Shown here piece after piece: positions 1-64,000 of a DNA stretch of 64,000 bases. The DNA comes from Paramagnetospirillum kuznetsovii (lineage in GTDB: Bacteria > Pseudomonadota > Alphaproteobacteria > Rhodospirillales > Magnetospirillaceae), in NCBI RefSeq assembly GCF_003284725.1, contig NZ_PGTO01000004.1:1-64000 (forward strand), read 5' to 3'. Positions within the stretch are counted from its first letter, which is position 1, and every line of letters starts with the position of its first letter. The notes under the pieces are model-generated. The model was given only the letters and a program-made list of their open reading frames with translations. It did no database searches and had not been told where the DNA came from. Made by a program: the position numbers and the translations under genes.

Positions 1-148
1 CCTCTTTATGGTCTGTTTCCAACGACCACTTTGGCGCATTGCGACGCCGGTGAGCAGGGGCCGTCCACCCCATCATCTGTGGCCGAAATACCTACCGGAC
101 AGACGTTCCTGCCCGATATCAGCCGGATTCCCTGAATGTCGATGCAGC

Positions 149-2122
149 CTAAGCCTTATCCGGCCCGACCTGCGGCAGGATGACGTGGAAGGTGGTGCCT
201 TTCCCCACCTCGCTGTCGACCACGATGGCGCCGCCCATGGCCTTGACGATGCCTTGAACCATGGACAGGCCCAGCCCGGTGCCCTGGCCGACGGGCTTGG
301 TGGTGAAGAAGGGATCGAAGATCTTGGCCGCCACCGCGGGGGTCATGCCGGTGCCGGTGTCGCCGACCCCCAACGCCACATGATCGGTGCCGAAATCCAG
401 GCTTGCCAAGGGATTGGCGTTTGGCGCCGGGCCGCTGCTCATGCGTTGAATGGACTGGAACCGGGCAAGCAACTCCTCGGGATGCATCAGACGGAGCGAC
501 AGGCTCAGCGTGCCGCTGCCAAACATGGCGTCGCGGGCGTTGATGGCGAGATTGAGCAGCACCTGTTGCATTTGCCCGGCATCGGCCATGACCGTGGCGC
601 TTTCGATCTCGCGGTGCAGTTCCACCAGGATGCTGGGCGGCAATATGGTCGAGGTGAGCGAGGCGAAGCCCTCGAACAGGGCGGCCAAGTCGATGATTCC
701 GAGCGCCTTGGTCTCCTTGCGGCAATAGGCCAGCACATTGCGGACGATATCGCGGCTGTGCTTGGACGCCTCGATGATGCGCTGGACGCGATCGGCGTTC
801 TTGGGATCCAGTTGGGTGGTGCGGGCCACCATTTCGGCGCCCATCAGGATCGGCCCGAGCATGTTGTTGAGCTCGTGGGCGATGCCACCCGCCAAACGTC
901 CCAATGCCTCCAGCTTATGGCCTTCCTGGAGCAGCAATTCCAACTGGCGCCGTTCCTGGTTCATGCGGGTGGTTTCGGTGACATCCTCGATGAAGTACAG
1001 CAGGGATTGTTCCTGGCTGTCGGGGGCGGCGAGGAACTGGGTTCCGGTCAGGCGCCAGTGATGCTCCTTGCCATCGACGAGCAAGGGCTGGCAGACGAGG
1101 CAAAATGACATGCCGGGGGGCGGCAGCCGCGAGGGTACCGGCATGGATTCGGCCGGGACAAAGGCATGGATGTTCACGCCCAGCAGATCGTCGTAGCCAT
1201 CGCCCGCCATGCTTTCGAAGGCGGGATTGTAGAACTGGATGACGCCGTCCTTATCCAGCACGACGATGCCCAGCGAGGCGGCGGCGAAGGTCACCCGCAG
1301 CCGCTGCTCGCTTTCCGCCAGCAGGCGCTCGGCCTCGCGCCGACGGCTGATGTCGCGTCCGATGACGACCAGGGACAAACGGCCATCGCGGCGGACTTCG
1401 CTGACGGTCATTTCGAAGGGAAAGGTCGAACCGTCGCTGCGGCGGCCGATGACTTCCTGGCGGCTGCCCGAGTTGTCTTTCCCCTGGGATTCCAAAAGGT
1501 CCATGGGCTCGCAGGAACAGGGAGGGCGGTTCTCTCCTAATATTAGATCGTGAAAACAGCGCCCGGCCAATTCGTCGTTCAGATAGCCGAAATTGCGCTC
1601 GGCCGCCGCGTTCGACCATGTAATTCCCTCATCGCCGGTCAGGACGAAGATGCAGTCCTCGGCATTGTCCATCAGCATCTGCTGCCGATCCTCGGTTCGC
1701 ATGCGTTGGGTGGCGTCCATCCACACGCCGTCCCAGATGATGCGGCCGTCGGCGGCGCGCCGGGGATGGGCGGTGCCGTCCAGCCATCGGGTCTCGCCCG
1801 AGGCGGTGATGGCCCGGAACGCCTCGCGATAGGGCAGCAGGGTGACGGCCGACGCCTTGATGGCCTCCACATGAAGATCGCGGTCGGCCCAATGGATGAC
1901 CGTCAATGCCCCCTTGTCGTTCGCGCGCAACTGGTCGGGACGAAACCCGAGAATTCCAAGGGCGGCGTCGGACAGCCAGGAATAGGAGATGGTGCCATCA
2001 GCCGCCATGGTTCGGCGCCAGCAGATGCAGTTCATGTCGCTTAGGAGGTGAAGGCCCGACGGCGAAAAGGGTAAGGCCGCGCTGTCGTCGATGCCATCGA
2101 CGAGAAGGCCGGTGCTGGTCAT
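149..2122 (-). CDS. Soluble PAS-domain sensor histidine kinase
   Basis: 657 aa, no membrane segment seen. About three PAS-like sensory stretches fill residues ~25-385. The kinase core follows: an H-box with the phosphoacceptor His416 (AGGIAHELNN), an N-box (NLAINARDAM), and G-boxes (GDTGTGM, GTGLGL) at the C-terminus. There is no receiver domain, so it should autophosphorylate and pass phosphate to a response regulator encoded elsewhere; the signal is unknown. Two Cys pairs (CSC near 202-204, CLVC near 341-344) lie in the sensory part and could bind metal or a cofactor, which is inference. I start at MTSTG because AAAGGA precedes it; the frame stays open 50 codons further, but that extension runs into the divergent mipZ gene. 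Confidence 0.85.
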   Translation of the reverse strand: MTSTGLLVDGIDDSAALPFSPSGLHLLSDMNCICWRRTMAADGTISYSWLSDAALGILGFRPDQLRANDKGALTVIHWADRDLHVEAIKASAVTLLPYREAFRAITASGETRWLDGTAHPRRAADGRIIWDGVWMDATQRMRTEDRQQMLMDNAEDCIFVLTGDEGITWSNAAAERNFGYLNDELAGRCFHDLILGENRPPCSCEPMDLLESQGKDNSGSRQEVIGRRSDGSTFPFEMTVSEVRRDGRLSLVVIGRDISRRREAERLLAESEQRLRVTFAAASLGIVVLDKDGVIQFYNPAFESMAGDGYDDLLGVNIHAFVPAESMPVPSRLPPPGMSFCLVCQPLLVDGKEHHWRLTGTQFLAAPDSQEQSLLYFIEDVTETTRMNQERRQLELLLQEGHKLEALGRLAGGIAHELNNMLGPILMGAEMVARTTQLDPKNADRVQRIIEASKHSRDIVRNVLAYCRKETKALGIIDLAALFEGFASLTSTILPPSILVELHREIESATVMADAGQMQQVLLNLAINARDAMFGSGTLSLSLRLMHPEELLARFQSIQRMSSGPAPNANPLASLDFGTDHVALGVGDTGTGMTPAVAAKIFDPFFTTKPVGQGTGLGLSMVQGIVKAMGGAIVVDSEVGKGTTFHVILPQVGPDKA

Positions 2123-2201
2123 CGTCTGTTCCCGATCCTTTGGGTTTACGCGGCGGCGATAGTGTAGCATAGGGATGTGATCGTTAGGAAAGGGGGCTTC
2201 G

Positions 2202-3050
2202 GTGGCGGGACGCGCCCATGTGGTGGTGATCGGCAACGAGAAGGGGGGCTCTGGCAAGACCACGGTGGCCATGCATTTGGCGGTGGGACTGCTGCGGCTT
2301 GGATTTCGCGTCGGGTGCGTCGACCTTGACCACCGCCAGCAATCGCTGGGCCGCTATGTCGCCAATCGGCTGGATTGGATCGAGCGCAGCGGCGTTGACT
2401 TGCCCATGCCGCAGATGGCCATGATCCGTCCGTCCGAGAGCAATCTGAAGACCGAATCCGTCGCCGAGGAAGAGGGCGCGCTGGACGCGGCCTTGGCCGA
2501 ATTGGCCCAGGGCGGCGCCGACTTCATCATCATCGACTGCCCCGGCGCCGACGCGCCGCTGGCACGTCACGCCCATACCCATGCCGATACCTTGATCACT
2601 CCCATCAACGACAGTCTGCTGGATTTGGATCTGCTGGGCCAATTGGATCCGGTGACCCGTCAATTGAAGCGGGCGGGGGTCTATTCCAATCTGGTCTGGG
2701 AGCTGCGGCAGGAACGTCGCAAGCTGCACAAGTCCGGCATCGACTGGGTGGTGACCCGCTCGCGGCTTTCGGCCCTGGCGGATCGCAACAAGCAGATGAT
2801 GGCCGACGTGCTGCCCCAGATGCAGCGCGTCCTGGGCTTTCGGCTGGCGGAGGGATTCGGCGAGCGGGTGATCTACCGCTACATGTTCCTGTGGGGGCTG
2901 ACGGTGCTGGATGTGGCACAGGCGGGCATCGGCATGGAAGTGACCAAGTCCCACCACTCGGCCCGCGAGGAAGTCTGCTCCCTGCTGGCCAATCTGTGGC
3001 TGCCCAGGGTCAGCGAACGGCTGGATAGGCTTGGCCCGACGGGAGCATGA
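2202..3050 (+). CDS. mipZ: Division-plane positioning ATPase MipZ
   Basis: 282 aa ParA/MinD-superfamily ATPase. A deviant Walker A motif (NEKGGSGKTT, signature Lys14 and Lys19) is followed by the VDLDHRQQSLGRY stretch typical of MipZ. In Caulobacter, MipZ binds ParB near the poles and blocks FtsZ assembly there, leaving the ring at midcell; the length (~270-280 aa) fits. The start codon is GTG, with AGGAAAGGGGG upstream. It is divergent from the PAS kinase, with 79 bp between the two starts. No ParB or FtsZ gene is in the window. The family assignment rests on the N-terminal motifs and overall similarity recalled from the family. Confidence 0.85.
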   Translation: MAGRAHVVVIGNEKGGSGKTTVAMHLAVGLLRLGFRVGCVDLDHRQQSLGRYVANRLDWIERSGVDLPMPQMAMIRPSESNLKTESVAEEEGALDAALAELAQGGADFIIIDCPGADAPLARHAHTHADTLITPINDSLLDLDLLGQLDPVTRQLKRAGVYSNLVWELRQERRKLHKSGIDWVVTRSRLSALADRNKQMMADVLPQMQRVLGFRLAEGFGERVIYRYMFLWGLTVLDVAQAGIGMEVTKSHHSAREEVCSLLANLWLPRVSERLDRLGPTGA

Positions 3051-3069
3051 CATCCGTCATGATCCCGGA

Positions 3070-3122
3070 GTTGGCGCGTTGAGCGCGCGCGCCACGTGGC
3101 GCGAACGCCCCGGCGACTGAGG
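3070..3122. repeat. Dispersed GC-rich repeat, family 1 (copy A)
   Basis: A self-complementary GC-rich stretch ending in CCCCGGCGACTGAGG. The same edge (CCGGCGANTGAGG or its complement) recurs near 39200, 42805, 56525 and 56620. It lies between the convergent mipZ and radC genes. Confidence 0.6.
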
Positions 3123-3129
3123 CCATTAT

Positions 3130-3849
3130 TTAAAGTATTCCCATGGCCTTGAAGCTGACATGGCCCTTGCGCCCCACGATCACATGATCGTGGACGGAGA
3201 CGCCCACCGCCGCCAGGGCGGTCTTCACCGCCTTGGTCACGTCGATATCGGCGCGGGACGGCTGCGGGTCGCCGGAAGGATGGTTGTGCACCATGATCAC
3301 CGCCGAGGCATGCAGGGCCAGGGCGCGCTTGACCACCTCGCGCGGGTAGAGCGGCGTATGGTCGATGGTGCCGGTCTGCTGGAGCTCGTCGGCGATCAGC
3401 ACGTTCTTGCGGTCGAGGAACAGCAGGCGGAACTGTTCGGACGGCAGGGTGGTCATGGCGGTGCGGCAATAATCCAGCAGGGCGTCCCAGCTGGAGATGA
3501 CCGACGAGTTGAGCACCGGGGCGCGGGCGAGGCGAATGGCGGCCTCACGGACCACCTTCAGGCCGGCGGCGGCCACCTCGCCGATGCCGTCCACCCCGCG
3601 CAGGTCGTCGAGATCGGCGGTGATGACGTCGGCGAAGCTGCCGAAGCGGGCGATCAGCGCCTTGGACAGCGGCTTGACGTCCTTTTGCGGAATGGCCAAG
3701 CCCAGCAGCAGTTCCAGCAATTCATAATCGGGCAGGGCGGCGGGCGCTTCCATGAAGCGGGTGCGCAGCCTTTCGCGATGCCCTTTGTGATTGGCCTTAA
3801 CGACGGGCGCGGCCTCGGCGAGTCCCGGAAGGGCGGGATCCTCGCTCAC
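3130..3849 (-). CDS. radC: RadC-family JAB/JAMM-domain protein
   Basis: 239 aa, the usual RadC/UPF0758 length. The N-terminal half carries a helix-hairpin-helix element (LRGVDGIGEVAAAGLK). The C-terminal half carries a JAMM metal-binding motif (HNHPSGDPQPSRAD). Despite the name, a direct role of RadC in repair is not established. I choose the GTG at 3849: it overlaps the TGA of the upstream regulator-like gene as GTGA, a translational-coupling arrangement, and gives the normal family N-terminus. The frame stays open much further upstream, but that part is a shadow of the neighbour. Confidence 0.85.
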   Translation of the reverse strand: MSEDPALPGLAEAAPVVKANHKGHRERLRTRFMEAPAALPDYELLELLLGLAIPQKDVKPLSKALIARFGSFADVITADLDDLRGVDGIGEVAAAGLKVVREAAIRLARAPVLNSSVISSWDALLDYCRTAMTTLPSEQFRLLFLDRKNVLIADELQQTGTIDHTPLYPREVVKRALALHASAVIMVHNHPSGDPQPSRADIDVTKAVKTALAAVGVSVHDHVIVGRKGHVSFKAMGIL

Positions 3850-4391
3850 AGCTTTGCGCAGAAGGCTTCCAGCCAGTCCAGCCGGCTTTGCAACAACGAG
3901 ATGTCGTGGTCCAGCCAGGAGGCCAGGGCGCCGTTTTGGCCGTCTTCCTGGGCATTGGCGTCGCGCAGGTCCATCAGCCGGGCCAGCTCGCTCTCGACCC
4001 CACTCATCAGCAGGTCGATCTGTTCGCGCCGCTCGGCAGGCTCCAGCAGGTCGAGAAAGCGGATCTTCAGCGCCATGACCAGCTTGGACAGGTCGCTGGC
4101 GGGACGCAGCCGCGCCGTCAGCAGGCTGTGCAGCTCGCGGCGTCCGGCGGCGGAAATGGTCAGCTGGGCATCGTCTTCCATGCCCTTGCCCGCGATGGCC
4201 TCCACCAGGCCTTCGTAGCGCAGCAATTCGATGGAGGTTCCCATCAGATCGAGCGATGGGCCCATGATGCGGCTGGTGAAGTGGCGCACCGATCCGGCCA
4301 GCTCGCTGTAGCGCATGGGCCGCGACGCGATGGTGCCCAGCGCGCACAGGCGCACGGCTTCCTTCGGGGTCAATGTGTGGTCGGCGAACAT
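3846..4391 (-). CDS. Small regulator-like protein (paralogue of 19556-20104)
   Basis: 181 aa soluble protein. Residues ~1-90 look like a winged helix-turn-helix (short helices, then a stretch ending LTISAAGRRELHSLL). A C-terminal helical half contains KIRFLDLLEPAERREQIDLL. It resembles the 182-aa protein at 19556-20104 in length and in the KxxFLDLLxPxxRxxQI segment, so the two are paralogues; a PadR-like effector-binding fold is possible. It is translationally coupled to radC and divergent from the ELM1-like gene. The start is uncertain: an in-frame GTG lies 8 codons upstream. Ligand and targets are unknown. Confidence 0.7.
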   Translation of the reverse strand: MFADHTLTPKEAVRLCALGTIASRPMRYSELAGSVRHFTSRIMGPSLDLMGTSIELLRYEGLVEAIAGKGMEDDAQLTISAAGRRELHSLLTARLRPASDLSKLVMALKIRFLDLLEPAERREQIDLLMSGVESELARLMDLRDANAQEDGQNGALASWLDHDISLLQSRLDWLEAFCAKL

Positions 4392-4433
4392 GCGGGCGCT
4401 TTCGATTCGGTTCACCGCCAAATATAGGGGGTT

Positions 4434-5465
4434 ATGGCCGCCGCGTCCACAAATACGGTTGCAAAGCCGGTCCGGTTGTCGGAGCCTACCGGCATGACCG
4501 CCGATAGCCCCCGCGCCGAAATATGGGTTCTCGCCGACGACCGCGTCGGCAATGTCAGCCAGTGCCTGGGGGTGGCCGAGGCGCTGGGGCTGCCCTTCGC
4601 GATCAAGACCATTCGCTATGACCGGCTGGGGGCGCTGCCCAATGCCTTGCGCGGCGCCGGGTTGATTGGCCTTAAAGCGGACAGCCGAGCCGCCTTGGCG
4701 CCGCCCTGGCCAAGGCTGGTGATCGCCGCCGGTCGCCGCACCGCGCCGGTCGCCCGCTGGATCAAGCGACGCTCGGGTGCCTTCCTGGCCCAGATCATGG
4801 ACCCCGGTTTTCCCGGCCGCGACGATTTCGACCTGATCGCGATTCCCGCCCATGACCGGCCCAAGCCCGCCGCCAATGTGATCGAGATGATGGGAGCGCC
4901 CCACCGGGTGACGCCGCAGCGGTTGGAGTCCGAGGCGGCCAAATGGCGGGCGCCCTTCGCCCATCTGCCGCGCCCCTGGATCGCGGTGATCGTCGGCGGC
5001 GCCACCCGCAAACGGCCCTTTTCGGTGGAGATGGCCCGCGATTTGGGCGAGACGGTGGCCGCCTTGGCGGGCGGCGGCTCGGTCCTGCTGACCACCAGTC
5101 GCCGCACCGGTGACGAGCAAAGCCGGGTTCTGGCCGATTGCCTGGCAGAACCGCGCTGGCTGCATCTCTATGGCCAAGAGGGTGAGAATCCGTATTTCGG
5201 CTTCCTCGCCTTGGCCGACACCATCGTGGTGACGGGCGATTCCGTCTCCATGTGCTGCGAGGCCTGTGCCGCACCGGCTCCGGTCTTCATCTGGGCCCCG
5301 CCCGGCTGGGTCGCTCCGAAGCATGCCCGGCTGCACGTCGATCTTTATCGGCTGGGCGTCGCCAAGCCGCTGGAGCGGGCGGCAGGCCTGGAGTCCTGGG
5401 ACCGGCCGCGCCTCGATGCCGCCGCCCAGGTGGCCGAGGCCATTCGCCAAAGGATGGGGCTATGA
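4434..5465 (+). CDS. Mitochondrial-fission ELM1-family protein (DUF1022)
   Basis: 343 aa. The sequence fits the bacterial ELM1/DUF1022 family: the N-terminal stretch AEIWVLADDRVGNVSQCLGVAEALG, a central glycosyltransferase-like fold (VIVGGATRKRPFS), and a C-terminal region with VTGDSVSMCCEA followed by PVFIW. The family looks related to GT-B glycosyltransferases, but the bacterial function is not known to me. AGGGGG lies 8 nt before the ATG at 4434; an alternative ATG at 4494 would shorten it by 20 residues. Its TGA overlaps the ATG of the protease gene (ATGA), so the two are co-translated. Confidence 0.8.
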   Translation: MAAASTNTVAKPVRLSEPTGMTADSPRAEIWVLADDRVGNVSQCLGVAEALGLPFAIKTIRYDRLGALPNALRGAGLIGLKADSRAALAPPWPRLVIAAGRRTAPVARWIKRRSGAFLAQIMDPGFPGRDDFDLIAIPAHDRPKPAANVIEMMGAPHRVTPQRLESEAAKWRAPFAHLPRPWIAVIVGGATRKRPFSVEMARDLGETVAALAGGGSVLLTTSRRTGDEQSRVLADCLAEPRWLHLYGQEGENPYFGFLALADTIVVTGDSVSMCCEACAAPAPVFIWAPPGWVAPKHARLHVDLYRLGVAKPLERAAGLESWDRPRLDAAAQVAEAIRQRMGL

Positions 5466-6280
5466 GGATTGTGCTGGCGATAATCCTCTGTCTGGCGGCG
5501 TTTGCGGCCGAGGCGGGACCGGAACAACGCTTCCAAAAGGAACTGCACGGCATCAAGGGGCCGGAGGATCAGCGGGTGCGGGTGGCCGCCACCGAATTTC
5601 CGTGGAGCGCGGTGGGACGCCTGAACAACGGCCAGGGCGGTCATTGCAGCGGCACCCTGATCGGGCCCCGGCTGGTGGCGACCGCCGCCCATTGCCTGTG
5701 GAACAACCGCACCCAGCGCCCCATGCCGGTGACCGCCTATACCTTCGTGGCGGGCTATGACCGGGGCGAGTTTCTGCGTGCCTCCAAGGTTAGGGCGCTG
5801 CATCCCGCCCCCAAATGGATCTTCACCACAGAACAGCAGTCCCTGGCCACGCGGGCGGATGATTGGGCGCTGTTGGAACTGGAGGAGCCGGTGGGCGACG
5901 ATATCGGCTGGGTCGCCCTGGCTGAGCCCAAGGTCGGCATGACGGTAGCGGTGGCGGGCTACGGCAAGGACAAGGCTTTCGTGCCGCTGGCCCATCTGGG
6001 TTGTCATCTGACCGAGCAGCCCATGACCGGCGTGCTGTTCCACGATTGCGACGCGGTGCAGGGCGAATCCGGCGGGCCGGTGTTCGCCTGGGTCGGCGGT
6101 CAGTTGCGCCTGGTCGCCATCAATGTCGCGGTGATCCCGTCGCGGGGAGAGCTGGGCGTCGCCGCCGCGATCACGCCCCTGATGGCGGCGGCGATTCCCT
6201 TGGGCATGGCCTCGGCCACCCGCTCGGGGGCGCTGTCCCAGCCGTCGGCCATGGATCTGGGCGCCGTGCTAGGCCGCTGA
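5462..6280 (+). CDS. Secreted trypsin-like serine protease
   Basis: 272 aa with a cleavable signal peptide (MRIVLAIILCLAAFAAEA), so it is exported to the periplasm or beyond. The catalytic triad of the S1 chymotrypsin fold is visible: His in TAAHCLW, Asp in DDWALLELEEP, Ser in QGESGGPVF. The start overlaps the stop of the ELM1-like gene by 4 nt (ATGA). The 3' end overlaps the convergent diguanylate cyclase gene by 12 nt. No PDZ domain or membrane anchor is seen, so it is a simple secreted protease rather than DegP-like. The substrate is unknown. Confidence 0.85.
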   Translation: MRIVLAIILCLAAFAAEAGPEQRFQKELHGIKGPEDQRVRVAATEFPWSAVGRLNNGQGGHCSGTLIGPRLVATAAHCLWNNRTQRPMPVTAYTFVAGYDRGEFLRASKVRALHPAPKWIFTTEQQSLATRADDWALLELEEPVGDDIGWVALAEPKVGMTVAVAGYGKDKAFVPLAHLGCHLTEQPMTGVLFHDCDAVQGESGGPVFAWVGGQLRLVAINVAVIPSRGELGVAAAITPLMAAAIPLGMASATRSGALSQPSAMDLGAVLGR

Positions 6281-7252
6281 AGCGGCCAGAACCACCCGGT
6301 TGCGTCCGGCGGCCTTGGCGCGATACAGCCCCGCGTCGGCCGCCGCGATCAATGCGGCGATGCCGCCGTGGCAATCCTGGGAATCGGGGCAGGCGCCCGA
6401 CCAGGTCGGGTAGTCGCTTCCCTTGGTTTGGCAGCCCAGGCTCAGCGTCGCCGCCCCCAGGCTGATGGAAACCTCCGCTCCCGTCTCCGACGCCGCGTGC
6501 GGCAGGTGAAGCGCGGCGACGGCTTGGCGCATCTTTTCCGCCAGTTTGGCGGCATCGTCCAGGGAGCAGGCGGGAAGCACGGCGGCGAATTCCTCGCCGC
6601 CGTAGCGGGCCAGCAAATCGCCGGGACGGTGCAGGCATCCCGCCAGGGCGGCGGCAATGGTCCGCAGGCATTGGTCGCCCGCCTGATGGCCGTAATGGTC
6701 GTTATAGCGCTTGAAGTGATCCACATCGATCAGCAGCAGGCAAAGCGGCGTCTTGGCTCGGCAGGTACGGCGCCATTCCTCTTCCAACGTGGTATCGAAG
6801 CTCCGGCGGTTGGCGATGCCGGTCAATCCGTCCACCGAGGCCAGCCGGTGCAACTGATCGGTCCGCAGCTTGAGATTCAGGTGAGTCCTGACCCGCGCCC
6901 TGACCACGGGCGGGCTGGGAGGCTTGGAGATGAAGTCCACCGCGCCCAACTCCAGTGCCTTGGTCTCGCTTTCCATATCCGTATGAGCGCTGACGAAAAG
7001 GATGGGAAGGTCTGCGAAGATCGGGTCGCGCTTGATGGTCTCGCAGACTTCGAACCCGGTCATATCGGGCATCTCGGCGTCCAGCAGCATGAGATCGGGC
7101 TGTCGCTCGCGGACCATGGCCAGGGCTTCGGCGCCGCTGGTGGCGAAGAAGATATCGCCGAAATCCTCGATGATCTTGCCGAGAAGCCTGATGGTGCCGG
7201 GATCGTCATCGACGATCAGTACCCTAGCGGGAGCGTCAGGTTTCTTATGCAT
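6269..7252 (-). CDS. PleD-type response regulator diguanylate cyclase
   Basis: 327 aa. An N-terminal receiver domain (acidic DDD at 15-17, phosphoacceptor Asp58 in LLDAEMPDMTG, Lys110 in FISKP) is joined to a GGDEF domain. The active-site signature is GGEEF at 218-222. An RPGD inhibitory site lies at 209-212, five residues before it, as in product-inhibited cyclases. It should make cyclic di-GMP when phosphorylated. The ATG overlaps the last codons of the upstream hybrid kinase by 8 nt, so that kinase is the obvious phosphodonor (inference). Confidence 0.92.
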   Translation of the reverse strand: MHKKPDAPARVLIVDDDPGTIRLLGKIIEDFGDIFFATSGAEALAMVRERQPDLMLLDAEMPDMTGFEVCETIKRDPIFADLPILFVSAHTDMESETKALELGAVDFISKPPSPPVVRARVRTHLNLKLRTDQLHRLASVDGLTGIANRRSFDTTLEEEWRRTCRAKTPLCLLLIDVDHFKRYNDHYGHQAGDQCLRTIAAALAGCLHRPGDLLARYGGEEFAAVLPACSLDDAAKLAEKMRQAVAALHLPHAASETGAEVSISLGAATLSLGCQTKGSDYPTWSGACPDSQDCHGGIAALIAAADAGLYRAKAAGRNRVVLAASAA

Positions 7253-10200
7253 TGTCCTTGGTCCCCAGCCACTGCTTCAACCACGCGGCGGCATCATCGA
7301 ATTTCAGCTTTTCCACCAAGGGAGCAAGTGTCGCCGCCAAGCTCGCGTCGAGCCCCGGGCGCAGCCGGTCGAACAGATCCAGCGCGGCCATGCTGCGCTG
7401 TTCGAGTATACTGGTCAACTGTTCCATATCCGATCGGGTGGCGGGCGCGGCCGACGCGGCACCTTGGGGCGGCGGGGCGGATAGAGCCTGCCCGATGGCG
7501 GCGACGAGCCCCCCGAGCGAGCGTTCCAGATCGTCCAGCAGGGGCGAAATCCGCGATGTCTTGCCATCCTTGACGGCGGCTTCCGTCTCCGAGGCCAGTT
7601 TGGCGGCACGGATAGCGGCCACATTGCCGAGGGCGCCGCGCAGGGTGTGGAGCCGCCGCGCCGCCGCCTCGTCGTCGCCACTTGCCAAATCGGCGCGTAT
7701 TCGGGTCGCCTCGTCGGCGAATTGCTCGACCACCCTATTCAGCAGCGAGCGGAACAGTCCGCCATCGGAGCCCAATCGCAGCGATGCCTGGTGGGTGTCG
7801 ATGCCGGGGATATCGGGAAAGCCGCTGATGTCCACCGCCTTCGGTGCGCCGCTCTTGACATCACCCGCCGGGGGCGGATTCGCGTAGCGCAGGATGCAGG
7901 CGATCATCAGGTCGGGATCGAACGGCTTGGCGATGAAGTCGTTCATTCCCGCCACCTGGGCCCGCCTCCGTTCCGCACTCAGCGCGCCCGCCGACAAGGC
8001 GAGGATGGGCAGATCGCTCAGGCCCAAGTCCTGACGAATTCGCGCGGTCGCCTCGTAGCCATCCAGGCCGGGCATCTGGATATCCATCAGGACGATCTCG
8101 AAGGCATTGGGGGTTCTGGCCAGCCGATCCACCGCTTCCTGGCCGTCCGAGGCCAGGGTCACCGAGGCGCCTTCCAATTCCAGCACTCGGCGGGCCACGT
8201 CCTGATTGATGGCGTTGTCCTCCACCACCAGAATTCGCAGGCCCATAAGGCGGGGGCCTTCTCCAGGGGTGAGGGGCGTGATCATGTTTGTCGTGCCGCC
8301 GTCCAACCGGCGGGCCCGGGCGTCGGATACGGCGTTGAACAGCGACGATCCGGTGATGGGCTTGACCAGGATGGCGTCCACCAGTTCGGCGCCGGGCGAA
8401 TGAAGGAGATCTTCCCGATTGCCCGCGGTGACCATGACGACGATGGGTGACGAGGCAAGCCCGGAGCTATCCCGAAGTGCCCGGGTCACGGCCAAACCGT
8501 CCATGTCCGGCATTTTCCAATCCAGGATCAGGACGTCGAAAGGGTCGGCATCCCGAAGACGATCCTGGGCCTTCATGACCGCGTCCTGCCCCGATCCCAC
8601 CACGTCGGGGCGCCAGCCGAGGGATTGGGCAGTCTCGGCGATGACGGTGCGGGCCACGTCGTGATCATCGGCGATCAGGACTTCCAGATGCTGTAGGCTT
8701 GCCGCTACCGGTACCGGCTTGGCGGTCTCCAACGGCACCGTGAACCAGAAGGTGCTGCCACGGCCGATTTCGCTGGCCACTCCGATGCGGCCGCCCATCA
8801 GTTCCACCAGCCGCTTGCAAATGGCCAGCCCCAAGCCCGAACCGCCGTAGCGGCGGGTGGTGGAACTGTCGGCCTGGGAAAAGGCGTCGAACAGATTGTC
8901 CAGTTTGTCGCGGGGAATGCCGATGCCGGTATCGGCGACGGTAAAGCGCAACGTCACTGTTCTGTCCCTGGTGCTTTCCAACTCGATCCGCAGGACGACC
9001 TCGCCGGACTCGGTGAACTTGATGGCGTTGCCGATCAAGTTGATCAACACCTGCTGCAAGCGCAGCGAGTCGCCACAAAAATCGTTGGCGACATCGGGCG
9101 CCCGATGGATCAAGAGTTCCAGATCCTTGGTTCCGGCATTGACCGTCATGATGGTGGCGATGGCGTCCAGCAGATCGGCGAGACGGAAATCCGCCTTTTC
9201 CAATTCCAGCCGTCCGGCCTCGACCTTTGAGAAATCAAGGATGTCGTTGATGATCGACAGCAGCGAGCGGCCGGACTGGCGAATTTTGGCGGCGAAATCG
9301 CGCTGCTCGGCGGTGAGATCGCCGCGCTCCATCAGATGGGTAAGGCCCAGGATCGCATTCAGCGGCGTGCGGATCTCGTGGCTCATATTGGCGAGGAATT
9401 CGCTTTTGGCGCGATTGGCGCGCTCCGCCTCGCCGGTGGCGGCGACCAGCGCCTTCTCGTTGCGGCGGATGTTGGTGACATCCCAATTGACGCCGATCAT
9501 GGTCTTGGCCGTGCCACCCTCGTCCCGCTCCACCATGGCGGCGGCATGAATATGGCGAATCTCGCCATCGGCGCGCAGGATTCGGAACTCGGTGTCGAAA
9601 TCCTTGTCGCCCCGAATGGCGGCGGCCATGCCAAACTCCGCCACCTCCAGATCGGCGGGATGAATCGCGGATCGCCAATGCTCGTAGTTTGGGTTTTCCT
9701 CCGAGCGCGGCAGACCGTAGATCTCGTGCATTCGGTCATCCCAAATGAGGCCGCCGCCCGCCAGATCATACTCCCATACACCGATGCCGCCCGCCTTGGT
9801 GGCGAGGCCCAGGCGCTTGGACAAGTCGCGCGCCTTCAGTTCCGCCGCCTTCAATGGGGTAATGTCGGTGACCAAGACGAAAAAGCCGCTTACAGTCCCG
9901 TCCGTGGCCACATCCGGGATGTAGTGGGCCCAGGTATAGCCGATCTCGCCATTGGCCTTGGTCAGGGTGCGTTCGAACTGTTGCCGCTGCCCGGCCTGGG
10001 CGCCCCGGATATAGGGCTCGTTCATGGCGAACAAACGCTCGCCCATTAGGTCCAGCATGGTCTTGCCAAGAATGGCCGAGGGCGCCTTGCCGAACCATTC
10101 CAGGTAAGGCTTGTTGGCGAAGCGGCACCGCAGATCCTGCCCCCAATAGGCCACCATGCCCGGCATGGCGTCGGCAATACCTGAAATGAAACGCTGGCTG

Positions 10201-11138
10201 CGCTGCAACTCCTGTTCATGTCGGGAAAAGCGGAGCAGGACCAAGGCCGCGCCCAAAGCCAACAGGCTCAGGATAGCGCCCTTGATCAATGCGGTGCGCC
10301 GCCATTCGACCAGGACTTCGTCCTCGCCCCAGCCCACCGCCAGCACCAATTCGGGGAAGTCCATGGTGCGGTTGACGATTAGACGGCTCACATGGTCGGT
10401 GGTGGTGACGACCTTTGAACGGCTGACCCGTTCGCCCGATTGGCGATGGGCCATGGTCGCCGGGGCCTTGCCGATATTGCGGCCGCTGAACTCCTCGTGC
10501 CGGGGCGAGCGGGCAATGATGGTGCCGTCATAGCTGATGAGGGTCGCGATGCCGTCGGGCTGCGGCTGAATCGAGCGAAGCGTTTCGGCGAAGTATTCAG
10601 GCTGGAGGGCCGCGACGGTAACGCCGTCCCACTTTCCGTCGATGGTCTCCTTGGAGCGCGACGCGAACAGGAGGACTTGGCCGGTGGATGCGAGAATCGG
10701 GCCATTGATGTGCAGTCTTCGGCTGTCTTGGTTCGTCTGGTGGCCGATGAAATAAGGTCGCTTGCTGGCGTCAAAGCCAATCAGTTCCGGCAAGGTGCTG
10801 TATATCATGCGTCCGGCATGGTCGCTGATGGATAGGTTCCGAAGGCCAGGCAGCGACGCCGTCCGGCCTTTCATTTGGGCCAACAGGTTTTCCACCTCCG
10901 CGGCGGTGTCGGCTGATCGGGCCTCCACATCCATGTCTTGCAAAAGGAGATCGACGAGGTGCAGTCGTCCGGAAACACTCTCGTCAGCAATTCGCGCCAA
11001 ATTCTCCAAACGATCGAATGCAGATTCGATGGTTCTCTGGCGATCGGTGTAAATTTCCGCCGCTCCCAAACTAATTATCACCGTGACAATTAGCGTTCCG
11101 ATGATGGCGATAGTCCGGTTGCTACTTCTTGGCGTCAT
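7245..11138 (-). CDS. Membrane hybrid sensor histidine kinase with two receivers and Hpt
   Basis: 1297 aa. Domain order: a membrane helix (~8-30), a periplasmic Cache-like sensor (~31-285), a second membrane helix, a PAS domain ([15 protein letters not shown]), a second PAS, the kinase dimerisation domain ([18 protein letters not shown]), an ATPase domain ([19 protein letters not shown]), receiver 1 ([12 protein letters not shown]), receiver 2 ([12 protein letters not shown]), and a C-terminal Hpt ([12 protein letters not shown]). This is a complete phosphorelay in one chain. It ends inside the start of the diguanylate cyclase gene, so its output is probably c-di-GMP control. I use the ATG at 11138; an in-frame TTG seven codons upstream is less likely. 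The periplasmic ligand is unknown. Confidence 0.92.
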
Positions 11139-11199
11139 GCGTTTGGGGCCATAGATCAAGTTAAATCCACGGCAATGTAACGGTACGGCGGTTGGCAGG

Positions 11200-11667
11200 C
11201 TAGTGCCTATGCAACTTGTCGCGCAGGATCATTTCATCCACGGTTCCCAATATGGCGGTGGTATCGCCCGCAGCCGAGATCAGATGGGTGCGCGGCAATT
11301 CTCCTCGCCAGTCGGGCGCCGCTTCGAACATCAGGCGCTCGGTGAAGGAATCGGCGAAGGCGTAGCTGGGAAAATCGGCCAATCCGGCCCGCTTGAGCCG
11401 GGCGGCCAGGGCGGGGGCTTGATTATGCGGATCGGTACTGACCAGCACCAGATCAAAGCTCAACCGCTTTTGCAGTTTGGGCCATTGGGGCAGATCGGCG
11501 AGGCAGGGGGCGCAGGTCAGCGACCAGAAATGAACCACCAGCGGGCGGCCGGCATGGGCCTTGACCAATTCGGCGTAGGTGCCCTTGACGAAGGGCCTGG
11601 TCTCGGCCGCCTGGGACGGAAACGCCGCCAGAAGCCACAGCAGGACGACGAGGATGCCGCCTCTCAT
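11200..11667 (-). CDS. Periplasmic thioredoxin-like (TlpA-type) protein
   Basis: 155 aa with a signal peptide ending near AAFPSQA. The thioredoxin fold carries a C52-A-P-C55 active site in VVHFWSLTCAPC, and a cis-Pro-like region (ELPRTHLI) follows. TlpA/ResA-type proteins reduce periplasmic disulfides or metal-loaded apoproteins, for example during copper delivery or cytochrome assembly. Its ATG overlaps the stop of the Asp-box propeller gene (ATGA), so the two are made together. The nearby TonB/DUF2946 operon suggests a role in metal handling, which is inference. Confidence 0.82.
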   Translation of the reverse strand: MRGGILVVLLWLLAAFPSQAAETRPFVKGTYAELVKAHAGRPLVVHFWSLTCAPCLADLPQWPKLQKRLSFDLVLVSTDPHNQAPALAARLKRAGLADFPSYAFADSFTERLMFEAAPDWRGELPRTHLISAAGDTTAILGTVDEMILRDKLHRH

Positions 11668-12866
11668 GGCAGCGCCACCAGGCGGTAGCCTTCGTCCCTG
11701 GTCAGCCAGGACAGATAGGTCACGGTGCCATCGCTGACCAAAAGCGGATGGTCGGAGGCGTCATTGGTGGCGGCGGCTTGTCGTGGCGCGTCCCAGGTCT
11801 TGCCCTGATCGGCCGAGGACTGCGTCTGGATGGCGGTGGTGGTGCCGTCGAATTCCTTCCAGGCCCGCCATACCCGGCCGTCGCGGGCGAGAACCTGGGG
11901 ATGCGACGCCAGCCGGTTCGCCGCGCCGAACCCCTGGGGCTCCGAGAAGCTCGCGCCCTCATCATCCGAACGGGCGAAGAACAGGCCCTGACGGCGCTTG
12001 CCGCCGGTGAACCAGACGATATTCCAGGCGCCGTCCGCCCCGACGCCGAGCGAAGGGCCGTGGCGCGGGCAGGCGTCGATGGCCCAGTCGTCCTCGGACA
12101 CCCGCTTGGGGGCTAGGGGCGCGTCATCCTTGACTTTCGCCACCACATGGTCGCGCAGATTGCGGCCGAACACATGGCGCCATGCCAGCAGCGGGGTGCC
12201 GTCCCTGTCCAAGGCCATGGCGAGACGGCAGCAGTCGCAGGCGTAATCGGCCTTGATGGCCTTGCCGGTGAAGCTGGCCCCGTCGTCGTCGGACCATGCC
12301 AGCGCCACGCCGGTATCGTTGTAGTCCTGGCCGGCGGCCTTGGCGGCGATCCGGTTGCGGGTGTCGAGCCAGGCGGCGGTGATGCGGCCGGACGGCGCTT
12401 GCACCAAGGTCTCGAAGCGCTGTCCGATGCCGTCCAGCATGGGCTGGGGCTTGGCGAAGCTGTGGCCGCCGTCGGTGGAGCGGGTGAAGAAGACCTTGCC
12501 GTTGTAGCGGTTGTCCATCCGCTGGGCATAGATCGCCACCAGGGCGCCGCTCCTGGTCGCCAGCAGCTTTGGCCGTGCCTCGCCGTTGTCGTCCATGGCC
12601 TCGGCCGGATCGGAGACGGCGACCGGGGCGGCGAAGCTGGCGCCTTTGTCGGCCGAAGCCGAAACATAGACCCGGCCCGCGGCCGACCAAATGATCCACA
12701 TGCGCCCGTCGGCCCCAAAGGCCGGTGTCGCCGACTTGGCGCAGCGCAACGAGACCTCGGCGCATTTGGGCTGGGCGGCGGGCTTGGCCTCGTGCCCGTC
12801 ATGGGCCGAGGCCGGGGCCGGGGCCGCCAGCAGCCCGGCGGCGAGAAGAATGGCAAGGCGGATCAT
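11664..12866 (-). CDS. Secreted Asp-box (BNR) beta-propeller protein
   Basis: 400 aa from MIRLAILL, with a signal peptide ending near ASAHDGH. Five Asp-box repeats are visible (SADKGASF, STDGGHSF, SDDDGASF, SDDEGASF, SADQGKTW), marking a sialidase-like six-bladed propeller. I do not see a clear sialidase arginine triad or FRIP motif, so enzymatic sialidase activity is doubtful. An N-terminal HDGHE stretch and a CDCC motif near the middle could bind metal. CCGGAG precedes the chosen ATG; nine more codons are open upstream. It is the first gene of a coupled pair with the TlpA-like gene and is divergent from the DUF2946/TonB operon. Confidence 0.78.
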   Translation of the reverse strand: MIRLAILLAAGLLAAPAPASAHDGHEAKPAAQPKCAEVSLRCAKSATPAFGADGRMWIIWSAAGRVYVSASADKGASFAAPVAVSDPAEAMDDNGEARPKLLATRSGALVAIYAQRMDNRYNGKVFFTRSTDGGHSFAKPQPMLDGIGQRFETLVQAPSGRITAAWLDTRNRIAAKAAGQDYNDTGVALAWSDDDGASFTGKAIKADYACDCCRLAMALDRDGTPLLAWRHVFGRNLRDHVVAKVKDDAPLAPKRVSEDDWAIDACPRHGPSLGVGADGAWNIVWFTGGKRRQGLFFARSDDEGASFSEPQGFGAANRLASHPQVLARDGRVWRAWKEFDGTTTAIQTQSSADQGKTWDAPRQAAATNDASDHPLLVSDGTVTYLSWLTRDEGYRLVALP

Positions 12867-13041
12867 GGCGTGCTCCGGGGACGAGTATTGCAAGACCTCA
12901 TACAGAAGAACGGGCCTCGGTTCAAATGAACTGGCGGCAACTCATTGATCTTAAATATATTTATTAGAAATGATGCATATTGTGTGCGTGATTGACACCG
13001 CCAAGGCGAATCCCTGATAGTGCGCCCCAGTCGCAGGCCGA

Positions 13042-13476
13042 ATGCAAGAGCGATCGACCATGAGAGTGATGGGTTCTGCCCATAGCGGATTGATGCGGGC
13101 GGTGCGGGCCAAGTGGCTTTGCGTCATTCGTCTGCTGCTGCTCGCCCTCTCGCTGCAACTGCTGATGCCGTTCACCGGCTTGGTCGGCTTGGGGCACGCC
13201 ACCGCCCTCGAAGCCGACCTTAACGCCTCGCTGTGCCATGATGGCGGAGCAAACGGTGCTCCGCTCGCCGATGGCGATGGCGCCGCCGTCAACCATTGCA
13301 TCTTCTGCCTGCCGCTGGTGGGCGGCCATGCCATCAACCTCGACGAGTCCGTTCCCGCCGCTCCCATGGCCGGGGTGGCAGTCGTGGTTCGTCCGATGGA
13401 CCATATCGGCCCATTGGGCGAACGGCGTGATTTCGCTTTCGCGCGCGGTCCTCCCGCCTTTTCCCAGACCATCTAA
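13042..13476 (+). CDS. DUF2946-family protein with Cys/His motif
   Basis: 144 aa. One hydrophobic segment (LLLLALSLQLLMPFTGLVGL, ~31-50) serves as signal anchor, followed by a periplasmic part. That part carries C65-H66 and H85-C86-x2-C89 (NHCIFC), the conserved metal-ligand-like feature of DUF2946. As I recall, family members often sit beside TonB receptors with suspected copper links, and this copy directly precedes one. In-frame ATGs at 13060 and 13069 are also plausible starts. The upstream 175 bp, shared with the divergent propeller gene, are AT-rich around 12945-12985 and probably hold both promoters. Confidence 0.75.
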   Translation: MQERSTMRVMGSAHSGLMRAVRAKWLCVIRLLLLALSLQLLMPFTGLVGLGHATALEADLNASLCHDGGANGAPLADGDGAAVNHCIFCLPLVGGHAINLDESVPAAPMAGVAVVVRPMDHIGPLGERRDFAFARGPPAFSQTI

Positions 13477-13545
13477 CCGTACTGGCCGCCGGGACTCTCT
13501 CCCGGCCGGTTCCAGCGTCTGTGAAATCACCGTCGAGGACATGTC

Positions 13546-15822
13546 ATGATCACCCAACCTCCCCTGATTGCCCGCTTGCGGGCATCGACCGCCGCCTGCG
13601 CGCTGCTTTCCATGCTGGCGGTGACTCCAAGCCTCGCCGTCGCCGACGAGGCCGAGCAAATGCTGCCCGACATGGTGGTGCGCGACAGCGCCAGTCCGCT
13701 GGAAAAGTACAAGCTGCCCAACACCACCGTCGGCGTCACGGCGGAACGGCTGGCCGATACCGTCAACGTCATGGATACCGAGGACGCGGTCAAATACATG
13801 CCGAGCCTCGGCGTGCGCAAGCGCAACAACGGCGATACCCAGTCCATCCTGATGACGCGGACTTGGGGCTACAGTTCCAGCGCCCGCACCCTGGTCTTCG
13901 CCGATGACGTGCTGATCTCGGCCTTGATCGCCAATGACAATTCCCGTGGCGGTCCCCGCTGGGGGATGGTGGCGCCAGAGGAAATCGAGCGGGTCGATAT
14001 GGTCTATGGCCCCTTCGCCGCCCAGCATCCCGGCAATGCCATGGGCGGCGTGCTGCAGATCGCCACCCGCATGCCCGACAAGTTGGAAGCCAGCTTCAAG
14101 CAGACCGAATCATTGCAGCCGTTCTCGCTTTACAATACGCGGGATCTCTATCGCACCGACCAGACCAGTGCCACGATCGGCAATCGGCTCGGCAATTTCT
14201 CGTTCTTCCTTAGCGGCAATACCGCCCACAGCCAAAGCCAACCTCTGACCATGATCACCAACGGGTCGAGCACGACGCCCACCGGTGCCGTCAGCGGCAC
14301 CATCGTCGCCAAGAACAAATCCGGCGCCCCCGCCAATGTGGTGGGCGTCGGCGGTTTGTTGCAGACCGAGATGGACACGCTGAAGGCCAAGATGGCCTAT
14401 GACTTCACCCCGGAGCTTCGGGCGGCCTATACATTCGGCTTTTGGCAGAATAACGGCCGTTCGCGGGTGGAGTCCTATCTGAAGGATTCAAACGGTGTTT
14501 CGACACTGGGCAATGTCTCCGGTTTTGCGTCTTCCAACTATAAGCTGGAACAGGCCCAGACCTCGCACGCGCTCTCGCTGAAGTCGGACACCAAGGGCTT
14601 CTGGGATTTCGACGCGGTGGCGACCCATGTCCAATACGACCATGATCGTCAAGCCGCGCCGTCGACGGTGGTGGGAAACACTTTTTCAGACCGAGGGCAG
14701 TCCACGCATATGGACGGCACCAATTGGTCGACGGTGGATCTCAAGGGTATCTGGCGGCCCGAGGGCAAGGGCGGCGACCACGAGGTCAGCTTCGGCGCCC
14801 ATTACGACCGCTATATTCTCGTCGCCACGGTCTACGGCCTGCGCAACTGGAACTCGGAAAACAATGTCACCGGCAAGCTGTCCGACGGTCGCGGCAACAC
14901 CCAGACCTCGGCGGGTTGGGTGCAGGAGTCCTGGGCCTTCGCGCCTGGATTCCGGGCGACATTGGGCGGCCGCTACGAGTCCTGGACCGCATTCGACGGC
15001 TACAACGCCACCACCAATGGGCTCAGCAGCATTCAGCCAGGCCGCGATGCCACCGCGTTTTCGCCAAAGGGTTCGCTGTCGTGGGAATTCGTGCCGCAAT
15101 GGTCTGTGACCGGCTCGGTCGGCCGCGCCACCCGCTTTCCCACGGTTTCGGAATTGTATTTCGTGGCTGGGTCCGGAACCAGCCAGGTCATTCCGAATTC
15201 GGTTCTCCGCCCCGAACGGGAGACCAGCTATGAACTGGCCCTCGAAGGCGGTGTCGGCGACGGCAAGGTCCGATTGTCCTTCTTCCAAGAGGACGTGGCC
15301 AAGGCCATCATTGCGCAGAATTCCTTCCTCAACGGTGTTTCCACCTCTTATAACCAGAACGTGGACCAGATACGGAATCGCGGCTTCGAACTGGCGGCCG
15401 AGCAGCGCAATCTGGTGTTCGACGGCTTCGACCTTCAGGGCAGCTTCACCTATCTGGACGCCAAGATCATTCGCGACCCCACCTGGAGCGGCGGTACCCA
15501 AGTGGTGGGCAAGCGGGTGCCCAACATCCCCGATATGAAAGCCACCATGGTCGCCACCTATCGCCCCACCGAGGAATGGGCGTTGACCGGCGCCGCCCGT
15601 TATCAGGGCAAGATGACCACGACCTTGGACAACACCGATTATGTCGGCCATGTCTACGGCGCCTTCGACCGCTTCTTCGTGATGGATGTGCGGGCCCGCT
15701 ACAAGCATAATGAAAACCTTGAAGGCGCCATCGGCATCGACAATGTCAATAACGCCAAGTACTGGGAATACCACCCCTTCCCGCAGCGGACATTCATCGC
15801 CGAAATGAAGATGAAGCTCTAG
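13546..15822 (+). CDS. TonB-dependent outer-membrane receptor
   Basis: 758 aa with a signal peptide ending near SLAVA. An N-terminal plug domain (~45-165; MDTEDAVKYMPSLGVRKR, EEIERVDMVYGPFAAQHPGNAMGGV) is followed by a 22-strand-type barrel (RPERETSYELALEG, FSPKGSLSWEF). The chain ends IAEMKMKL. These receptors import metal chelates, cobalamin or other ligands using energy passed from TonB-ExbB-ExbD, all encoded directly downstream. The neighbouring Cys/His-rich proteins suggest copper or another transition metal, but the substrate cannot be read from the sequence. Confidence 0.9.
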   Translation: MITQPPLIARLRASTAACALLSMLAVTPSLAVADEAEQMLPDMVVRDSASPLEKYKLPNTTVGVTAERLADTVNVMDTEDAVKYMPSLGVRKRNNGDTQSILMTRTWGYSSSARTLVFADDVLISALIANDNSRGGPRWGMVAPEEIERVDMVYGPFAAQHPGNAMGGVLQIATRMPDKLEASFKQTESLQPFSLYNTRDLYRTDQTSATIGNRLGNFSFFLSGNTAHSQSQPLTMITNGSSTTPTGAVSGTIVAKNKSGAPANVVGVGGLLQTEMDTLKAKMAYDFTPELRAAYTFGFWQNNGRSRVESYLKDSNGVSTLGNVSGFASSNYKLEQAQTSHALSLKSDTKGFWDFDAVATHVQYDHDRQAAPSTVVGNTFSDRGQSTHMDGTNWSTVDLKGIWRPEGKGGDHEVSFGAHYDRYILVATVYGLRNWNSENNVTGKLSDGRGNTQTSAGWVQESWAFAPGFRATLGGRYESWTAFDGYNATTNGLSSIQPGRDATAFSPKGSLSWEFVPQWSVTGSVGRATRFPTVSELYFVAGSGTSQVIPNSVLRPERETSYELALEGGVGDGKVRLSFFQEDVAKAIIAQNSFLNGVSTSYNQNVDQIRNRGFELAAEQRNLVFDGFDLQGSFTYLDAKIIRDPTWSGGTQVVGKRVPNIPDMKATMVATYRPTEEWALTGAARYQGKMTTTLDNTDYVGHVYGAFDRFFVMDVRARYKHNENLEGAIGIDNVNNAKYWEYHPFPQRTFIAEMKMKL

Positions 15823-15824
15823 CC

Positions 15825-16469
15825 ATGTATCAGGCCCGGCATCAGCGGTCATCGTCGCGCATCACCGGTCTGGCGATGGTGGTCTTGCTGCATGCCGGGG
15901 TGGTCTACGCCCTGGTCAACGGGCTGGGGCACAAGGTGGTCGAGGTGCTGCGCCAGCCGCTCGAGACCAAGATCATCGTCGAGATCAAGCCACCGGCGCC
16001 GCCCAAGGTGGAGCCGCCGCCGCCGCCGCCGCCAAAGGCCGCGCCGCCGCCCAAGCCTGCCTATGTTCCACCGCCTGAAATCCGCGTGGCCCAGCCGGTG
16101 CAGAACGCCATTACGGCGGTGACCGAGATCAAGCCGACGGAACCTGAACCGGTGGTCGTCGCACCGGCCCGGCCAGCGGTGGAAGGGGTTCGCTCCGCCG
16201 CCGCCTTGGACGCTTCTCGTACCTGCCGTCCGCCGCAATACCCGGCGGTCTCGCGTCGCAACGGGGAAAGCGGGGCGGTGACCCTGAAATTCCTCATCGA
16301 CGTGGATGGATCGGTGCTCGACAGCAGCGTCGATGCCTCCAGCGGCTATTCCAGGCTGGACGAAGCGGCCGTCCAGGCCCTGTCGCTGTGCCAGTTCAGG
16401 CCCGGAACCGTGGACGGCAGGCCCGAGCGGTCCTGGGCCCGCATGCGCTATGTCTGGAAGCTGAATTGA
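15825..16469 (+). CDS. tonB: Energy transducer TonB
   Basis: 214 aa. An N-terminal membrane anchor (ITGLAMVVLLHAGVVYALV) is followed by a proline-rich periplasmic spacer (PPAPPKVEPPPPPPPK and more, ~55-85). The C-terminal TonB domain (~125-214) includes YPAVSRRNGESGAVTLKFLI and ends RMRYVWKLN. It spans the periplasm and opens the receptor encoded 2 nt upstream. That tight spacing, with ExbB and two ExbD genes next, marks a dedicated TonB system for this receptor. Confidence 0.93.
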   Translation: MYQARHQRSSSRITGLAMVVLLHAGVVYALVNGLGHKVVEVLRQPLETKIIVEIKPPAPPKVEPPPPPPPKAAPPPKPAYVPPPEIRVAQPVQNAITAVTEIKPTEPEPVVVAPARPAVEGVRSAAALDASRTCRPPQYPAVSRRNGESGAVTLKFLIDVDGSVLDSSVDASSGYSRLDEAAVQALSLCQFRPGTVDGRPERSWARMRYVWKLN

Positions 16470-16492
16470 GTTTCAAACCCGGAGAAATCACC

Positions 16493-17257
16493 ATGTCGCT
16501 TCTCACTCGCCTGGCCGTCGCGGCGACCATGACGTCCTTCGTCGGCGCCCGAGCCTGGGCCAACCATGTGGGCGACGCGGCCCCGGTCGCCAAGCAGATC
16601 GTGGACAATCCCTATGGCCTCGATGCGTTGTGGGCCCAGGGCGACATCGTGTCGCGTTCGACCCTGATCATCCTGGTCATCATGTCCATGGCCACCTGGT
16701 ACATCCTGATCACCAAGCTGTTGGAGCAAGTCCGGCTGATGCGGGCGGCCAAGGCGGCAGGGGGTGGATTCTGGAAAGCCGATTCCGTCGCGGCGGGCGT
16801 CGCCGCTCTGAAGGAGGACAGCCCGTTCCGCTTCATCGCCACCACCGGCATCGATTCGGCGCGCCATCACGAAGGCTCGCTGACCGAGAAGATCGACCTG
16901 CACACCTGGGTGACCATGTCCATCCAGCGCGCCGTGGACGAGATTGTCGGCGATCTCCAGGGCGGGCTGGCGGTATTGGCGACCATCGGTTCCACCGCGC
17001 CCTTCGTTGGGCTGTTCGGCACCGTCTGGGGTATCTACCACGCCCTGACCGCCATTGGCATCGCGGGCCAGGCGGCCATCGACAAGGTGGCGGGACCAGT
17101 GGGCGAGGCCCTGATCATGACCGCCCTGGGTCTGGCCGTGGCGGTGCCTGCGGTGCTGGGCTACAACCTGCTGGTCCGCCGCAACAAGCTGGCGGCCGAC
17201 AAGGTGCGCGCCTTCGGTTCCGACCTCCATGCGGTGCTGCTGGCGGGTAGGGCCTGA
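16493..17257 (+). CDS. exbB: MotA/TolQ/ExbB proton-channel protein
   Basis: 254 aa. GGAGAAATCACC precedes the ATG. An N-terminal hydrophobic segment (~5-22) is followed by a helix near 52-75 (TLIILVIMSMATWYIL). The conserved ExbB pair of helices lies near 155-225 (GLAVLATIGSTAPFVGLFGTVWGI, then ALIMTALGLAVAVPAVLGYN). ExbB forms the pentameric channel that works with ExbD to energise TonB by proton flow. It sits between tonB and two exbD genes. Confidence 0.93.
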   Translation: MSLLTRLAVAATMTSFVGARAWANHVGDAAPVAKQIVDNPYGLDALWAQGDIVSRSTLIILVIMSMATWYILITKLLEQVRLMRAAKAAGGGFWKADSVAAGVAALKEDSPFRFIATTGIDSARHHEGSLTEKIDLHTWVTMSIQRAVDEIVGDLQGGLAVLATIGSTAPFVGLFGTVWGIYHALTAIGIAGQAAIDKVAGPVGEALIMTALGLAVAVPAVLGYNLLVRRNKLAADKVRAFGSDLHAVLLAGRA

Positions 17258-17260
17258 GCC

Positions 17261-17683
17261 ATGGCGTTCAATGCCCCTCGGGACGACGACGAGATGATGG
17301 CGACCATCAACACCACGCCCTTGGTGGACGTGATGCTGGTGCTGCTGATCATCTTCCTGATCACCATTCCGGTGGTGACCCATACGGTGCCCATCGATCT
17401 GCCGCGCGAGACCAACCAGCCGACCCAGACCGAGCCGCGGAACGTCACCGTCGCCATCGACCGGCAGGGCGAGGTCTATTGGAACCAAGAGCGGGTTCGG
17501 GACGGTCACGATCTTTTGGAGCGGGCGCGAGCCGCCGCCGCCCTGACGCCGCAGCCCGAGATCCATGTGCGGGGTGATCAGGAGGCGCGCTACGAGCCGG
17601 TGGGCCGGGTGGTCGCGGCCCTTCAGCGCGCCGGAATCGTCAAGCTGGGATTCATCACCCAGCCGCCGGATCGGGGAGGCTGA
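17261..17683 (+). CDS. exbD: ExbD/TolR-family protein, first copy
   Basis: 140 aa. A single N-terminal membrane helix carries the conserved proton-path Asp in INTTPLVDVMLVLLIIFLI. A periplasmic domain follows (RNVTVAIDRQGEVYWNQE...). It begins 4 nt after exbB. Together with ExbB it should supply the proton-driven motion of TonB. Confidence 0.92.
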   Translation: MAFNAPRDDDEMMATINTTPLVDVMLVLLIIFLITIPVVTHTVPIDLPRETNQPTQTEPRNVTVAIDRQGEVYWNQERVRDGHDLLERARAAAALTPQPEIHVRGDQEARYEPVGRVVAALQRAGIVKLGFITQPPDRGG

Positions 17684-17686
17684 GCC

Positions 17687-18112
17687 ATGTCCATCAATCT
17701 CGGATCGGGCAAGGATGAGCCGGAGGTGATGATCGACATCAACACCACGCCGCTGATCGACGTGATGCTGGTGCTGTTGATCATGTTGATCATCACCATT
17801 CCAATCCAGACCCATGCGGTGAAGCTGAATCTGCCCAACGGTCCGCCGCCGGTGGCCGATCAGCTGCCGATGGTCATGCGCATCGACGTCAATGCCGACG
17901 GCGTCATCCAATGGAACGGCGCGGCCTTGGCCGGGCGCGAGGATTTGGAGGCCCGTCTGCGCGAGGTGGCGGCCATGGCCGATCAGCCGGAATTGCACCT
18001 GCGCCCGCACAAGGACGCCGCCTACCGGCATGTGGCCATGGTTCTGGCCGAGGCGCAGCATCTGGGCCTGACCAAGATCGGCATCATCGGCGCCGAGCAG
18101 TTCGCGGAGTGA
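17687..18112 (+). CDS. exbD: ExbD/TolR-family protein, second copy
   Basis: 141 aa, separated from the first exbD by 3 nt. It has the same architecture and keeps the critical Asp (INTTPLIDVMLVLLIMLII). The periplasmic domain differs clearly (MVMRIDVNADGVIQWNGAAL), so it is a diverged paralogue rather than a recent duplicate. Two ExbDs with one ExbB may form a heterodimer in the channel or serve alternative partners (inference). Confidence 0.92.
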   Translation: MSINLGSGKDEPEVMIDINTTPLIDVMLVLLIMLIITIPIQTHAVKLNLPNGPPPVADQLPMVMRIDVNADGVIQWNGAALAGREDLEARLREVAAMADQPELHLRPHKDAAYRHVAMVLAEAQHLGLTKIGIIGAEQFAE

Positions 18113-18179
18113 ATCTTTGCGCCCGGCCCAGACCAGGGTTATAACCCGCCGGGATTGACCCGATCAGTGGGAGTGCCGC

Positions 18180-19298
18180 GTGGGGCGCAAGGATGTCAGG
18201 CGAATGCTGATGGGGCACAAGACGCCCCTGTGGGAACGCCCCTGGGTGCTGATTTCGCTCATGGTCGGTGTTCTGGTGGTGGGCGTCGGCCTCGGCGTCA
18301 CCGTCGGCCGCTGGTCGGGCAAGGCGCCGCCTCCCGCCGCGCCCGCCCGCGTGGAACAGGCTCCCGCGCCGGTCATCGCGGCCGAGGCGCCCCCCGAGCG
18401 CCCGATTCGCGACGAGGAGCCCGACGATGCCCGCCCCCTGATCCAGCCGCCGCCGCCACGCCCGGACCCCGGTTCCACCGAGGCGCTGGAATTGGGCCAC
18501 GCATCCGAAGTGGTGGTGGTGACCCGGCCGACGACGCCTGTGCCGCCGCCCTCGGCCAAATTGCCGCCCGCGGGCGCGGCGGTTTGGCTGCGCAACGCGG
18601 TGCCTTCGCCCAAGGTGAACGGGCGTCCCATGATCGCCGTCATCATCGACGATCTGGGGGTGGATCGCCGCCGCAGCGAGCGGGTGAACGCGCTGAAGGC
18701 CCCGTTGACCCTGTCCTACATGACCTATGCCGATGATCTGGCGCGTCAGACCGCCGACGCGCGTTCGCACGGCCATGAACTGATGGTTCACGTCCCCATG
18801 CAGCCGCAAAGCCCCACCTATGATCCCGGCCCCGAAGTGCTGGAAGTGGATCAGTCGCCCGACGAGATCCGCCGCCGTCTGGATTGGGGGCTGTCGCGCT
18901 TCGACGGCTATGTGGCGATCAACAATCATATGGGCAGCCGCTTTACCTCCGAGGCGGCGGGTATGCGAGTGGTCATGGCGGAACTGCGCCGCCGAGGTCT
19001 GGCCTTCATCGATTCGGTGACCTCGGAAAAGACGGTGGGCGGCGAGTTGGCTCGCCAGTTCGGCGTGCCCTTCGCGACCCGCCATGTCTTTCTCGACAAC
19101 GATCTGGGCGTCATCCATGTGCGGGCGCAACTGGCCAAGACCGAGGCCTATGCCCGCAAGCACGGCTTCGCCATCGCCATCGGCCATCCCCATGACGGCA
19201 CCATCGAGGCGCTGTCGGGTTGGATCGGCGGTCTGGAGGCCAAGGGTTTCGTCCTGGTTCCGGTCTCCGCGATCATCAAATCGTCGCCCAACGGCTAG
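18180..19298 (+). CDS. Divergent polysaccharide deacetylase (YibQ/DUF610 family)
   Basis: 372 aa with a GTG start. One N-terminal membrane anchor (PWVLISLMVGVLVVGVGLGV) is followed by a long Pro/Ala-rich linker (~50-145). The catalytic-like domain then runs from IAVIIDDLGVDRRRS and includes HELMVHVPMQP, INNHMGSRF, AFIDS and IAIGHPHD. The Asp-Asp and His motifs match the metal site of the divergent polysaccharide deacetylase family; biochemical function is little known, and a cell-envelope role is inferred from the anchor. It lies 67 bp after the second exbD. Confidence 0.85.
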   Translation: MGRKDVRRMLMGHKTPLWERPWVLISLMVGVLVVGVGLGVTVGRWSGKAPPPAAPARVEQAPAPVIAAEAPPERPIRDEEPDDARPLIQPPPPRPDPGSTEALELGHASEVVVVTRPTTPVPPPSAKLPPAGAAVWLRNAVPSPKVNGRPMIAVIIDDLGVDRRRSERVNALKAPLTLSYMTYADDLARQTADARSHGHELMVHVPMQPQSPTYDPGPEVLEVDQSPDEIRRRLDWGLSRFDGYVAINNHMGSRFTSEAAGMRVVMAELRRRGLAFIDSVTSEKTVGGELARQFGVPFATRHVFLDNDLGVIHVRAQLAKTEAYARKHGFAIAIGHPHDGTIEALSGWIGGLEAKGFVLVPVSAIIKSSPNG

Positions 19299-19358
19299 CT
19301 TGACCTTCCCCTGGTGGGAAGGTTCAAGATGCTCTCGTCACTCAAAGGGAGGATTGAA

Positions 19359-19559
19359 ATGTCTGCGACCTATCGTGTTACCGGCATGACCTGCGGCGGT
19401 TGCGCCCGCTCGGTGGAATCGGCCATCAAGGCGGTGTCGGCCGATGCCAAGGTGGTGATCGATCTCGGGAAGGCGGCGGTGACCGTCGATGGCGCCACCG
19501 AGGCCCAGGTCAAGCAGGCGGTGGACGAAGCCGGTTTCGGTTTCGAGGGGAAGGCTTAG
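19359..19559 (+). CDS. HMA-domain metallochaperone (CopZ-like)
   Basis: 66 aa, a single heavy-metal-associated domain. The metal-binding motif is GMTCGGC with Cys12 and Cys15. Such proteins carry Cu(I) in the cytosol to P-type ATPases or regulators. I start at MSATYRV because AAAGGGAGGAT precedes it. The 3' end overlaps the convergent regulator-like gene by 4 nt. Its position 1.2 kb after the TonB/ExbB/ExbD operon is weak support for a copper theme. Confidence 0.9.
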   Translation: MSATYRVTGMTCGGCARSVESAIKAVSADAKVVIDLGKAAVTVDGATEAQVKQAVDEAGFGFEGKA

Positions 19560-20104
19560 GTCTCTTCCATCCGGGCACTTTTGCGCAAAAGGTGAAGGCT
19601 GTCTTCCAGCGTGTCCATCTGGTGGTCCAGCCACCCACGCCCAAGCATGCCGCTCAGGGGCCAAGCGCCGCATCGGGTCGAGCGCGACGCGATTTCACAT
19701 TCATAGGCGACGATCAGGGCTTGGATCTGGCGTTGGCGTGACGGTTTCGGCAACAGGTCGAGAAAGGCCATCTTCAACCTGACGCCCACTTGGCCAAAGG
19801 CGCTGAGGGGCGCGTGCACCGGGCGGGCCAGCAATTGAGCAAGGCAAAACCGACCCGGTGGGGTCAGCATGATGCGGCCGTCTTGCTCGTCGAGAAAGCC
19901 GCCTTTCGCCATCTCATCGACATTGTCGGCGATGACCTCGAAGACCGGTTGCCAAAGGCAGCCAGCAAGGGATTCCACGGCCGAGGCGATGGAGTCCAGG
20001 GTGATCGGCCCACGCTCGGCCGCGCCCAGGGCCGCCAGCCAGATGTAGTCCGATGCGGTGAGCGGCGTGCCGGAGCGCAAGGTCTGATGATCGACGAAGC
20101 CCAT
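19556..20104 (-). CDS. Small regulator-like protein (paralogue of 3846-4391)
   Basis: 182 aa. It matches the 3846-4391 protein in length and layout: an N-terminal winged-helix-like half (LTASDYIWLAALGAAERGPI ... GRIMLTPPGRFCLAQLL) and a helical C-terminal half with VGVRLKMAFLDLLPKPSRQRQIQAL. GGAGGGG lies 5 nt before the ATG at 20104, which fixes the start; two further starts upstream are less likely. It lies 150 bp after the trpE repeat on the same strand. No ligand or target is evident. Confidence 0.7.
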   Translation of the reverse strand: MGFVDHQTLRSGTPLTASDYIWLAALGAAERGPITLDSIASAVESLAGCLWQPVFEVIADNVDEMAKGGFLDEQDGRIMLTPPGRFCLAQLLARPVHAPLSAFGQVGVRLKMAFLDLLPKPSRQRQIQALIVAYECEIASRSTRCGAWPLSGMLGRGWLDHQMDTLEDSLHLLRKSARMEET

Positions 20105-20254
20105 GATCCCCTCCATATGCAAATAAGAATTAATCGCAACTTGTCACAAGGCGTCCGCCAAGGCAAGACCTTTTGCGCGATGAAATCGCATCGACCTTTC
20201 AGGGGGGAACGCCGCTCTGGCCCATGGCGTTCGGCCGATGAAACGACTCTTATG

Positions 20255-20324
20255 GAATGCGGGCGAGACGCCCGCGCTCCAAACAGCGCGCCACTCTCGG
20301 AGCGCGGGCGTCTCGCCCGCATTC
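20255..20324. repeat. Perfect 26-bp inverted repeat after trpE (family 2)
   Basis: The arms 20255-20280 and 20299-20324 are exact reverse complements with an 18-nt loop (core GCGGGCGAGACGCCCGCGCT). It begins 3 nt after the trpE stop codon, so the transcript carries a very stable hairpin there. The same core occurs in several copies after tpiA and, degenerate, after the COQ10-like gene. Confidence 0.9.
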
Positions 20325-20327
20325 GCG

Positions 20328-21848
20328 CTACTGCTTGCTCAGGGTGTAGTCGATGGCGTCCTCGGCGGCGCGGACCAGGGCGCGGGCCTTGTTCATGCAT
20401 TCCTCATGCTCGGACAGCGGTACCGAATCGGCGACGATTCCGGCGCCCGCCTGGACATACATGGTGCCGTCCTTGATCAAGGTGGTCCGGAGCGCGATGC
20501 AGGTGTCCATGTTGCCGTTGCCGTCGAAATAGCCGATGGCCCCGGCATAGAACGAGCGGCGCTCGGTCTCCAACTCGTCGATGATCTCCATGGCGCGGAT
20601 CTTGGGAGCGCCCGAGGTGGTTCCGGCCGGGAAGCCCGCCATCAGCGCGTCCATGGCGTCGCAGCCCTGTCGAATCTGGCCTTCCACGTTGGAGACGATA
20701 TGCATGACGTGGGAGTAGTACTCGACGCCCATCTTCTTGGTGACCTTGACTGAGCCGATGGAGGCGACGCGGCCCACATCGTTGCGGCCCAGGTCCAGCA
20801 GCATAAGATGTTCGGCCAGTTCCTTGGGATCAGCCAGCAGATCGGCGGCCAGCTCCTCGTCCTCGCCCGGTGTCTTGCCGCGACGGCGGGTACCGGCGAT
20901 GGGGCGGATGGTGACCTTGTCGTCCCGGAGGCGGACGAGGATTTCCGGGCTGGAGCCCACCAACTGGAACTCGCCGAAATCCAGGAAGAACAGGAAGGGG
21001 CTGGGGTTCAGGCGGCGCAGCGAGCGGTAGAGCGAGAACGGCGGCAGCTTGAACGGCACCGCCAGGCGCTGGGACAGCACCACCTGGAAGATGTCGCCCG
21101 CCGCGATGTAGTCCTGTGCCTTCTCCACCATGGCGCAGTAATGCTCGGGCGAGACGCCGGGCACCGGGATCGGCTGGTGATCGTCGCGGCTTCCGCCCAC
21201 ATAGGCGTTGGGAAGGGGTGATTCCAGGGTCTCGACCACGTGGTCAAGGCGCTCCATGGCCAGATCCCAGGCGGCCTGGGCATCCATGCCCTGGCGCGGC
21301 CAGATGGAGGCGACGGCGGTCAGGGTGCCGTTGACGTTGTCGAACACCGCCATGATGGTGGGGCGCATGAAGATGCCGTCGGGCACCTTGATGGGATCGG
21401 GATTGTCGTCGGGCAGGGTTTCCACCAGCCGGACCATGTCATAGCTCATATAACCGATCAGGCCTGCCGACATGGGAGGCAGATGGGCTGGAGCGTCGAT
21501 GGCGCATTCAGCCACCAGGGCGCGCAGGCTGTCCAGCGCCCCCGACGCCTCGGCGACCGGGCAGGGGACGAAGGCGCCCGTCTTGGAGCGGGCATTGCGG
21601 TTGATCCAGGCCTTGTCGCCCTCGCACTTCCAGATCAGATCGGGCTTCATGCCCAGGATGGAATAGCGGCCGCGCACGGCACCGCCTTCCACCGATTCCA
21701 GCAAGAAGGCGTTGGGCTGCCCGTTGGCCAGCTTGAGGAAGGCGGAAACCGGGGTCTCCAGATCGGCAACCAAAATCCGCCACACCACCTGGGCCTTGCC
21801 CGACTCATAGGCGGAGGCAAAGGCGGAAAAGTCGGGTTGCGGACTCAT
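20328..21848 (-). CDS. trpE: Anthranilate synthase component I
   Basis: 506 aa, normal length for TrpE without a fused glutaminase. It converts chorismate to anthranilate, the first step of tryptophan synthesis, using ammonia from TrpG. Family motifs are visible: the N-terminal feedback-site region (LLESVEGGAVRGRYS), then VVLSQRL, SPEILVRL, PIAGTRRRG, LLADPKELAEHLMLLDLGRNDVGRV, FPAGTTSGAPKIRAMEII and ALRTTLI. It starts 3 nt after the ppiD stop. No trpG, trpD or trpC follows, unlike the common alphaproteobacterial trpEGDC order; a regulator-like gene follows instead. Confidence 0.97.
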   Translation of the reverse strand: MSPQPDFSAFASAYESGKAQVVWRILVADLETPVSAFLKLANGQPNAFLLESVEGGAVRGRYSILGMKPDLIWKCEGDKAWINRNARSKTGAFVPCPVAEASGALDSLRALVAECAIDAPAHLPPMSAGLIGYMSYDMVRLVETLPDDNPDPIKVPDGIFMRPTIMAVFDNVNGTLTAVASIWPRQGMDAQAAWDLAMERLDHVVETLESPLPNAYVGGSRDDHQPIPVPGVSPEHYCAMVEKAQDYIAAGDIFQVVLSQRLAVPFKLPPFSLYRSLRRLNPSPFLFFLDFGEFQLVGSSPEILVRLRDDKVTIRPIAGTRRRGKTPGEDEELAADLLADPKELAEHLMLLDLGRNDVGRVASIGSVKVTKKMGVEYYSHVMHIVSNVEGQIRQGCDAMDALMAGFPAGTTSGAPKIRAMEIIDELETERRSFYAGAIGYFDGNGNMDTCIALRTTLIKDGTMYVQAGAGIVADSVPLSEHEECMNKARALVRAAEDAIDYTLSKQ

Positions 21849-21850
21849 GG

Positions 21851-23722
21851 CTATTCTTCGCGGGTCAACTGGGGACGGTCCACCTTGACCCCGAAAGTGA
21901 CGTTCAGGGCCGCGATGTACTGATCGGTGATATCTCCGGCCACCGCTTGGGAGACACGGCGGCGGGCGGCCTCGGTGACGGCCTGGTTGGCTTTGGGATC
22001 GAATTGGACGATCTTGGCCAGCCTTGCCACCAACGTGCCGGCCTGCAAGGTTCCGAGCGCCACGCCGCCGGTCTGGGCGCGGAACAATTCGGCGGCCAGC
22101 GGCGGCGGCAAGATGGTGCCCTCGGTGCTCTCGCGCGAGAAGGGCTTGGAGGTCTCCACCTTCAAACCGGCCGCCTGGGCGACGGCGGTCATGCTGTCCC
22201 CGGCGCGCAGGCGTTCGACCAGCTTATCCGCCTTGGCGCGGGCCTGCTCGTGGCGACGTTCCGCCTGCCAATTGGCCTGAACCTCGGCCTTGATATCGGC
22301 CAGCGGGCGCGGCGCGGGCGCGGTGACGCCATCGACCCGCAACAGGAAGTAGCCGTTGTTGGGAACCTCGGTCAGCGGGCTTTCCGTGCTCTGATCGGTG
22401 TGGAAGGCCACGTCAAGGAACTGATCCGATTTGGGCAGATCGGCCACCGGCTTGCCGTTGATGCCGCGTCCCTGGGCATCGACCACCGGGAATTTGGTCA
22501 GCTTCAGGTTGAAGCGCTGGGCGGCCTCTTCCAGGCTGGCGCCGCCGCCCAGGGCGTCTTCCACCTTGTTGGCAAGCTCGGAGAGTCCGTCCAGCGCCCT
22601 TTCGCGGCGCAGATCCTGTTCGAGCTGTCCCTTGACCTCGGTCCAGGGGCGCAGGCGGCCGGGCTGAATTTGATCGACCTTGACCACATGCCAGCCCAAC
22701 TCAGTCTTGATGGGCTGGCTGGTGGCACCGGCGGGCAGCCGGTAGACCGCCTCGGCGAGGCCGTCGGGCAGATCGCGCTTTTCCACGCTTCCCAGGTCGA
22801 TGATCTGGCTGTCCAGCGCCTTGGCGATGGCGTCCAGCCCCTGACCGGCGGTCACCATGTCGGCGGCCTTGGCCACGGCGGACTGGCTTTCCAGCACGAT
22901 CTGGGTCACATGACGGCGTTCGGGCGTGTTGAACTCCTCCTGCCGCTGTTGATAGGCCTCGCGGACCATCATTTCGTCGACCTCGACCCCGCCGGACACA
23001 TCGGCGGGACGCAGCAGCAGCACCGTCAAGGCCCGGTATTCCGGCGCCATGAAGCGAGCGGTGTTGTCCTTGTAATAGGCATCGAGAACCGCCGGTTCCG
23101 GCGCGGCGGGCAGCGGCACGGAATCGTCGCGGACGATCATGGTCTCGGCGATCCGGCGCTCTTCGCGCCAGAGCAGCAGCGGATCGACCATGGCGGTCGG
23201 CGCGGCGATTCCCGCCGCCACGCTTTCGGCCATCTGGTTGCGGATCATGCCGACCCGCTCCGAGCGCATGAAGCTGTCCTCGGAATAGCCGACCCGGCTG
23301 AGCCGACTGCGGAAGGTGTCGCGGTCGAACTGACCCGAGGCATTGCGGAAGGCGGGATTGGACGCGATGCGGCGCAAGATGGTCTCGTCATTGGCGGCAA
23401 GGCCCAGCGAGCGGCCCGCCTCGTCGACCAGGGTCCGGGCGATCAGCGAATCGATGGTGCGGTCCATGATGCCCATCTTGCGGGCTTCCTCGGCGGTGAG
23501 CTTGCCGCCGAACAGCGGCTGCAGGCGCTCCACCTCTCGTTTGAACTCGGTCACGACCTCGCCCGCCGAGATGGCGGTCTTGCCCACCTCGATGGCCGGG
23601 CCGCGTCCGCCGCCGCCGCGGATGACGTCGCCGACGCCCCAGGCCACGAAGCTGAGGGTCAGGAGGGCAAACAGCAGCTTGACCACCCAGGTCTTGGAGG
23701 CTTTGCGAAATACGTCCAGCAT
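21851..23722 (-). CDS. ppiD: Membrane-anchored peptidyl-prolyl isomerase PpiD/SurA-like
   Basis: 623 aa. An N-terminal membrane anchor (WVVKLLFALLTLSFVAWGVGDVI) is followed by a SurA_N-like region and a parvulin domain near 260-360 (RRHVTQIVLES ... ELGWHVVKVDQI). A second parvulin-like segment and a helical C-terminus follow. PpiD acts at the periplasmic exit of the Sec translocon as a folding helper. I start at MLDVFRKASKTWV, the conserved family N-terminus; the open frame reaches 20 codons further. It is divergent from the dsrE operon and is followed by trpE 2 nt later. Confidence 0.9.
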   Translation of the reverse strand: MLDVFRKASKTWVVKLLFALLTLSFVAWGVGDVIRGGGGRGPAIEVGKTAISAGEVVTEFKREVERLQPLFGGKLTAEEARKMGIMDRTIDSLIARTLVDEAGRSLGLAANDETILRRIASNPAFRNASGQFDRDTFRSRLSRVGYSEDSFMRSERVGMIRNQMAESVAAGIAAPTAMVDPLLLWREERRIAETMIVRDDSVPLPAAPEPAVLDAYYKDNTARFMAPEYRALTVLLLRPADVSGGVEVDEMMVREAYQQRQEEFNTPERRHVTQIVLESQSAVAKAADMVTAGQGLDAIAKALDSQIIDLGSVEKRDLPDGLAEAVYRLPAGATSQPIKTELGWHVVKVDQIQPGRLRPWTEVKGQLEQDLRRERALDGLSELANKVEDALGGGASLEEAAQRFNLKLTKFPVVDAQGRGINGKPVADLPKSDQFLDVAFHTDQSTESPLTEVPNNGYFLLRVDGVTAPAPRPLADIKAEVQANWQAERRHEQARAKADKLVERLRAGDSMTAVAQAAGLKVETSKPFSRESTEGTILPPPLAAELFRAQTGGVALGTLQAGTLVARLAKIVQFDPKANQAVTEAARRRVSQAVAGDITDQYIAALNVTFGVKVDRPQLTREE

Positions 23723-23872
23723 CGGATTCGACGGAGTCCCGGAGAAAAAGGTAGCGGAGCGGCGCTCCCCCCTGGGGGCCACTCTGCAAGGCAGCGGGCA
23801 TCATAAGGGGGGGGGAGGGGGGCCGCAACACGGAAGTGTCACGGCCTTGGTCGAAGAGGTGACGAAATCCTC

Positions 23873-23905
23873 TTGCGGGCGAACCTCACAAAATGCGTAT
23901 ATAAT
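23873..23905 (+). promoter_or_regulatory. Candidate promoter for the DsrE-TusA-SQR operon
   Basis: TATAAT at 23900-23905 (overlapping TATATA at 23898) lies in an AT-rich patch 65 bp before the dsrE start. TTGCGG at 23873 is a possible -35, 19-21 bp away, which is longer than ideal. Inference from sequence only. Confidence 0.4.
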
Positions 23906-23969
23906 GAAAATCGAAGGTAAGCCGGTCGTCATTTAAGAGCCGGTCCTCAAACCAAACCCGGGGGAGTCC

Positions 23970-24371
23970 ATGTCCGTCAAGCCGCTCTACATCATGCTGT
24001 GCTCGGGCGAGCACGAGAAAGTCCAGTTGGCCGCCATGATCGCCTCGGTGGCCGCCGTCTCCGACCGTCCGGTCGAGGTCTTCGTCACCATGAACGCGCT
24101 GCTGCCGTTCGAGCGCGGCCTAAGCGCCGAACAGCGCTATCAGGGCGGTCATTTCCACGAGCTGTTCATGACCAAGAACGTGCCCGACGCCATCGAGCTG
24201 TTCAGCCAGGGCAAGATGCTGGGCGAGATGAAGATGTGGGCCTGCTCCCTGGTGCTCGATCTGAAGCACTGGGACTGCGATACTCATCTCGCCGAGGATC
24301 TGTTCGACGGCCCCATGGGGCTGGCCAAGTTCCTGGCCGACGCCGAATCCGGCGAACTCATCTCCATCTGA
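23970..24371 (+). CDS. DsrE-family sulfur-relay protein
   Basis: 133 aa. The DsrE fold is indicated by LYIMLCSGEHEKVQLAAMIA and the family Cys92 in EMKMWACSLVL; Cys11 and Cys103 are also present. DsrE proteins carry sulfur as persulfide and often pair with TusA. AACCCGGGGGAGTCC supplies the ribosome site. First gene of a four-gene module with TusA 29 nt downstream, then an SQR-like flavoprotein and a DUF1641 protein. Confidence 0.85.
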   Translation: MSVKPLYIMLCSGEHEKVQLAAMIASVAAVSDRPVEVFVTMNALLPFERGLSAEQRYQGGHFHELFMTKNVPDAIELFSQGKMLGEMKMWACSLVLDLKHWDCDTHLAEDLFDGPMGLAKFLADAESGELISI

Positions 24372-24400
24372 CCCAACGACCTGCAAGAAGGATCTCTACC

Positions 24401-24631
24401 ATGGCCGAACGCCAGAAGATCGACGCCCGCGGAGCATTCTGCCCAGGGCCGCTGATGGAACTGATCGCCGCCCTGAAGCTCGCCGCCGTCGGCGACGAGG
24501 TGGATCTCTGGTCGTCGGACAAGGGCTCCGCTTCCGATATTCCCGCCTGGTGCGCCAAGGTCGGCCATGCCGTGGTCGAGTCCAGCGAGCACGACGGCTA
24601 TTGGAGCGTGGTGGTGCGCAAGGCCAAGTAG
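24401..24631 (+). CDS. TusA-family sulfurtransferase
   Basis: 76 aa, the full TusA length. The N-terminal signature GAFCPGPLMELI holds the sulfur-carrying Cys14 of the CPxP motif. TusA proteins accept persulfide sulfur from desulfurases or sulfur oxidation and pass it to partners such as DsrE. AGAAGGATCTCTACC precedes the ATG. It lies between the DsrE and SQR-like genes, so it probably moves sulfur in this module rather than for tRNA thiolation (inference). Confidence 0.9.
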   Translation: MAERQKIDARGAFCPGPLMELIAALKLAAVGDEVDLWSSDKGSASDIPAWCAKVGHAVVESSEHDGYWSVVVRKAK

Positions 24632-24740
24632 GGTTAGAGTTAGCTTCCGCAATTCAGGGGACGCCTCGCGGCGTCCCTTAAGGCCGCACAGACGGCCGTT
24701 TTCAATACGACCAAATCATTGCTTCCGAGGGAGGGAGTTC

Positions 24741-25880
24741 ATGTCCAAGACCATTTTGATCGTTGGTGGCGGTCTGTCCGGCACCATCGTCGCCAACGGC
24801 CTGTGCCGTCAGATGGGTGGCGAGTTGCGTTCCGGCGCTCTCAACATCACCATGCTGGGTACCACCGAGACCCATATGTATCAGCCCGGCCTGCTTTACG
24901 TGCCGTTCGGCCGCATGCGCGAGGCGGAGCTGTTCCGCGACCAGCGCAAGGTGCTGGACAAGCGGGTCAACTTCTTCGTCGATCCCGCCAAGCATATCGA
25001 CGTGGAGAAGAATCAGGTCACCACCGAGGCGGGCCGCACCTTCAAATACGACTATCTGGTGCTGGCGTCCGGCTCGCGCATCATGCCGCAGAACATTCCC
25101 GGCATGAAGGAAGGCGGCCATTGGTTCTACGATCTGGACGGCGCCCGCAAGCTGCGCGACGCTCTGAACGACTTCCAGGGCGGCAAGATCATCATCAACG
25201 TCAACGCCCCCCACAAATGCCCGGTGGCGCCGCTGGAAGCCGCCTTCATGCTGCAGGAATTCCTCAAGGGCAAGGGCCTGTGGGAGAAGACCGAGCTGAC
25301 CTATACCTATCCCATCGGCCGCCTCCACGCGCTGGAGCCGGTGGCCCATTGGGCCAAGCCGGAATTCGACCGCCTCGGCATCAAATACGAGACCTTCTTC
25401 AATACGGAAAGCGTCGATCCGGAAAAGAAGACCATCACCTCCATGGAAGGCAGCACGCTGCCCTATGACCTGCTGATCACCATTCCGCCCCATCAGGGCG
25501 CCCAGGTGATCGACGATTCGGGCTTGGGTAAGGGCGGCTGGGTGCCGACCAACACCAAGACCCTGTATCGCGAGGGATCGACCAATGTCTTCGTGGTCGG
25601 CGACACCACCAATATCCCCATCTCCAAGGCTGGCTCCACCGCCCATTTCGAGGCCGACGTCACCATCGACAATCTGGTGTCGCTCTGCCAGGAAAACCGC
25701 TTCGCCCGCGAATACGACGGCAAGGTGTTCTGCTTCGTGGAAACCGGTTTGGGTTCGGGCACCTATGTGTGGTTCAACTACACCACGCCGCCCAATCCCG
25801 GCCCGCCGTCGCAGATGATCCACTGGTTCAAGCTGGCCTATAACCGGTTGTACTGGCTGTCGGCTCGCGGCCTGCTGTAG
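24741..25880 (+). CDS. Sulfide:quinone oxidoreductase-like flavoprotein
   Basis: 379 aa of the FAD-dependent disulfide-reductase superfamily. The N-terminal FAD motif is ILIVGGGLSGTIVANGL and the C-terminal one VFVVGDTTNIPISKAGSTAH. Cys22, Cys160 (in PHKCPVAP), Cys316 and Cys331 are the only cysteines. Cys160 lies where SQR has a catalytic Cys and Cys331 could be the distal partner. The chain ends with an amphipathic, aromatic-rich segment (MIHWFKLAYNRLYWL) suited to membrane contact. It would oxidise sulfide or protein-bound persulfide to quinone. GAGGGAGGGAG precedes the ATG. Whether free sulfide is the true substrate is open. Confidence 0.8.
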   Translation: MSKTILIVGGGLSGTIVANGLCRQMGGELRSGALNITMLGTTETHMYQPGLLYVPFGRMREAELFRDQRKVLDKRVNFFVDPAKHIDVEKNQVTTEAGRTFKYDYLVLASGSRIMPQNIPGMKEGGHWFYDLDGARKLRDALNDFQGGKIIINVNAPHKCPVAPLEAAFMLQEFLKGKGLWEKTELTYTYPIGRLHALEPVAHWAKPEFDRLGIKYETFFNTESVDPEKKTITSMEGSTLPYDLLITIPPHQGAQVIDDSGLGKGGWVPTNTKTLYREGSTNVFVVGDTTNIPISKAGSTAHFEADVTIDNLVSLCQENRFAREYDGKVFCFVETGLGSGTYVWFNYTTPPNPGPPSQMIHWFKLAYNRLYWLSARGLL

Positions 25881-25890
25881 GGAGGGCGTC

Positions 25891-26433
25891 ATGACCGATA
25901 TCCCGAAGATCGACATCCCCAAGGTGGATGAAATGGCGCGTCTGGCCCAGGGCGTCCGCGACGCCCTGTCCGACAGCATGGTCGAGCGCGTCACCGCCAC
26001 CGCCGGCAATGCCCTGGAGGTGGTGGACAAGCTGAACGACCCGGACGTCAAGGACGGGATCATGACCCTGCTTGACGCCTTGGGCACCCTGCATCGGACC
26101 GGGGCCTTGCAAACCCTGATCGACGCCATGTTCATGATTCACGCCATGCGCTCGGCGGCCACCGATTCCATGGTGGACCGGGCCTTCGCCTTCATCGAGC
26201 ACATGGCCAACAACCTAGGGACCGAGGATCTGGCCACCCTGGCGCACGAAGCCAAGGGCGCCATGGAGGACGCCATCGACTCCTGCAACATCCCCGGCGG
26301 CGGCGGCGGCCTCATGGGCACCGTGCGCATGCTGTCGCAGAAGGAGACCCAGGAAGCCCTGCGCTTCATGCTGTCCTTCTCGTGCTCGCTCAAGAAACGG
26401 GCGGTCTATCTGGCCAAGTCGCCGCAGGTCTGA
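25891..26433 (+). CDS. DUF1641-domain protein
   Basis: 180 aa, mostly helical, starting 10 nt after the SQR-like gene. A DUF1641-like helical region (~90-135: MIHAMRSAATDSMVDRAFAF ...) is followed by a glycine hinge (PGGGGGLMGTVRML) and two Cys (in DSCNIPG and SFSCSLKK). As I recall, DUF1641 proteins are commonly encoded beside SQR-like flavoproteins in bacteria and archaea, but their job is unknown; a partner or membrane-docking subunit of the flavoprotein is a fair guess. Confidence 0.82.
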   Translation: MTDIPKIDIPKVDEMARLAQGVRDALSDSMVERVTATAGNALEVVDKLNDPDVKDGIMTLLDALGTLHRTGALQTLIDAMFMIHAMRSAATDSMVDRAFAFIEHMANNLGTEDLATLAHEAKGAMEDAIDSCNIPGGGGGLMGTVRMLSQKETQEALRFMLSFSCSLKKRAVYLAKSPQV

Positions 26434-26458
26434 AGACGGTGCTCGTACCAAGACGTTG

Positions 26459-26488
26459 GGGCGGAACCGGCAGCGGTTCCGCCCTTTT
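26459..26488 (+). terminator. Rho-independent terminator after the sulfur module
   Basis: A perfect 10-bp stem (GGGCGGAACC at 26459-26468, GGTTCCGCCC at 26475-26484), a 6-nt loop and a TTTT tail, 26 bp after the DUF1641 stop. Confidence 0.85.
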
Positions 26489-26493
26489 CGATG

Positions 26494-27345
26494 CTACAGG
26501 CCCAGCCCGCGGCTGATATGCTCGGACAGGAAGCGGGCGGCGGGCCCGGCGGTGGGCGCGAAGGCGACCGCCACCTCGACGTCGCTCAGCGGCGGCAAGG
26601 CGGATCCGCCGACGTCCATCACATCGCCGTCCAGACAGGTTTTCGGCAAGACGCCAAGCCCGAGACCGGCGACGATGGCGGCACGGACACCTTCGGCCGA
26701 GGGGGAGGTGAAGGCGATGCGCCAGCGCAGCCCGGCGTCTTCCAGCGCCGTCAATGCCGCCCGGCGGTAGGCGCAGGACTCGGGGAACAGAACCAGCGGA
26801 ATCGGCTGATCGAGGTCCGGGCTGGCGGCGCGGTTGCCGACCCAGCGCAACTGCTGGCGCGCCACCGCATCCCCTTCGCCCGTCGCCGCCTCCCGCTTGA
26901 AGAAGGCCACGTCCAGACCGCCGTCGCGAAGTTTGGCCCGCAAGACGTCGGATACGTCCGAGACCACGTCCAATTCCACCCCGCCATGGGCGGCCTGGAA
27001 ACGGCGCAGCAGATCGGGAAAGTCCATGTCGAGGAAATCGGCCGGGACTCCCAGCCGAACCCGCCCGGTCACCGCCGAAGCCGTCATGGCCCGCCACGCC
27101 GATTCATTGAGATCCACCATGCGCCGGGCGAAGGGCAACAAGGTGCGGCCGTCCTCGGTCAGCCCGTCCACCCGCCCTTGGCGTCGCAGCAGCAGGGCCT
27201 TGCCCAGCACGCGTTCCAGCCGCGCCAGTTGCAGGCTGACGCCCGACTGGGTGCGGCCGACGCGGGTGGCGGCCTTGGAAAAGCTCATGGTCTCCACCAC
27301 CGCCACGAAGGCCCGTAATCCGTCGATATCCAGCGAATGGGTCAT
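26494..27345 (-). CDS. LysR-family transcriptional regulator
   Basis: 283 aa. An N-terminal winged helix-turn-helix (LRAFVAVVETMSFSKAATRVGRTQSGVSLQLARLERVLGKALL) is joined to a periplasmic-binding-fold effector domain (~90-283). It is divergent from the alpha/beta hydrolase gene, the usual arrangement for a LysR activator and its target. The effector is unknown. Confidence 0.92.
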   Translation of the reverse strand: MTHSLDIDGLRAFVAVVETMSFSKAATRVGRTQSGVSLQLARLERVLGKALLLRRQGRVDGLTEDGRTLLPFARRMVDLNESAWRAMTASAVTGRVRLGVPADFLDMDFPDLLRRFQAAHGGVELDVVSDVSDVLRAKLRDGGLDVAFFKREAATGEGDAVARQQLRWVGNRAASPDLDQPIPLVLFPESCAYRRAALTALEDAGLRWRIAFTSPSAEGVRAAIVAGLGLGVLPKTCLDGDVMDVGGSALPPLSDVEVAVAFAPTAGPAARFLSEHISRGLGL

Positions 27346-27375
27346 GAAATTACGATAGTATATTATGATGCGCCT
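27346..27375. promoter_or_regulatory. Candidate LysR operator / divergent promoter
   Basis: The AT-rich stretch just before the lysR start (around ATAGTATATTATGAT) is imperfectly palindromic and has T-N11-A spacing possibilities. Weak evidence, based on position and composition. Confidence 0.35.
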
Positions 27376-27443
27376 GAAAACTCGTTTTGCTTATGATTGA
27401 GGCTTGGTCATGCTGGCCCGGTGATTTTCCCATGGAGGCCGTC

Positions 27444-28313
27444 ATGACCAGTCCCATTCTCAGCCGCCGCGCCCTCTTGACCGCCGGATCGGTCCTCACC
27501 GTCGCCGCCTGCGCCGGACCCATGGTCGGCGGCGCCGATGGATTGGGCCATGCGCGGCGGGGCAGGGGAGCCGAGCCGGTGGTGGTGCTGCACGAATGGC
27601 TGGGCGATCACGTCAATTACGACCCGGTGCTGCCCTATCTGTCGGAGGATCGCTACACCTACACCTTCGCCGATCTGCGCGGATACGGCTGGTCCAAGGG
27701 GATGGCGGGGCAATATTCGGTCAAGGAAGCCGCCGCCGACGTGCTGGCGCTGATGGATCGCTATGGCCATGCCCGTTTCCATGTGGTGGGCCATTCCATG
27801 TCGGGCATGATCGCCCAGTATCTTGCCCTTATCGCCCGCGAGCGGGTCATCAGCGTGGTGGCCATTTCGCCGGTCCCCGCTTCGGGATTCAAGACCGACG
27901 AAGCGGGGTTGAAGCGTCTGATCGCGGTGATCGACGACGACGCGGCCGCCCGGGCGGCCATGGAGGCGCGCACCGCCAAGCGCTACGAGGCGGCCTGGCT
28001 GGACCGCAAGTTGGGCATCGCCCGCCAGGCGGCGACGCGGGACTCCATGCTGGGCTATCTCGGCATGTTCACCGGCACCGACTTCTCCGCCGAGGCCAAG
28101 GGCCTGCCCACGCCGCTGACCGCCATCGTGGGCGAGCACGACATTCCGCTCTATCGCGAGGACTCGGTGCGCAAGCTGTTCGCGCCGCTTTACCCCAATT
28201 TCGCCGTCTCGGCGGATCGCGAGGCCGGGCACTACGCCATGCTGGAAACGCCGGTCCTGCTGGCCGCCCTGGTGGAACGCGCCCTGGCCAACCCGCCCGG
28301 CGGCAAGGGATAA
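27444..28313 (+). CDS. Exported alpha/beta hydrolase (probable Tat lipoprotein)
   Basis: 289 aa. The N-terminus has a twin-arginine signal (SRRALLTAG) ending in a lipobox-like VAAC, Cys23, so it may be exported folded and lipid-anchored. The hydrolase fold has nucleophile Ser118 (VVGHSMSGM), an oxyanion loop (VLHEWLGDH) and a C-terminal catalytic His (EAGHYAMLE). GGAGG lies 5 nt before the chosen ATG; another ATG 12 nt upstream lacks this spacing. Substrate unknown; regulation by the divergent LysR protein is likely. Confidence 0.85.
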   Translation: MTSPILSRRALLTAGSVLTVAACAGPMVGGADGLGHARRGRGAEPVVVLHEWLGDHVNYDPVLPYLSEDRYTYTFADLRGYGWSKGMAGQYSVKEAAADVLALMDRYGHARFHVVGHSMSGMIAQYLALIARERVISVVAISPVPASGFKTDEAGLKRLIAVIDDDAAARAAMEARTAKRYEAAWLDRKLGIARQAATRDSMLGYLGMFTGTDFSAEAKGLPTPLTAIVGEHDIPLYREDSVRKLFAPLYPNFAVSADREAGHYAMLETPVLLAALVERALANPPGGKG

Positions 28314-28394
28314 TCGCGCATTTCGCCTGGAATCGGTTCCGCCCCGCTTGTTCTGATGGTATATGGGCGTCGGACTTTCGGGAGGAGCATCCAC

Positions 28395-29153
28395 ATGACC
28401 ACGCGTCGCAAACTGATCGCCGGCAATTGGAAGATGAACGGGCTGAAGGCCGACGGCCTGGCGCTGGCCAGGGGCATCGTCGACAAGCTGAAGACCGCTC
28501 CCGCTCCCGCCTGTGATCTGCTGGTCTGTCCTCCCACCTCGCTGGTGGCCCTGGTGGCCGAGGCGGTGGGCGGTTCCGCCCTGGCGGTGGGCGGCCAGGA
28601 TTGCCACGCCAAGGCCAGTGGCGCCCATACCGGCGATACCGCCGCCGTGGCCCTGGCCGATCTCGGCTGTGCCTATGTCATCGTCGGCCATTCCGAGCGC
28701 CGCACCGACCACGCCGAGACCGACGCGGTGGTCAAGGCCAAAGCCGAGGCCGCCCTGGCCGCCGGGATGATCGCCATCGTCTGCATCGGCGAGACCCTGG
28801 CCCAACGCGACGCCGGTCAGACCATCGAGATCAACCGGTCGCAGCTGCGGGGCTCGCTGCCCGAGGGCTCCAACGCCACCAACACCGTCATCGCCTACGA
28901 GCCGGTCTGGGCCATCGGCACCGGCCGGGTGGCGACCCCCGCCCAGGCACAGGAGGTTCACGCCGCCATCCGGGCAGAACTGGTCCAGAAACTGGGTGCC
29001 GATACCGCCGGTCGCATGCGCATCCTCTACGGCGGTTCCATGAAGCCGGACAACGCCAAGGAACTGCTGGCGCTGCCCGACGTCGACGGCGGCCTGATCG
29101 GCGGCGCCGCCCTCAAGGTGGCCGATTTCTGGGCCATTGCCGAGAGTTGTTGA
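28395..29153 (+). CDS. tpiA: Triosephosphate isomerase
   Basis: 252 aa, standard TIM-barrel length. It interconverts dihydroxyacetone phosphate and glyceraldehyde 3-phosphate. Catalytic Lys13 (AGNWKMN), His (VGHSERR), Glu ([11 protein letters not shown]) and the phosphate-binding YGGSMK are present. GGGAGGAGC precedes the ATG. It opens the block tpiA-secG-pyrG-kdsA-eno; enolase, another glycolytic enzyme, is four genes on. Confidence 0.98.
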
Positions 29154-29158
29154 TCCCT

Positions 29159-29317
29159 GCGGGCGGGACGCCCGCGCTCCAAAGACCGGTTCGGGCGGGA
29201 CGCCCGCGCTCCAAAGACCAGTTCGGGCGAGACGCCCGCGCTCCCTGAAATCGAGTCCCGTTCGGAACGTTCCGCCCCGGATCATTTACATGGAGCGCGG
29301 GCGTCTCGCCCGCATTC
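29159..29317. repeat. Tandem and inverted family-2 repeat cluster after tpiA
   Basis: Three direct copies of a ~21-nt self-complementary unit (CGGGCGGGACGCCCGCGCTCC type) start at 29160, 29192 and 29224 with an exact 32-nt period. An inverted copy follows at 29292-29317. The cluster begins 5 nt after the tpiA stop. It is not CRISPR-like: only three units, with short near-identical spacers. Confidence 0.9.
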
Positions 29318-29469
29318 TTTCGGCGGCAGAGGGAATTACCGGCGGCGGCAACTTTGCACTAGCCAACCTCCGCCGTCGGGTCTAAAAACGCCCCAACATT
29401 CTTTCATCGCCCGGCTGCGGTTCCGATAGGGACGCGCATTCGGGCGGCCAATTTTCCGGTGGTTGCGCC

Positions 29470-29805
29470 ATGGACGTCTTTCCGATCATTCTCGCCATTC
29501 ATCTCATCGTCGCCATCTCGCTGGTGGGTGTGATCCTGCTGCAGCGGAGCGAGGGCGGGGCGCTGGGAATCGGTGGCAGCGCCGGTGGCGGATTGATGAG
29601 CGGCCGCGCCGCTGGCAATCTGCTGACGCGGACCACCGCCATCCTGGCCGGAACCTTCTTCGTCACCAGCCTGTCGCTGTCGCTGTTGGCCAATTCGCGC
29701 TCGGGCGGCGGTTCCGCCTTTGATAAGATCAACGACGTGGCTCCGGTGGCGGCTCCCGCCGCTCCGGCCGCGCCGGCCGAGCCCAGCGCGCCGCTGGCGC
29801 GCTAG
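29470..29805 (+). CDS. secG: Protein translocase subunit SecG
   Basis: 111 aa. Two membrane helices (~5-24 and ~53-75) flank the cytoplasmic SecG signature LLQRSEGGALGIGGSAGGGLM. A Pro/Ala-rich tail ends the chain. SecG assists SecYE in protein export across the inner membrane. It is placed between tpiA and pyrG, as in many alphaproteobacteria. Confidence 0.96.
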   Translation: MDVFPIILAIHLIVAISLVGVILLQRSEGGALGIGGSAGGGLMSGRAAGNLLTRTTAILAGTFFVTSLSLSLLANSRSGGGSAFDKINDVAPVAAPAAPAAPAEPSAPLAR

Positions 29806-29878
29806 GAATCGGCACGAATGGGGGGAGGCCGTCCCTGATGGGCGGCATCCGCGTGGGGAACCAGGAATCAAGGGCTAA

Positions 29879-31510
<1,632 letters not shown>

Positions 31511-31518
31511 GGTCTTCC

Positions 31519-32370
31519 ATGACCGCCAACCGTCATCATGTCGCCGTCCATCCGGACATCGTTCTCGGCAACGATCTGCCCCTGGTGCTCATCGCCGGGC
31601 CGTGCCAGATGGAAAGCCGCCAGCACGCCCTGGAATGCGCCACCGCGCTGAAGGAGATGGCGACGGCGGCCGGGATTGGGCTGATCTACAAGTCGTCCTT
31701 CGACAAGGCCAATCGCACCTCGCTGGCGGGCAAGCGCGGCATCGGGCTGGAAAAGGCGCTGCCCATCTTCGCCGAGATCCGCCAGGCCCTGGGCATTCCG
31801 GTGCTCAGCGACGTCCATACCGAGGAACAATGCGTCGCCGTCGCCGAGGCGGTGGACGTGCTGCAAATCCCCGCCTTCCTGTGTCGCCAGACCGACCTTC
31901 TGGTCGCCGCCGGGCGCACCGGGGCGGTCATCAACGTCAAGAAGGGCCAGTTCCTGGCGCCGTGGGACATGGCCAACGTGGCCTCCAAGATCGAGAGTAC
32001 CGGCAATTCGCGCATCCTGCTGACCGAGCGCGGCGCCTCTTTCGGCTATAACAATCTGGTCACCGACATGCGCGCCCTGCCCATCATGGCCCAGACCGGC
32101 TGGCCGGTGATCATGGACGCCACCCATGCGGTGCAGGCGCCGGGCGGCCAAGGGAATTCCTCGGGTGGTGATCGCCGCATGGCGCCGGTTCTCGCCCGCG
32201 CCGCCGTTTCCATCGGCGTTGCCGGTGTCTTCGTGGAAACCCATCCCGACCCCGACAAGGCGCCGTCGGACGGCCCCAACATGATCCGGCTGGCCGACAT
32301 GCCCGCCCTGATCGAGGTGCTGATGAAGATCGACGCCACCGCCAAGTGCTATCCCATCTCCATTGACTGA
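31519..32370 (+). CDS. kdsA: 2-dehydro-3-deoxyphosphooctonate aldolase (KDO-8-P synthase)
   Basis: 283 aa. It condenses arabinose 5-phosphate with phosphoenolpyruvate to KDO-8-P for lipopolysaccharide. Signature stretches are LVLIAGPCQMES, SSFDKANRTS, KKGQFLAPWDM, LTERGASFGYNNLV and FVETHPDPDKAPSDGPNM. The start at MTANRHH follows the pyrG stop directly. PEP is the product of enolase, encoded next. Confidence 0.98.
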   Translation: MTANRHHVAVHPDIVLGNDLPLVLIAGPCQMESRQHALECATALKEMATAAGIGLIYKSSFDKANRTSLAGKRGIGLEKALPIFAEIRQALGIPVLSDVHTEEQCVAVAEAVDVLQIPAFLCRQTDLLVAAGRTGAVINVKKGQFLAPWDMANVASKIESTGNSRILLTERGASFGYNNLVTDMRALPIMAQTGWPVIMDATHAVQAPGGQGNSSGGDRRMAPVLARAAVSIGVAGVFVETHPDPDKAPSDGPNMIRLADMPALIEVLMKIDATAKCYPISID

Positions 32371-33681
<1,311 letters not shown>

Positions 33682-33733
33682 CATCCATGCTTCCTCCGTC
33701 CCCTTGATGGGGCGGGGTGACCATCAAAGAGAA

Positions 33734-33759
33734 GGGGGCGGCTATTCCGCCCCCTTTTT
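33734..33759 (+). terminator. Rho-independent terminator after eno
   Basis: Perfect 8-bp GC stem (GGGGGCGG at 33734-33741, CCGCCCCC at 33747-33754), 5-nt loop CTATT, then TTTTT. Confidence 0.92.
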
Positions 33760-33832
33760 CATTTTTGCTGGACGTGATTTTGGGCGCGAGTGAGACTTCT
33801 TGCAGGATACCTCTAGGAGTGGATCGTCGGCC

Positions 33833-34339
33833 ATGGTGGAAAGAACGCTGGAGAAGGTGATCTTCGCAAGCCGCTGGTTGCTGGCGCCGTTCTATCTCGG
33901 CCTGATCGGCGCCGTAATCATGCTTCTGATCAAGTTCATGCAGGAGTTCCTGCACGTGCTTCCGCATGTTCTGGAGATGAACGAGAACCAGACCATCTTG
34001 ATGATGCTGTCCTTCATTGACCTTTCCCTTGCGGGAAATCTTTTGATGATCGTGATCTTCTCGGGCTACGAAAGTTTTGTTTCGAAGATCGATACCGGTG
34101 ACAGCGAGGATCGTCCGGATTGGCTGGGAAAGGTTGATTTCAGCGCACTCAAAATCAAGCTGATCGCCTCGATCGTCGCTATTTCAGGGATCCACCTCCT
34201 CAAGGCCTTCATGGATCTTGAAAAGCAGAGCAAGGAAGATCTTGGCTGGATGGTCGGAATCTACATGGCGTTTGTTGTTTCCGGTGTCCTGCTGGCCTGG
34301 ATGGATCGCCTGCACAATCAGTCCCATGGGGGGCATTGA
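33833..34339 (+). CDS. YqhA/UPF0114-family membrane protein
   Basis: 168 aa inner-membrane protein with about four hydrophobic segments (LLAPFYLGLIGAVIMLLIKF, MLSFIDLSLAGNLLMIVIF, LIASIVAISGIHLL, WMVGIYMAFVVSGVLLAW). The pattern, including SGYESFVSKID, matches the YqhA family; function unknown. AGGAG lies about 14 nt before the ATG. It is bounded by the eno terminator and the palindrome-rich region before ftsB, so it is probably its own unit. Confidence 0.85.
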   Translation: MVERTLEKVIFASRWLLAPFYLGLIGAVIMLLIKFMQEFLHVLPHVLEMNENQTILMMLSFIDLSLAGNLLMIVIFSGYESFVSKIDTGDSEDRPDWLGKVDFSALKIKLIASIVAISGIHLLKAFMDLEKQSKEDLGWMVGIYMAFVVSGVLLAWMDRLHNQSHGGH

Positions 34340-34411
34340 GGGGGGCGTCTGATATTCTGCGGCCTGGGGGCTACCGCCTGTTAAAGTCCCAACACCCATG
34401 TTCACATAACG

Positions 34412-34547
34412 TTCACAGTGAAATTGTGAGGTTCCTCACACAAGTCACCGAATTGTGAGTCATTTCTGCAACAGTGATGACTCATGAACCAAAAAAGTGA
34501 ATCTCTGGTGTCTTGACATATTGACGGCGGGAATCGGGGTGTGATTC
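34412..34547. promoter_or_regulatory. Palindrome- and GANTC-rich control region before ftsB
   Basis: The gap between yqhA and ftsB is AT-rich for this genome. It holds perfect palindromes TTCACaGTGAA (34412-34422) and TGTGAGGttCCTCACA (34425-34440), and an inverted pair TGAGTCAT (34456-34463) / ATGACTCA (34477-34484). GANTC sites start at 34457, 34479, 34499, 34531 and 34543. A TTGACA hexamer sits at 34513, but I see no good -10 at standard spacing. Confidence 0.6.
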
Positions 34548-34556
34548 CATCCGCTC

Positions 34557-34874
34557 ATGTTACAAGAACTTCGCCGCCGCTGTGGTCATTTTGCTGGTCC
34601 GTTGATCGGGCTTTGTGCCGTGACCTATTTCGCTTATCACACTGTCGAGGGTGATCGCGGCGTGCTGGCCTATGTCCGGCTCAATAATGAAATCCTGGAA
34701 GCCGAGATGCGGCTGGCCAAGATTTCATCCGAGCGTCAGGAGATGGAGCATCGGGTGCTGCTGCTGCGGCCCGATCATCTGGATCCCGATATGCTGGAAG
34801 AGCGGGCGCGCATCATGCTCAATATGGGCCGTGATGGCGAAGTGGTCGTGTTCGACCGCAAGCGCGCCTTGTAG
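34557..34874 (+). CDS. ftsB: FtsB/DivIC-family septum formation initiator
   Basis: 105 aa. One N-terminal membrane helix (GPLIGLCAVTYFAYHTV) is followed by a coiled coil (LNNEILEAEMRLAKISSERQEMEHRVLLL), and the tail has DMLEERARIMLNM. FtsB bridges FtsL and FtsQ in the divisome. Location between eno and the pdh genes is the usual alphaproteobacterial place for this gene. Confidence 0.9.
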   Translation: MLQELRRRCGHFAGPLIGLCAVTYFAYHTVEGDRGVLAYVRLNNEILEAEMRLAKISSERQEMEHRVLLLRPDHLDPDMLEERARIMLNMGRDGEVVVFDRKRAL

Positions 34875-35438
34875 TCAGCGAAAGCCCGCATTCGATCCCC
34901 CATAAGGTCTTTACCCGATTGCCCGAAATAGGGGTGATGATACCTTCTGATTGATCGATAACTTGCGGTGGTGTTCGGTGAACCGGGACGCGAATTGCTT
35001 GCCCACGCGAATTCGTTCGGTGTTGTCTGCCATCAACGGCGGTGATTTTTCCGTCGTGGGGCGGCTGGTCGGCGATTCGGAGGGGTGCCGTCATCGCGAT
35101 ATCTGCGATGTGCAAGACGCCTGCCTACGGATCCATCGCGCTTTTCTTCCCCTGGTGCCGAAGTCGTAATTTCATCGGCTCTCCCCTTTCCATATTCAGC
35201 GTGACGCCCCACATCTGTTGGGGCCTTTGGCGTTGTGCCGGGCGTCGTTTGCTCGGGCGGTGCTAAAGCACGGTCTAATGTTGCAGTGCGGTATTCGCTC
35301 GCAATTAACTAGTTGGCGATTAATTACCGCGAGTGCGTTGCAGCACAACGGTTTTATTGTGAAAATCAGCTTGCAAAATAGGGAAGGGTGGTTTACCTAT
35401 CCCGTCAGTTCGATGAAACGGGTCCGTGGGAGGAACCT
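34875..35438. other. 564-bp gap before pdhA; unusual leader
   Basis: No convincing gene. Short open frames here show no recognisable protein features. A hairpin GCCCCA-N7-TGGGGC (35205-35223) could end ftsB transcription. An inverted repeat CTCGC-AATTAA-N11-TTAATT-ACC-GCGAG (35298-35333) and flanking TTGCAG repeats (35281, 35338) lie 100-150 bp before pdhA and look like a regulator binding region. GTGGGAGG provides the pdhA ribosome site. Confidence 0.55.
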
Positions 35439-36437
35439 ATGGCTGCCAAGAAAAAGGAACGGGGGGTGGTCGAGCCGACCTCCGAGGAACTCATCCGCTA
35501 TTACCGCGAGATGCTGATGATCCGCCGCTTCGAGGAGAAGGCGGGCCAGCTTTACGGCATGGGGCTGATCAATGGCTTCTGCCACCTCTATATCGGCCAG
35601 GAAGCGGTGGTTGTCGGCATGCAGGCGGCGGCGGGTCCGACGGATTCCTGCATCACCTCCTATCGCGACCACGGCCATATGCTGGTCTGCGGCATGGACC
35701 CCAAGGGGGTGATGGCCGAGCTGACCGGTCGCGCTGGCGGCTATTCGCGGGGCAAGGGCGGTTCCATGCACATGTTCTCTCGCGAGGCCCGCTTCTACGG
35801 CGGCCACGGCATCGTTGGCGCCCAGGTGCCGCTGGGCACCGGTCTCGGCTTCGCCCACAAATACACCAAGGACAACGGCGTCGCGCATGTCTATTGCGGC
35901 GACGGCGCGGTCAATCAGGGCCAAGTCTATGAGAGCTTCAATATGGCGTCGCTGTGGAAGCTTCCCGTTGTCTTCGTCATCGAGAACAACAAATACGCCA
36001 TGGGCACCTCCACCATCCGGCACGCCGCCGGACAGGAGCTGTACATGCGCGGCGCCGCCTACGGCATTCCCGGCGAGGCGGTCAACGGCATGAGCATCAT
36101 CGCGGTGCGCGAGGCCGCCACCCGCGCCCTGGAACACGCGCGCTCGGGCCAGGGGCCCTATATCCTCGAGATGAACACCTATCGCTATCGCGGCCACTCC
36201 ATGTCCGACCCGGCCAAGTACCGGAGCAAGGAGGAGGTGACCAAGATGCGTGAACAGCACGATCCCATCGACCAGCTGAAGGACAAGCTGCTGGCCGATG
36301 GTCTCATCGACGAAGCCGGGCTGAAGGAGCTGGACCGCGAGGTCAAGGCCATCGTCACCGAGGCGGCCGATTTCTCGCAGACCAGTCCCGAGCCGGATCC
36401 GTCCGAGCTGTGGACCGACGTGCTGATCGAAGCTTGA
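35439..36437 (+). CDS. pdhA: Pyruvate dehydrogenase E1 component, alpha subunit
   Basis: 332 aa. The thiamine-diphosphate motif runs GDGAVNQG ... [24 protein letters not shown] near 250 is the E1-alpha phosphorylation-loop homologue. With E1 beta it decarboxylates pyruvate and acetylates the E2 lipoyl group. The start at MAAKKKERG follows GGGAGGAACCT. First gene of the complex operon. Confidence 0.98.
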
Positions 36438-36456
36438 GGCGAGGGGGGTAAAACCA

Positions 36457-37815
36457 ATGCCGATTCAAATTCTGATGCCCGCTCTGTCGCCGACCATGAC
36501 CGAGGGCAAGCTCGCCAAATGGCTCAAGGCCGAGGGCGATAGGGTGAAGGCCGGCGACGTGCTGGCCGAAATCGAGACCGACAAGGCCACCATGGAGATG
36601 GAGGCCGTCGAGGACGGCACCATCGGCAAGATCCTGGTGGCGGGCGGCACCGAAGGCGTCGCCGTCAACACCTGCATCGCGCTGCTGCTGGAAGAGGGCG
36701 AGGACGCCGCCTCCCTGAGCACCGCCGCTCCGGCCCCGGCCGTGGCACTCGCCGTGCCAGCTCCGGTGGCCGCGTCACCCGCCGCCGCGCCCATGGCGCC
36801 GCCCGTGGCCGACGAGAAGGTCTATGCCAGCTATAAGCGTCAGACGGTGCGTGAAGCCCTGCGCGACGCCATGGCCGAGGAAATGCGGGCCGATCCGTCG
36901 GTGTTCCTGCTGGGCGAGGAAGTGGCCCAGTATCAGGGCGCCTATAAGGTCAGCCAGGGTCTGCTGGACGAATTCGGCGCCGAACGGGTGATCGACACCC
37001 CCATCACCGAGATGGGCTTCGCCGGTCTGGCCTGCGGTGCCGGTTACGCCGGGCTCAAGCCCATCGTCGAGTTCATGACCATGAACTTCTCCATGCAGGC
37101 CATCGACCACGTCATCAACTCGGCCGCCAAGACGCTGTATATGTCCGGTGGCCAGTTGACCTGTCCCATCGTCTTCCGTGGTCCCAACGGCGCGGCGAGC
37201 CGCGTCGGTGCCCAGCACAGCCAGGACTACGCCTCGTGGTATGCCCATTGCCCCGGCTTGAAGGTAGTGGCGCCGTGGAGCGCCGCCGACGCCAAGGGTC
37301 TGCTCAAGGCCGCCATCCGCGATCCCAATCCGGTGGTGTTCCTGGAAAACGAGCTGCTCTACGGCCAGAGCTTCGATGTGCCCGACGACCCCGATTTCGT
37401 CCTGCCCATCGGGCGGGCCAAGATCGAGCGCGCCGGGAATCACGTCACCATCACCGCCTATTCGCGCATGGTGCAGATCGCCCTCGACGCCGCCGAGCTG
37501 CTGAAGGCCGACGGCATCGAGGCGGAAGTCATCAATCTGCGCACCATCCGTCCGTTGGACACCGCCACCATCGTGGCCTCGGTCCAGAAGACCAACCGCA
37601 TCGTCAGCCTGGAAGAGGGCTGGGCCTATGCCGGTATCGGATCGGAAATCGCCGCCGTGATGATGGAACAGGCTTTCGACTGGCTGGATGCTCCGGTGGT
37701 CCGTGTCTGTGGCGCCGACGTGCCCATGCCCTATGCCGCCAATCTGGAAAAGCTGGCGCTGCCGCAAGCCGAGCAGGTGGCCGAGGCCGCCCGTTCCGTC
37801 TGCTATCGCCGTTAA
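36457..37815 (+). CDS. pdhB: Pyruvate dehydrogenase E1 component, beta subunit with lipoyl domain
   Basis: 452 aa. Residues 1-78 are a full lipoyl domain (Lys43 in [12 protein letters not shown]). After an Ala/Pro linker (~85-120) comes the E1 beta body ([52 protein letters not shown]). A lipoylated E1 beta is a known feature of alphaproteobacterial complexes. The linker here is ordinary Ala/Pro, unlike the altered linker in the next gene. Confidence 0.98.
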
Positions 37816-37830
37816 GAGGGGGGATGTAAG

Positions 37831-39105
37831 ATGCCTGTCCAAATTCTCATGCCCGCCCTCTCGCCGACCATGACCGAGGGAAATCTGGCCAAGTGGCTCA
37901 AGAACGAAGGCGATGCCGTCAAGTCCGGCGACATCATCTGCGAGATCGAGACCGATAAGGCGACCATGGAGTTCGAGGCCGTCGACGAGGGAATCATGGG
38001 CAAGATCCTGGTTCCCGGCGGCACCTCGGGGGTCAAGGTCAACCAGCCCATCGCCGTCCTGTTGCTGGACGGCGAGGATGCCTCGGCCATCCTAACCCCC
38101 TCACCCACCCCAACCCTCCCTCTCCCGCAAGGGGCGAAGGAGGGAGATCGCGCTCCCCAAGCCCCTCTCCCCTCGCGGGAGAGGGGTGGGGGTGAGGGGG
38201 GCGCCGGTGATCGCGTCGTCGCCAGTCCGCTGGCCAAGCGCATCGCCAAGGACGCCAATCTCGACCTTAAGGCGGTCAAGGGCTCCGGTCCCTACGGCCG
38301 TATCGTGAAGTCGGACGTGGAAGCCGCCATCAAGACCGGTCCGGTCCCGGTCGCCGCGCCTGCCGCCGCCGCGCCCGCCGCCAAGCCCGCTCCGGCGCCC
38401 GCCGCCGCCAGCCCGTTCGAGCCCGCCTTCGAGGAGATTCCCAACTCCTCCATGCGAAAGATCATCGCGCGCCGCCTGACCGAGGCCAAATCCACCATTC
38501 CGCACTTCTACCTGTCCATCGATTGCGAGTTGGACGCCCTGCTGAAGACTCGTTCCGACCTCAACGGCCGGTCCGACGCCTATAAGCTGTCGGTCAACGA
38601 CTTCGTGGTCCGCGCCGTGGCGCTCGCCCTGAAGAAGGTGCCCGCCGCCAATGCGTCCTGGGGCGACGAGGCCATCAAGCGCTATACCGACGTGGATGTG
38701 TCCGTCGCGGTGGCGACTCCCACCGGCCTGATCACCCCCATCGTCCATCATGCCGACCACAAGGGCCTGGCCGAGATTTCCAACGAGATGAAGTCCCTGG
38801 CCGCCAAGGCCCGCGACGGCAAGCTGAAGCCCGAGGAATTCCAGGGCGGCGGCTTCACCATCTCCAATCTCGGCATGTTCGGCATCAAGGATTTCGCCGC
38901 CATCATCAACCCGCCCCAGGGCTGCATCCTGGCGGTGGGAGCGGGCGAGCAGCGCCCGGTGGTCAAGAACGGCGCCCTCGCCATCGCCACGGTGATGACC
39001 TGCACCCTGTCGGTGGACCATCGGGTGGTCGATGGCGCGGTGGGGGCCGAGTTCCTGTCCGCCTTCAAGAAGCTGATCGAAGATCCGCTGTCCATGCTTC
39101 TTTAG
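37831..39105 (+). CDS. pdhC: Pyruvate dehydrogenase E2, dihydrolipoamide acetyltransferase
   Basis: 424 aa. Lipoyl domain at 1-80 (Lys43), a first linker (~82-127), the peripheral-subunit-binding domain (~128-167, ASPLAKRIAKDANLDLKAVKG), a second Ala/Pro linker (~170-195), then the catalytic domain ending with the His motif CTLSVDHRVVDGAVGAEFL. It transfers acetyl to CoA and forms the core of the complex. The first linker is odd: codons 89-124 come from a palindromic DNA element (38096-38200) in frame, giving a Pro/Arg/Gly-rich sequence unlike the usual Ala/Pro linker. All catalytic parts are intact. Confidence 0.97.
   Translation: MPVQILMPALSPTMTEGNLAKWLKNEGDAVKSGDIICEIETDKATMEFEAVDEGIMGKILVPGGTSGVKVNQPIAVLLLDGEDASAILTPSPTPTLPLPQGAKEGDRAPQAPLPSRERGGGEGGAGDRVVASPLAKRIAKDANLDLKAVKGSGPYGRIVKSDVEAAIKTGPVPVAAPAAAAPAAKPAPAPAAASPFEPAFEEIPNSSMRKIIARRLTEAKSTIPHFYLSIDCELDALLKTRSDLNGRSDAYKLSVNDFVVRAVALALKKVPAANASWGDEAIKRYTDVDVSVAVATPTGLITPIVHHADHKGLAEISNEMKSLAAKARDGKLKPEEFQGGGFTISNLGMFGIKDFAAIINPPQGCILAVGAGEQRPVVKNGALAIATVMTCTLSVDHRVVDGAVGAEFLSAFKKLIEDPLSMLL
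38096..38200. repeat. 105-bp palindromic element inside the pdhC coding sequence
   Basis: Outer arms CCCCCTCACCC at 38096 and GGTGAGGGGG ending 38200 are inverted. Inner copies of CCCTCTCCC/GGGAGAGGG extend the stem over most of the element. Its 105 bp equal 35 codons and keep the frame. It looks like the widespread intergenic CCCCTCACCC...GGGTGAGGGG palindromes, here inside a gene. Confidence 0.85.
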
Positions 39106-39118
39106 GAGGCAGGACATG

Positions 39119-39214
39119 AGCGAGGGCTTGCCCGAGCGCGGGCGCATTGCGCGCCCCGGAGCTTTAGCGAAGGAAAGCCAAGCGCGCGGAGGCGCGCGCC
39201 CGGCGAATGAGGGG
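39119..39214. repeat. Family-1 repeat (copy B) between pdhC and the next gene
   Basis: GC-rich element ending GCGCCCGGCGAATGAGGGG at 39214, the reverse orientation of the copies near 42805 and 56525. The final GAGGGG (39209-39214) lies 8 nt before the ATG at 39223 and is the only visible ribosome site for that gene. Confidence 0.75.
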
Positions 39215-39222
39215 CTGAATAA

Positions 39223-39798
39223 ATGAGTCTTAACGCGGCGAAAGCCGCTTTCGACAGCCTCAAATCCGATTTCCGCGACGGCCGCTTCCCCATGATCGGG
39301 GCGCGGCTGTGCGGAGAGGCGGTGGAGTGGGGACAGCGGTTGCTGGACCTTTACCGCACCGCCGGTCGCGACGAGCTGGAAAAAGTGGACGCCATGGCCC
39401 GCTTCTGGGTGCTGCGCTATCGCGGCATGCCGGAATCGGCGGATCTGACCGGCGCCGATGGGGCCGCCGGATTCGTGATGGCCTTCACCGCCTTTCCTTA
39501 TCTCGACCTCATGATGGAGGCTTGGGAATTGGGAGAGCCGGTGGAGGAGGGCGCCGATCGGCTGCGGCTGCGCGCCCTGTTCGACGGCAAGGACGAAGGC
39601 GACGTGGTGACGGCGGTTCGCTCCGCCCTGGGATGGAGCTTCGATCTCATGGGGCTTTACCGCGCCAAGGCACGGACCTTCGAGAACTTCATCAATGTGG
39701 AATACGGCGATTTCGACAGTTTCGTCGATTACTACGTGGCCGAGCACGATCTGGATTTCAACTTCGAACAAGCATGGCGGCCGCTGATCGGCGCCTGA
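39223..39798 (+). CDS. Uncharacterised protein encoded within the pdh cluster
   Basis: 191 aa, acidic, soluble, no signal peptide or membrane helix. I recognise no domain. It looks mostly helical, with aromatic-acidic patches near the C-terminus (FENFINVEYGDFDSFVDYYVAEHDLDFNF). It lies between pdhC and a second unknown gene, then lpd, on the same strand, so it is probably transcribed with the complex. Its ribosome site is supplied by the repeat edge. Coding-like composition and good packing support it being real; a role in assembling or regulating pyruvate dehydrogenase is only a guess. Confidence 0.75.
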   Translation: MSLNAAKAAFDSLKSDFRDGRFPMIGARLCGEAVEWGQRLLDLYRTAGRDELEKVDAMARFWVLRYRGMPESADLTGADGAAGFVMAFTAFPYLDLMMEAWELGEPVEEGADRLRLRALFDGKDEGDVVTAVRSALGWSFDLMGLYRAKARTFENFINVEYGDFDSFVDYYVAEHDLDFNFEQAWRPLIGA

Positions 39799-39824
39799 AG
39801 AAAAGACGAGCGGGAGGCAGTGTC

Positions 39825-40292
39825 ATGGGGCTGAGAATCAGGGAGTTGCCGCGACCGGCGGGCTTCACGCCGACGCCGTTCCCGGTGGGCAGCGCCGCCG
39901 ACCGGTCGGCCCTGGCCGGACTGGTGGCCATGATCGAGAACAATCCCGCCTTCTGCAATCGCGGCGTCCTGCCGGAAGAGCAGGAGCGCTGCTACCGCGC
40001 CGTGGTGGACGCCAAGCGGCTGGTGGCCGATACCGCAGAGTTGCTGCCGCCCGGCGCGCCGGGTCTGGACCTGCTGACGGCCATCGGCTCGGCTTGTCGC
40101 AAATATGTTTCCGAGGCTGATTCCTGGGACCGCCGGACTGGTCGGCGCTACCAGATGCCCACTTTCGTGTTCTTCCAGTTGCTCGGGGCCTTCCGGGAAT
40201 TGCTGGGCATGCATGTCTGGCGGCTGGCCGAGGCCTATGACCTCGAAATCGAGGGCCGCCTTAATCTCATCTTCCCCGGCGCTGCCGACTAA
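39825..40292 (+). CDS. Uncharacterised protein directly before lpd
   Basis: 155 aa, soluble, no domain I recognise. It contains two Cys (NPAFCNRGVLPEEQERCYRAVVDAKR) and a third (GSACRKYVSEADSWDRRTGRRYQMP); the C-terminal half is probably helical (FFQLLGAFRELLGMHVWRLAEAYDLEI). CGGGAGGCAGTGTC precedes the ATG. It starts 26 nt after the preceding unknown gene and ends 21 nt before lpd, fitting the same operon. Confidence 0.75.
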   Translation: MGLRIRELPRPAGFTPTPFPVGSAADRSALAGLVAMIENNPAFCNRGVLPEEQERCYRAVVDAKRLVADTAELLPPGAPGLDLLTAIGSACRKYVSEADSWDRRTGRRYQMPTFVFFQLLGAFRELLGMHVWRLAEAYDLEIEGRLNLIFPGAAD

Positions 40293-40313
40293 ACGACATT
40301 CAGGAGACTTCCC

Positions 40314-41702
<1,389 letters not shown>

Positions 41703-41715
41703 ATCGGCAATTTTC

Positions 41716-41794
41716 ACCACGAAGGCACGAAGGGGCACGAAGAAGACGCAAAGATTTCTTCGTGTTCCTTCGTGCCTTTGCGCCTTCGTGGTTC
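41716..41794. repeat. Inverted repeat between lpdA and lipA
   Basis: CCACGAAGGCACGAAGG... at the left is mirrored by ...CCTTCGTGCC-TTTGCGCCTTCGTGG at the right around an A/T centre, giving a long imperfect hairpin 13 nt after the lpdA stop. Short open frames through it are low-complexity and not genes. Confidence 0.85.
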
Positions 41795-41837
41795 AGAAAA
41801 CCTTGACCTGCACCCAATGCTGGACGATATCCAAACC

Positions 41838-42794
41838 ATGAGTGACACGCAGCCCCTCCGCCATCCGGAAAAAGCCCGCAAGCCGGACCAGATCAGCCCG
41901 CGCAAGCCCGCCTGGATCCGGGTCAAGGCCCCCACCTCGGAAGAGGCGGCGGAGGTGCGTCGGCTGATGCGCGACAAGAACCTGCACACCGTCTGCGAAG
42001 AGGCCGCCTGCCCCAATATCGGCGAATGCTGGAAGCACAAGCACGCCACCTTCATGATCCTGGGCGACACCTGCACCCGGGCCTGCGCCTTCTGCAACGT
42101 CAAGACCGGCAACCCCAAGGGCGCCCTCGATCAGGCCGAGCCCGACAATCTGGCGGACTCGGTCAAGGCCATGGGGCTCAAGCATGTGGTCATCACCTCG
42201 GTGGATCGCGACGATCTGGCCGATGGCGGCGCGTCCCAGTTCGTCGCCTGCATCGAGCGCATCCGCGCCCTGACGCCCGACTGCACCATCGAGGTGCTGA
42301 CCCCCGATTTCCGCGACAAGGGCGACGGGCCGGAAGTCATCGCGCGCGCCAAGCCCGACGTCTTCAATCACAATCTGGAGACGGTGCCGCGCCTCTATCC
42401 TGGCATCCGGCCCGGCGCGCGCTACTTCGAATCCCTGCGTCTGCTGCAAAGGGTCAGGCAGACTGACCCATCCATCTTCACCAAGTCCGGCATCATGGTC
42501 GGCCTGGGGGAAACGCGGGTGGAAGTGCTTCAGGTGATGGATGACATGCGCTCGGCCGGGGTGGATTTCATGACCATTGGCCAATATTTGCAGCCCACCC
42601 TCAAGCATGTGGCGGTGGACCGTTTCGTCACGCCCGAGGAATTCGACGATTACCGCGCCGTGGCCCAGGCCAAGGGGTTCCTGATGGTGGCGGCGACGCC
42701 GCTGACGCGCTCAAGCCACCACGCCGACCGCGATTTCGAGGCATTGCGCGCCGAACGTCAACGACGCAGTCATGTCGGTGGAACACTGACGTGA
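41838..42794 (+). CDS. lipA: Lipoyl synthase
   Basis: 318 aa. Radical-SAM cluster motif CTRACAFC (Cys-x3-Cys-x2-Cys) and the auxiliary-cluster motif [12 protein letters not shown] are both complete; the family C-terminus [10 protein letters not shown] is present. It inserts sulfur into octanoyl groups to make the lipoyl cofactor of pdhB and pdhC, encoded just upstream. I start at MSDTQPL; an in-frame ATG at 41817 and an open frame further upstream run into the repeat and lack a ribosome site. Confidence 0.96.
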
Positions 42795-42802
42795 TCCACC
42801 TG

Positions 42803-42897
42803 TCCCTCAATCGCCGGGCGCTCGCTCCGCTCCCTTGGCTCCCGCCGCACGAGCGGCGCCGGGCCTTGCCCGCAACTCCTCGCCCCGCAACTCCTCG
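42803..42897. repeat. Family-1 repeat (copy C) between lipA and the COQ10-like gene
   Basis: TCCCTCAATCGCCGGGCGC opens the element, followed by CTTGGCT and CGCCGCACGAGCGGCGC, the same order as in the copies at 56515-56706. A short CAACTCCTCGCC motif is repeated at its right end. Confidence 0.75.
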
Positions 42898-42936
42898 CCA
42901 ATGAAGAACTCATTGGCTCGTCGGATTTAAGGCTGA

Positions 42937-43386
42937 ATGCCCACCCACGCGGAACAGCGCATCCTCCCCTATACGCCGGAACAGCTGTTTCAGTTGGTGG
43001 CCGATGTGGAGAAGTATCCTGAATTCTTGCCGTGGTGCGTGGCGTCGCGCATCCGCCGTCGCGAGGGCCAGGTGTTCTTTGCCGATCTGGTGATCGGCTT
43101 CAAGTTGATCCGCGAGCGCTTCACCTCGAAGGTCACGCTCAACGGGCCGGATCGGGTGGACGTGACCTATACCGAGGGGCCGTTCCATCATCTCAACAAC
43201 CACTGGATCTTCCGCCGCCAGCCAGACGGCGGCACCGAGATCGACTTCTATGTGGATTTCGAATTCAAATCCAAGCTGCTGCAGACCGTCATCGGCGCCC
43301 TGTTCAATGAGGCGGTCAAGCTGATGGTGTCGTCCTTCGAGAAGCGGGCGCGGCAGCTCTACGGTCCCGACGGGCGGAACATATGA
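42937..43386 (+). CDS. COQ10/RatA-like START-domain protein
   Basis: 149 aa polyketide cyclase/START-fold protein. Family stretches: YTPEQLFQLVADVEKYPEFLPWC, VTYTEGPFHHLNNHWIF and the C-terminal helix ALFNEAVKLMVSSFEKRA. Homologues (Coq10) bind ubiquinone and support respiration; E. coli RatA belongs to the same family. In alphaproteobacteria it commonly follows lipA. A family-2 repeat and a strong terminator follow. Confidence 0.9.
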   Translation: MPTHAEQRILPYTPEQLFQLVADVEKYPEFLPWCVASRIRRREGQVFFADLVIGFKLIRERFTSKVTLNGPDRVDVTYTEGPFHHLNNHWIFRRQPDGGTEIDFYVDFEFKSKLLQTVIGALFNEAVKLMVSSFEKRARQLYGPDGRNI

Positions 43387-43392
43387 CCCTTT

Positions 43393-43446
43393 GGCGGCCG
43401 GGACGGCCGCGCTCCAAACGGGGGGCGCGGGCATCCTTCCCGCATC
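43393..43446. repeat. Degenerate family-2 repeat after the COQ10-like gene
   Basis: GGCGGCCGGGACGGCCGCGC then TCCAAA, followed by an inverted GGGCGCGGGCATCCTTCCCG, matches the family-2 plan seen after trpE and tpiA but with mutations. Starts 6 nt after the stop codon. Confidence 0.65.
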
Positions 43447-43453
43447 CAACATG

Positions 43454-43494
43454 AAAAAGCCCCCGGCGCATGCACGGCGCCGGGGGGCTTTTGC
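43454..43494 (+). terminator. Rho-independent terminator closing the pdh-lipA region
   Basis: AAGCCCCCGGCGC pairs with GCGCCGGGGGGCTT (one bulged G), loop ATGCACG, then TTTT. An A-run on the left makes it potentially active on both strands, serving the convergent Crp-family gene too. Confidence 0.88.
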
Positions 43495-43646
43495 CCAGAG
43501 GTAGTGCCCCAAAAGTCACCCTCGGGCCCGTCTCGGTCCCGTTCGTTCGTTCAGAGGAGGGGACGGACTTCTCGAAATATGTGACGGGTGCATCCTAGAT
43601 GGGGGCGCCGGGAGCGTCTGTGAAGACGCTCACAGAAGAAATGAAC

Positions 43647-44348
43647 TCACGGCGGCGAGGCGAAATCGTCCAGCGCCTGGGTCTTGTTCAAGGTGATCTG
43701 ACCGCGCCCCAGGGTGACGATGCCCGCCTGTTCCCATTTGGACAGCACCTTGTTGACGCTTTCGCGGCTGATGCCCAGATGGTCGGCCACTTCCTGCTGC
43801 GACAGCCGGATGGTGCTGGGGCCCTTGGCCTGGGTCTGGCTCCCCAGGGTGGATTTCAGCATGAGAAGATGCTTGGCCAACCGCGACGGCAGCGACAGGA
43901 AGACCACGTCTTCCAGAAGGTCGTCGGCACGCCGCACCCGGTCGCACAGCACGGTCAGAAGGTGCAATGCCTGGATGGGGTGGCGTTGCAGGAAGGCGTT
44001 GACGTCCTTGCGCTCCAGGGCCAGCAATTCGCTGGCCTCCATGGCGGTGGCGTCGGCCGAGCGCACGCCCCCGTCCAGCACGGCGATCTCGCCGAACAAC
44101 TCGCCCGGCTTGATCATGCCGTAGGTGACCTCGCGGCCCTCCACCGACAGAACGCCGATGCGGATCAACCCCTTGGCCACCAGATACAGCCGGTCGCCGG
44201 GATCGCCCTTGGAGAACAGCACCTCGCGGGCATCGACCTTGACGCTCTTGGCCTTGACCGCCAGTTCGTCCAGCAGGGTCGGGGGAATGGCGGAGAACAG
44301 CGGGGTGCTGGCCAGCATCTCGCGTCGCTTTTGCACGGATTCAGTCAT
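43647..44348 (-). CDS. Crp/Fnr-family transcriptional regulator
   Basis: 233 aa. N-terminal cyclic-nucleotide-binding-type barrel (~10-130: SKGDPGDRLYLVAKGLIRIG, PGELFGEIAVLDGG) and a C-terminal HTH (LSQQEVADHLGISRESVNKVLSKWEQAGIV). Only one Cys is seen (VLCDRV), so there is no FNR-type iron-sulfur cluster. The GELFGEIA segment resembles cNMP binding but the critical residues cannot be settled by eye. It lies 27 bp after the globin-coupled chemoreceptor gene on the same strand. Confidence 0.9.
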   Translation of the reverse strand: MTESVQKRREMLASTPLFSAIPPTLLDELAVKAKSVKVDAREVLFSKGDPGDRLYLVAKGLIRIGVLSVEGREVTYGMIKPGELFGEIAVLDGGVRSADATAMEASELLALERKDVNAFLQRHPIQALHLLTVLCDRVRRADDLLEDVVFLSLPSRLAKHLLMLKSTLGSQTQAKGPSTIRLSQQEVADHLGISRESVNKVLSKWEQAGIVTLGRGQITLNKTQALDDFASPP

Positions 44349-44375
44349 GGGCCGCCCGATTCCTCCCTTGCTGCC

Positions 44376-45827
44376 TTATTCCATATGCTGGAGACGGTCG
44401 AGATATTGATCCACCTCGGTGCGCATGATGGCGGCCTTGACGGACAGAGCATCGGCGGAGCGGTTGAGCTCGCTGGCCGCGCTGCTGGAAACGCCCAGCG
44501 CCTCGATGGCGCTGTTGACCGAGGAGGTCACCGCCTTGGCTCCCGCCGCCGCCTCGGCCACATGACCGGCAATGGTCGAGGTGGCGCCGGTTTGGGCCTC
44601 CACCGATTCGCGCACTTCGGTGGCCACCTGGTTGATGGCGGCCACCGAGTCGACGGTGCGGTTGATGGTGTTGACCGCTTCGCTGGTGGCCTGGACCGCC
44701 TCGCTGACCGAATGAGCGATTTCCTTGGTGGCGCGGCTGGTCTGCTCGGACAGGTTCTTGATTTCCTGGGCGACCACGGCGAAGCCGCGGCCCGCCGCGC
44801 CAGCCCGCGCCGCCTCGATGGTGGCGTTCAGGGCCAGCATGCGGGTTTGGCGGGCGATGGTGTCGATGGTCTCGCCGATCTTGCCGATGCGGCTGGCCAC
44901 GTCCAGCATTTGCCGCATGGCGGAATCGGTGGCCCGCGCCGCATCGGCGGCCTGTTCCGCCGCCTGCGAGGTGCGGACCACATTGTCGCGGATATGGCCG
45001 ATGGAGGTCGCCAGTTGGTTGGTGTTGTTGGAGATATTGTCGACGCTGTACGAGGCTTCCTCGGCGGCGGCGGCCATGTTCACCGTCTCGAAGTCCATGT
45101 GCGACAGGCGGCGCAGCATCTCGTCGGAATGGGTCTTGAGCTCCACCGCCATGGCGCCCACTTCCTCCACCACCTTCTTGATGGACTTCTCGAAGGCGCT
45201 GGCCAAGTCCTGGGCCACCTTGGCGCGGTTCTGGGTGGCGGCGGCGAAATAGTCGTGGGTGACCACCGACTGGTCCAGCATCACCACCCGCTGAAGGGCG
45301 GAGGATACGGTTTCCGATCCCCGCTTGTTGCGAAAGATGATGGTGAGGGCGCGGCTGGACCCGGCGGCCGCCATGGCCTGATACCACGAGGCGCCGAGAT
45401 CCATATAGGCCAGCATGAAGCCCAGCTGCTGGGCGGTGGCGTTGTAATCGGCGGTGAATTCGCCGCGATACAGATTGCGCCAATGTTCCGTCAGCACGCC
45501 CGACAGGGTGGCCTTGGCGTCGTCGGTCAGCTTTTCACCGAAGGGGGGGAATTGCTGCACCCAATCGAGTGACTCGGCCACAAGATTTTCTATGTCGCGA
45601 ACCACTTGGCTGGAGGCTTCGCGGAGGGCGGCGCTGACCTCGGGGGTGACCGAGAACAGCTTCAGGTTTAGGGCGACGCGCTCTGTCATGCTCATGGTGG
45701 GAGCTGCGTCCACCGTCGGCCCGGAATCGTCGTCGAAAAACAGGTCTCCACCGCCGATGGGCGTCGCGCCGCAGGTGGAAGGGGGCGGTGTCGGTTCGTC
45801 GCCGAAAAGTTCGAAATCGTCACTCAT
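44376..45827 (-). CDS. Globin-coupled methyl-accepting chemotaxis protein
   Basis: 482 aa, no membrane helix, so a cytoplasmic chemoreceptor. Residues ~48-200 fit a protoglobin sensor, with His115 ([18 protein letters not shown]) as candidate haem ligand and the downstream [10 protein letters not shown] helix. The C-terminal part is a receptor signalling domain with the hairpin tip region ([38 protein letters not shown]). Such HemAT-like proteins steer cells along oxygen gradients, which fits a microaerophile. I start at MSDDFELFG; the frame stays open 27 codons upstream. Confidence 0.85.
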
Positions 45828-46179
45828 AATGATTGTCGCCGTCCTTAAACTCGCGTCCCCATCCTCGCGTTTCGAGGGCGATCCCCTGTCTTCAACAATC
45901 CGCATCATCCATGTATGCGGCTGGTCCCACCTGTCCGGACAATACCGTCAGTGTGCACGCGACGAAAGGGAAACTTGGCCGAATCGCGGTGGTTGGAACG
46001 CGCGGAGATGCCGATGATGTTTCCTGCTCTTGGCGAAGTCGCCGGAATGTCTTATGAAGGCTGCTTGGCTGATCACGGGCGGTGTGATCGGACAAGGGAT
46101 GTCGTGCCTTTAAATAGGGACGGATGTGTTGATATTTCCTCGGAAATCCTAGGTTTCCGCGGGGGCGAAAAGGAATCTG
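45828..46179. other. 352-bp divergent control region, chemoreceptor / gltB
   Basis: No gene seen. Close to gltB there is TTTCCtcGGAAA (46135-46146) followed by a second TTTCC (46154-46158), giving an imperfect palindrome GGAAATCCTAGGTTTCC. This could be an operator or a leader hairpin. AAAAGGA precedes the gltB start. No clear sigma-54 motif was found. Confidence 0.45.
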
Positions 46180-49100
46180 GTGAAGATGAGCGGATTGCCG
46201 GAAGCACAGGGCCTCTACGACCCTCGCCATGAGCACGACGCATGTGGTGTCGGCTTCATTGTCGATATCAAGAACCGCAAGTCTCACGACATCGTGCGGG
46301 ACGGGTTGGAGATTCTCGTCAATCTCACCCATCGCGGCGCCGTCGGCGCCGACCCGAAAGCCGGTGACGGCGCCGGAATCCTGATTCAGCTTCCCGATGC
46401 CTTCCTGCGCCAGGAAGCGGCTTCGAATGGCATCACCCTGCCGCCCGAGGGCTCCTATGGCGCCGGTTGCGTGTTTCTGCCCCAGGACGCCGCCATCCGC
46501 AAGGCCTGCGAGGAGCATTTCGAGTCCCTGATCCGCGCCGAGGGCCAGGTGGTCCTGGGCTGGCGCGACGTGCCCACCGACACTTCCAGCCTGGGCCATT
46601 CCGTGCTGCCGACAGTCCCCGTGGTGCGCATGATCTTCATCGGCATGGGCGCCGGTCTCAAGGATCAGCAGGCCTTCGAGCGCAAGCTGTTCGTCATCCG
46701 CAAGCTGGTGTTCAACCGGGCTCCGGTGGGCTCGGAGCGCGATTTCTACATTCCGTCCCTGTCGACCCGCACCCTGATCTATAAGGGCATGCTGCTGGCC
46801 GATCAGGTGGGCGTGTTCTACAAGGAACTGAGCGACCAGCGCATGACCAGCGCCCTGGCCATGGTGCATCAGCGCTTCTCCACCAACACCTTCCCCAGCT
46901 GGCGTCTGGCCCATCCCTTCCGCATGATCTGCCACAACGGCGAGATCAACACGCTGCGCGGCAATCTCAACTGGATGAATGCCCGACGCCAGACCATGTC
47001 GTCGGATATCCTCGGCGATGATCTGGCCAAGCTGTGGCCGCTGATCCCGGAAGGCCAGTCGGATTCCGCCTGTTTCGACAATGCGCTGGAACTCCTGGTC
47101 ATGGGCGGCTATTCGCTGGCCCAGGCCATGATGATGCTGGTGCCGGAAGCGTGGTCGGGCAATCCGCTGATGGACGACAAGCGCAAGGCCTTCTACGAGT
47201 ATCACGCCGCCCTGATGGAGCCGTGGGACGGCCCGGCGGCGGTGTGCTTCACCGACGGCCGCCAAATCGGCGCCACCCTGGACCGCAACGGTCTGCGTCC
47301 GGCCCGCTATCTGGTCACCACCGACGACAAGTTCATGATGGCGTCCGAGATGGGCGTCCTCACCATTCCGGAAGAGCGTATCAAGAAGAAGTGGCGCCTG
47401 CAGCCCGGCAAGATGCTGCTGATCGATCTGGAACAGGGCCGCATCATCGACGACGCCGAGATCAAGGCGAAGCTGGCCGACGAGAAGCCCTATGCCGAGT
47501 GGCTGCGCCAGTCGCAGATCATGCTGGAAGACGTCGCCATCGACGTGAAGACCGTCCAGCCCGATCCCGCGACCCTGCTCAAGCGCCAGCAGGTGTTCGG
47601 CTATACCCAGGAAGACGTCAAGTTCCTGATGCAGCCCATGGCGGTGACCGGCCAGGAAGCGGTGGGCTCCATGGGCACCGATACCCCCATCGCGGTGCTG
47701 TCGGCGCGGCCCAAGCTGCTGTTCAACTACTTCAAGCAATGCTTCGCCCAGGTGACCAATCCGCCCATCGATTCCATCCGCGAGGAATCGGTGATGAGCC
47801 TGGTCTCCCTGATCGGCCCGCGCCCCAACCTGCTGGGCCTCGGTCGCGAGGGCGGTCACGCCAAGCGGCTGGAAGTGCGCCAGCCCATCCTCACCAACGA
47901 GGATCTGGAGAAGATCCGCCGCATCGAGACTCTGTCCGATTCCGGCTTCAAGTCGGTGACCATCGACATCACCTGGCCCGCCGCCGAAGGCCCGGACGGG
48001 CTGGAAGCCGCCCTGGCCGGTATCTGTCGTCAGGCCAAGGGCAAGGTGGCCGAGGGCTTCAACATCATCGTGCTGTCCGACCGTTCGGTCGGTCCCGACA
48101 ACGTGCCGATTCCGTCGCTGCTGGCGGTGTCGGCCGTGCATCACTTCCTGATCCGCGAGGGTCTGCGCACCAAGGCCGGACTGGTGGTGGAAACCGGCGA
48201 GGCGCGCGAGATTCATCACATGTGCGTGCTGGCCGGTTATGGCGCCGAGGCGATCAACCCCTATCTCGCCTTCGAGACGCTGGAGGAGATGCGCCCCAAT
48301 CTGCCAGAGAAATTGGACTCCCACGAGGTCCAGAAGCGCTACATCAAGGCCATGGACAAGGCTATCCTCAAGGTGATGGCCAAGATGGGCATCTCCACCT
48401 ATCAGTCCTATTGCGGCGCCCAGATTTTCGACGCCATCGGTCTGGCCGGTCCCTTCGTCAACACCTATTTCGCGGGCACCGCCAGCCGCATCGAGGGCAT
48501 CTCGCTGGCTGGCGTTGCCGAGGAAGCGGTGCGCCGCCACAAGATCGCCTATTCCGACGCGCCCATCTATCGCAATTCCCTGGATGTGGGCGGCGAATAC
48601 GCGGTTCGTCTGCGCGGCGAGGCCCATGCCTGGACCAGCGAGACCATCGCCGCCATGCAGCACGCGGTGCGCTCGGGCTCCATGGACAAGTTCCGCGAAT
48701 TCAGCCGCGCCATCGACGATCAAAGCCAACGGCTGCTGACCTTGCGCGGCCTGTTCAAGATCAAGCCGGCGGGCAATGGCGTGCCGCTGGACGAGGTCGA
48801 GCCCGCCAAGGAGATCGTCAAGCGCTTCGCCACCGGCGCCATGTCGTTCGGCTCCATCTCGGCCGAGGCCCATACCACGCTGGCCATCGCCATGAACCGC
48901 ATCGGCGGCAAGTCCAATACCGGCGAGGGCGGCGAGGAGCCGGAACGCTTCACTCCCATGGCCAATGGCGATTCCATGCGCTCGGCCATCAAGCAGGTGG
49001 CGTCGGGCCGGTTCGGCGTCACAGCCGAATACCTGGCCAATGCCGACGACATTCAGATCAAGATGGCCCAGGGCGCCAAGCCCGGCGAGGGCGGCCAGCT

Positions 49101-50859
49101 GCCCGGCCACAAGGTTGACAAGGTCATCGCCCGGGTGCGTCATTCCACCCCCGGCGTCGGCCTGATCAGCCCGCCGCCGCACCACGACATCTATTCCATC
49201 GAGGATCTGGCCCAGCTGATCTTCGATCTGAAGAACGTCAATCCGGCGGCCCGCATCTCGGTCAAGCTGGTCTCGGAAGTGGGCGTCGGCACCGTGGCGG
49301 CGGGCGTGTCCAAGGCCAAGGCCGACCACGTCACCATTTCCGGCTTCGACGGCGGCACCGGCGCCTCGCCGCTGACCTCCATCAAGCATGCCGGTTCCCC
49401 CTGGGAAATCGGTCTGGCGGAAACCCATCAGACCCTGGTGCTGAATCAGTTGCGCGGCCGCATCGCCGTGCAGTGCGACGGCGGCCTGCGCACTGGTCGC
49501 GACGTGGTGATCGCCGCCCTGCTGGGCGCCGATGAATTCGGCTTCGCCACCGCGCCCTTGATCGCGGCGGGCTGCATCATGATGCGCAAGTGTCACCTCA
49601 ACACCTGTCCGGTGGGCGTCGCCACCCAGGATCCGGAACTGCGCAAGCGGTTCAGCGGTCAGCCGGAACACGTCATCAACTACTTCTTCTTCGTCGCCGA
49701 GGAAGTGCGCGAATTGATGGCCTCGCTTGGCGTGCGCAAGATGGAGGAACTGACCGGCCGTTCCGATCTGCTGGACGTCAATGACGCGGTGGAGCATTGG
49801 AAGGCCAAGGGTCTGGACTTCACCAAGCTGTTCCACAAGATTCCCGCCGGTCCCGATGTGGCGACCCGCAATGTGGAGCCGCAGGAACACGACGTCCACG
49901 ACGTTCTGGATCGCGAACTGATCGCCGAGTCCAAGGCGGCCCTGGACGACCGGGTCTCGGTGCGCCTCACCAAGAAGGCGCGCAATTTCAACCGCACCAT
50001 CGGCGCCATGTTGTCGGGCGAGGTGGCCAAGCGGTTCGGCCATGCCGGGCTGCCCGGCGACACCATTCACGTCAAGCTGGAAGGCACGGCGGGGCAGAGC
50101 TTCGGCGCCTTCCTGGCCCGTGGCGTGTCGCTGGAGCTGGAAGGCGAGGCCAACGACTACGTGGGCAAGGGCATCTCGGGCGGCCGCATCGTCATCTATC
50201 CGCCCAAGGTCTCCAAGATCGTCGCCGAGGACAATATCATCGTCGGCAATACCGTGCTTTATGGCGCCGTCGAAGGGGAATGCTACTTCCGTGGCGTCGG
50301 TGGCGAACGCTTTGCCGTGCGCAATTCCGGTGCCATCGCGGTGGTGGAAGGGGTCGGCGACCACGGCTGCGAATACATGACCGGCGGCGTTGTCCTGGTC
50401 ATCGGCCAGACCGGGCGCAATTTCGCCGCCGGTATGTCGGGCGGCGTCGCCTATGTGCTGGACGAGGCGGGCGATTTCGCCAAGCGCTGCAACATGTCCA
50501 TGGTGGAGCTGGAGCCGGTGGCGGCCGAGGAAGACGCCAACGTCAAGCACGAGAACCAGGCGGGCGATCTGGAAGGCCACGGCCTCGTGGAACTGATGGG
50601 CGACATGACCCGCGACGACGCGTCGCGCATCCAGGCGCTGCTGCGCAATCACCAGCACTATACGGGCAGCAAGCGCGCCCACGACATCTTGCTGCACTGG
50701 GAGTACTACATGCCCAAATTCGTCAAGGTGATGCCGGTGGATTACCGTCGCGCCCTGCTCGAAATGCAACAAAAGGCCCAAGCGCCCAAAGCCGCTGCCG
50801 GCGGCTTCACCGCCAATCAACATGGTAGCGGGCCTGTGGCCCGTGGGGGAGGGCGCTGA
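46180..50859 (+). CDS. gltB: Glutamate synthase (NADPH), large subunit
   Basis: 1559 aa. An N-terminal class II glutaminase domain follows a short propeptide; Cys22 ([10 protein letters not shown]) becomes the mature N-terminal nucleophile. Central and FMN-binding domains follow ([44 protein letters not shown]). The 3Fe-4S cysteines are in [15 protein letters not shown] (~1132-1146). The C-terminal GXGXG domain has EGDLEGHG-like and GGRIVIYPP stretches. It converts glutamine plus 2-oxoglutarate to two glutamates with GltD. GTG at 46180 has AAAAGGA at good spacing; ATG two codons later is equally possible. Confidence 0.98.
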
Positions 50860-50860
50860 C

Positions 50861-52279
50861 ATGGGAAAGCCGACCGGTTTCAAGGAATACGCCCGCCAGA
50901 CTCCCGGCTACGAGAAGCCGGAGGAGAGGGTTCGCCACTATAACGAATTCACCAAGCCGCTGTCGGCCGACGAGCTGAAGCTGCAAGGGGCGCGCTGCAT
51001 GGATTGCGGCATTCCCTTCTGTCACCAGGGATGCCCGGTCAACAACATCATCCCGGACTGGAACGATCTGGTCTATCGCGACCGTTGGCGCGAGGCTCTC
51101 GATGTTCTGCATTCCACCAACAACTTCCCGGAATTCACCGGGCGTATTTGTCCGGCACCTTGCGAGGCCGCCTGCACGCTCAACCTCACCGACGCGCCGG
51201 TCGCCATCAAGACCATCGAACAGGCCATCGTCGAGAAGGGCTGGGCCGAAGGTTGGGTCAAGCCCGATACCTCCAAGCCCAAGACCGGCAAGAAGGTCGC
51301 CGTGGTCGGTGGCGGCCCGGCCGGAATGGCGGCGGCGCAGCAGCTGGCCCGCGCCGGACACTCGGTGACCCTGTTCGAGAAGAATGCCAAGGTCGGCGGC
51401 CTTTTGCGCTATGGCATCCCGGACTTCAAGCTGGACAAGGCGGTGATCGACCGCCGCGTGGCCCAGATGGTGGCGGAAGGCGTTAGCCTGCGGACCAATG
51501 CCCATGTGGGCGTCAGCGTTTCGCCCAAGGAATTGCTGGACGGCTACCACGCCGTGCTGCTGACCGGCGGCTCGGAAAAGCCCCGTGATCTGCCGGTGCC
51601 GGGCCGCGATCTGGACGGCGTTCATTTCGCCATGGATTTCCTCACCCAGCAGAACCGCCGCAATGGCGACGAGCCGGTGGGTGTGGCCGACATCTCGGCC
51701 AAGGGCAAGAAGGTGGTGGTTATCGGCGGCGGCGACACCGGCGCCGACTGCGTCGGCACCTCGAACCGTCAGGGCGCCGCCTCGGTGACCCAGATCGAAA
51801 TCATGCCCAAGCCCCCTGAAAAGGAAGACAAGGGCATGTCCTGGCCGCTGTGGCCCAATCGGCTGCGCACCTCGTCCTCCCATGACGAGGGCTGCCAGCG
51901 CCGCTGGGCGGTCTCCACCGCCGCCTTCCGGGGCGCGGGTGGCAAGGTGATCGGGCTTGACTGCTTCGAGGTCGATAGCAAGTTCCAGCCGATTTCCGGA
52001 ACGGAATTCAAATTGGATGCCGATCTGGTGCTGCTGGCCATGGGCTTCGTCCATCCCGTTCACGAAGGTCTGGTGGATGGCCTTGGCCTGGAAAAGGATG
52101 GTCGCGGCAACGTCAAGGCCGATACCGTCCAATATGTTACCTCCAATCCCAAGATCTTCGCCGCCGGGGATATCCGCCGTGGCCAGAGCCTGGTGGTCTG
52201 GGCCATTCGAGAAGGCCGTCAGGCGGCTCGGTCGGTCGATCTCTTCTTGATGGGGAAGAGCGACTTGCCGCTCTGCTGA
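50861..52279 (+). CDS. gltD: Glutamate synthase (NADPH), small subunit
   Basis: 472 aa. N-terminal Cys-rich 4Fe-4S region ([14 protein letters not shown] and CPAPCEAAC), FAD motif [26 protein letters not shown] motif [15 protein letters not shown], and a C-terminal FAD stretch [17 protein letters not shown]. It passes electrons from NADPH to GltB. The ATG follows the gltB stop by one nucleotide. A strong terminator follows. Confidence 0.98.
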
Positions 52280-52297
52280 TCTGATTTTGGACCAAGC

Positions 52298-52327
52298 AAA
52301 CCCTCCCGCGAGCGGGAGGGTTTTTTT
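52298..52327 (+). terminator. Rho-independent terminator after gltD
   Basis: Perfect 9-bp stem CCCTCCCGC / GCGGGAGGG (52301-52309, 52312-52320), AAA before and a run of seven T after. Confidence 0.93.
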
Positions 52328-52580
52328 CTTTGGATCTTCCGACAAGTAATCAGACGACAATAAACAGTCAGCGTGCTGCTCATTCTGCTCGGCGATGCTG
52401 TAATGGGCGCGCCAAACACAGTTATGTTGCGGTCATAAACAATCATCTGCAAAAACAAATCCGGTGATCGAGGTCAAATGTCGAACTATTTTAGCGCGCA
52501 GTTGACGGATATCCATGGGATGCCTTACAAAATGTGGCGGAATTGTGCGCATGCGACGCTTTTTTGGGGTTTAGGGCGGA
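52328..52580. other. AT-rich leader before the Cache chemoreceptor
   Basis: Together with the gltD terminator this makes a 301-bp gap. It is AT-rich for the region and holds no gene that I see. Probably promoter DNA for the chemoreceptor; no hexamers stand out. Confidence 0.4.
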
Positions 52581-54269
52581 ATGGTTGTCGATAATCTTCG
52601 TTTTAAGATCAAAATACTCCTCATCGTTGCAGTGTCGGTGCTGGGCATCGGTGTGGTGATCCTGCTGAATTTGGGGAATCTCCGCCAAGAGCTGCTGGAG
52701 GCGCGGCAACTGAAGACGCAGCATGTGGTGGAAACCGCCCACAGCATGATCGGCTTCTACGTCAAGGAAGCCAAGGAAGGCCGGATGCCCGCCGACGCCG
52801 CACAGGCCGCCGCCATCGAAGTGATCAAATCGCTTCGCTACGGCGGAACCGAATACTTTTGGATCAACAGTCTGGCCGGCCAGATGGTGGTCCATCCCAT
52901 ACGCCCCGATATGGCGGGCAAGGATCTGCGCAGCATGGCCGATCCCGACGGCAAGCTGTTCTTCAACGAAATGATCGACGTGGTGAAGCGGGATAAGGCC
53001 GGATTCGTCTCGTATCTGTGGCCGAAGCCCGGATTCGAAAAGCCGGTTCCCAAGCTCTCCTACGTCAAGGGGATTGAAGAATGGGGCTGGCTGGTGGGCT
53101 CGGGCATCTATATCGACGACGTCGATGCCACCTTCCGCGCCAAGCTGATCACCACCGGCGGCGTGGCCGCCGCCATCCTGTTCTGTGTGCTGTTCGTGTC
53201 CTGGTATATCGGCAACGGCATCGTCACCGGCATGGCGAGCCTGACCGGCGGCATTCGCAAGCTCGCCGACGGCGATACCTCGGTTCAGTTCGACGGCGCC
53301 GGTCGCAAGGACGAGATCGGCGATCTGGTCCACGCCGCCGAGGTGTTCCGCACCAGTTCGCTGGAAGTGGCCCGCATGTCCGAGGAGCGGGCCGCCCTGC
53401 GCCGTCAGGCCGAGAGTGATCGCAAGGCGACCCTGGACGGTTTGGCCGCCGGCCTGGAATCCGGCGTCAAGTCGACGGTGGTGACCGTCAGCCAATCCGC
53501 CGACCGCATGCGCGGCAATGCCACCGCCATGTCGGGCGCCATTGAATCCGCCTCGAACGAGACCCAGGCCATTGCCGCGGCGGCGCAACAGACCAGCGTC
53601 AATGTGGAAACCGTCGCGGCGGCGGCGGAGGAACTCAGCGCCTCCATCAGCGAAATCGGCTCCCAGGTCGGGCAAAGCACCTCCATCGCCCGCTCGGCGG
53701 TGGATGCGGCCAGGCGCACCGACGGCGTGGTTCGGGGGTTGTCCGAGGCCGCCAGCCGCATCGGCGAGGTGGTCAGCCTCATCAACGATATCGCCGGTCA
53801 AACCAATCTGCTGGCCCTGAACGCGACCATCGAAGCCGCCCGGGCCGGGGAGGCGGGCAAGGGATTCGCCGTGGTTGCCAATGAGGTCAAGCACCTCGCC
53901 AGCCAGACCGCCAAGGCCACCGACGAGATCGCCAATCAAATCTCGTCCATTCAGACCACCACCGGCGAGGCGGTGGAGGCCATTGAAGAGATCGGGCGCA
54001 CCATCGGCCGCATGGACGAAATCGCCTCGACCATCTCGGAAGCGGTGACGCAGCAAGGGGCCGCCACCCAGGAGATCACCCGCAACGTGCACGAGGCCGC
54101 CGCCGGTGCCCGCGAAGTCTCGGGTCTTATCACCTCGGTCAGTCGTACTACGGAAGAGGCGGGAATGTCGGCGCGGGAAATGCTTCAGGCCGCCGACGGC
54201 CTTGCTGGCGAGGCAGATACGCTGCGCCAGGGTGTCGATCGCTTCCTAGCGGAAATCCGCGCGATGTAA
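52581..54269 (+). CDS. Methyl-accepting chemotaxis protein with Cache sensor
   Basis: 562 aa. Membrane helix (~11-30), periplasmic single Cache_2-type sensor (~31-190: [37 protein letters not shown]), second membrane helix (~192-212), HAMP (~215-265), and a signalling domain with the tip [20 protein letters not shown] and [19 protein letters not shown]. It senses a small molecule outside the inner membrane and signals through CheA/CheW. Ligand unknown; small organic acids are common for this Cache class. Confidence 0.94.
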
Positions 54270-54295
54270 TCGGCTGTGGCAAGACTCTCATGCAA

Positions 54296-54325
54296 AAGGC
54301 CCTCGGAGTTCCCTCCGAGGGCCTT
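54296..54325. terminator. Bidirectional terminator between chemoreceptor and HU
   Basis: Perfect 13-bp stem AAGGCCCTCGGAG / CTCCGAGGGCCTT with loop TTCC, A-rich on the left and T-rich on the right, between convergent genes. Confidence 0.9.
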
Positions 54326-54349
54326 GGCATTTTACCCAATGGGTCGGGA

Positions 54350-54625
54350 TCAGCCGTTGACGGCGTCCTTCAGACCCTTGCCGGCAGTGAACTTCGGCGC
54401 CTTGGAGGCGGCGATCTTGATGGTCGCGCCGGTGCGGGGATTGCGGCCTTCCTTGGCGGCGCGCTGCGTCACCGAGAAGGAACCGAAACCAACCAGGCGG
54501 ACATCGTCGCCAGCCTTCAGAGCCGCGGTGATGGCGGCAAAAGTAGCATCGACCACAGAGTCGGACGCAGCCTTGGACAGACCGCTCAGCTCGGCAACCT
54601 TGTTCACCAGATCCTGCTTGTTCAT
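54350..54625 (-). CDS. hup: HU-family DNA-binding protein
   Basis: 91 aa, the standard HU length. Begins MNKQDLVNKVAELSGLSKA and contains the DNA-binding arm signature GFGSFSVTQRAAKEGRNPRTG. HU bends and compacts DNA in the nucleoid. Single-gene unit ending at the shared terminator. Confidence 0.98.
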   Translation of the reverse strand: MNKQDLVNKVAELSGLSKAASDSVVDATFAAITAALKAGDDVRLVGFGSFSVTQRAAKEGRNPRTGATIKIAASKAPKFTAGKGLKDAVNG

Positions 54626-54845
54626 GAGACCCCCGTTTGAATATCGTGACGCGAAGAAAATGACATGACCGTCGCCGACGTCAACCCTTGATTCAGGGCA
54701 ACATGGCTCGGTCCGTCGGAAACACTACCAGCAGCGCCTTGCCTCACGGGCCGACACATTGCCGGGAAGGACGATAATGTCGCGTGATTTGGGCCACATT
54801 ACAACCGTATACCGGACTCGATCAGCAGGTTTTCCACCGGATTCT

Positions 54846-56513
54846 TTACAATTCGAACACATTATCGGGTAAAGACCCGAGTTCGGCGGAAATTTCGCAG
54901 CGCTCCGCCAATGCATGGATTTCGCATAACATCCAGTCCCGCACGAAACTTGCGGTGGCGCGAATGCGGCCGGGATCGGGCGCGAAATCGGCGGCGGCCT
55001 CCAGCCGTGACCATGCCGCCCCGAACGCCAGCAGGCCGATCAGGCGAAGATAGCTGGTGGCGGTCAGGCCCAGGTCGCGCCGCGCCAGCATGGCGGCCGA
55101 GGCCCGGTCCAAGGCGGCCAGCCCGTCCATCAGCCGCTCGGCGAAAGCGGGGGTGGCCTGGGCGGCGGCGCCTTCCACCTCGGCGCGGAACTCCCGCAAG
55201 GCCGCGCCATTGTCCATGCGAATGACCCGGCCCGCCACGGTGGCGGCCTGGATGCCGTTGGTGCCTTCATAGATGGGGGTGATACGGGCGTCGCGGGCGA
55301 TCTGTTCGACCCGGTATTCCCGCAGAAAGCCGTAGCCGCCGTGGATCTGAATGGCGAGGCTGGCGGTCTCTTGCGCCGCCTCGGTGGCGAAGGCCTTGCA
55401 GACTGGCGTCATCAGTTCCATCAGGGCGGGGCTTTCCCCCAACTCCAGATCCACCAGGGTGCGCATGACCATGGCGCGGCATCCCTGGGCAAGGGCCATC
55501 TGGGTCAGCAGCATGCGGCGCACATCGCCGTGGCGGTTGATGGGATCGGGGCCGGAACCGCCGCTTCCGGCACGGCCCTGGCGGCGCTCGGTGGCATAGG
55601 CCAGCGAGCGTTGCAGCGCCACCTCGGCCAGACCGACGCCCTGGACCGCCACATCCAGGCGCTCGGCGTTCATCATGGTGAACATGCGGGCGAGGCCTTC
55701 GCCGGGCGCGCCGACGATCTCGGCTTGCGCTCCGTCGAAGGCGACCTGACAGGTGGGGGAGGCATGCATGCCCATCTTTTCCTCCAGCCGCACCACCGAG
55801 ATGGCGTTGCGCGAGCCGTCGGGCAGGTGTGACGGGCTGATGAAAAGCGACAGCCCCTTGACCCCGGCCGGGGCGTCCGGGGTGCGGGCCAGCACCAGAT
55901 GCATGATGCGGCCGTCGGTCAGGTTCTGGTCACCGCCGGAAATAAAGATCTTGCCACCGGAAATACGCCAAGATCCGTCATCGACGGGGGTGGCCATGGT
56001 CCGGGCCAGCCCCAGGTCCGACCCCGCCTGGGGCTCGGTCAGGCACATGGTGGCGAGATAATCGCCCGAGGCCAGTCGCGGCACCCAGGTCTTGCGCTGC
56101 GCTTCCGAACCGCTGGCGATCAGGGTGCGCATGGCGCCATGGGCCAGCGACAGCACCATCTGATAGGTGATGCAGGCTCCCGACAGCATCTCGGACAGGG
56201 CCGAGGCCAGGATATGGGGCAGCCCCTGGCCGCCATACTCTTCATCCACCGCCAGTCCGGGCCAGCCGCCCTCCTTGAACTGTCGATAGGCCTCGACGAA
56301 CTGCGGCGGCATGACGGCGCGGCCGTCCACCAGACGGGTTCCTTCCATGTCGCCGATGGGATCCAGGGGAGCGATGATGCCGTCCACCATGGCGCCCGCA
56401 TGGGTCAGCACGTCCGAGGCCAGTTCCGCGTCCCAATGGCCCAGCCGGTCGGCGCCCGCCCCATGCTTCAGGGCGAACAGGATGTCGGCAAGCGGAGTCT
56501 TGTAGTCGATCAT
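54846..56513 (-). CDS. Acyl-CoA dehydrogenase (DmdC-like long form)
   Basis: 555 aa. Acyl-CoA dehydrogenase body with MCLTEPQAGSDLG, ISGGKIFISGGDQ, IQIHGGYGFLREY and the catalytic Glu416 in PIYEGTNGIQ. The extra C-terminal helical domain (~435-555) matches the ~600-aa class that includes DmdC-type enzymes, although it is slightly short. It oxidises an acyl-CoA to the enoyl-CoA with FAD. GAGGG, 9 nt before the ATG, lies within the flanking repeat. Substrate unknown; cluster context suggests an organic or aromatic acid. Confidence 0.9.
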   Translation of the reverse strand: MIDYKTPLADILFALKHGAGADRLGHWDAELASDVLTHAGAMVDGIIAPLDPIGDMEGTRLVDGRAVMPPQFVEAYRQFKEGGWPGLAVDEEYGGQGLPHILASALSEMLSGACITYQMVLSLAHGAMRTLIASGSEAQRKTWVPRLASGDYLATMCLTEPQAGSDLGLARTMATPVDDGSWRISGGKIFISGGDQNLTDGRIMHLVLARTPDAPAGVKGLSLFISPSHLPDGSRNAISVVRLEEKMGMHASPTCQVAFDGAQAEIVGAPGEGLARMFTMMNAERLDVAVQGVGLAEVALQRSLAYATERRQGRAGSGGSGPDPINRHGDVRRMLLTQMALAQGCRAMVMRTLVDLELGESPALMELMTPVCKAFATEAAQETASLAIQIHGGYGFLREYRVEQIARDARITPIYEGTNGIQAATVAGRVIRMDNGAALREFRAEVEGAAAQATPAFAERLMDGLAALDRASAAMLARRDLGLTATSYLRLIGLLAFGAAWSRLEAAADFAPDPGRIRATASFVRDWMLCEIHALAERCEISAELGSLPDNVFEL

Positions 56514-56514
56514 T

Positions 56515-56706
56515 TTTAGTGTCCCTCAGTCGCCGGGCGCCTCCCTCCGGGAGGCTTGGCTTTCGCCGCACGAGCGGCGCGGCCTCTTGGGCCTAGTCGC
56601 TACGCTCCGGTTTAGTGTCCCTCAGTCGCCGGGCGCCTCCCTCCGGGAGGCTTGGCTTTCGCCGCACGAGCGGCGCGGCCCCTTGGGCCTAGTCGCTACG
56701 CTCCGG
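56515..56706. repeat. Tandem pair of 96-bp family-1 repeats
   Basis: Two units (56515-56610, 56611-56706) differ at one position (GGCCTCTTGG versus GGCCCCTTGG). Each opens TTTAGTGTCCCTCAGTCGCC and contains CTCCCTCCGGGAG and CGCCGCACGAGCGGCG hairpins. On the minus strand, the TGAGGGAC edge of the first unit forms the ribosome site of the acyl-CoA dehydrogenase gene. Confidence 0.95.
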
Positions 56707-56723
56707 TGTTCGTCCTATGGGGC

Positions 56724-57947
56724 TTACACCTCGATCAGGATGGCGACGCCCTGGCCGCCGCCGATGCAGGCCGACGCGATGCCGTGCTTCAGTCCCCGGC
56801 GGTGCAATTCGCGGGCGACGGTGATGCACAGCCGCACGCCGGTGACGCCCAGCGGATGGCCGAGAGCGATGGCGCCGCCGTTGACATTGGCCTTGGCGCG
56901 GTCGAGGCCCAGTTCCTTCTCGACGGCGAGATACTGGGCGCCGAACGCCTCGTTGATCTCGAAGCGGTCGATATCGGCCAGGGTCAGACCGGCGCGCTTG
57001 ACCACGGCGGCGATGGCTGGGGCGGGGCCGATCCCCATGATCTCGGGCGGCACGCCCACCACGTCGGCGGCGACGATGCGGGCCAGCGGCTTCAAGCCGC
57101 GTTCCTTGACGGTCTTGCCGCCGACCACGATGGCGGCGGCGGCGCCGTCCACCACGGCGGAACTGTTGCCGCCGGTCTGCACGCCCTTGAAGGCGGGCTT
57201 CAGCTTGCTCAGCACCTCCATGGGGGTGGGGCGCACATGCTCGTCCACCGCGAAACTGGCGACCCCGCGCGGCAGGCGGATGCCTCGGTCGTTATAGCCC
57301 TCGCGGGTGAAGGTCTCGCTGATCACCGGGACGATTTCGCCTGAGCGGAAATCGGCCGAGTCGATGGCGCGGGCAAAGCTTTGGGCGGCGAATTCATCCA
57401 CTTCCTCGCGGCTGATAGCGTACTTCTTGGCCAGATTCTCGGCGGTGTCGCCCATGGAGGTGGACGACGCGGTGTCCTTGGTGGCTTCCCACAGGAAGTC
57501 CTTGAACTCCACCTGGCCCATCTTGAAGCCATTGCGCGTGGTGTAGGACGCCACCGGATTGCGCGACATGGATTCGGTGCCGACGCACAGGACTTTGGAG
57601 GCCTTGCCCAGCGTGATGGAATCGGCCGCCTGGATGATGGTCTCGAAGCCGGTGCCGCACAGACGATGGACCAGCAGGGCCGGGACGGGAATGGGCACTC
57701 CGGCGTACAGGCCGATATGGCGGGGCAGGAAATAGGCGTCGAAGCTGGACTGGGCCATGTTGCCCGCCACCACCATGTCGATGTCCTCGGCCGCGATGGT
57801 GGATTTCGCCAGGGCTTCGCGGGCCACCTTGATGCCGAGATCGGTGGGCGAGATGTCCGCCAGCACGCTGGTAAAGTCGGCGAACCCGGTCCGCACCCCA
57901 TCCACCAGCCAAATATCGTCGTAGACGGTTCCGTGCCCGTTGGTCAT
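56724..57947 (-). CDS. Acetyl-CoA acetyltransferase / thiolase
   Basis: 407 aa. Nucleophile Cys97 (LLVHRLCGTGFETI), NEAFGAQYLA, the His motif NGGAIALGHPLGVTG and C-terminal Cys in SACIGGGQGVAIL are all present. It cleaves 3-ketoacyl-CoA to acetyl-CoA, or the reverse. The start at MTNGHGT is chosen; upstream codons come from a palindromic repeat and are rejected. Neighbours are acyl-CoA dehydrogenase and acyl-CoA synthetase, so a degradative role is likely. Confidence 0.94.
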   Translation of the reverse strand: MTNGHGTVYDDIWLVDGVRTGFADFTSVLADISPTDLGIKVAREALAKSTIAAEDIDMVVAGNMAQSSFDAYFLPRHIGLYAGVPIPVPALLVHRLCGTGFETIIQAADSITLGKASKVLCVGTESMSRNPVASYTTRNGFKMGQVEFKDFLWEATKDTASSTSMGDTAENLAKKYAISREEVDEFAAQSFARAIDSADFRSGEIVPVISETFTREGYNDRGIRLPRGVASFAVDEHVRPTPMEVLSKLKPAFKGVQTGGNSSAVVDGAAAAIVVGGKTVKERGLKPLARIVAADVVGVPPEIMGIGPAPAIAAVVKRAGLTLADIDRFEINEAFGAQYLAVEKELGLDRAKANVNGGAIALGHPLGVTGVRLCITVARELHRRGLKHGIASACIGGGQGVAILIEV

Positions 57948-57970
57948 TTTTCCAGTCTCCAAACTCTTGC

Positions 57971-58078
57971 CGTCATTCCCGCGAAAGCGGGAATCCATTT
58001 GAGTGGCAGTACAATCCGCAATGGTCCACGTCAGGCGCTGTTCCCGGCATGGACCCCCGCTTTCGCGGGGGTGACGAA
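57971..58078. repeat. Palindromic repeat, family 3 (copy 1)
   Basis: Left end CGTCATTCCCGCGAAAGCGG and right end CCCCCGCTTTCGCGGGGGTG are inverted relatives, each itself a hairpin. It fills the gap between the thiolase and acyl-CoA synthetase genes. Confidence 0.9.
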
Positions 58079-58090
58079 GGAACGAGGGGT

Positions 58091-59923
58091 TCAGCCCAGG
58101 CGGATGACCTCGGGGTCATTGCCCTCGGCATAGAGTCGCTCCACCAGGGCGGCCCGGCGGGTCAGCACGGCGCGCTGGTTGATATAGCCCTTGTCGGTGA
58201 TCTCGTTGGCGTCGATGCCGGGCGGCTCGTCCATCAGCAGCGCCCGGGCGACGCGGTGCGAGGTGCCCTTGCCCTGGGCCGCCAGGGCCTTCAGGGCGGC
58301 GGCCATCTTGTCGCGCACCGCCGGTTGGGCCATCAAGTCCTTGAGCGGCGTATCGGCGGGCAGGCCGGGGCACAGGGACAGGCAGCCTGCCGGGCTGGCG
58401 AAGCCCAGCACGCCCACTTCCTCGCGGTCGTGGCCGGTGATGACGGCGTCCTGGAGCACCGGCTGGGCGGCGTCGATCACCGCGACGCGCAGCGCGCCCA
58501 CCGGCACCCAGGTACCCGACATCAGCTTGAAGTCCTCGGCGACGCGGCCGTCGAACAACACGCCCTTGGCGGGATCATTGGGGTCGGCCAGCTTTCCCGC
58601 GTCGCCGATGATGTAGAAACCGTCCTCGTCGAACGCCTTCTTGGTCAGGTCGTCGCGCTTGAAATAGCCCGGCGTGATGTTGGTGCCGCGCACCCGCATC
58701 TCCAACTTGCCGCCGTTGGGAATCATCTTCAACTCGCAGCCGGGGGCGGGCAGGCCCACATTGCCGGCCCGCTCGATGTCGAAATGGACGGTGGTGATCA
58801 TGGGCGAGGTCTCGGTGGAGCCCCAGGACGACACCAGCCGCACCTTATACCCCAGGGCGCGCATGGACAGGGCTTCCAGCTTTTCCCACAGGCTTTGCGG
58901 CAGGGCGGCGCCCGCATAGAACATCAGCTTCAGGTTCTTGAAGAAATTGGCGCGGAGCGCGTCGTCGCTTTCCAGCAGCGGGATCAGCATGTCGTAGCCG
59001 CGCGGCACGTTGAAATACAGGGTGGGCGAAATCTCGCGCAGATTGGCCACGGTCTTTTCCACCAGCCCCGGCATGGGCTTGCCCTCGTCGATATACAGCG
59101 TGCCGCCGTGGCGCATGACCATGTTGAAGTTGTGATTGCCGCCGAAGGTGTGATTCCACGGCAGCCAGTCCACCAACACCGGATGGGAATCCGCCAGGAA
59201 AGGCCAGCATTGGCGGATGGCCTGCTGGTTGGAGCACATCATGCGCTGGGTATTGATGACGCCCTTGGGCAGATCGGTGGAGCCAGAGGTGAACAGGATC
59301 TTGGAGACGGTGGACGGCCGCACCGAGGCGAAGGCGTTTTCCACCTCGGGACCGGGCGCATTGTTCAGCAGGTCGGCCAGGGTGGCGGCGCCGGGCAGCG
59401 GATTGATGCTGGTGACCACCTCGACACGGGCCAGTTCCGGGATGTTCAGGGCATCGGCGAAGCGGGCGCCGTCATGGGCGTAGACCAGACCCGGCTTCAA
59501 CAGCTCGGCGATGTATTTCAGCTTGGAATGGTCCTTGGAGACCAGGGAATAGGCCTGGGAGATGGGAGCCACCGGCACCCCCACATGCATGGCGGCCAGG
59601 GCCAGCAGGGCGTGGTCGATGCTGTTGTCCGACAAGATCATCACCGGCCGGTTCTTGTTCAGGCCGCGATCGAGCAGGCTTTGGGCGATGGCTTCCACCG
59701 AGCGCAGCGCCTCGGCCCAGGTGACCTTGCGCCAGCCGCCCTCGGCGTTGCGCTGGGCCAGGAACGGGGCGTTGGGAATGCGGTCGGCCCAGTGGTGCAG
59801 CAGGTCGCCCAGGCAGCGCGAGAACGGCTTCAGGCTGTCCGGCGAGCGCAGGATCATGCCGCCGTCGGGAAGCTCCTCGACGACGACGCGCGCGGGCGCG
59901 AAATTGATCTCTCCCCAGGTCAT
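58091..59923 (-). CDS. AMP-dependent acyl-CoA synthetase (feruloyl-CoA synthase-like)
   Basis: 610 aa adenylate-forming enzyme. P-loop-like motif ILFTSGSTDLPKGVINT at 209-225, LVSSWGSTETSPM and GDAGKLADPNDP further on. Length and the LVDWLPWNHTFGGNHNFNMV stretch resemble feruloyl-CoA synthases, which activate hydroxycinnamates, but substrate is not certain. GGGGAGATCAGACC precedes the ATG at 59923. Upstream codons reading MDSRFRGND come from the family-3 repeat. It neighbours thiolase and an ABC transporter on the same strand. Confidence 0.87.
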   Translation of the reverse strand: MTWGEINFAPARVVVEELPDGGMILRSPDSLKPFSRCLGDLLHHWADRIPNAPFLAQRNAEGGWRKVTWAEALRSVEAIAQSLLDRGLNKNRPVMILSDNSIDHALLALAAMHVGVPVAPISQAYSLVSKDHSKLKYIAELLKPGLVYAHDGARFADALNIPELARVEVVTSINPLPGAATLADLLNNAPGPEVENAFASVRPSTVSKILFTSGSTDLPKGVINTQRMMCSNQQAIRQCWPFLADSHPVLVDWLPWNHTFGGNHNFNMVMRHGGTLYIDEGKPMPGLVEKTVANLREISPTLYFNVPRGYDMLIPLLESDDALRANFFKNLKLMFYAGAALPQSLWEKLEALSMRALGYKVRLVSSWGSTETSPMITTVHFDIERAGNVGLPAPGCELKMIPNGGKLEMRVRGTNITPGYFKRDDLTKKAFDEDGFYIIGDAGKLADPNDPAKGVLFDGRVAEDFKLMSGTWVPVGALRVAVIDAAQPVLQDAVITGHDREEVGVLGFASPAGCLSLCPGLPADTPLKDLMAQPAVRDKMAAALKALAAQGKGTSHRVARALLMDEPPGIDANEITDKGYINQRAVLTRRAALVERLYAEGNDPEVIRLG

Positions 59924-59952
59924 GGTCTGATCTCCCCGAATTGCCAATTCAT

Positions 59953-60059
59953 CGTCATTCCCGCGAAAGCGGGAATCCATGCTTGATCAAACATAGCCGC
60001 CTTACTTGCGGCGATGGTGCTGGTCCCGCCATGGACCCCCGCCTTCGCGGGGGTGACGA
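59953..60059. repeat. Palindromic repeat, family 3 (copy 2)
   Basis: Same ends as copy 1 (CGTCATTCCCGCGAAAGCGG and CCCCCGCCTTCGCGGGGGTG) with a different middle. It fills the gap between the acyl-CoA synthetase and livF genes. Confidence 0.9.
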
Positions 60060-60091
60060 TAGGATGATGGCAGTCTCCGCTCATGCTCGCC

Positions 60092-60795
<704 letters not shown>

Positions 60796-60796
<1 letters not shown>

Positions 60797-61527
60797 CACA
60801 CGTGCTCCTCGCCCAGATAGCATTCCAGCACCTTGGGATGGCTGGTGACCTCGGCGGGGGTGCCTTCGGCGATCTTCTCGCCGTGATGCAGCACCACCAC
60901 ATGGTCCGACAGCGCCATGACGGCCCGCATGACGTGCTCGATCAGCAAGATGGTCAGGCCGGATTCCTTGTTGAGCCCTTGGAGAATGGCGACCATGCGG
61001 TCGCATTCCACCGGCCGCAGTCCCGCCATCACCTCGTCCAGCAGCAACAGCTTGGGCCGGGTCGCCAGGGCGCGGGCCACTTCGAGACGCTTGCGGTCGG
61101 GCAGGGTCAGGGATTGGGCCGGATGGGTCGCCTTGTCGCCCAGTTCCAGCAGGTCGAGAATCTTGCGCGAGGCGGCGCGGGCCTTCTCCACATGGCCGCC
61201 GTCATGGCGCAGGGCGCCGACCATGACGTTCTCCTCCACCGTCAGCCCGGCGAAGGGCTTGACGATCTGGAAGGTGCGGCCGACGCCCTGGCGGCAGATC
61301 GCCGCCTGTCCCATGCCGGTGACATCGTGGCCGTCCAGCAGGACGCGGCCGTCGCTGGGGGGCAGGGCTCCGGCGATCAGGTTGAAGGTGGTGGTCTTGC
61401 CCGCGCCGTTGGGGCCGATCAGGGCGACGATATCGCCCCGGGCCACCTGGAAGGTCACCGCGTTGACGGCGCGCAGGCCGCGAAAGCTTTTGCCCAGATT
61501 ATCGACGGACAGCATGGGCGCGGTCAT
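60796..61527 (-). CDS. livG: Branched-chain-type ABC transporter ATP-binding protein LivG
   Basis: 243 aa ATPase. Walker A GPNGAGKTTTFNLIAGA, a Q-loop in GRTFQIVKPF, Walker B LLLLDEVMAGL. The signature is altered: SLTLPDRKRLEVARAL replaces the usual LSYGxQ, as occurs in LivG proteins (LPYG-type); the weak motif is worth noting. Overlaps LivM by 4 nt and LivF by 1 nt. Confidence 0.93.
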
Positions 61528-62516
61528 TTGGCGCCTCCGTCCAATCCCAGCCGGTGGCGCAGCCACGGCCACAGTCCGCCCGGCTTCAGGATCAGGATCG
61601 CCATCATGCAGGCGCCATAGGCGATCTGCTTGATGCCGTCGATGCCGATCTTCTCGCCCAGGATGGTCAGCCCCTCGCCCAGGGCGGTCAGCACCACGGC
61701 GCCGAGGATCGGCCCGAACAGGGTGCCGATGCCGCCGATGATGGTCCCCAGGATCAGCTCGATGGAGCGATGCATGGAGAAGATGCTTTCCGGGTAGAGG
61801 TTGTTGTTGAAGAAGGCGATGAACATGCCGCCCAGGCTGGTCATGGCGGCCGAGATGATCACGGCGATCATCTTGAGGCGGAAGACGTCGATGCCCAGCG
61901 CGTCGGCGGCGTCCTCGTTCTCGCGGATGGCCTGCCAGTAAAAGCCGATGCGACGGCGCAGCAGGGCGCGCGAGAACAGGAACCCGCCCGCCACCATGGC
62001 CAGGATGACGTAATAGAACATGGAGGCCGAGCCGCGCAGCAGCCAGATGTCGTCGTGGCTCCGGTTGGACACCGGCAGGAACAGGCCGGACGACGCGCCC
62101 ACCCAGCCCCAATGGTCGAACAGGACGCGGGTGAATTCGGCGAAGGCGATGGTCAACAGGGCGAAATAGACTCCCATGACCTTGAAGCGGAACCCCAGCG
62201 CGCCGATCATGGAGGCGAAGGCGACCGAAACGCCCATTCCGGCGACCGCCCCCAGCCAGGGGGGAGTCCCGAAATGCACGAACAGGGCGCCGCTGGCATA
62301 GGCGCCCAACCCCACATAGAGGGCGTGGCCCAGCGAGAACTGACCGGCGAAGCCCATCATCACGTTCCACGACATGCCCAGATAGGCCTGCAACAGAACG
62401 GTGATCATGATGGACAGCATGTAGTCGCCGGCCATCAGCGGCGCCAGCATCAGAAGAATCAGCAGGCCGAGCAGCAGCCGGGTGCTCTGATCGGAAAAGT
62501 TCAGACTTCCGATCAT
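61524..62516 (-). CDS. livM: Branched-chain-type ABC transporter permease LivM
   Basis: 330 aa with about nine hydrophobic segments. Family stretches GFAGQFSLGHALYVGLGAYASG, FYWQAIRENEDAADALGID and GGIGTLFGPILGA. Overlaps LivH and LivG by 4 nt on either side (ATGA). Confidence 0.95.
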   Translation of the reverse strand: MIGSLNFSDQSTRLLLGLLILLMLAPLMAGDYMLSIMITVLLQAYLGMSWNVMMGFAGQFSLGHALYVGLGAYASGALFVHFGTPPWLGAVAGMGVSVAFASMIGALGFRFKVMGVYFALLTIAFAEFTRVLFDHWGWVGASSGLFLPVSNRSHDDIWLLRGSASMFYYVILAMVAGGFLFSRALLRRRIGFYWQAIRENEDAADALGIDVFRLKMIAVIISAAMTSLGGMFIAFFNNNLYPESIFSMHRSIELILGTIIGGIGTLFGPILGAVVLTALGEGLTILGEKIGIDGIKQIAYGACMMAILILKPGGLWPWLRHRLGLDGGAK

Positions 62517-63382
62517 GGCTTCTTCCCCAAGATGCCCTGGGGCCGCAGCAACAAGACCAGGATCAGCAATCCGAAGCTGAACATGCTTTTCAGGCTGGGT
62601 GCGATCAGGGCGCCCGACAGGGCTTCCGACAGCCCCACCAGGATACCGCCCAGCAAAGCGCCGCCCAGGCTGCCCAATCCGCCCAGGATGACGATGATGA
62701 AGCCCAGCAGGGTGTAGTCGGACGACAGGTGCGGATGCACGTCCACCAGCAGCAGCAAAAGGCAACCGGCGGCGCCCACGCAGGCGGTGCCGATGCCGAA
62801 GGTGATGGCGTAAAGCTGCTCCACGTTCAATCCCACCACGCGGGCGCCGATGGGATTGTCGGCGCAGGCGCGGATGGCGGTGCCGGTGGTGGTGTAGCGG
62901 AAGAAGGCCCAGAGCAGGGCGGCGACGCCGCCTGCGGTGAAGGCGGCGATGACGCGCACCTTGTCCAGGATCAGCGGGCCGACGGAATAGCTTTCGAAAC
63001 TGGCTTCCAGTTGAATGTTGCGGGCATCGGGGCCAAACACCATCAGCATGGCATTGGTGATGATGATGGCGATGGAGAGCAGCAGCAGGAACTGGATGTG
63101 TTCCGTCACGCCCAGGAACCGGTTGATGAGGAAGCGCTGCAGGAGGTAGCCGAGGACGAAAAGACCACCCGCCACCACCGGCAGCGCCATCACCGGTTCG
63201 ACGCCCAGTTTGGTGAACATCAGGAAGGCGGCGTACATGGCCACCACCATCATGTCGCCATGGGCGAAGTTGACCACGCGCATGACACCGAAAATGACCG
63301 ACAGCCCCAAGGCCATCAGACCGTAGACCAGGCCGGTCAGAAGACCGGCGCTGGTTACGTTCATGAAAAAGCTCGCGTCCAT
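62513..63382 (-). CDS. livH: Branched-chain-type ABC transporter permease LivH
   Basis: 289 aa permease. GLVYGLMALGLSVIFGVMRVVNFAHGD at the N-terminus, AIRACADNPIGARVVGLN in the cytoplasmic loop, and GGLGSLGGALLGGILVG near the end. Together with LivM it forms the membrane channel. Confidence 0.95.
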   Translation of the reverse strand: MDASFFMNVTSAGLLTGLVYGLMALGLSVIFGVMRVVNFAHGDMMVVAMYAAFLMFTKLGVEPVMALPVVAGGLFVLGYLLQRFLINRFLGVTEHIQFLLLLSIAIIITNAMLMVFGPDARNIQLEASFESYSVGPLILDKVRVIAAFTAGGVAALLWAFFRYTTTGTAIRACADNPIGARVVGLNVEQLYAITFGIGTACVGAAGCLLLLLVDVHPHLSSDYTLLGFIIVILGGLGSLGGALLGGILVGLSEALSGALIAPSLKSMFSFGLLILVLLLRPQGILGKKP

Positions 63383-63415
63383 GGAGGACTCCCGGCCTGT
63401 GCGGTATTGACGGCG

Positions 63416-64000
63416 TCAGGTGCGGCTTTTGAAGGCCGGTGCCGGGAAGACCAGCTTTGCCTCGGCGGATTCCGCGGGAAGCACCACGGTCGGCCTTCCG
63501 TTGAGGTTCTGGACCACGGCGGAGCGCAGGTTCATGTTCTGGCCGTTGGCCTCGAACTTGATCGGCCCGCCCAGCATGACGCGCTTTTCGATATTGGTGG
63601 CCCGGAGCGCCTCGGTGAGAACCTGGGGATCATTGCTGCCGGCCCGCTTGTGGGCGTCGGCGGCGATGAGGACCGCCTCGAAGGTGAAGCCCACGTTGAG
63701 ATCGCAGCTTTCGTCGGGGAAGGCCTTCTCGAAGGTCTTGCTGAGCGCCGTGGCCATGTCCTGCTTGGGGTCGAACCAGGGAATGTTGACCGAGCAGAAG
63801 TCGGCGTATTTGCCCAGCGCCTTCAGGAACTGCTTGTCGTACATGCCGGGGCTGCCGGGCGAGGTGATGCCCATGGTATCCATCTGCTGCTTGACCATTT
63901 CGCGCACCAGCAGGATGGCGTCGTTGAGCCGCGTCACCGTCATGACGAAATCGGCCTTGGCCGCCTTGGCCTTGGCCACCTCGATGGACAGGTCGCGCGC
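63416..64000 (-). CDS. ABC transporter substrate-binding protein (partial, LivK-like)
   Basis: The C-terminal 194 residues only; the gene continues past the right edge. It has the Peripla_BP_6 pattern (KADFVMTVTRLNDAILLVREM ... FTFEAVLIAADAHKRAGSNDPQVLTEALRATN). It would bind the substrate in the periplasm for LivHMGF. The missing N-terminus would carry the signal peptide. Confidence 0.9.
   Translation of the reverse strand, partial: ARDLSIEVAKAKAAKADFVMTVTRLNDAILLVREMVKQQMDTMGITSPGSPGMYDKQFLKALGKYADFCSVNIPWFDPKQDMATALSKTFEKAFPDESCDLNVGFTFEAVLIAADAHKRAGSNDPQVLTEALRATNIEKRVMLGGPIKFEANGQNMNLRSAVVQNLNGRPTVVLPAESAEAKLVFPAPAFKSRT

Follow-up and report, generated by a model that had tools for sequence, protein, structure and literature searches.

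A dispersed palindromic repeat lies in frame in the lipoyl linker of pyruvate dehydrogenase E2 in Paramagnetospirillum kuznetsovii, and other palindromic repeats occupy related linkers

The window analysed here, a stretch of 64,000 nucleotides from Paramagnetospirillum kuznetsovii (genome G000 in our comparisons), carries pdhB and pdhC of pyruvate dehydrogenase (PDH), whose lipoyl domains are homologous (Table 1). Besides pdhC, an E2 search of this genome returned only a 39%-identical E2, which we take to be of the oxoglutarate type, and a match to the E1-beta lipoyl domain. An earlier note, made from the sequence alone, had described a 105-bp palindrome in frame within the pdhC linker and had considered both neighbouring domains intact. 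Our analysis bears out both statements: the element is free of stops in the pdhC frame, its bases touch codons 89-124, and Pfam matches the lipoyl and E3-binding domains on either side normally. No inverted repeat of 12 nt was found in the intergenic stretch after pdhC (39100-39240).

Table 1. Coordinates of the genes, domains and palindrome parts at the pdhB-pdhC locus (positions in the window).
Feature	Position	Strand	Basis
pdhB, E1-beta with its own N-terminal lipoyl domain; linker plain Ala/Pro here	36457..37815	+	ORF, Pfam
pdhC, E2 (dihydrolipoyl acetyltransferase) of pyruvate dehydrogenase, 424 aa	37831..39105	+	ORF, Pfam
E2 lipoyl domain, residues 4-77	37840..38061	+	Pfam PF00364 (Biotin_lipoyl), 1.6e-18
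Palindromic element, 105 bp, in frame, codons 89-124, peptide TPSPTPTLPLPQGAKEGDRAPQAPLPSRERGGGEGG	38096..38200	.	inverted-repeat, fold and shuffle tests
Left outer arm, contains the family tail CCCTCACCC at 38098-38106	38096..38111	.	inverted repeat
Right inner hairpin, 23-nt subtype	38163..38185	.	stem pattern
Right outer arm, contains GGGTGAGGG at 38190-38198	38185..38200	.	inverted repeat
E2 E3-binding domain, residues 129-164	38215..38322	+	Pfam PF02817 (E3_binding)
E2 catalytic domain, residues 199-424	38425..39102	+	Pfam PF00198 (2-oxoacid_dh), 2.6e-87

The outer arms of the element are 16 nt each and 88% complementary. Read in six frames, the element contains a stop in two, and the frame that pdhC uses has neither stop nor tryptophan and a net charge of zero. 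Folded as single-stranded nucleic acid, 38090-38206 reaches -75.2 kcal/mol (z -4.69), a value that none of 200 dinucleotide shuffles reached, and aligning the element with its own reverse complement gave a score of 48, compared with a maximum of 28 among 1000 codon shuffles. Searched against Rfam, positions 37800-38500 had no match at gathering score.

The palindrome belongs to a dispersed family. A BLAST search with the element and short flanks returned 59 matches at E<=1 in its own genome, a count that includes the query site and some places on both strands; three other places there match 86-91 of the 126 query positions at 71-75%, none of them called in-gene. We also counted strict stems (CCCTCKCCC, a loop of 1-14, GGGMGAGGG), with the reversed pattern as a control. 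There were 41 in the window's genome, 59 in its congener G007, 134 in G015 and 1-14 in each of the other 14 genomes of the genus, and the control pattern occurred once in the window's genome and 0-1 times per genome across all 17. The genome search proposed in the earlier note thus recovers many further copies by either measure. In the units of this family, a CCCTCACCC tail adjoins the hairpin, and units are paired with their tails inward in some cases and outward in others, including pdhC. Specifically, the pdhC element is a BIME-like composite of two hairpin units in inverted orientation. Inspected by eye, 21 aligned units, which had been cut at the tail, carry CCCTCACCC and no GTAG/CGTC tag. 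The 23-nt hairpin subtype accounts for 15 of the 41 stems in the window's genome vs none of the 53 stems examined in G007. By far the most stems of the genus were found in G015, yet no RAYT transposase gene was detected there and its PDH linkers are clean.

When we searched the 17 genus genomes for E2, 12 gave a full-length match. The linker was plain Ala/Pro in nine of these, held the window family in two (the window and G007) and held another palindrome in one (G014, taken to be Magnetospirillum sp. SS-4). The pdhC comparison therefore shows a linker that is not shared throughout the genus, in keeping with the insertion suggested previously. The pdhB linker of G007 also carries an element, unlike the window's pdhB. 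A peptide profile built from the three in-frame peptides of the window's genome and G007 was run against 55 genomes of the family and matched the pdhC linker of G038, which belongs to another genus (E 1.2e-9); slightly better than this, at 5.1e-10, was a place in G046 that has an open frame of 52 aa. With G038 added, the profile had matches at E<=1e-3 in 12 of 317 genomes of the order; the four profile-building linkers lead this search by construction, and the best place apart from these four reached 1.8e-10. The left half of the element is read in the same frame in all four linker copies (PTPxLPLPQ; PTPTFPLPQ in pdhB), and the last residues of the window copy, past the right loop, are in another frame than in the other three.

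To place the copies inside or outside genes, we applied a codon-usage log-odds test to both flanks of each cluster, trained on 26 window genes; it called 50 of 51 random interior points of window genes in-gene, these being training genes as well. The set from the window's genome comprised 31 clusters (26 with all 41 strict stems and five weaker BLAST places, with the weak match C22:55575 left out), that from G007 comprised 32 clusters that cover 53 of its 59 strict stems, and that from G038 comprised four strict stems and the pdhC copy. Called in-gene were one of 31 clusters in the window's genome, which is pdhC alone, two of 32 in G007 (pdhC and pdhB) and one of five in G038 (pdhC), so that across 68 clusters every in-gene copy, four in all, falls in a PDH lipoyl linker. 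Nearly all examined copies lie outside genes, which agrees with the earlier description of the palindrome as of a normally intergenic kind. Open frames span other elements in the window's genome and G007, but the codon test rejected all of these except the PDH linkers. Trained on the window's genome, the test gave no usable scores in the genomes of loci L161 and L160 (G318, G320); it could not be applied to the short loci L240, L246, L247 and L255, and on one flank the SS-4 E2 copy fell narrowly below the cut-off (0.09 vs 0.1).

The E2 and E1-beta lipoyl linkers make up ~7e-5 of coding DNA, assuming that 88% of the genome is coding. With so small a target, chance alone would hardly produce an in-gene set consisting entirely of these linkers, even if just two events were independent. 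The linkers are nevertheless not the sole coding site: among several weaker profile matches that we read, one, in a CobN/Mg-chelatase gene of G022 (L071; Pfam PF02514, residues 3-971), is an in-frame palindrome with the family tail and hairpin. Its peptide is IPYPSSPSPTCGRGDDAANAPLPLAGEELGVRD, with the first half in a different frame than in the PDH linkers; it scored E 2.1e-4 in the 55-genome profile search and was not among the E<=1e-3 matches of the 317-genome search.

Linkers diverge too fast among relatives to define a clean empty site or a target duplication. A tree built without the linkers places G038 apart from the window (87/80 and 87/92 at two forks), a position that would still be compatible with one origin. 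The insertions in the window and G007 may go back to one event (77/82 in a tree of E1-beta and E2). In favour of this, the window's left half has its best match in a G007 copy that lies outside genes (score 67 vs 47 in its own genome); against it, the window's right hairpin is of the 23-nt subtype that is absent from the examined G007 stems. The right half is closest to copies of its own genome (score 61 vs 52). The pdhB and pdhC elements of G007 are the closest pair (91/97 identical; the other five pairs share 82-85 of 92-94), and the pdhB copy may be a conversion from the pdhC copy, or one of the two may derive from the other. Given a possible shared event and a possible conversion, the independent entries in the three genomes may number two, and are at least one.

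Linker length bears on whether the element replaces or extends the older linker, both of which the earlier note had allowed. Measured between boundaries that we fixed, the window's E2 linker is 48 aa long, compared with 41-52 aa in 18 near relatives that lack the element; element-bearing E2 linkers span 45-61 aa (seven values, with SS-4 entered twice, as L042 and L111). Since the element alone supplies 35 aa and the total is nonetheless close to that of element-free relatives, most of the old linker is gone. For the most part, the element has thus taken the place of the older linker instead of lengthening it. The repetitive Ala/Pro codons would have dropped out following the insertion.

We then surveyed lipoyl linkers of E2 and E1-beta more widely. 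From 99 loci (11 of which gave none), 138 linkers were obtained, 136 of them distinct, and their folding was scored against codon-order shuffles, with 272 same-length segments of the same genes as controls. Folds with z<-4 were found in eight of 136 linkers and in none of the 272 segments (Fisher p 1.3e-4, with linkers that are not all independent), and folds with z<-3 in ten linkers and three controls; a first run with other shuffles had placed seven of 138 beyond z -4, with L160 at -3.5. The eight are the E2 linkers of G038, L115, L110, the window, G007 and L160 and the E1-beta linkers of G007 and L161. All eight belong to repeats found elsewhere in their own genomes: the G038 element has four strict stems elsewhere, and, in counts that include the query site and both-strand matches of one place, the L110 element has 62 matches (nearly full-length copies at 78-91% identity), that of L115 has 88, that of L161 has 10 (one with 49 identical bases) and that of L160 has eight (the best other at 97% over 33 bases). 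The E2 linker of SS-4 is a ninth case, with a z of only -2.5 to -3.4 but a palindrome that has 14 matches in its genome. The L110 element, from an uncultured Rhodospirillaceae, is ~140 bp long and MITE-like, with several near-full-length matches on both strands. In the E1-beta linker of L156, the peptide VIPSEVEGSK lies over TCATCCCGAGCGAAGTCGAGGGATC, which has an inverted counterpart downstream in the linker; this possible half-palindrome looks like another palindromic repeat.

By pairwise local alignment, the window element is similar to those of L110 and L161 (none of 500 shuffles scored as high), and these two are weakly similar to each other (8/500 as high). Tested in the same way against shuffles, no similarity was detected between the window/L110/L161 group, SS-4, L115 and L160. 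Pairwise comparison thus separates the repeats in these linkers into four groups of no detectable similarity, three of which are represented among the eight. The second E2 linker, between the E3-binding and catalytic domains, had z<-3 in none of 42 cases, and the 11 linkers of the genus's other E2, probably oxoglutarate-type, all appeared plain Ala/Pro by eye, with no palindrome. Ala/Pro linkers are thus not hit in every case.

The palindrome in the SS-4 linker consists of one REP present twice in inverted orientation, and the same REP flanks the SS-4 RAYT gene on both sides; its matches at C7:86285 (+) and C7:86884 (-) bracket the RAYT match at C7:86583-86801. The window's genome has one RAYT gene, outside the window (C43:137561-138133). 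Directly before its start, at C43:137537-137559, there is a stem one base off the strict pattern of the window family that overlaps the REP, and this near stem might link the window family with the RAYT-flanking REP family. In the four RAYT loci detected in the genus, no strict stem and no CCCTCACCC or GGGTGAGGG of the window family was found. SS-4 also has a second E2-like gene (L048/L188, C78:171118-172071), the matched part of which starts after the lipoyl domain; where the linker that precedes the catalytic domain begins, this gene has half a REP (86% over 35 nt).

We consider it very probable that a copy of a dispersed palindromic repeat entered the pdhC linker in phase, was kept because a flexible linker tolerates it, and became most of the arm. 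This reading draws on membership of the repeat family, the reading frame, the intact domains, the absence from most congeners and the recurrence in E2 and E1-beta linkers. The lipoyl arm of 2-oxoacid dehydrogenases depends more on length and flexibility than on a set sequence. Palindromic repeats would insert widely, with most insertions into coding sequence being lost. In pdhC, a repeat of ~105 bp (two inverted hairpin units with outward CCCTCACCC tails) would have landed in phase in the DNA that links the lipoyl and E3-binding domains, and would have brought no stop with it. An open-frame, Pro/Gly-rich insertion could survive there because the arm is tolerant of sequence, and the host would retain it where the linker needs only length, solubility and flexibility. 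Repetitive Ala/Pro codons would subsequently be lost or replaced, so that the element forms most of a swinging arm of ~45-60 residues in total. Insertion, as opposed to another form of recombination, would be the route in this account, tolerance would be the cause of persistence, and the return to the old length would be a later shrinkage. We also lean, with less assurance, towards a broader view in which the PDH lipoyl linkers (E2 and E1-beta) of Alphaproteobacteria are a recurrent acceptor, where unrelated repeats would have supplied swinging-arm sequence time and again and selfish DNA would regularly feed linker turnover in an essential enzyme.

Other explanations have to be weighed against the entry of a repeat followed by tolerance. 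Under ordinary drift, the palindrome would have arisen within a GC-rich Ala/Pro linker with no insertion, either fortuitously or as the linker's own repeats expanded; this reading could appeal to the repetitive, fast-evolving nature of such linkers and to the moderate folding of some plain ones (L113, L040; z ~ -3). Yet the sequence belongs to a family with 41 strict stems in its genome, its palindromicity far exceeds that of the codon shuffles and its peptide is not of the Ala/Pro type, and we regard drift as extremely improbable. A job at the mRNA level is a better contender, though still an unlikely one: the hairpin would be kept to delay translation where the lipoyl domain gives way to the E3-binding domain, or to set subunit amounts in the operon, and both the very stable fold and the recurrence of palindromes at one domain boundary in pdhB and pdhC would be consistent with this. 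However, 128 of the 136 linkers fall short of z -4, the Rfam search of the region gave no match at gathering score, and several of the palindromes have no detectable similarity to each other.

It is also conceivable that PDH linkers are targeted mechanistically, for instance by a transposase with a preference for GC-rich repeats, or through recombination of lipoyl-domain DNA that carries an element from linker to linker. The near identity of the two G007 copies, the closest of the four, together with the homology of the lipoyl domains would fit such a process, as would the fact that the clusters examined in three genomes include no hit in any other gene. The repeats come from several families, however, nearly all copies lie outside genes, the linkers of the other E2 are also Ala/Pro-rich but show no palindrome, and G015 combines its 134 stems with clean PDH linkers, and we therefore hold targeting to be rather doubtful. 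A related possibility is that the element is a REP mobilised by a RAYT, either the one in the window's genome or one in an ancestor. Two observations speak for it: the RAYT gene of the window's genome has a near stem of the window family right before its start, and the SS-4 linker palindrome is a REP that flanks the RAYT of SS-4. Yet each of the four RAYT genes found in the genus is flanked by a GGAGCGCGGGCG-type REP, the type that also forms the SS-4 linker palindrome, and these loci have neither a strict stem nor a tail of the window family; no RAYT was detected in G007 and G015, the genomes richest in that family. RAYT as the mobiliser of the window family is thus disfavoured on these sequence comparisons, and the explanation appears very unlikely.

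That several different repeats lie in frame in the same arm in related bacteria points to floppy linkers as a safe location for mobile DNA within proteins, and the earlier note had likewise proposed disordered linkers as possible safe landing sites. This idea has gained support, in that the in-gene copies among the examined clusters of three genomes are only in PDH lipoyl linkers and other palindromes occupy the same linkers, within the limit set by the CobN copy. Why selfish palindromes enter proteins in some lineages has, to our knowledge, been an open question since the Rickettsia elements were described. Magnetospirillum is free-living. Here, the landing site is known, the role of the linker is understood and one site appears to be used by several dissimilar repeats. 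The notion of disordered linkers as safe havens thereby becomes countable: linkers should hold more than their share of in-frame copies, and the enzyme should be equally active whichever repeat supplies the arm.

REPs inside ORFs were the subject of a 2013 study, reportedly by Di Nocera and colleagues. It describes single and paired REP/BIME copies inside genes of several species, many of the coding targets being genes of DNA synthesis and repair, and proposes that flexible linkers or loops would make in-gene REPs neutral (PMC3733652). The words "pyruvate", "dihydrolipo" and "lipoyl" do not occur in its main text. The window family resembles REP/BIME sequences in its short hairpin units arranged in inverted pairs but differs in having no RAYT association by our strict test. 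ERIC and Correia/NEMIS sequences are described in passages of two further sources as non-autonomous inverted-repeat elements that can fuse in frame to ORFs (PMC2229807; 2024 MITE review PMC10969869). The L110 linker element, with its ~140 bp and several near-complete copies, resembles such MITEs. In the window family, where inverted arms are present, neither a terminal TA nor a target duplication was seen, and the linkers are too divergent to define an empty site. In the open-licence literature, judged by titles and abstract openings, we found no paper on palindromic elements in PDH linkers.

The earlier note had likened the element to the Rickettsia palindromic elements (RPEs), in another order of bacteria. 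As those sources describe them, RPEs are palindromic, 105-146 bp long, dispersed and in frame inside conserved protein genes, and tolerance has been shown for Gmk (PMC2229807; PMC10969869). Compared by description, the window element belongs to the same class of mechanism, being palindromic, repeated in its genome and in frame in a protein gene; in-frame palindromes outside Rickettsia had already been reported in the published passages cited above (PMC3733652; PMC2229807). The difference is that RPEs occur in many unrelated genes, whereas the window family is mostly outside genes and its coding copies are concentrated in one class of linker. Cases of palindromes in frame within proteins were already known from RPEs, REPs, ERIC and NEMIS, and what is new here is the apparent repeated entry of several repeats into one disordered linker, most of which they have replaced.
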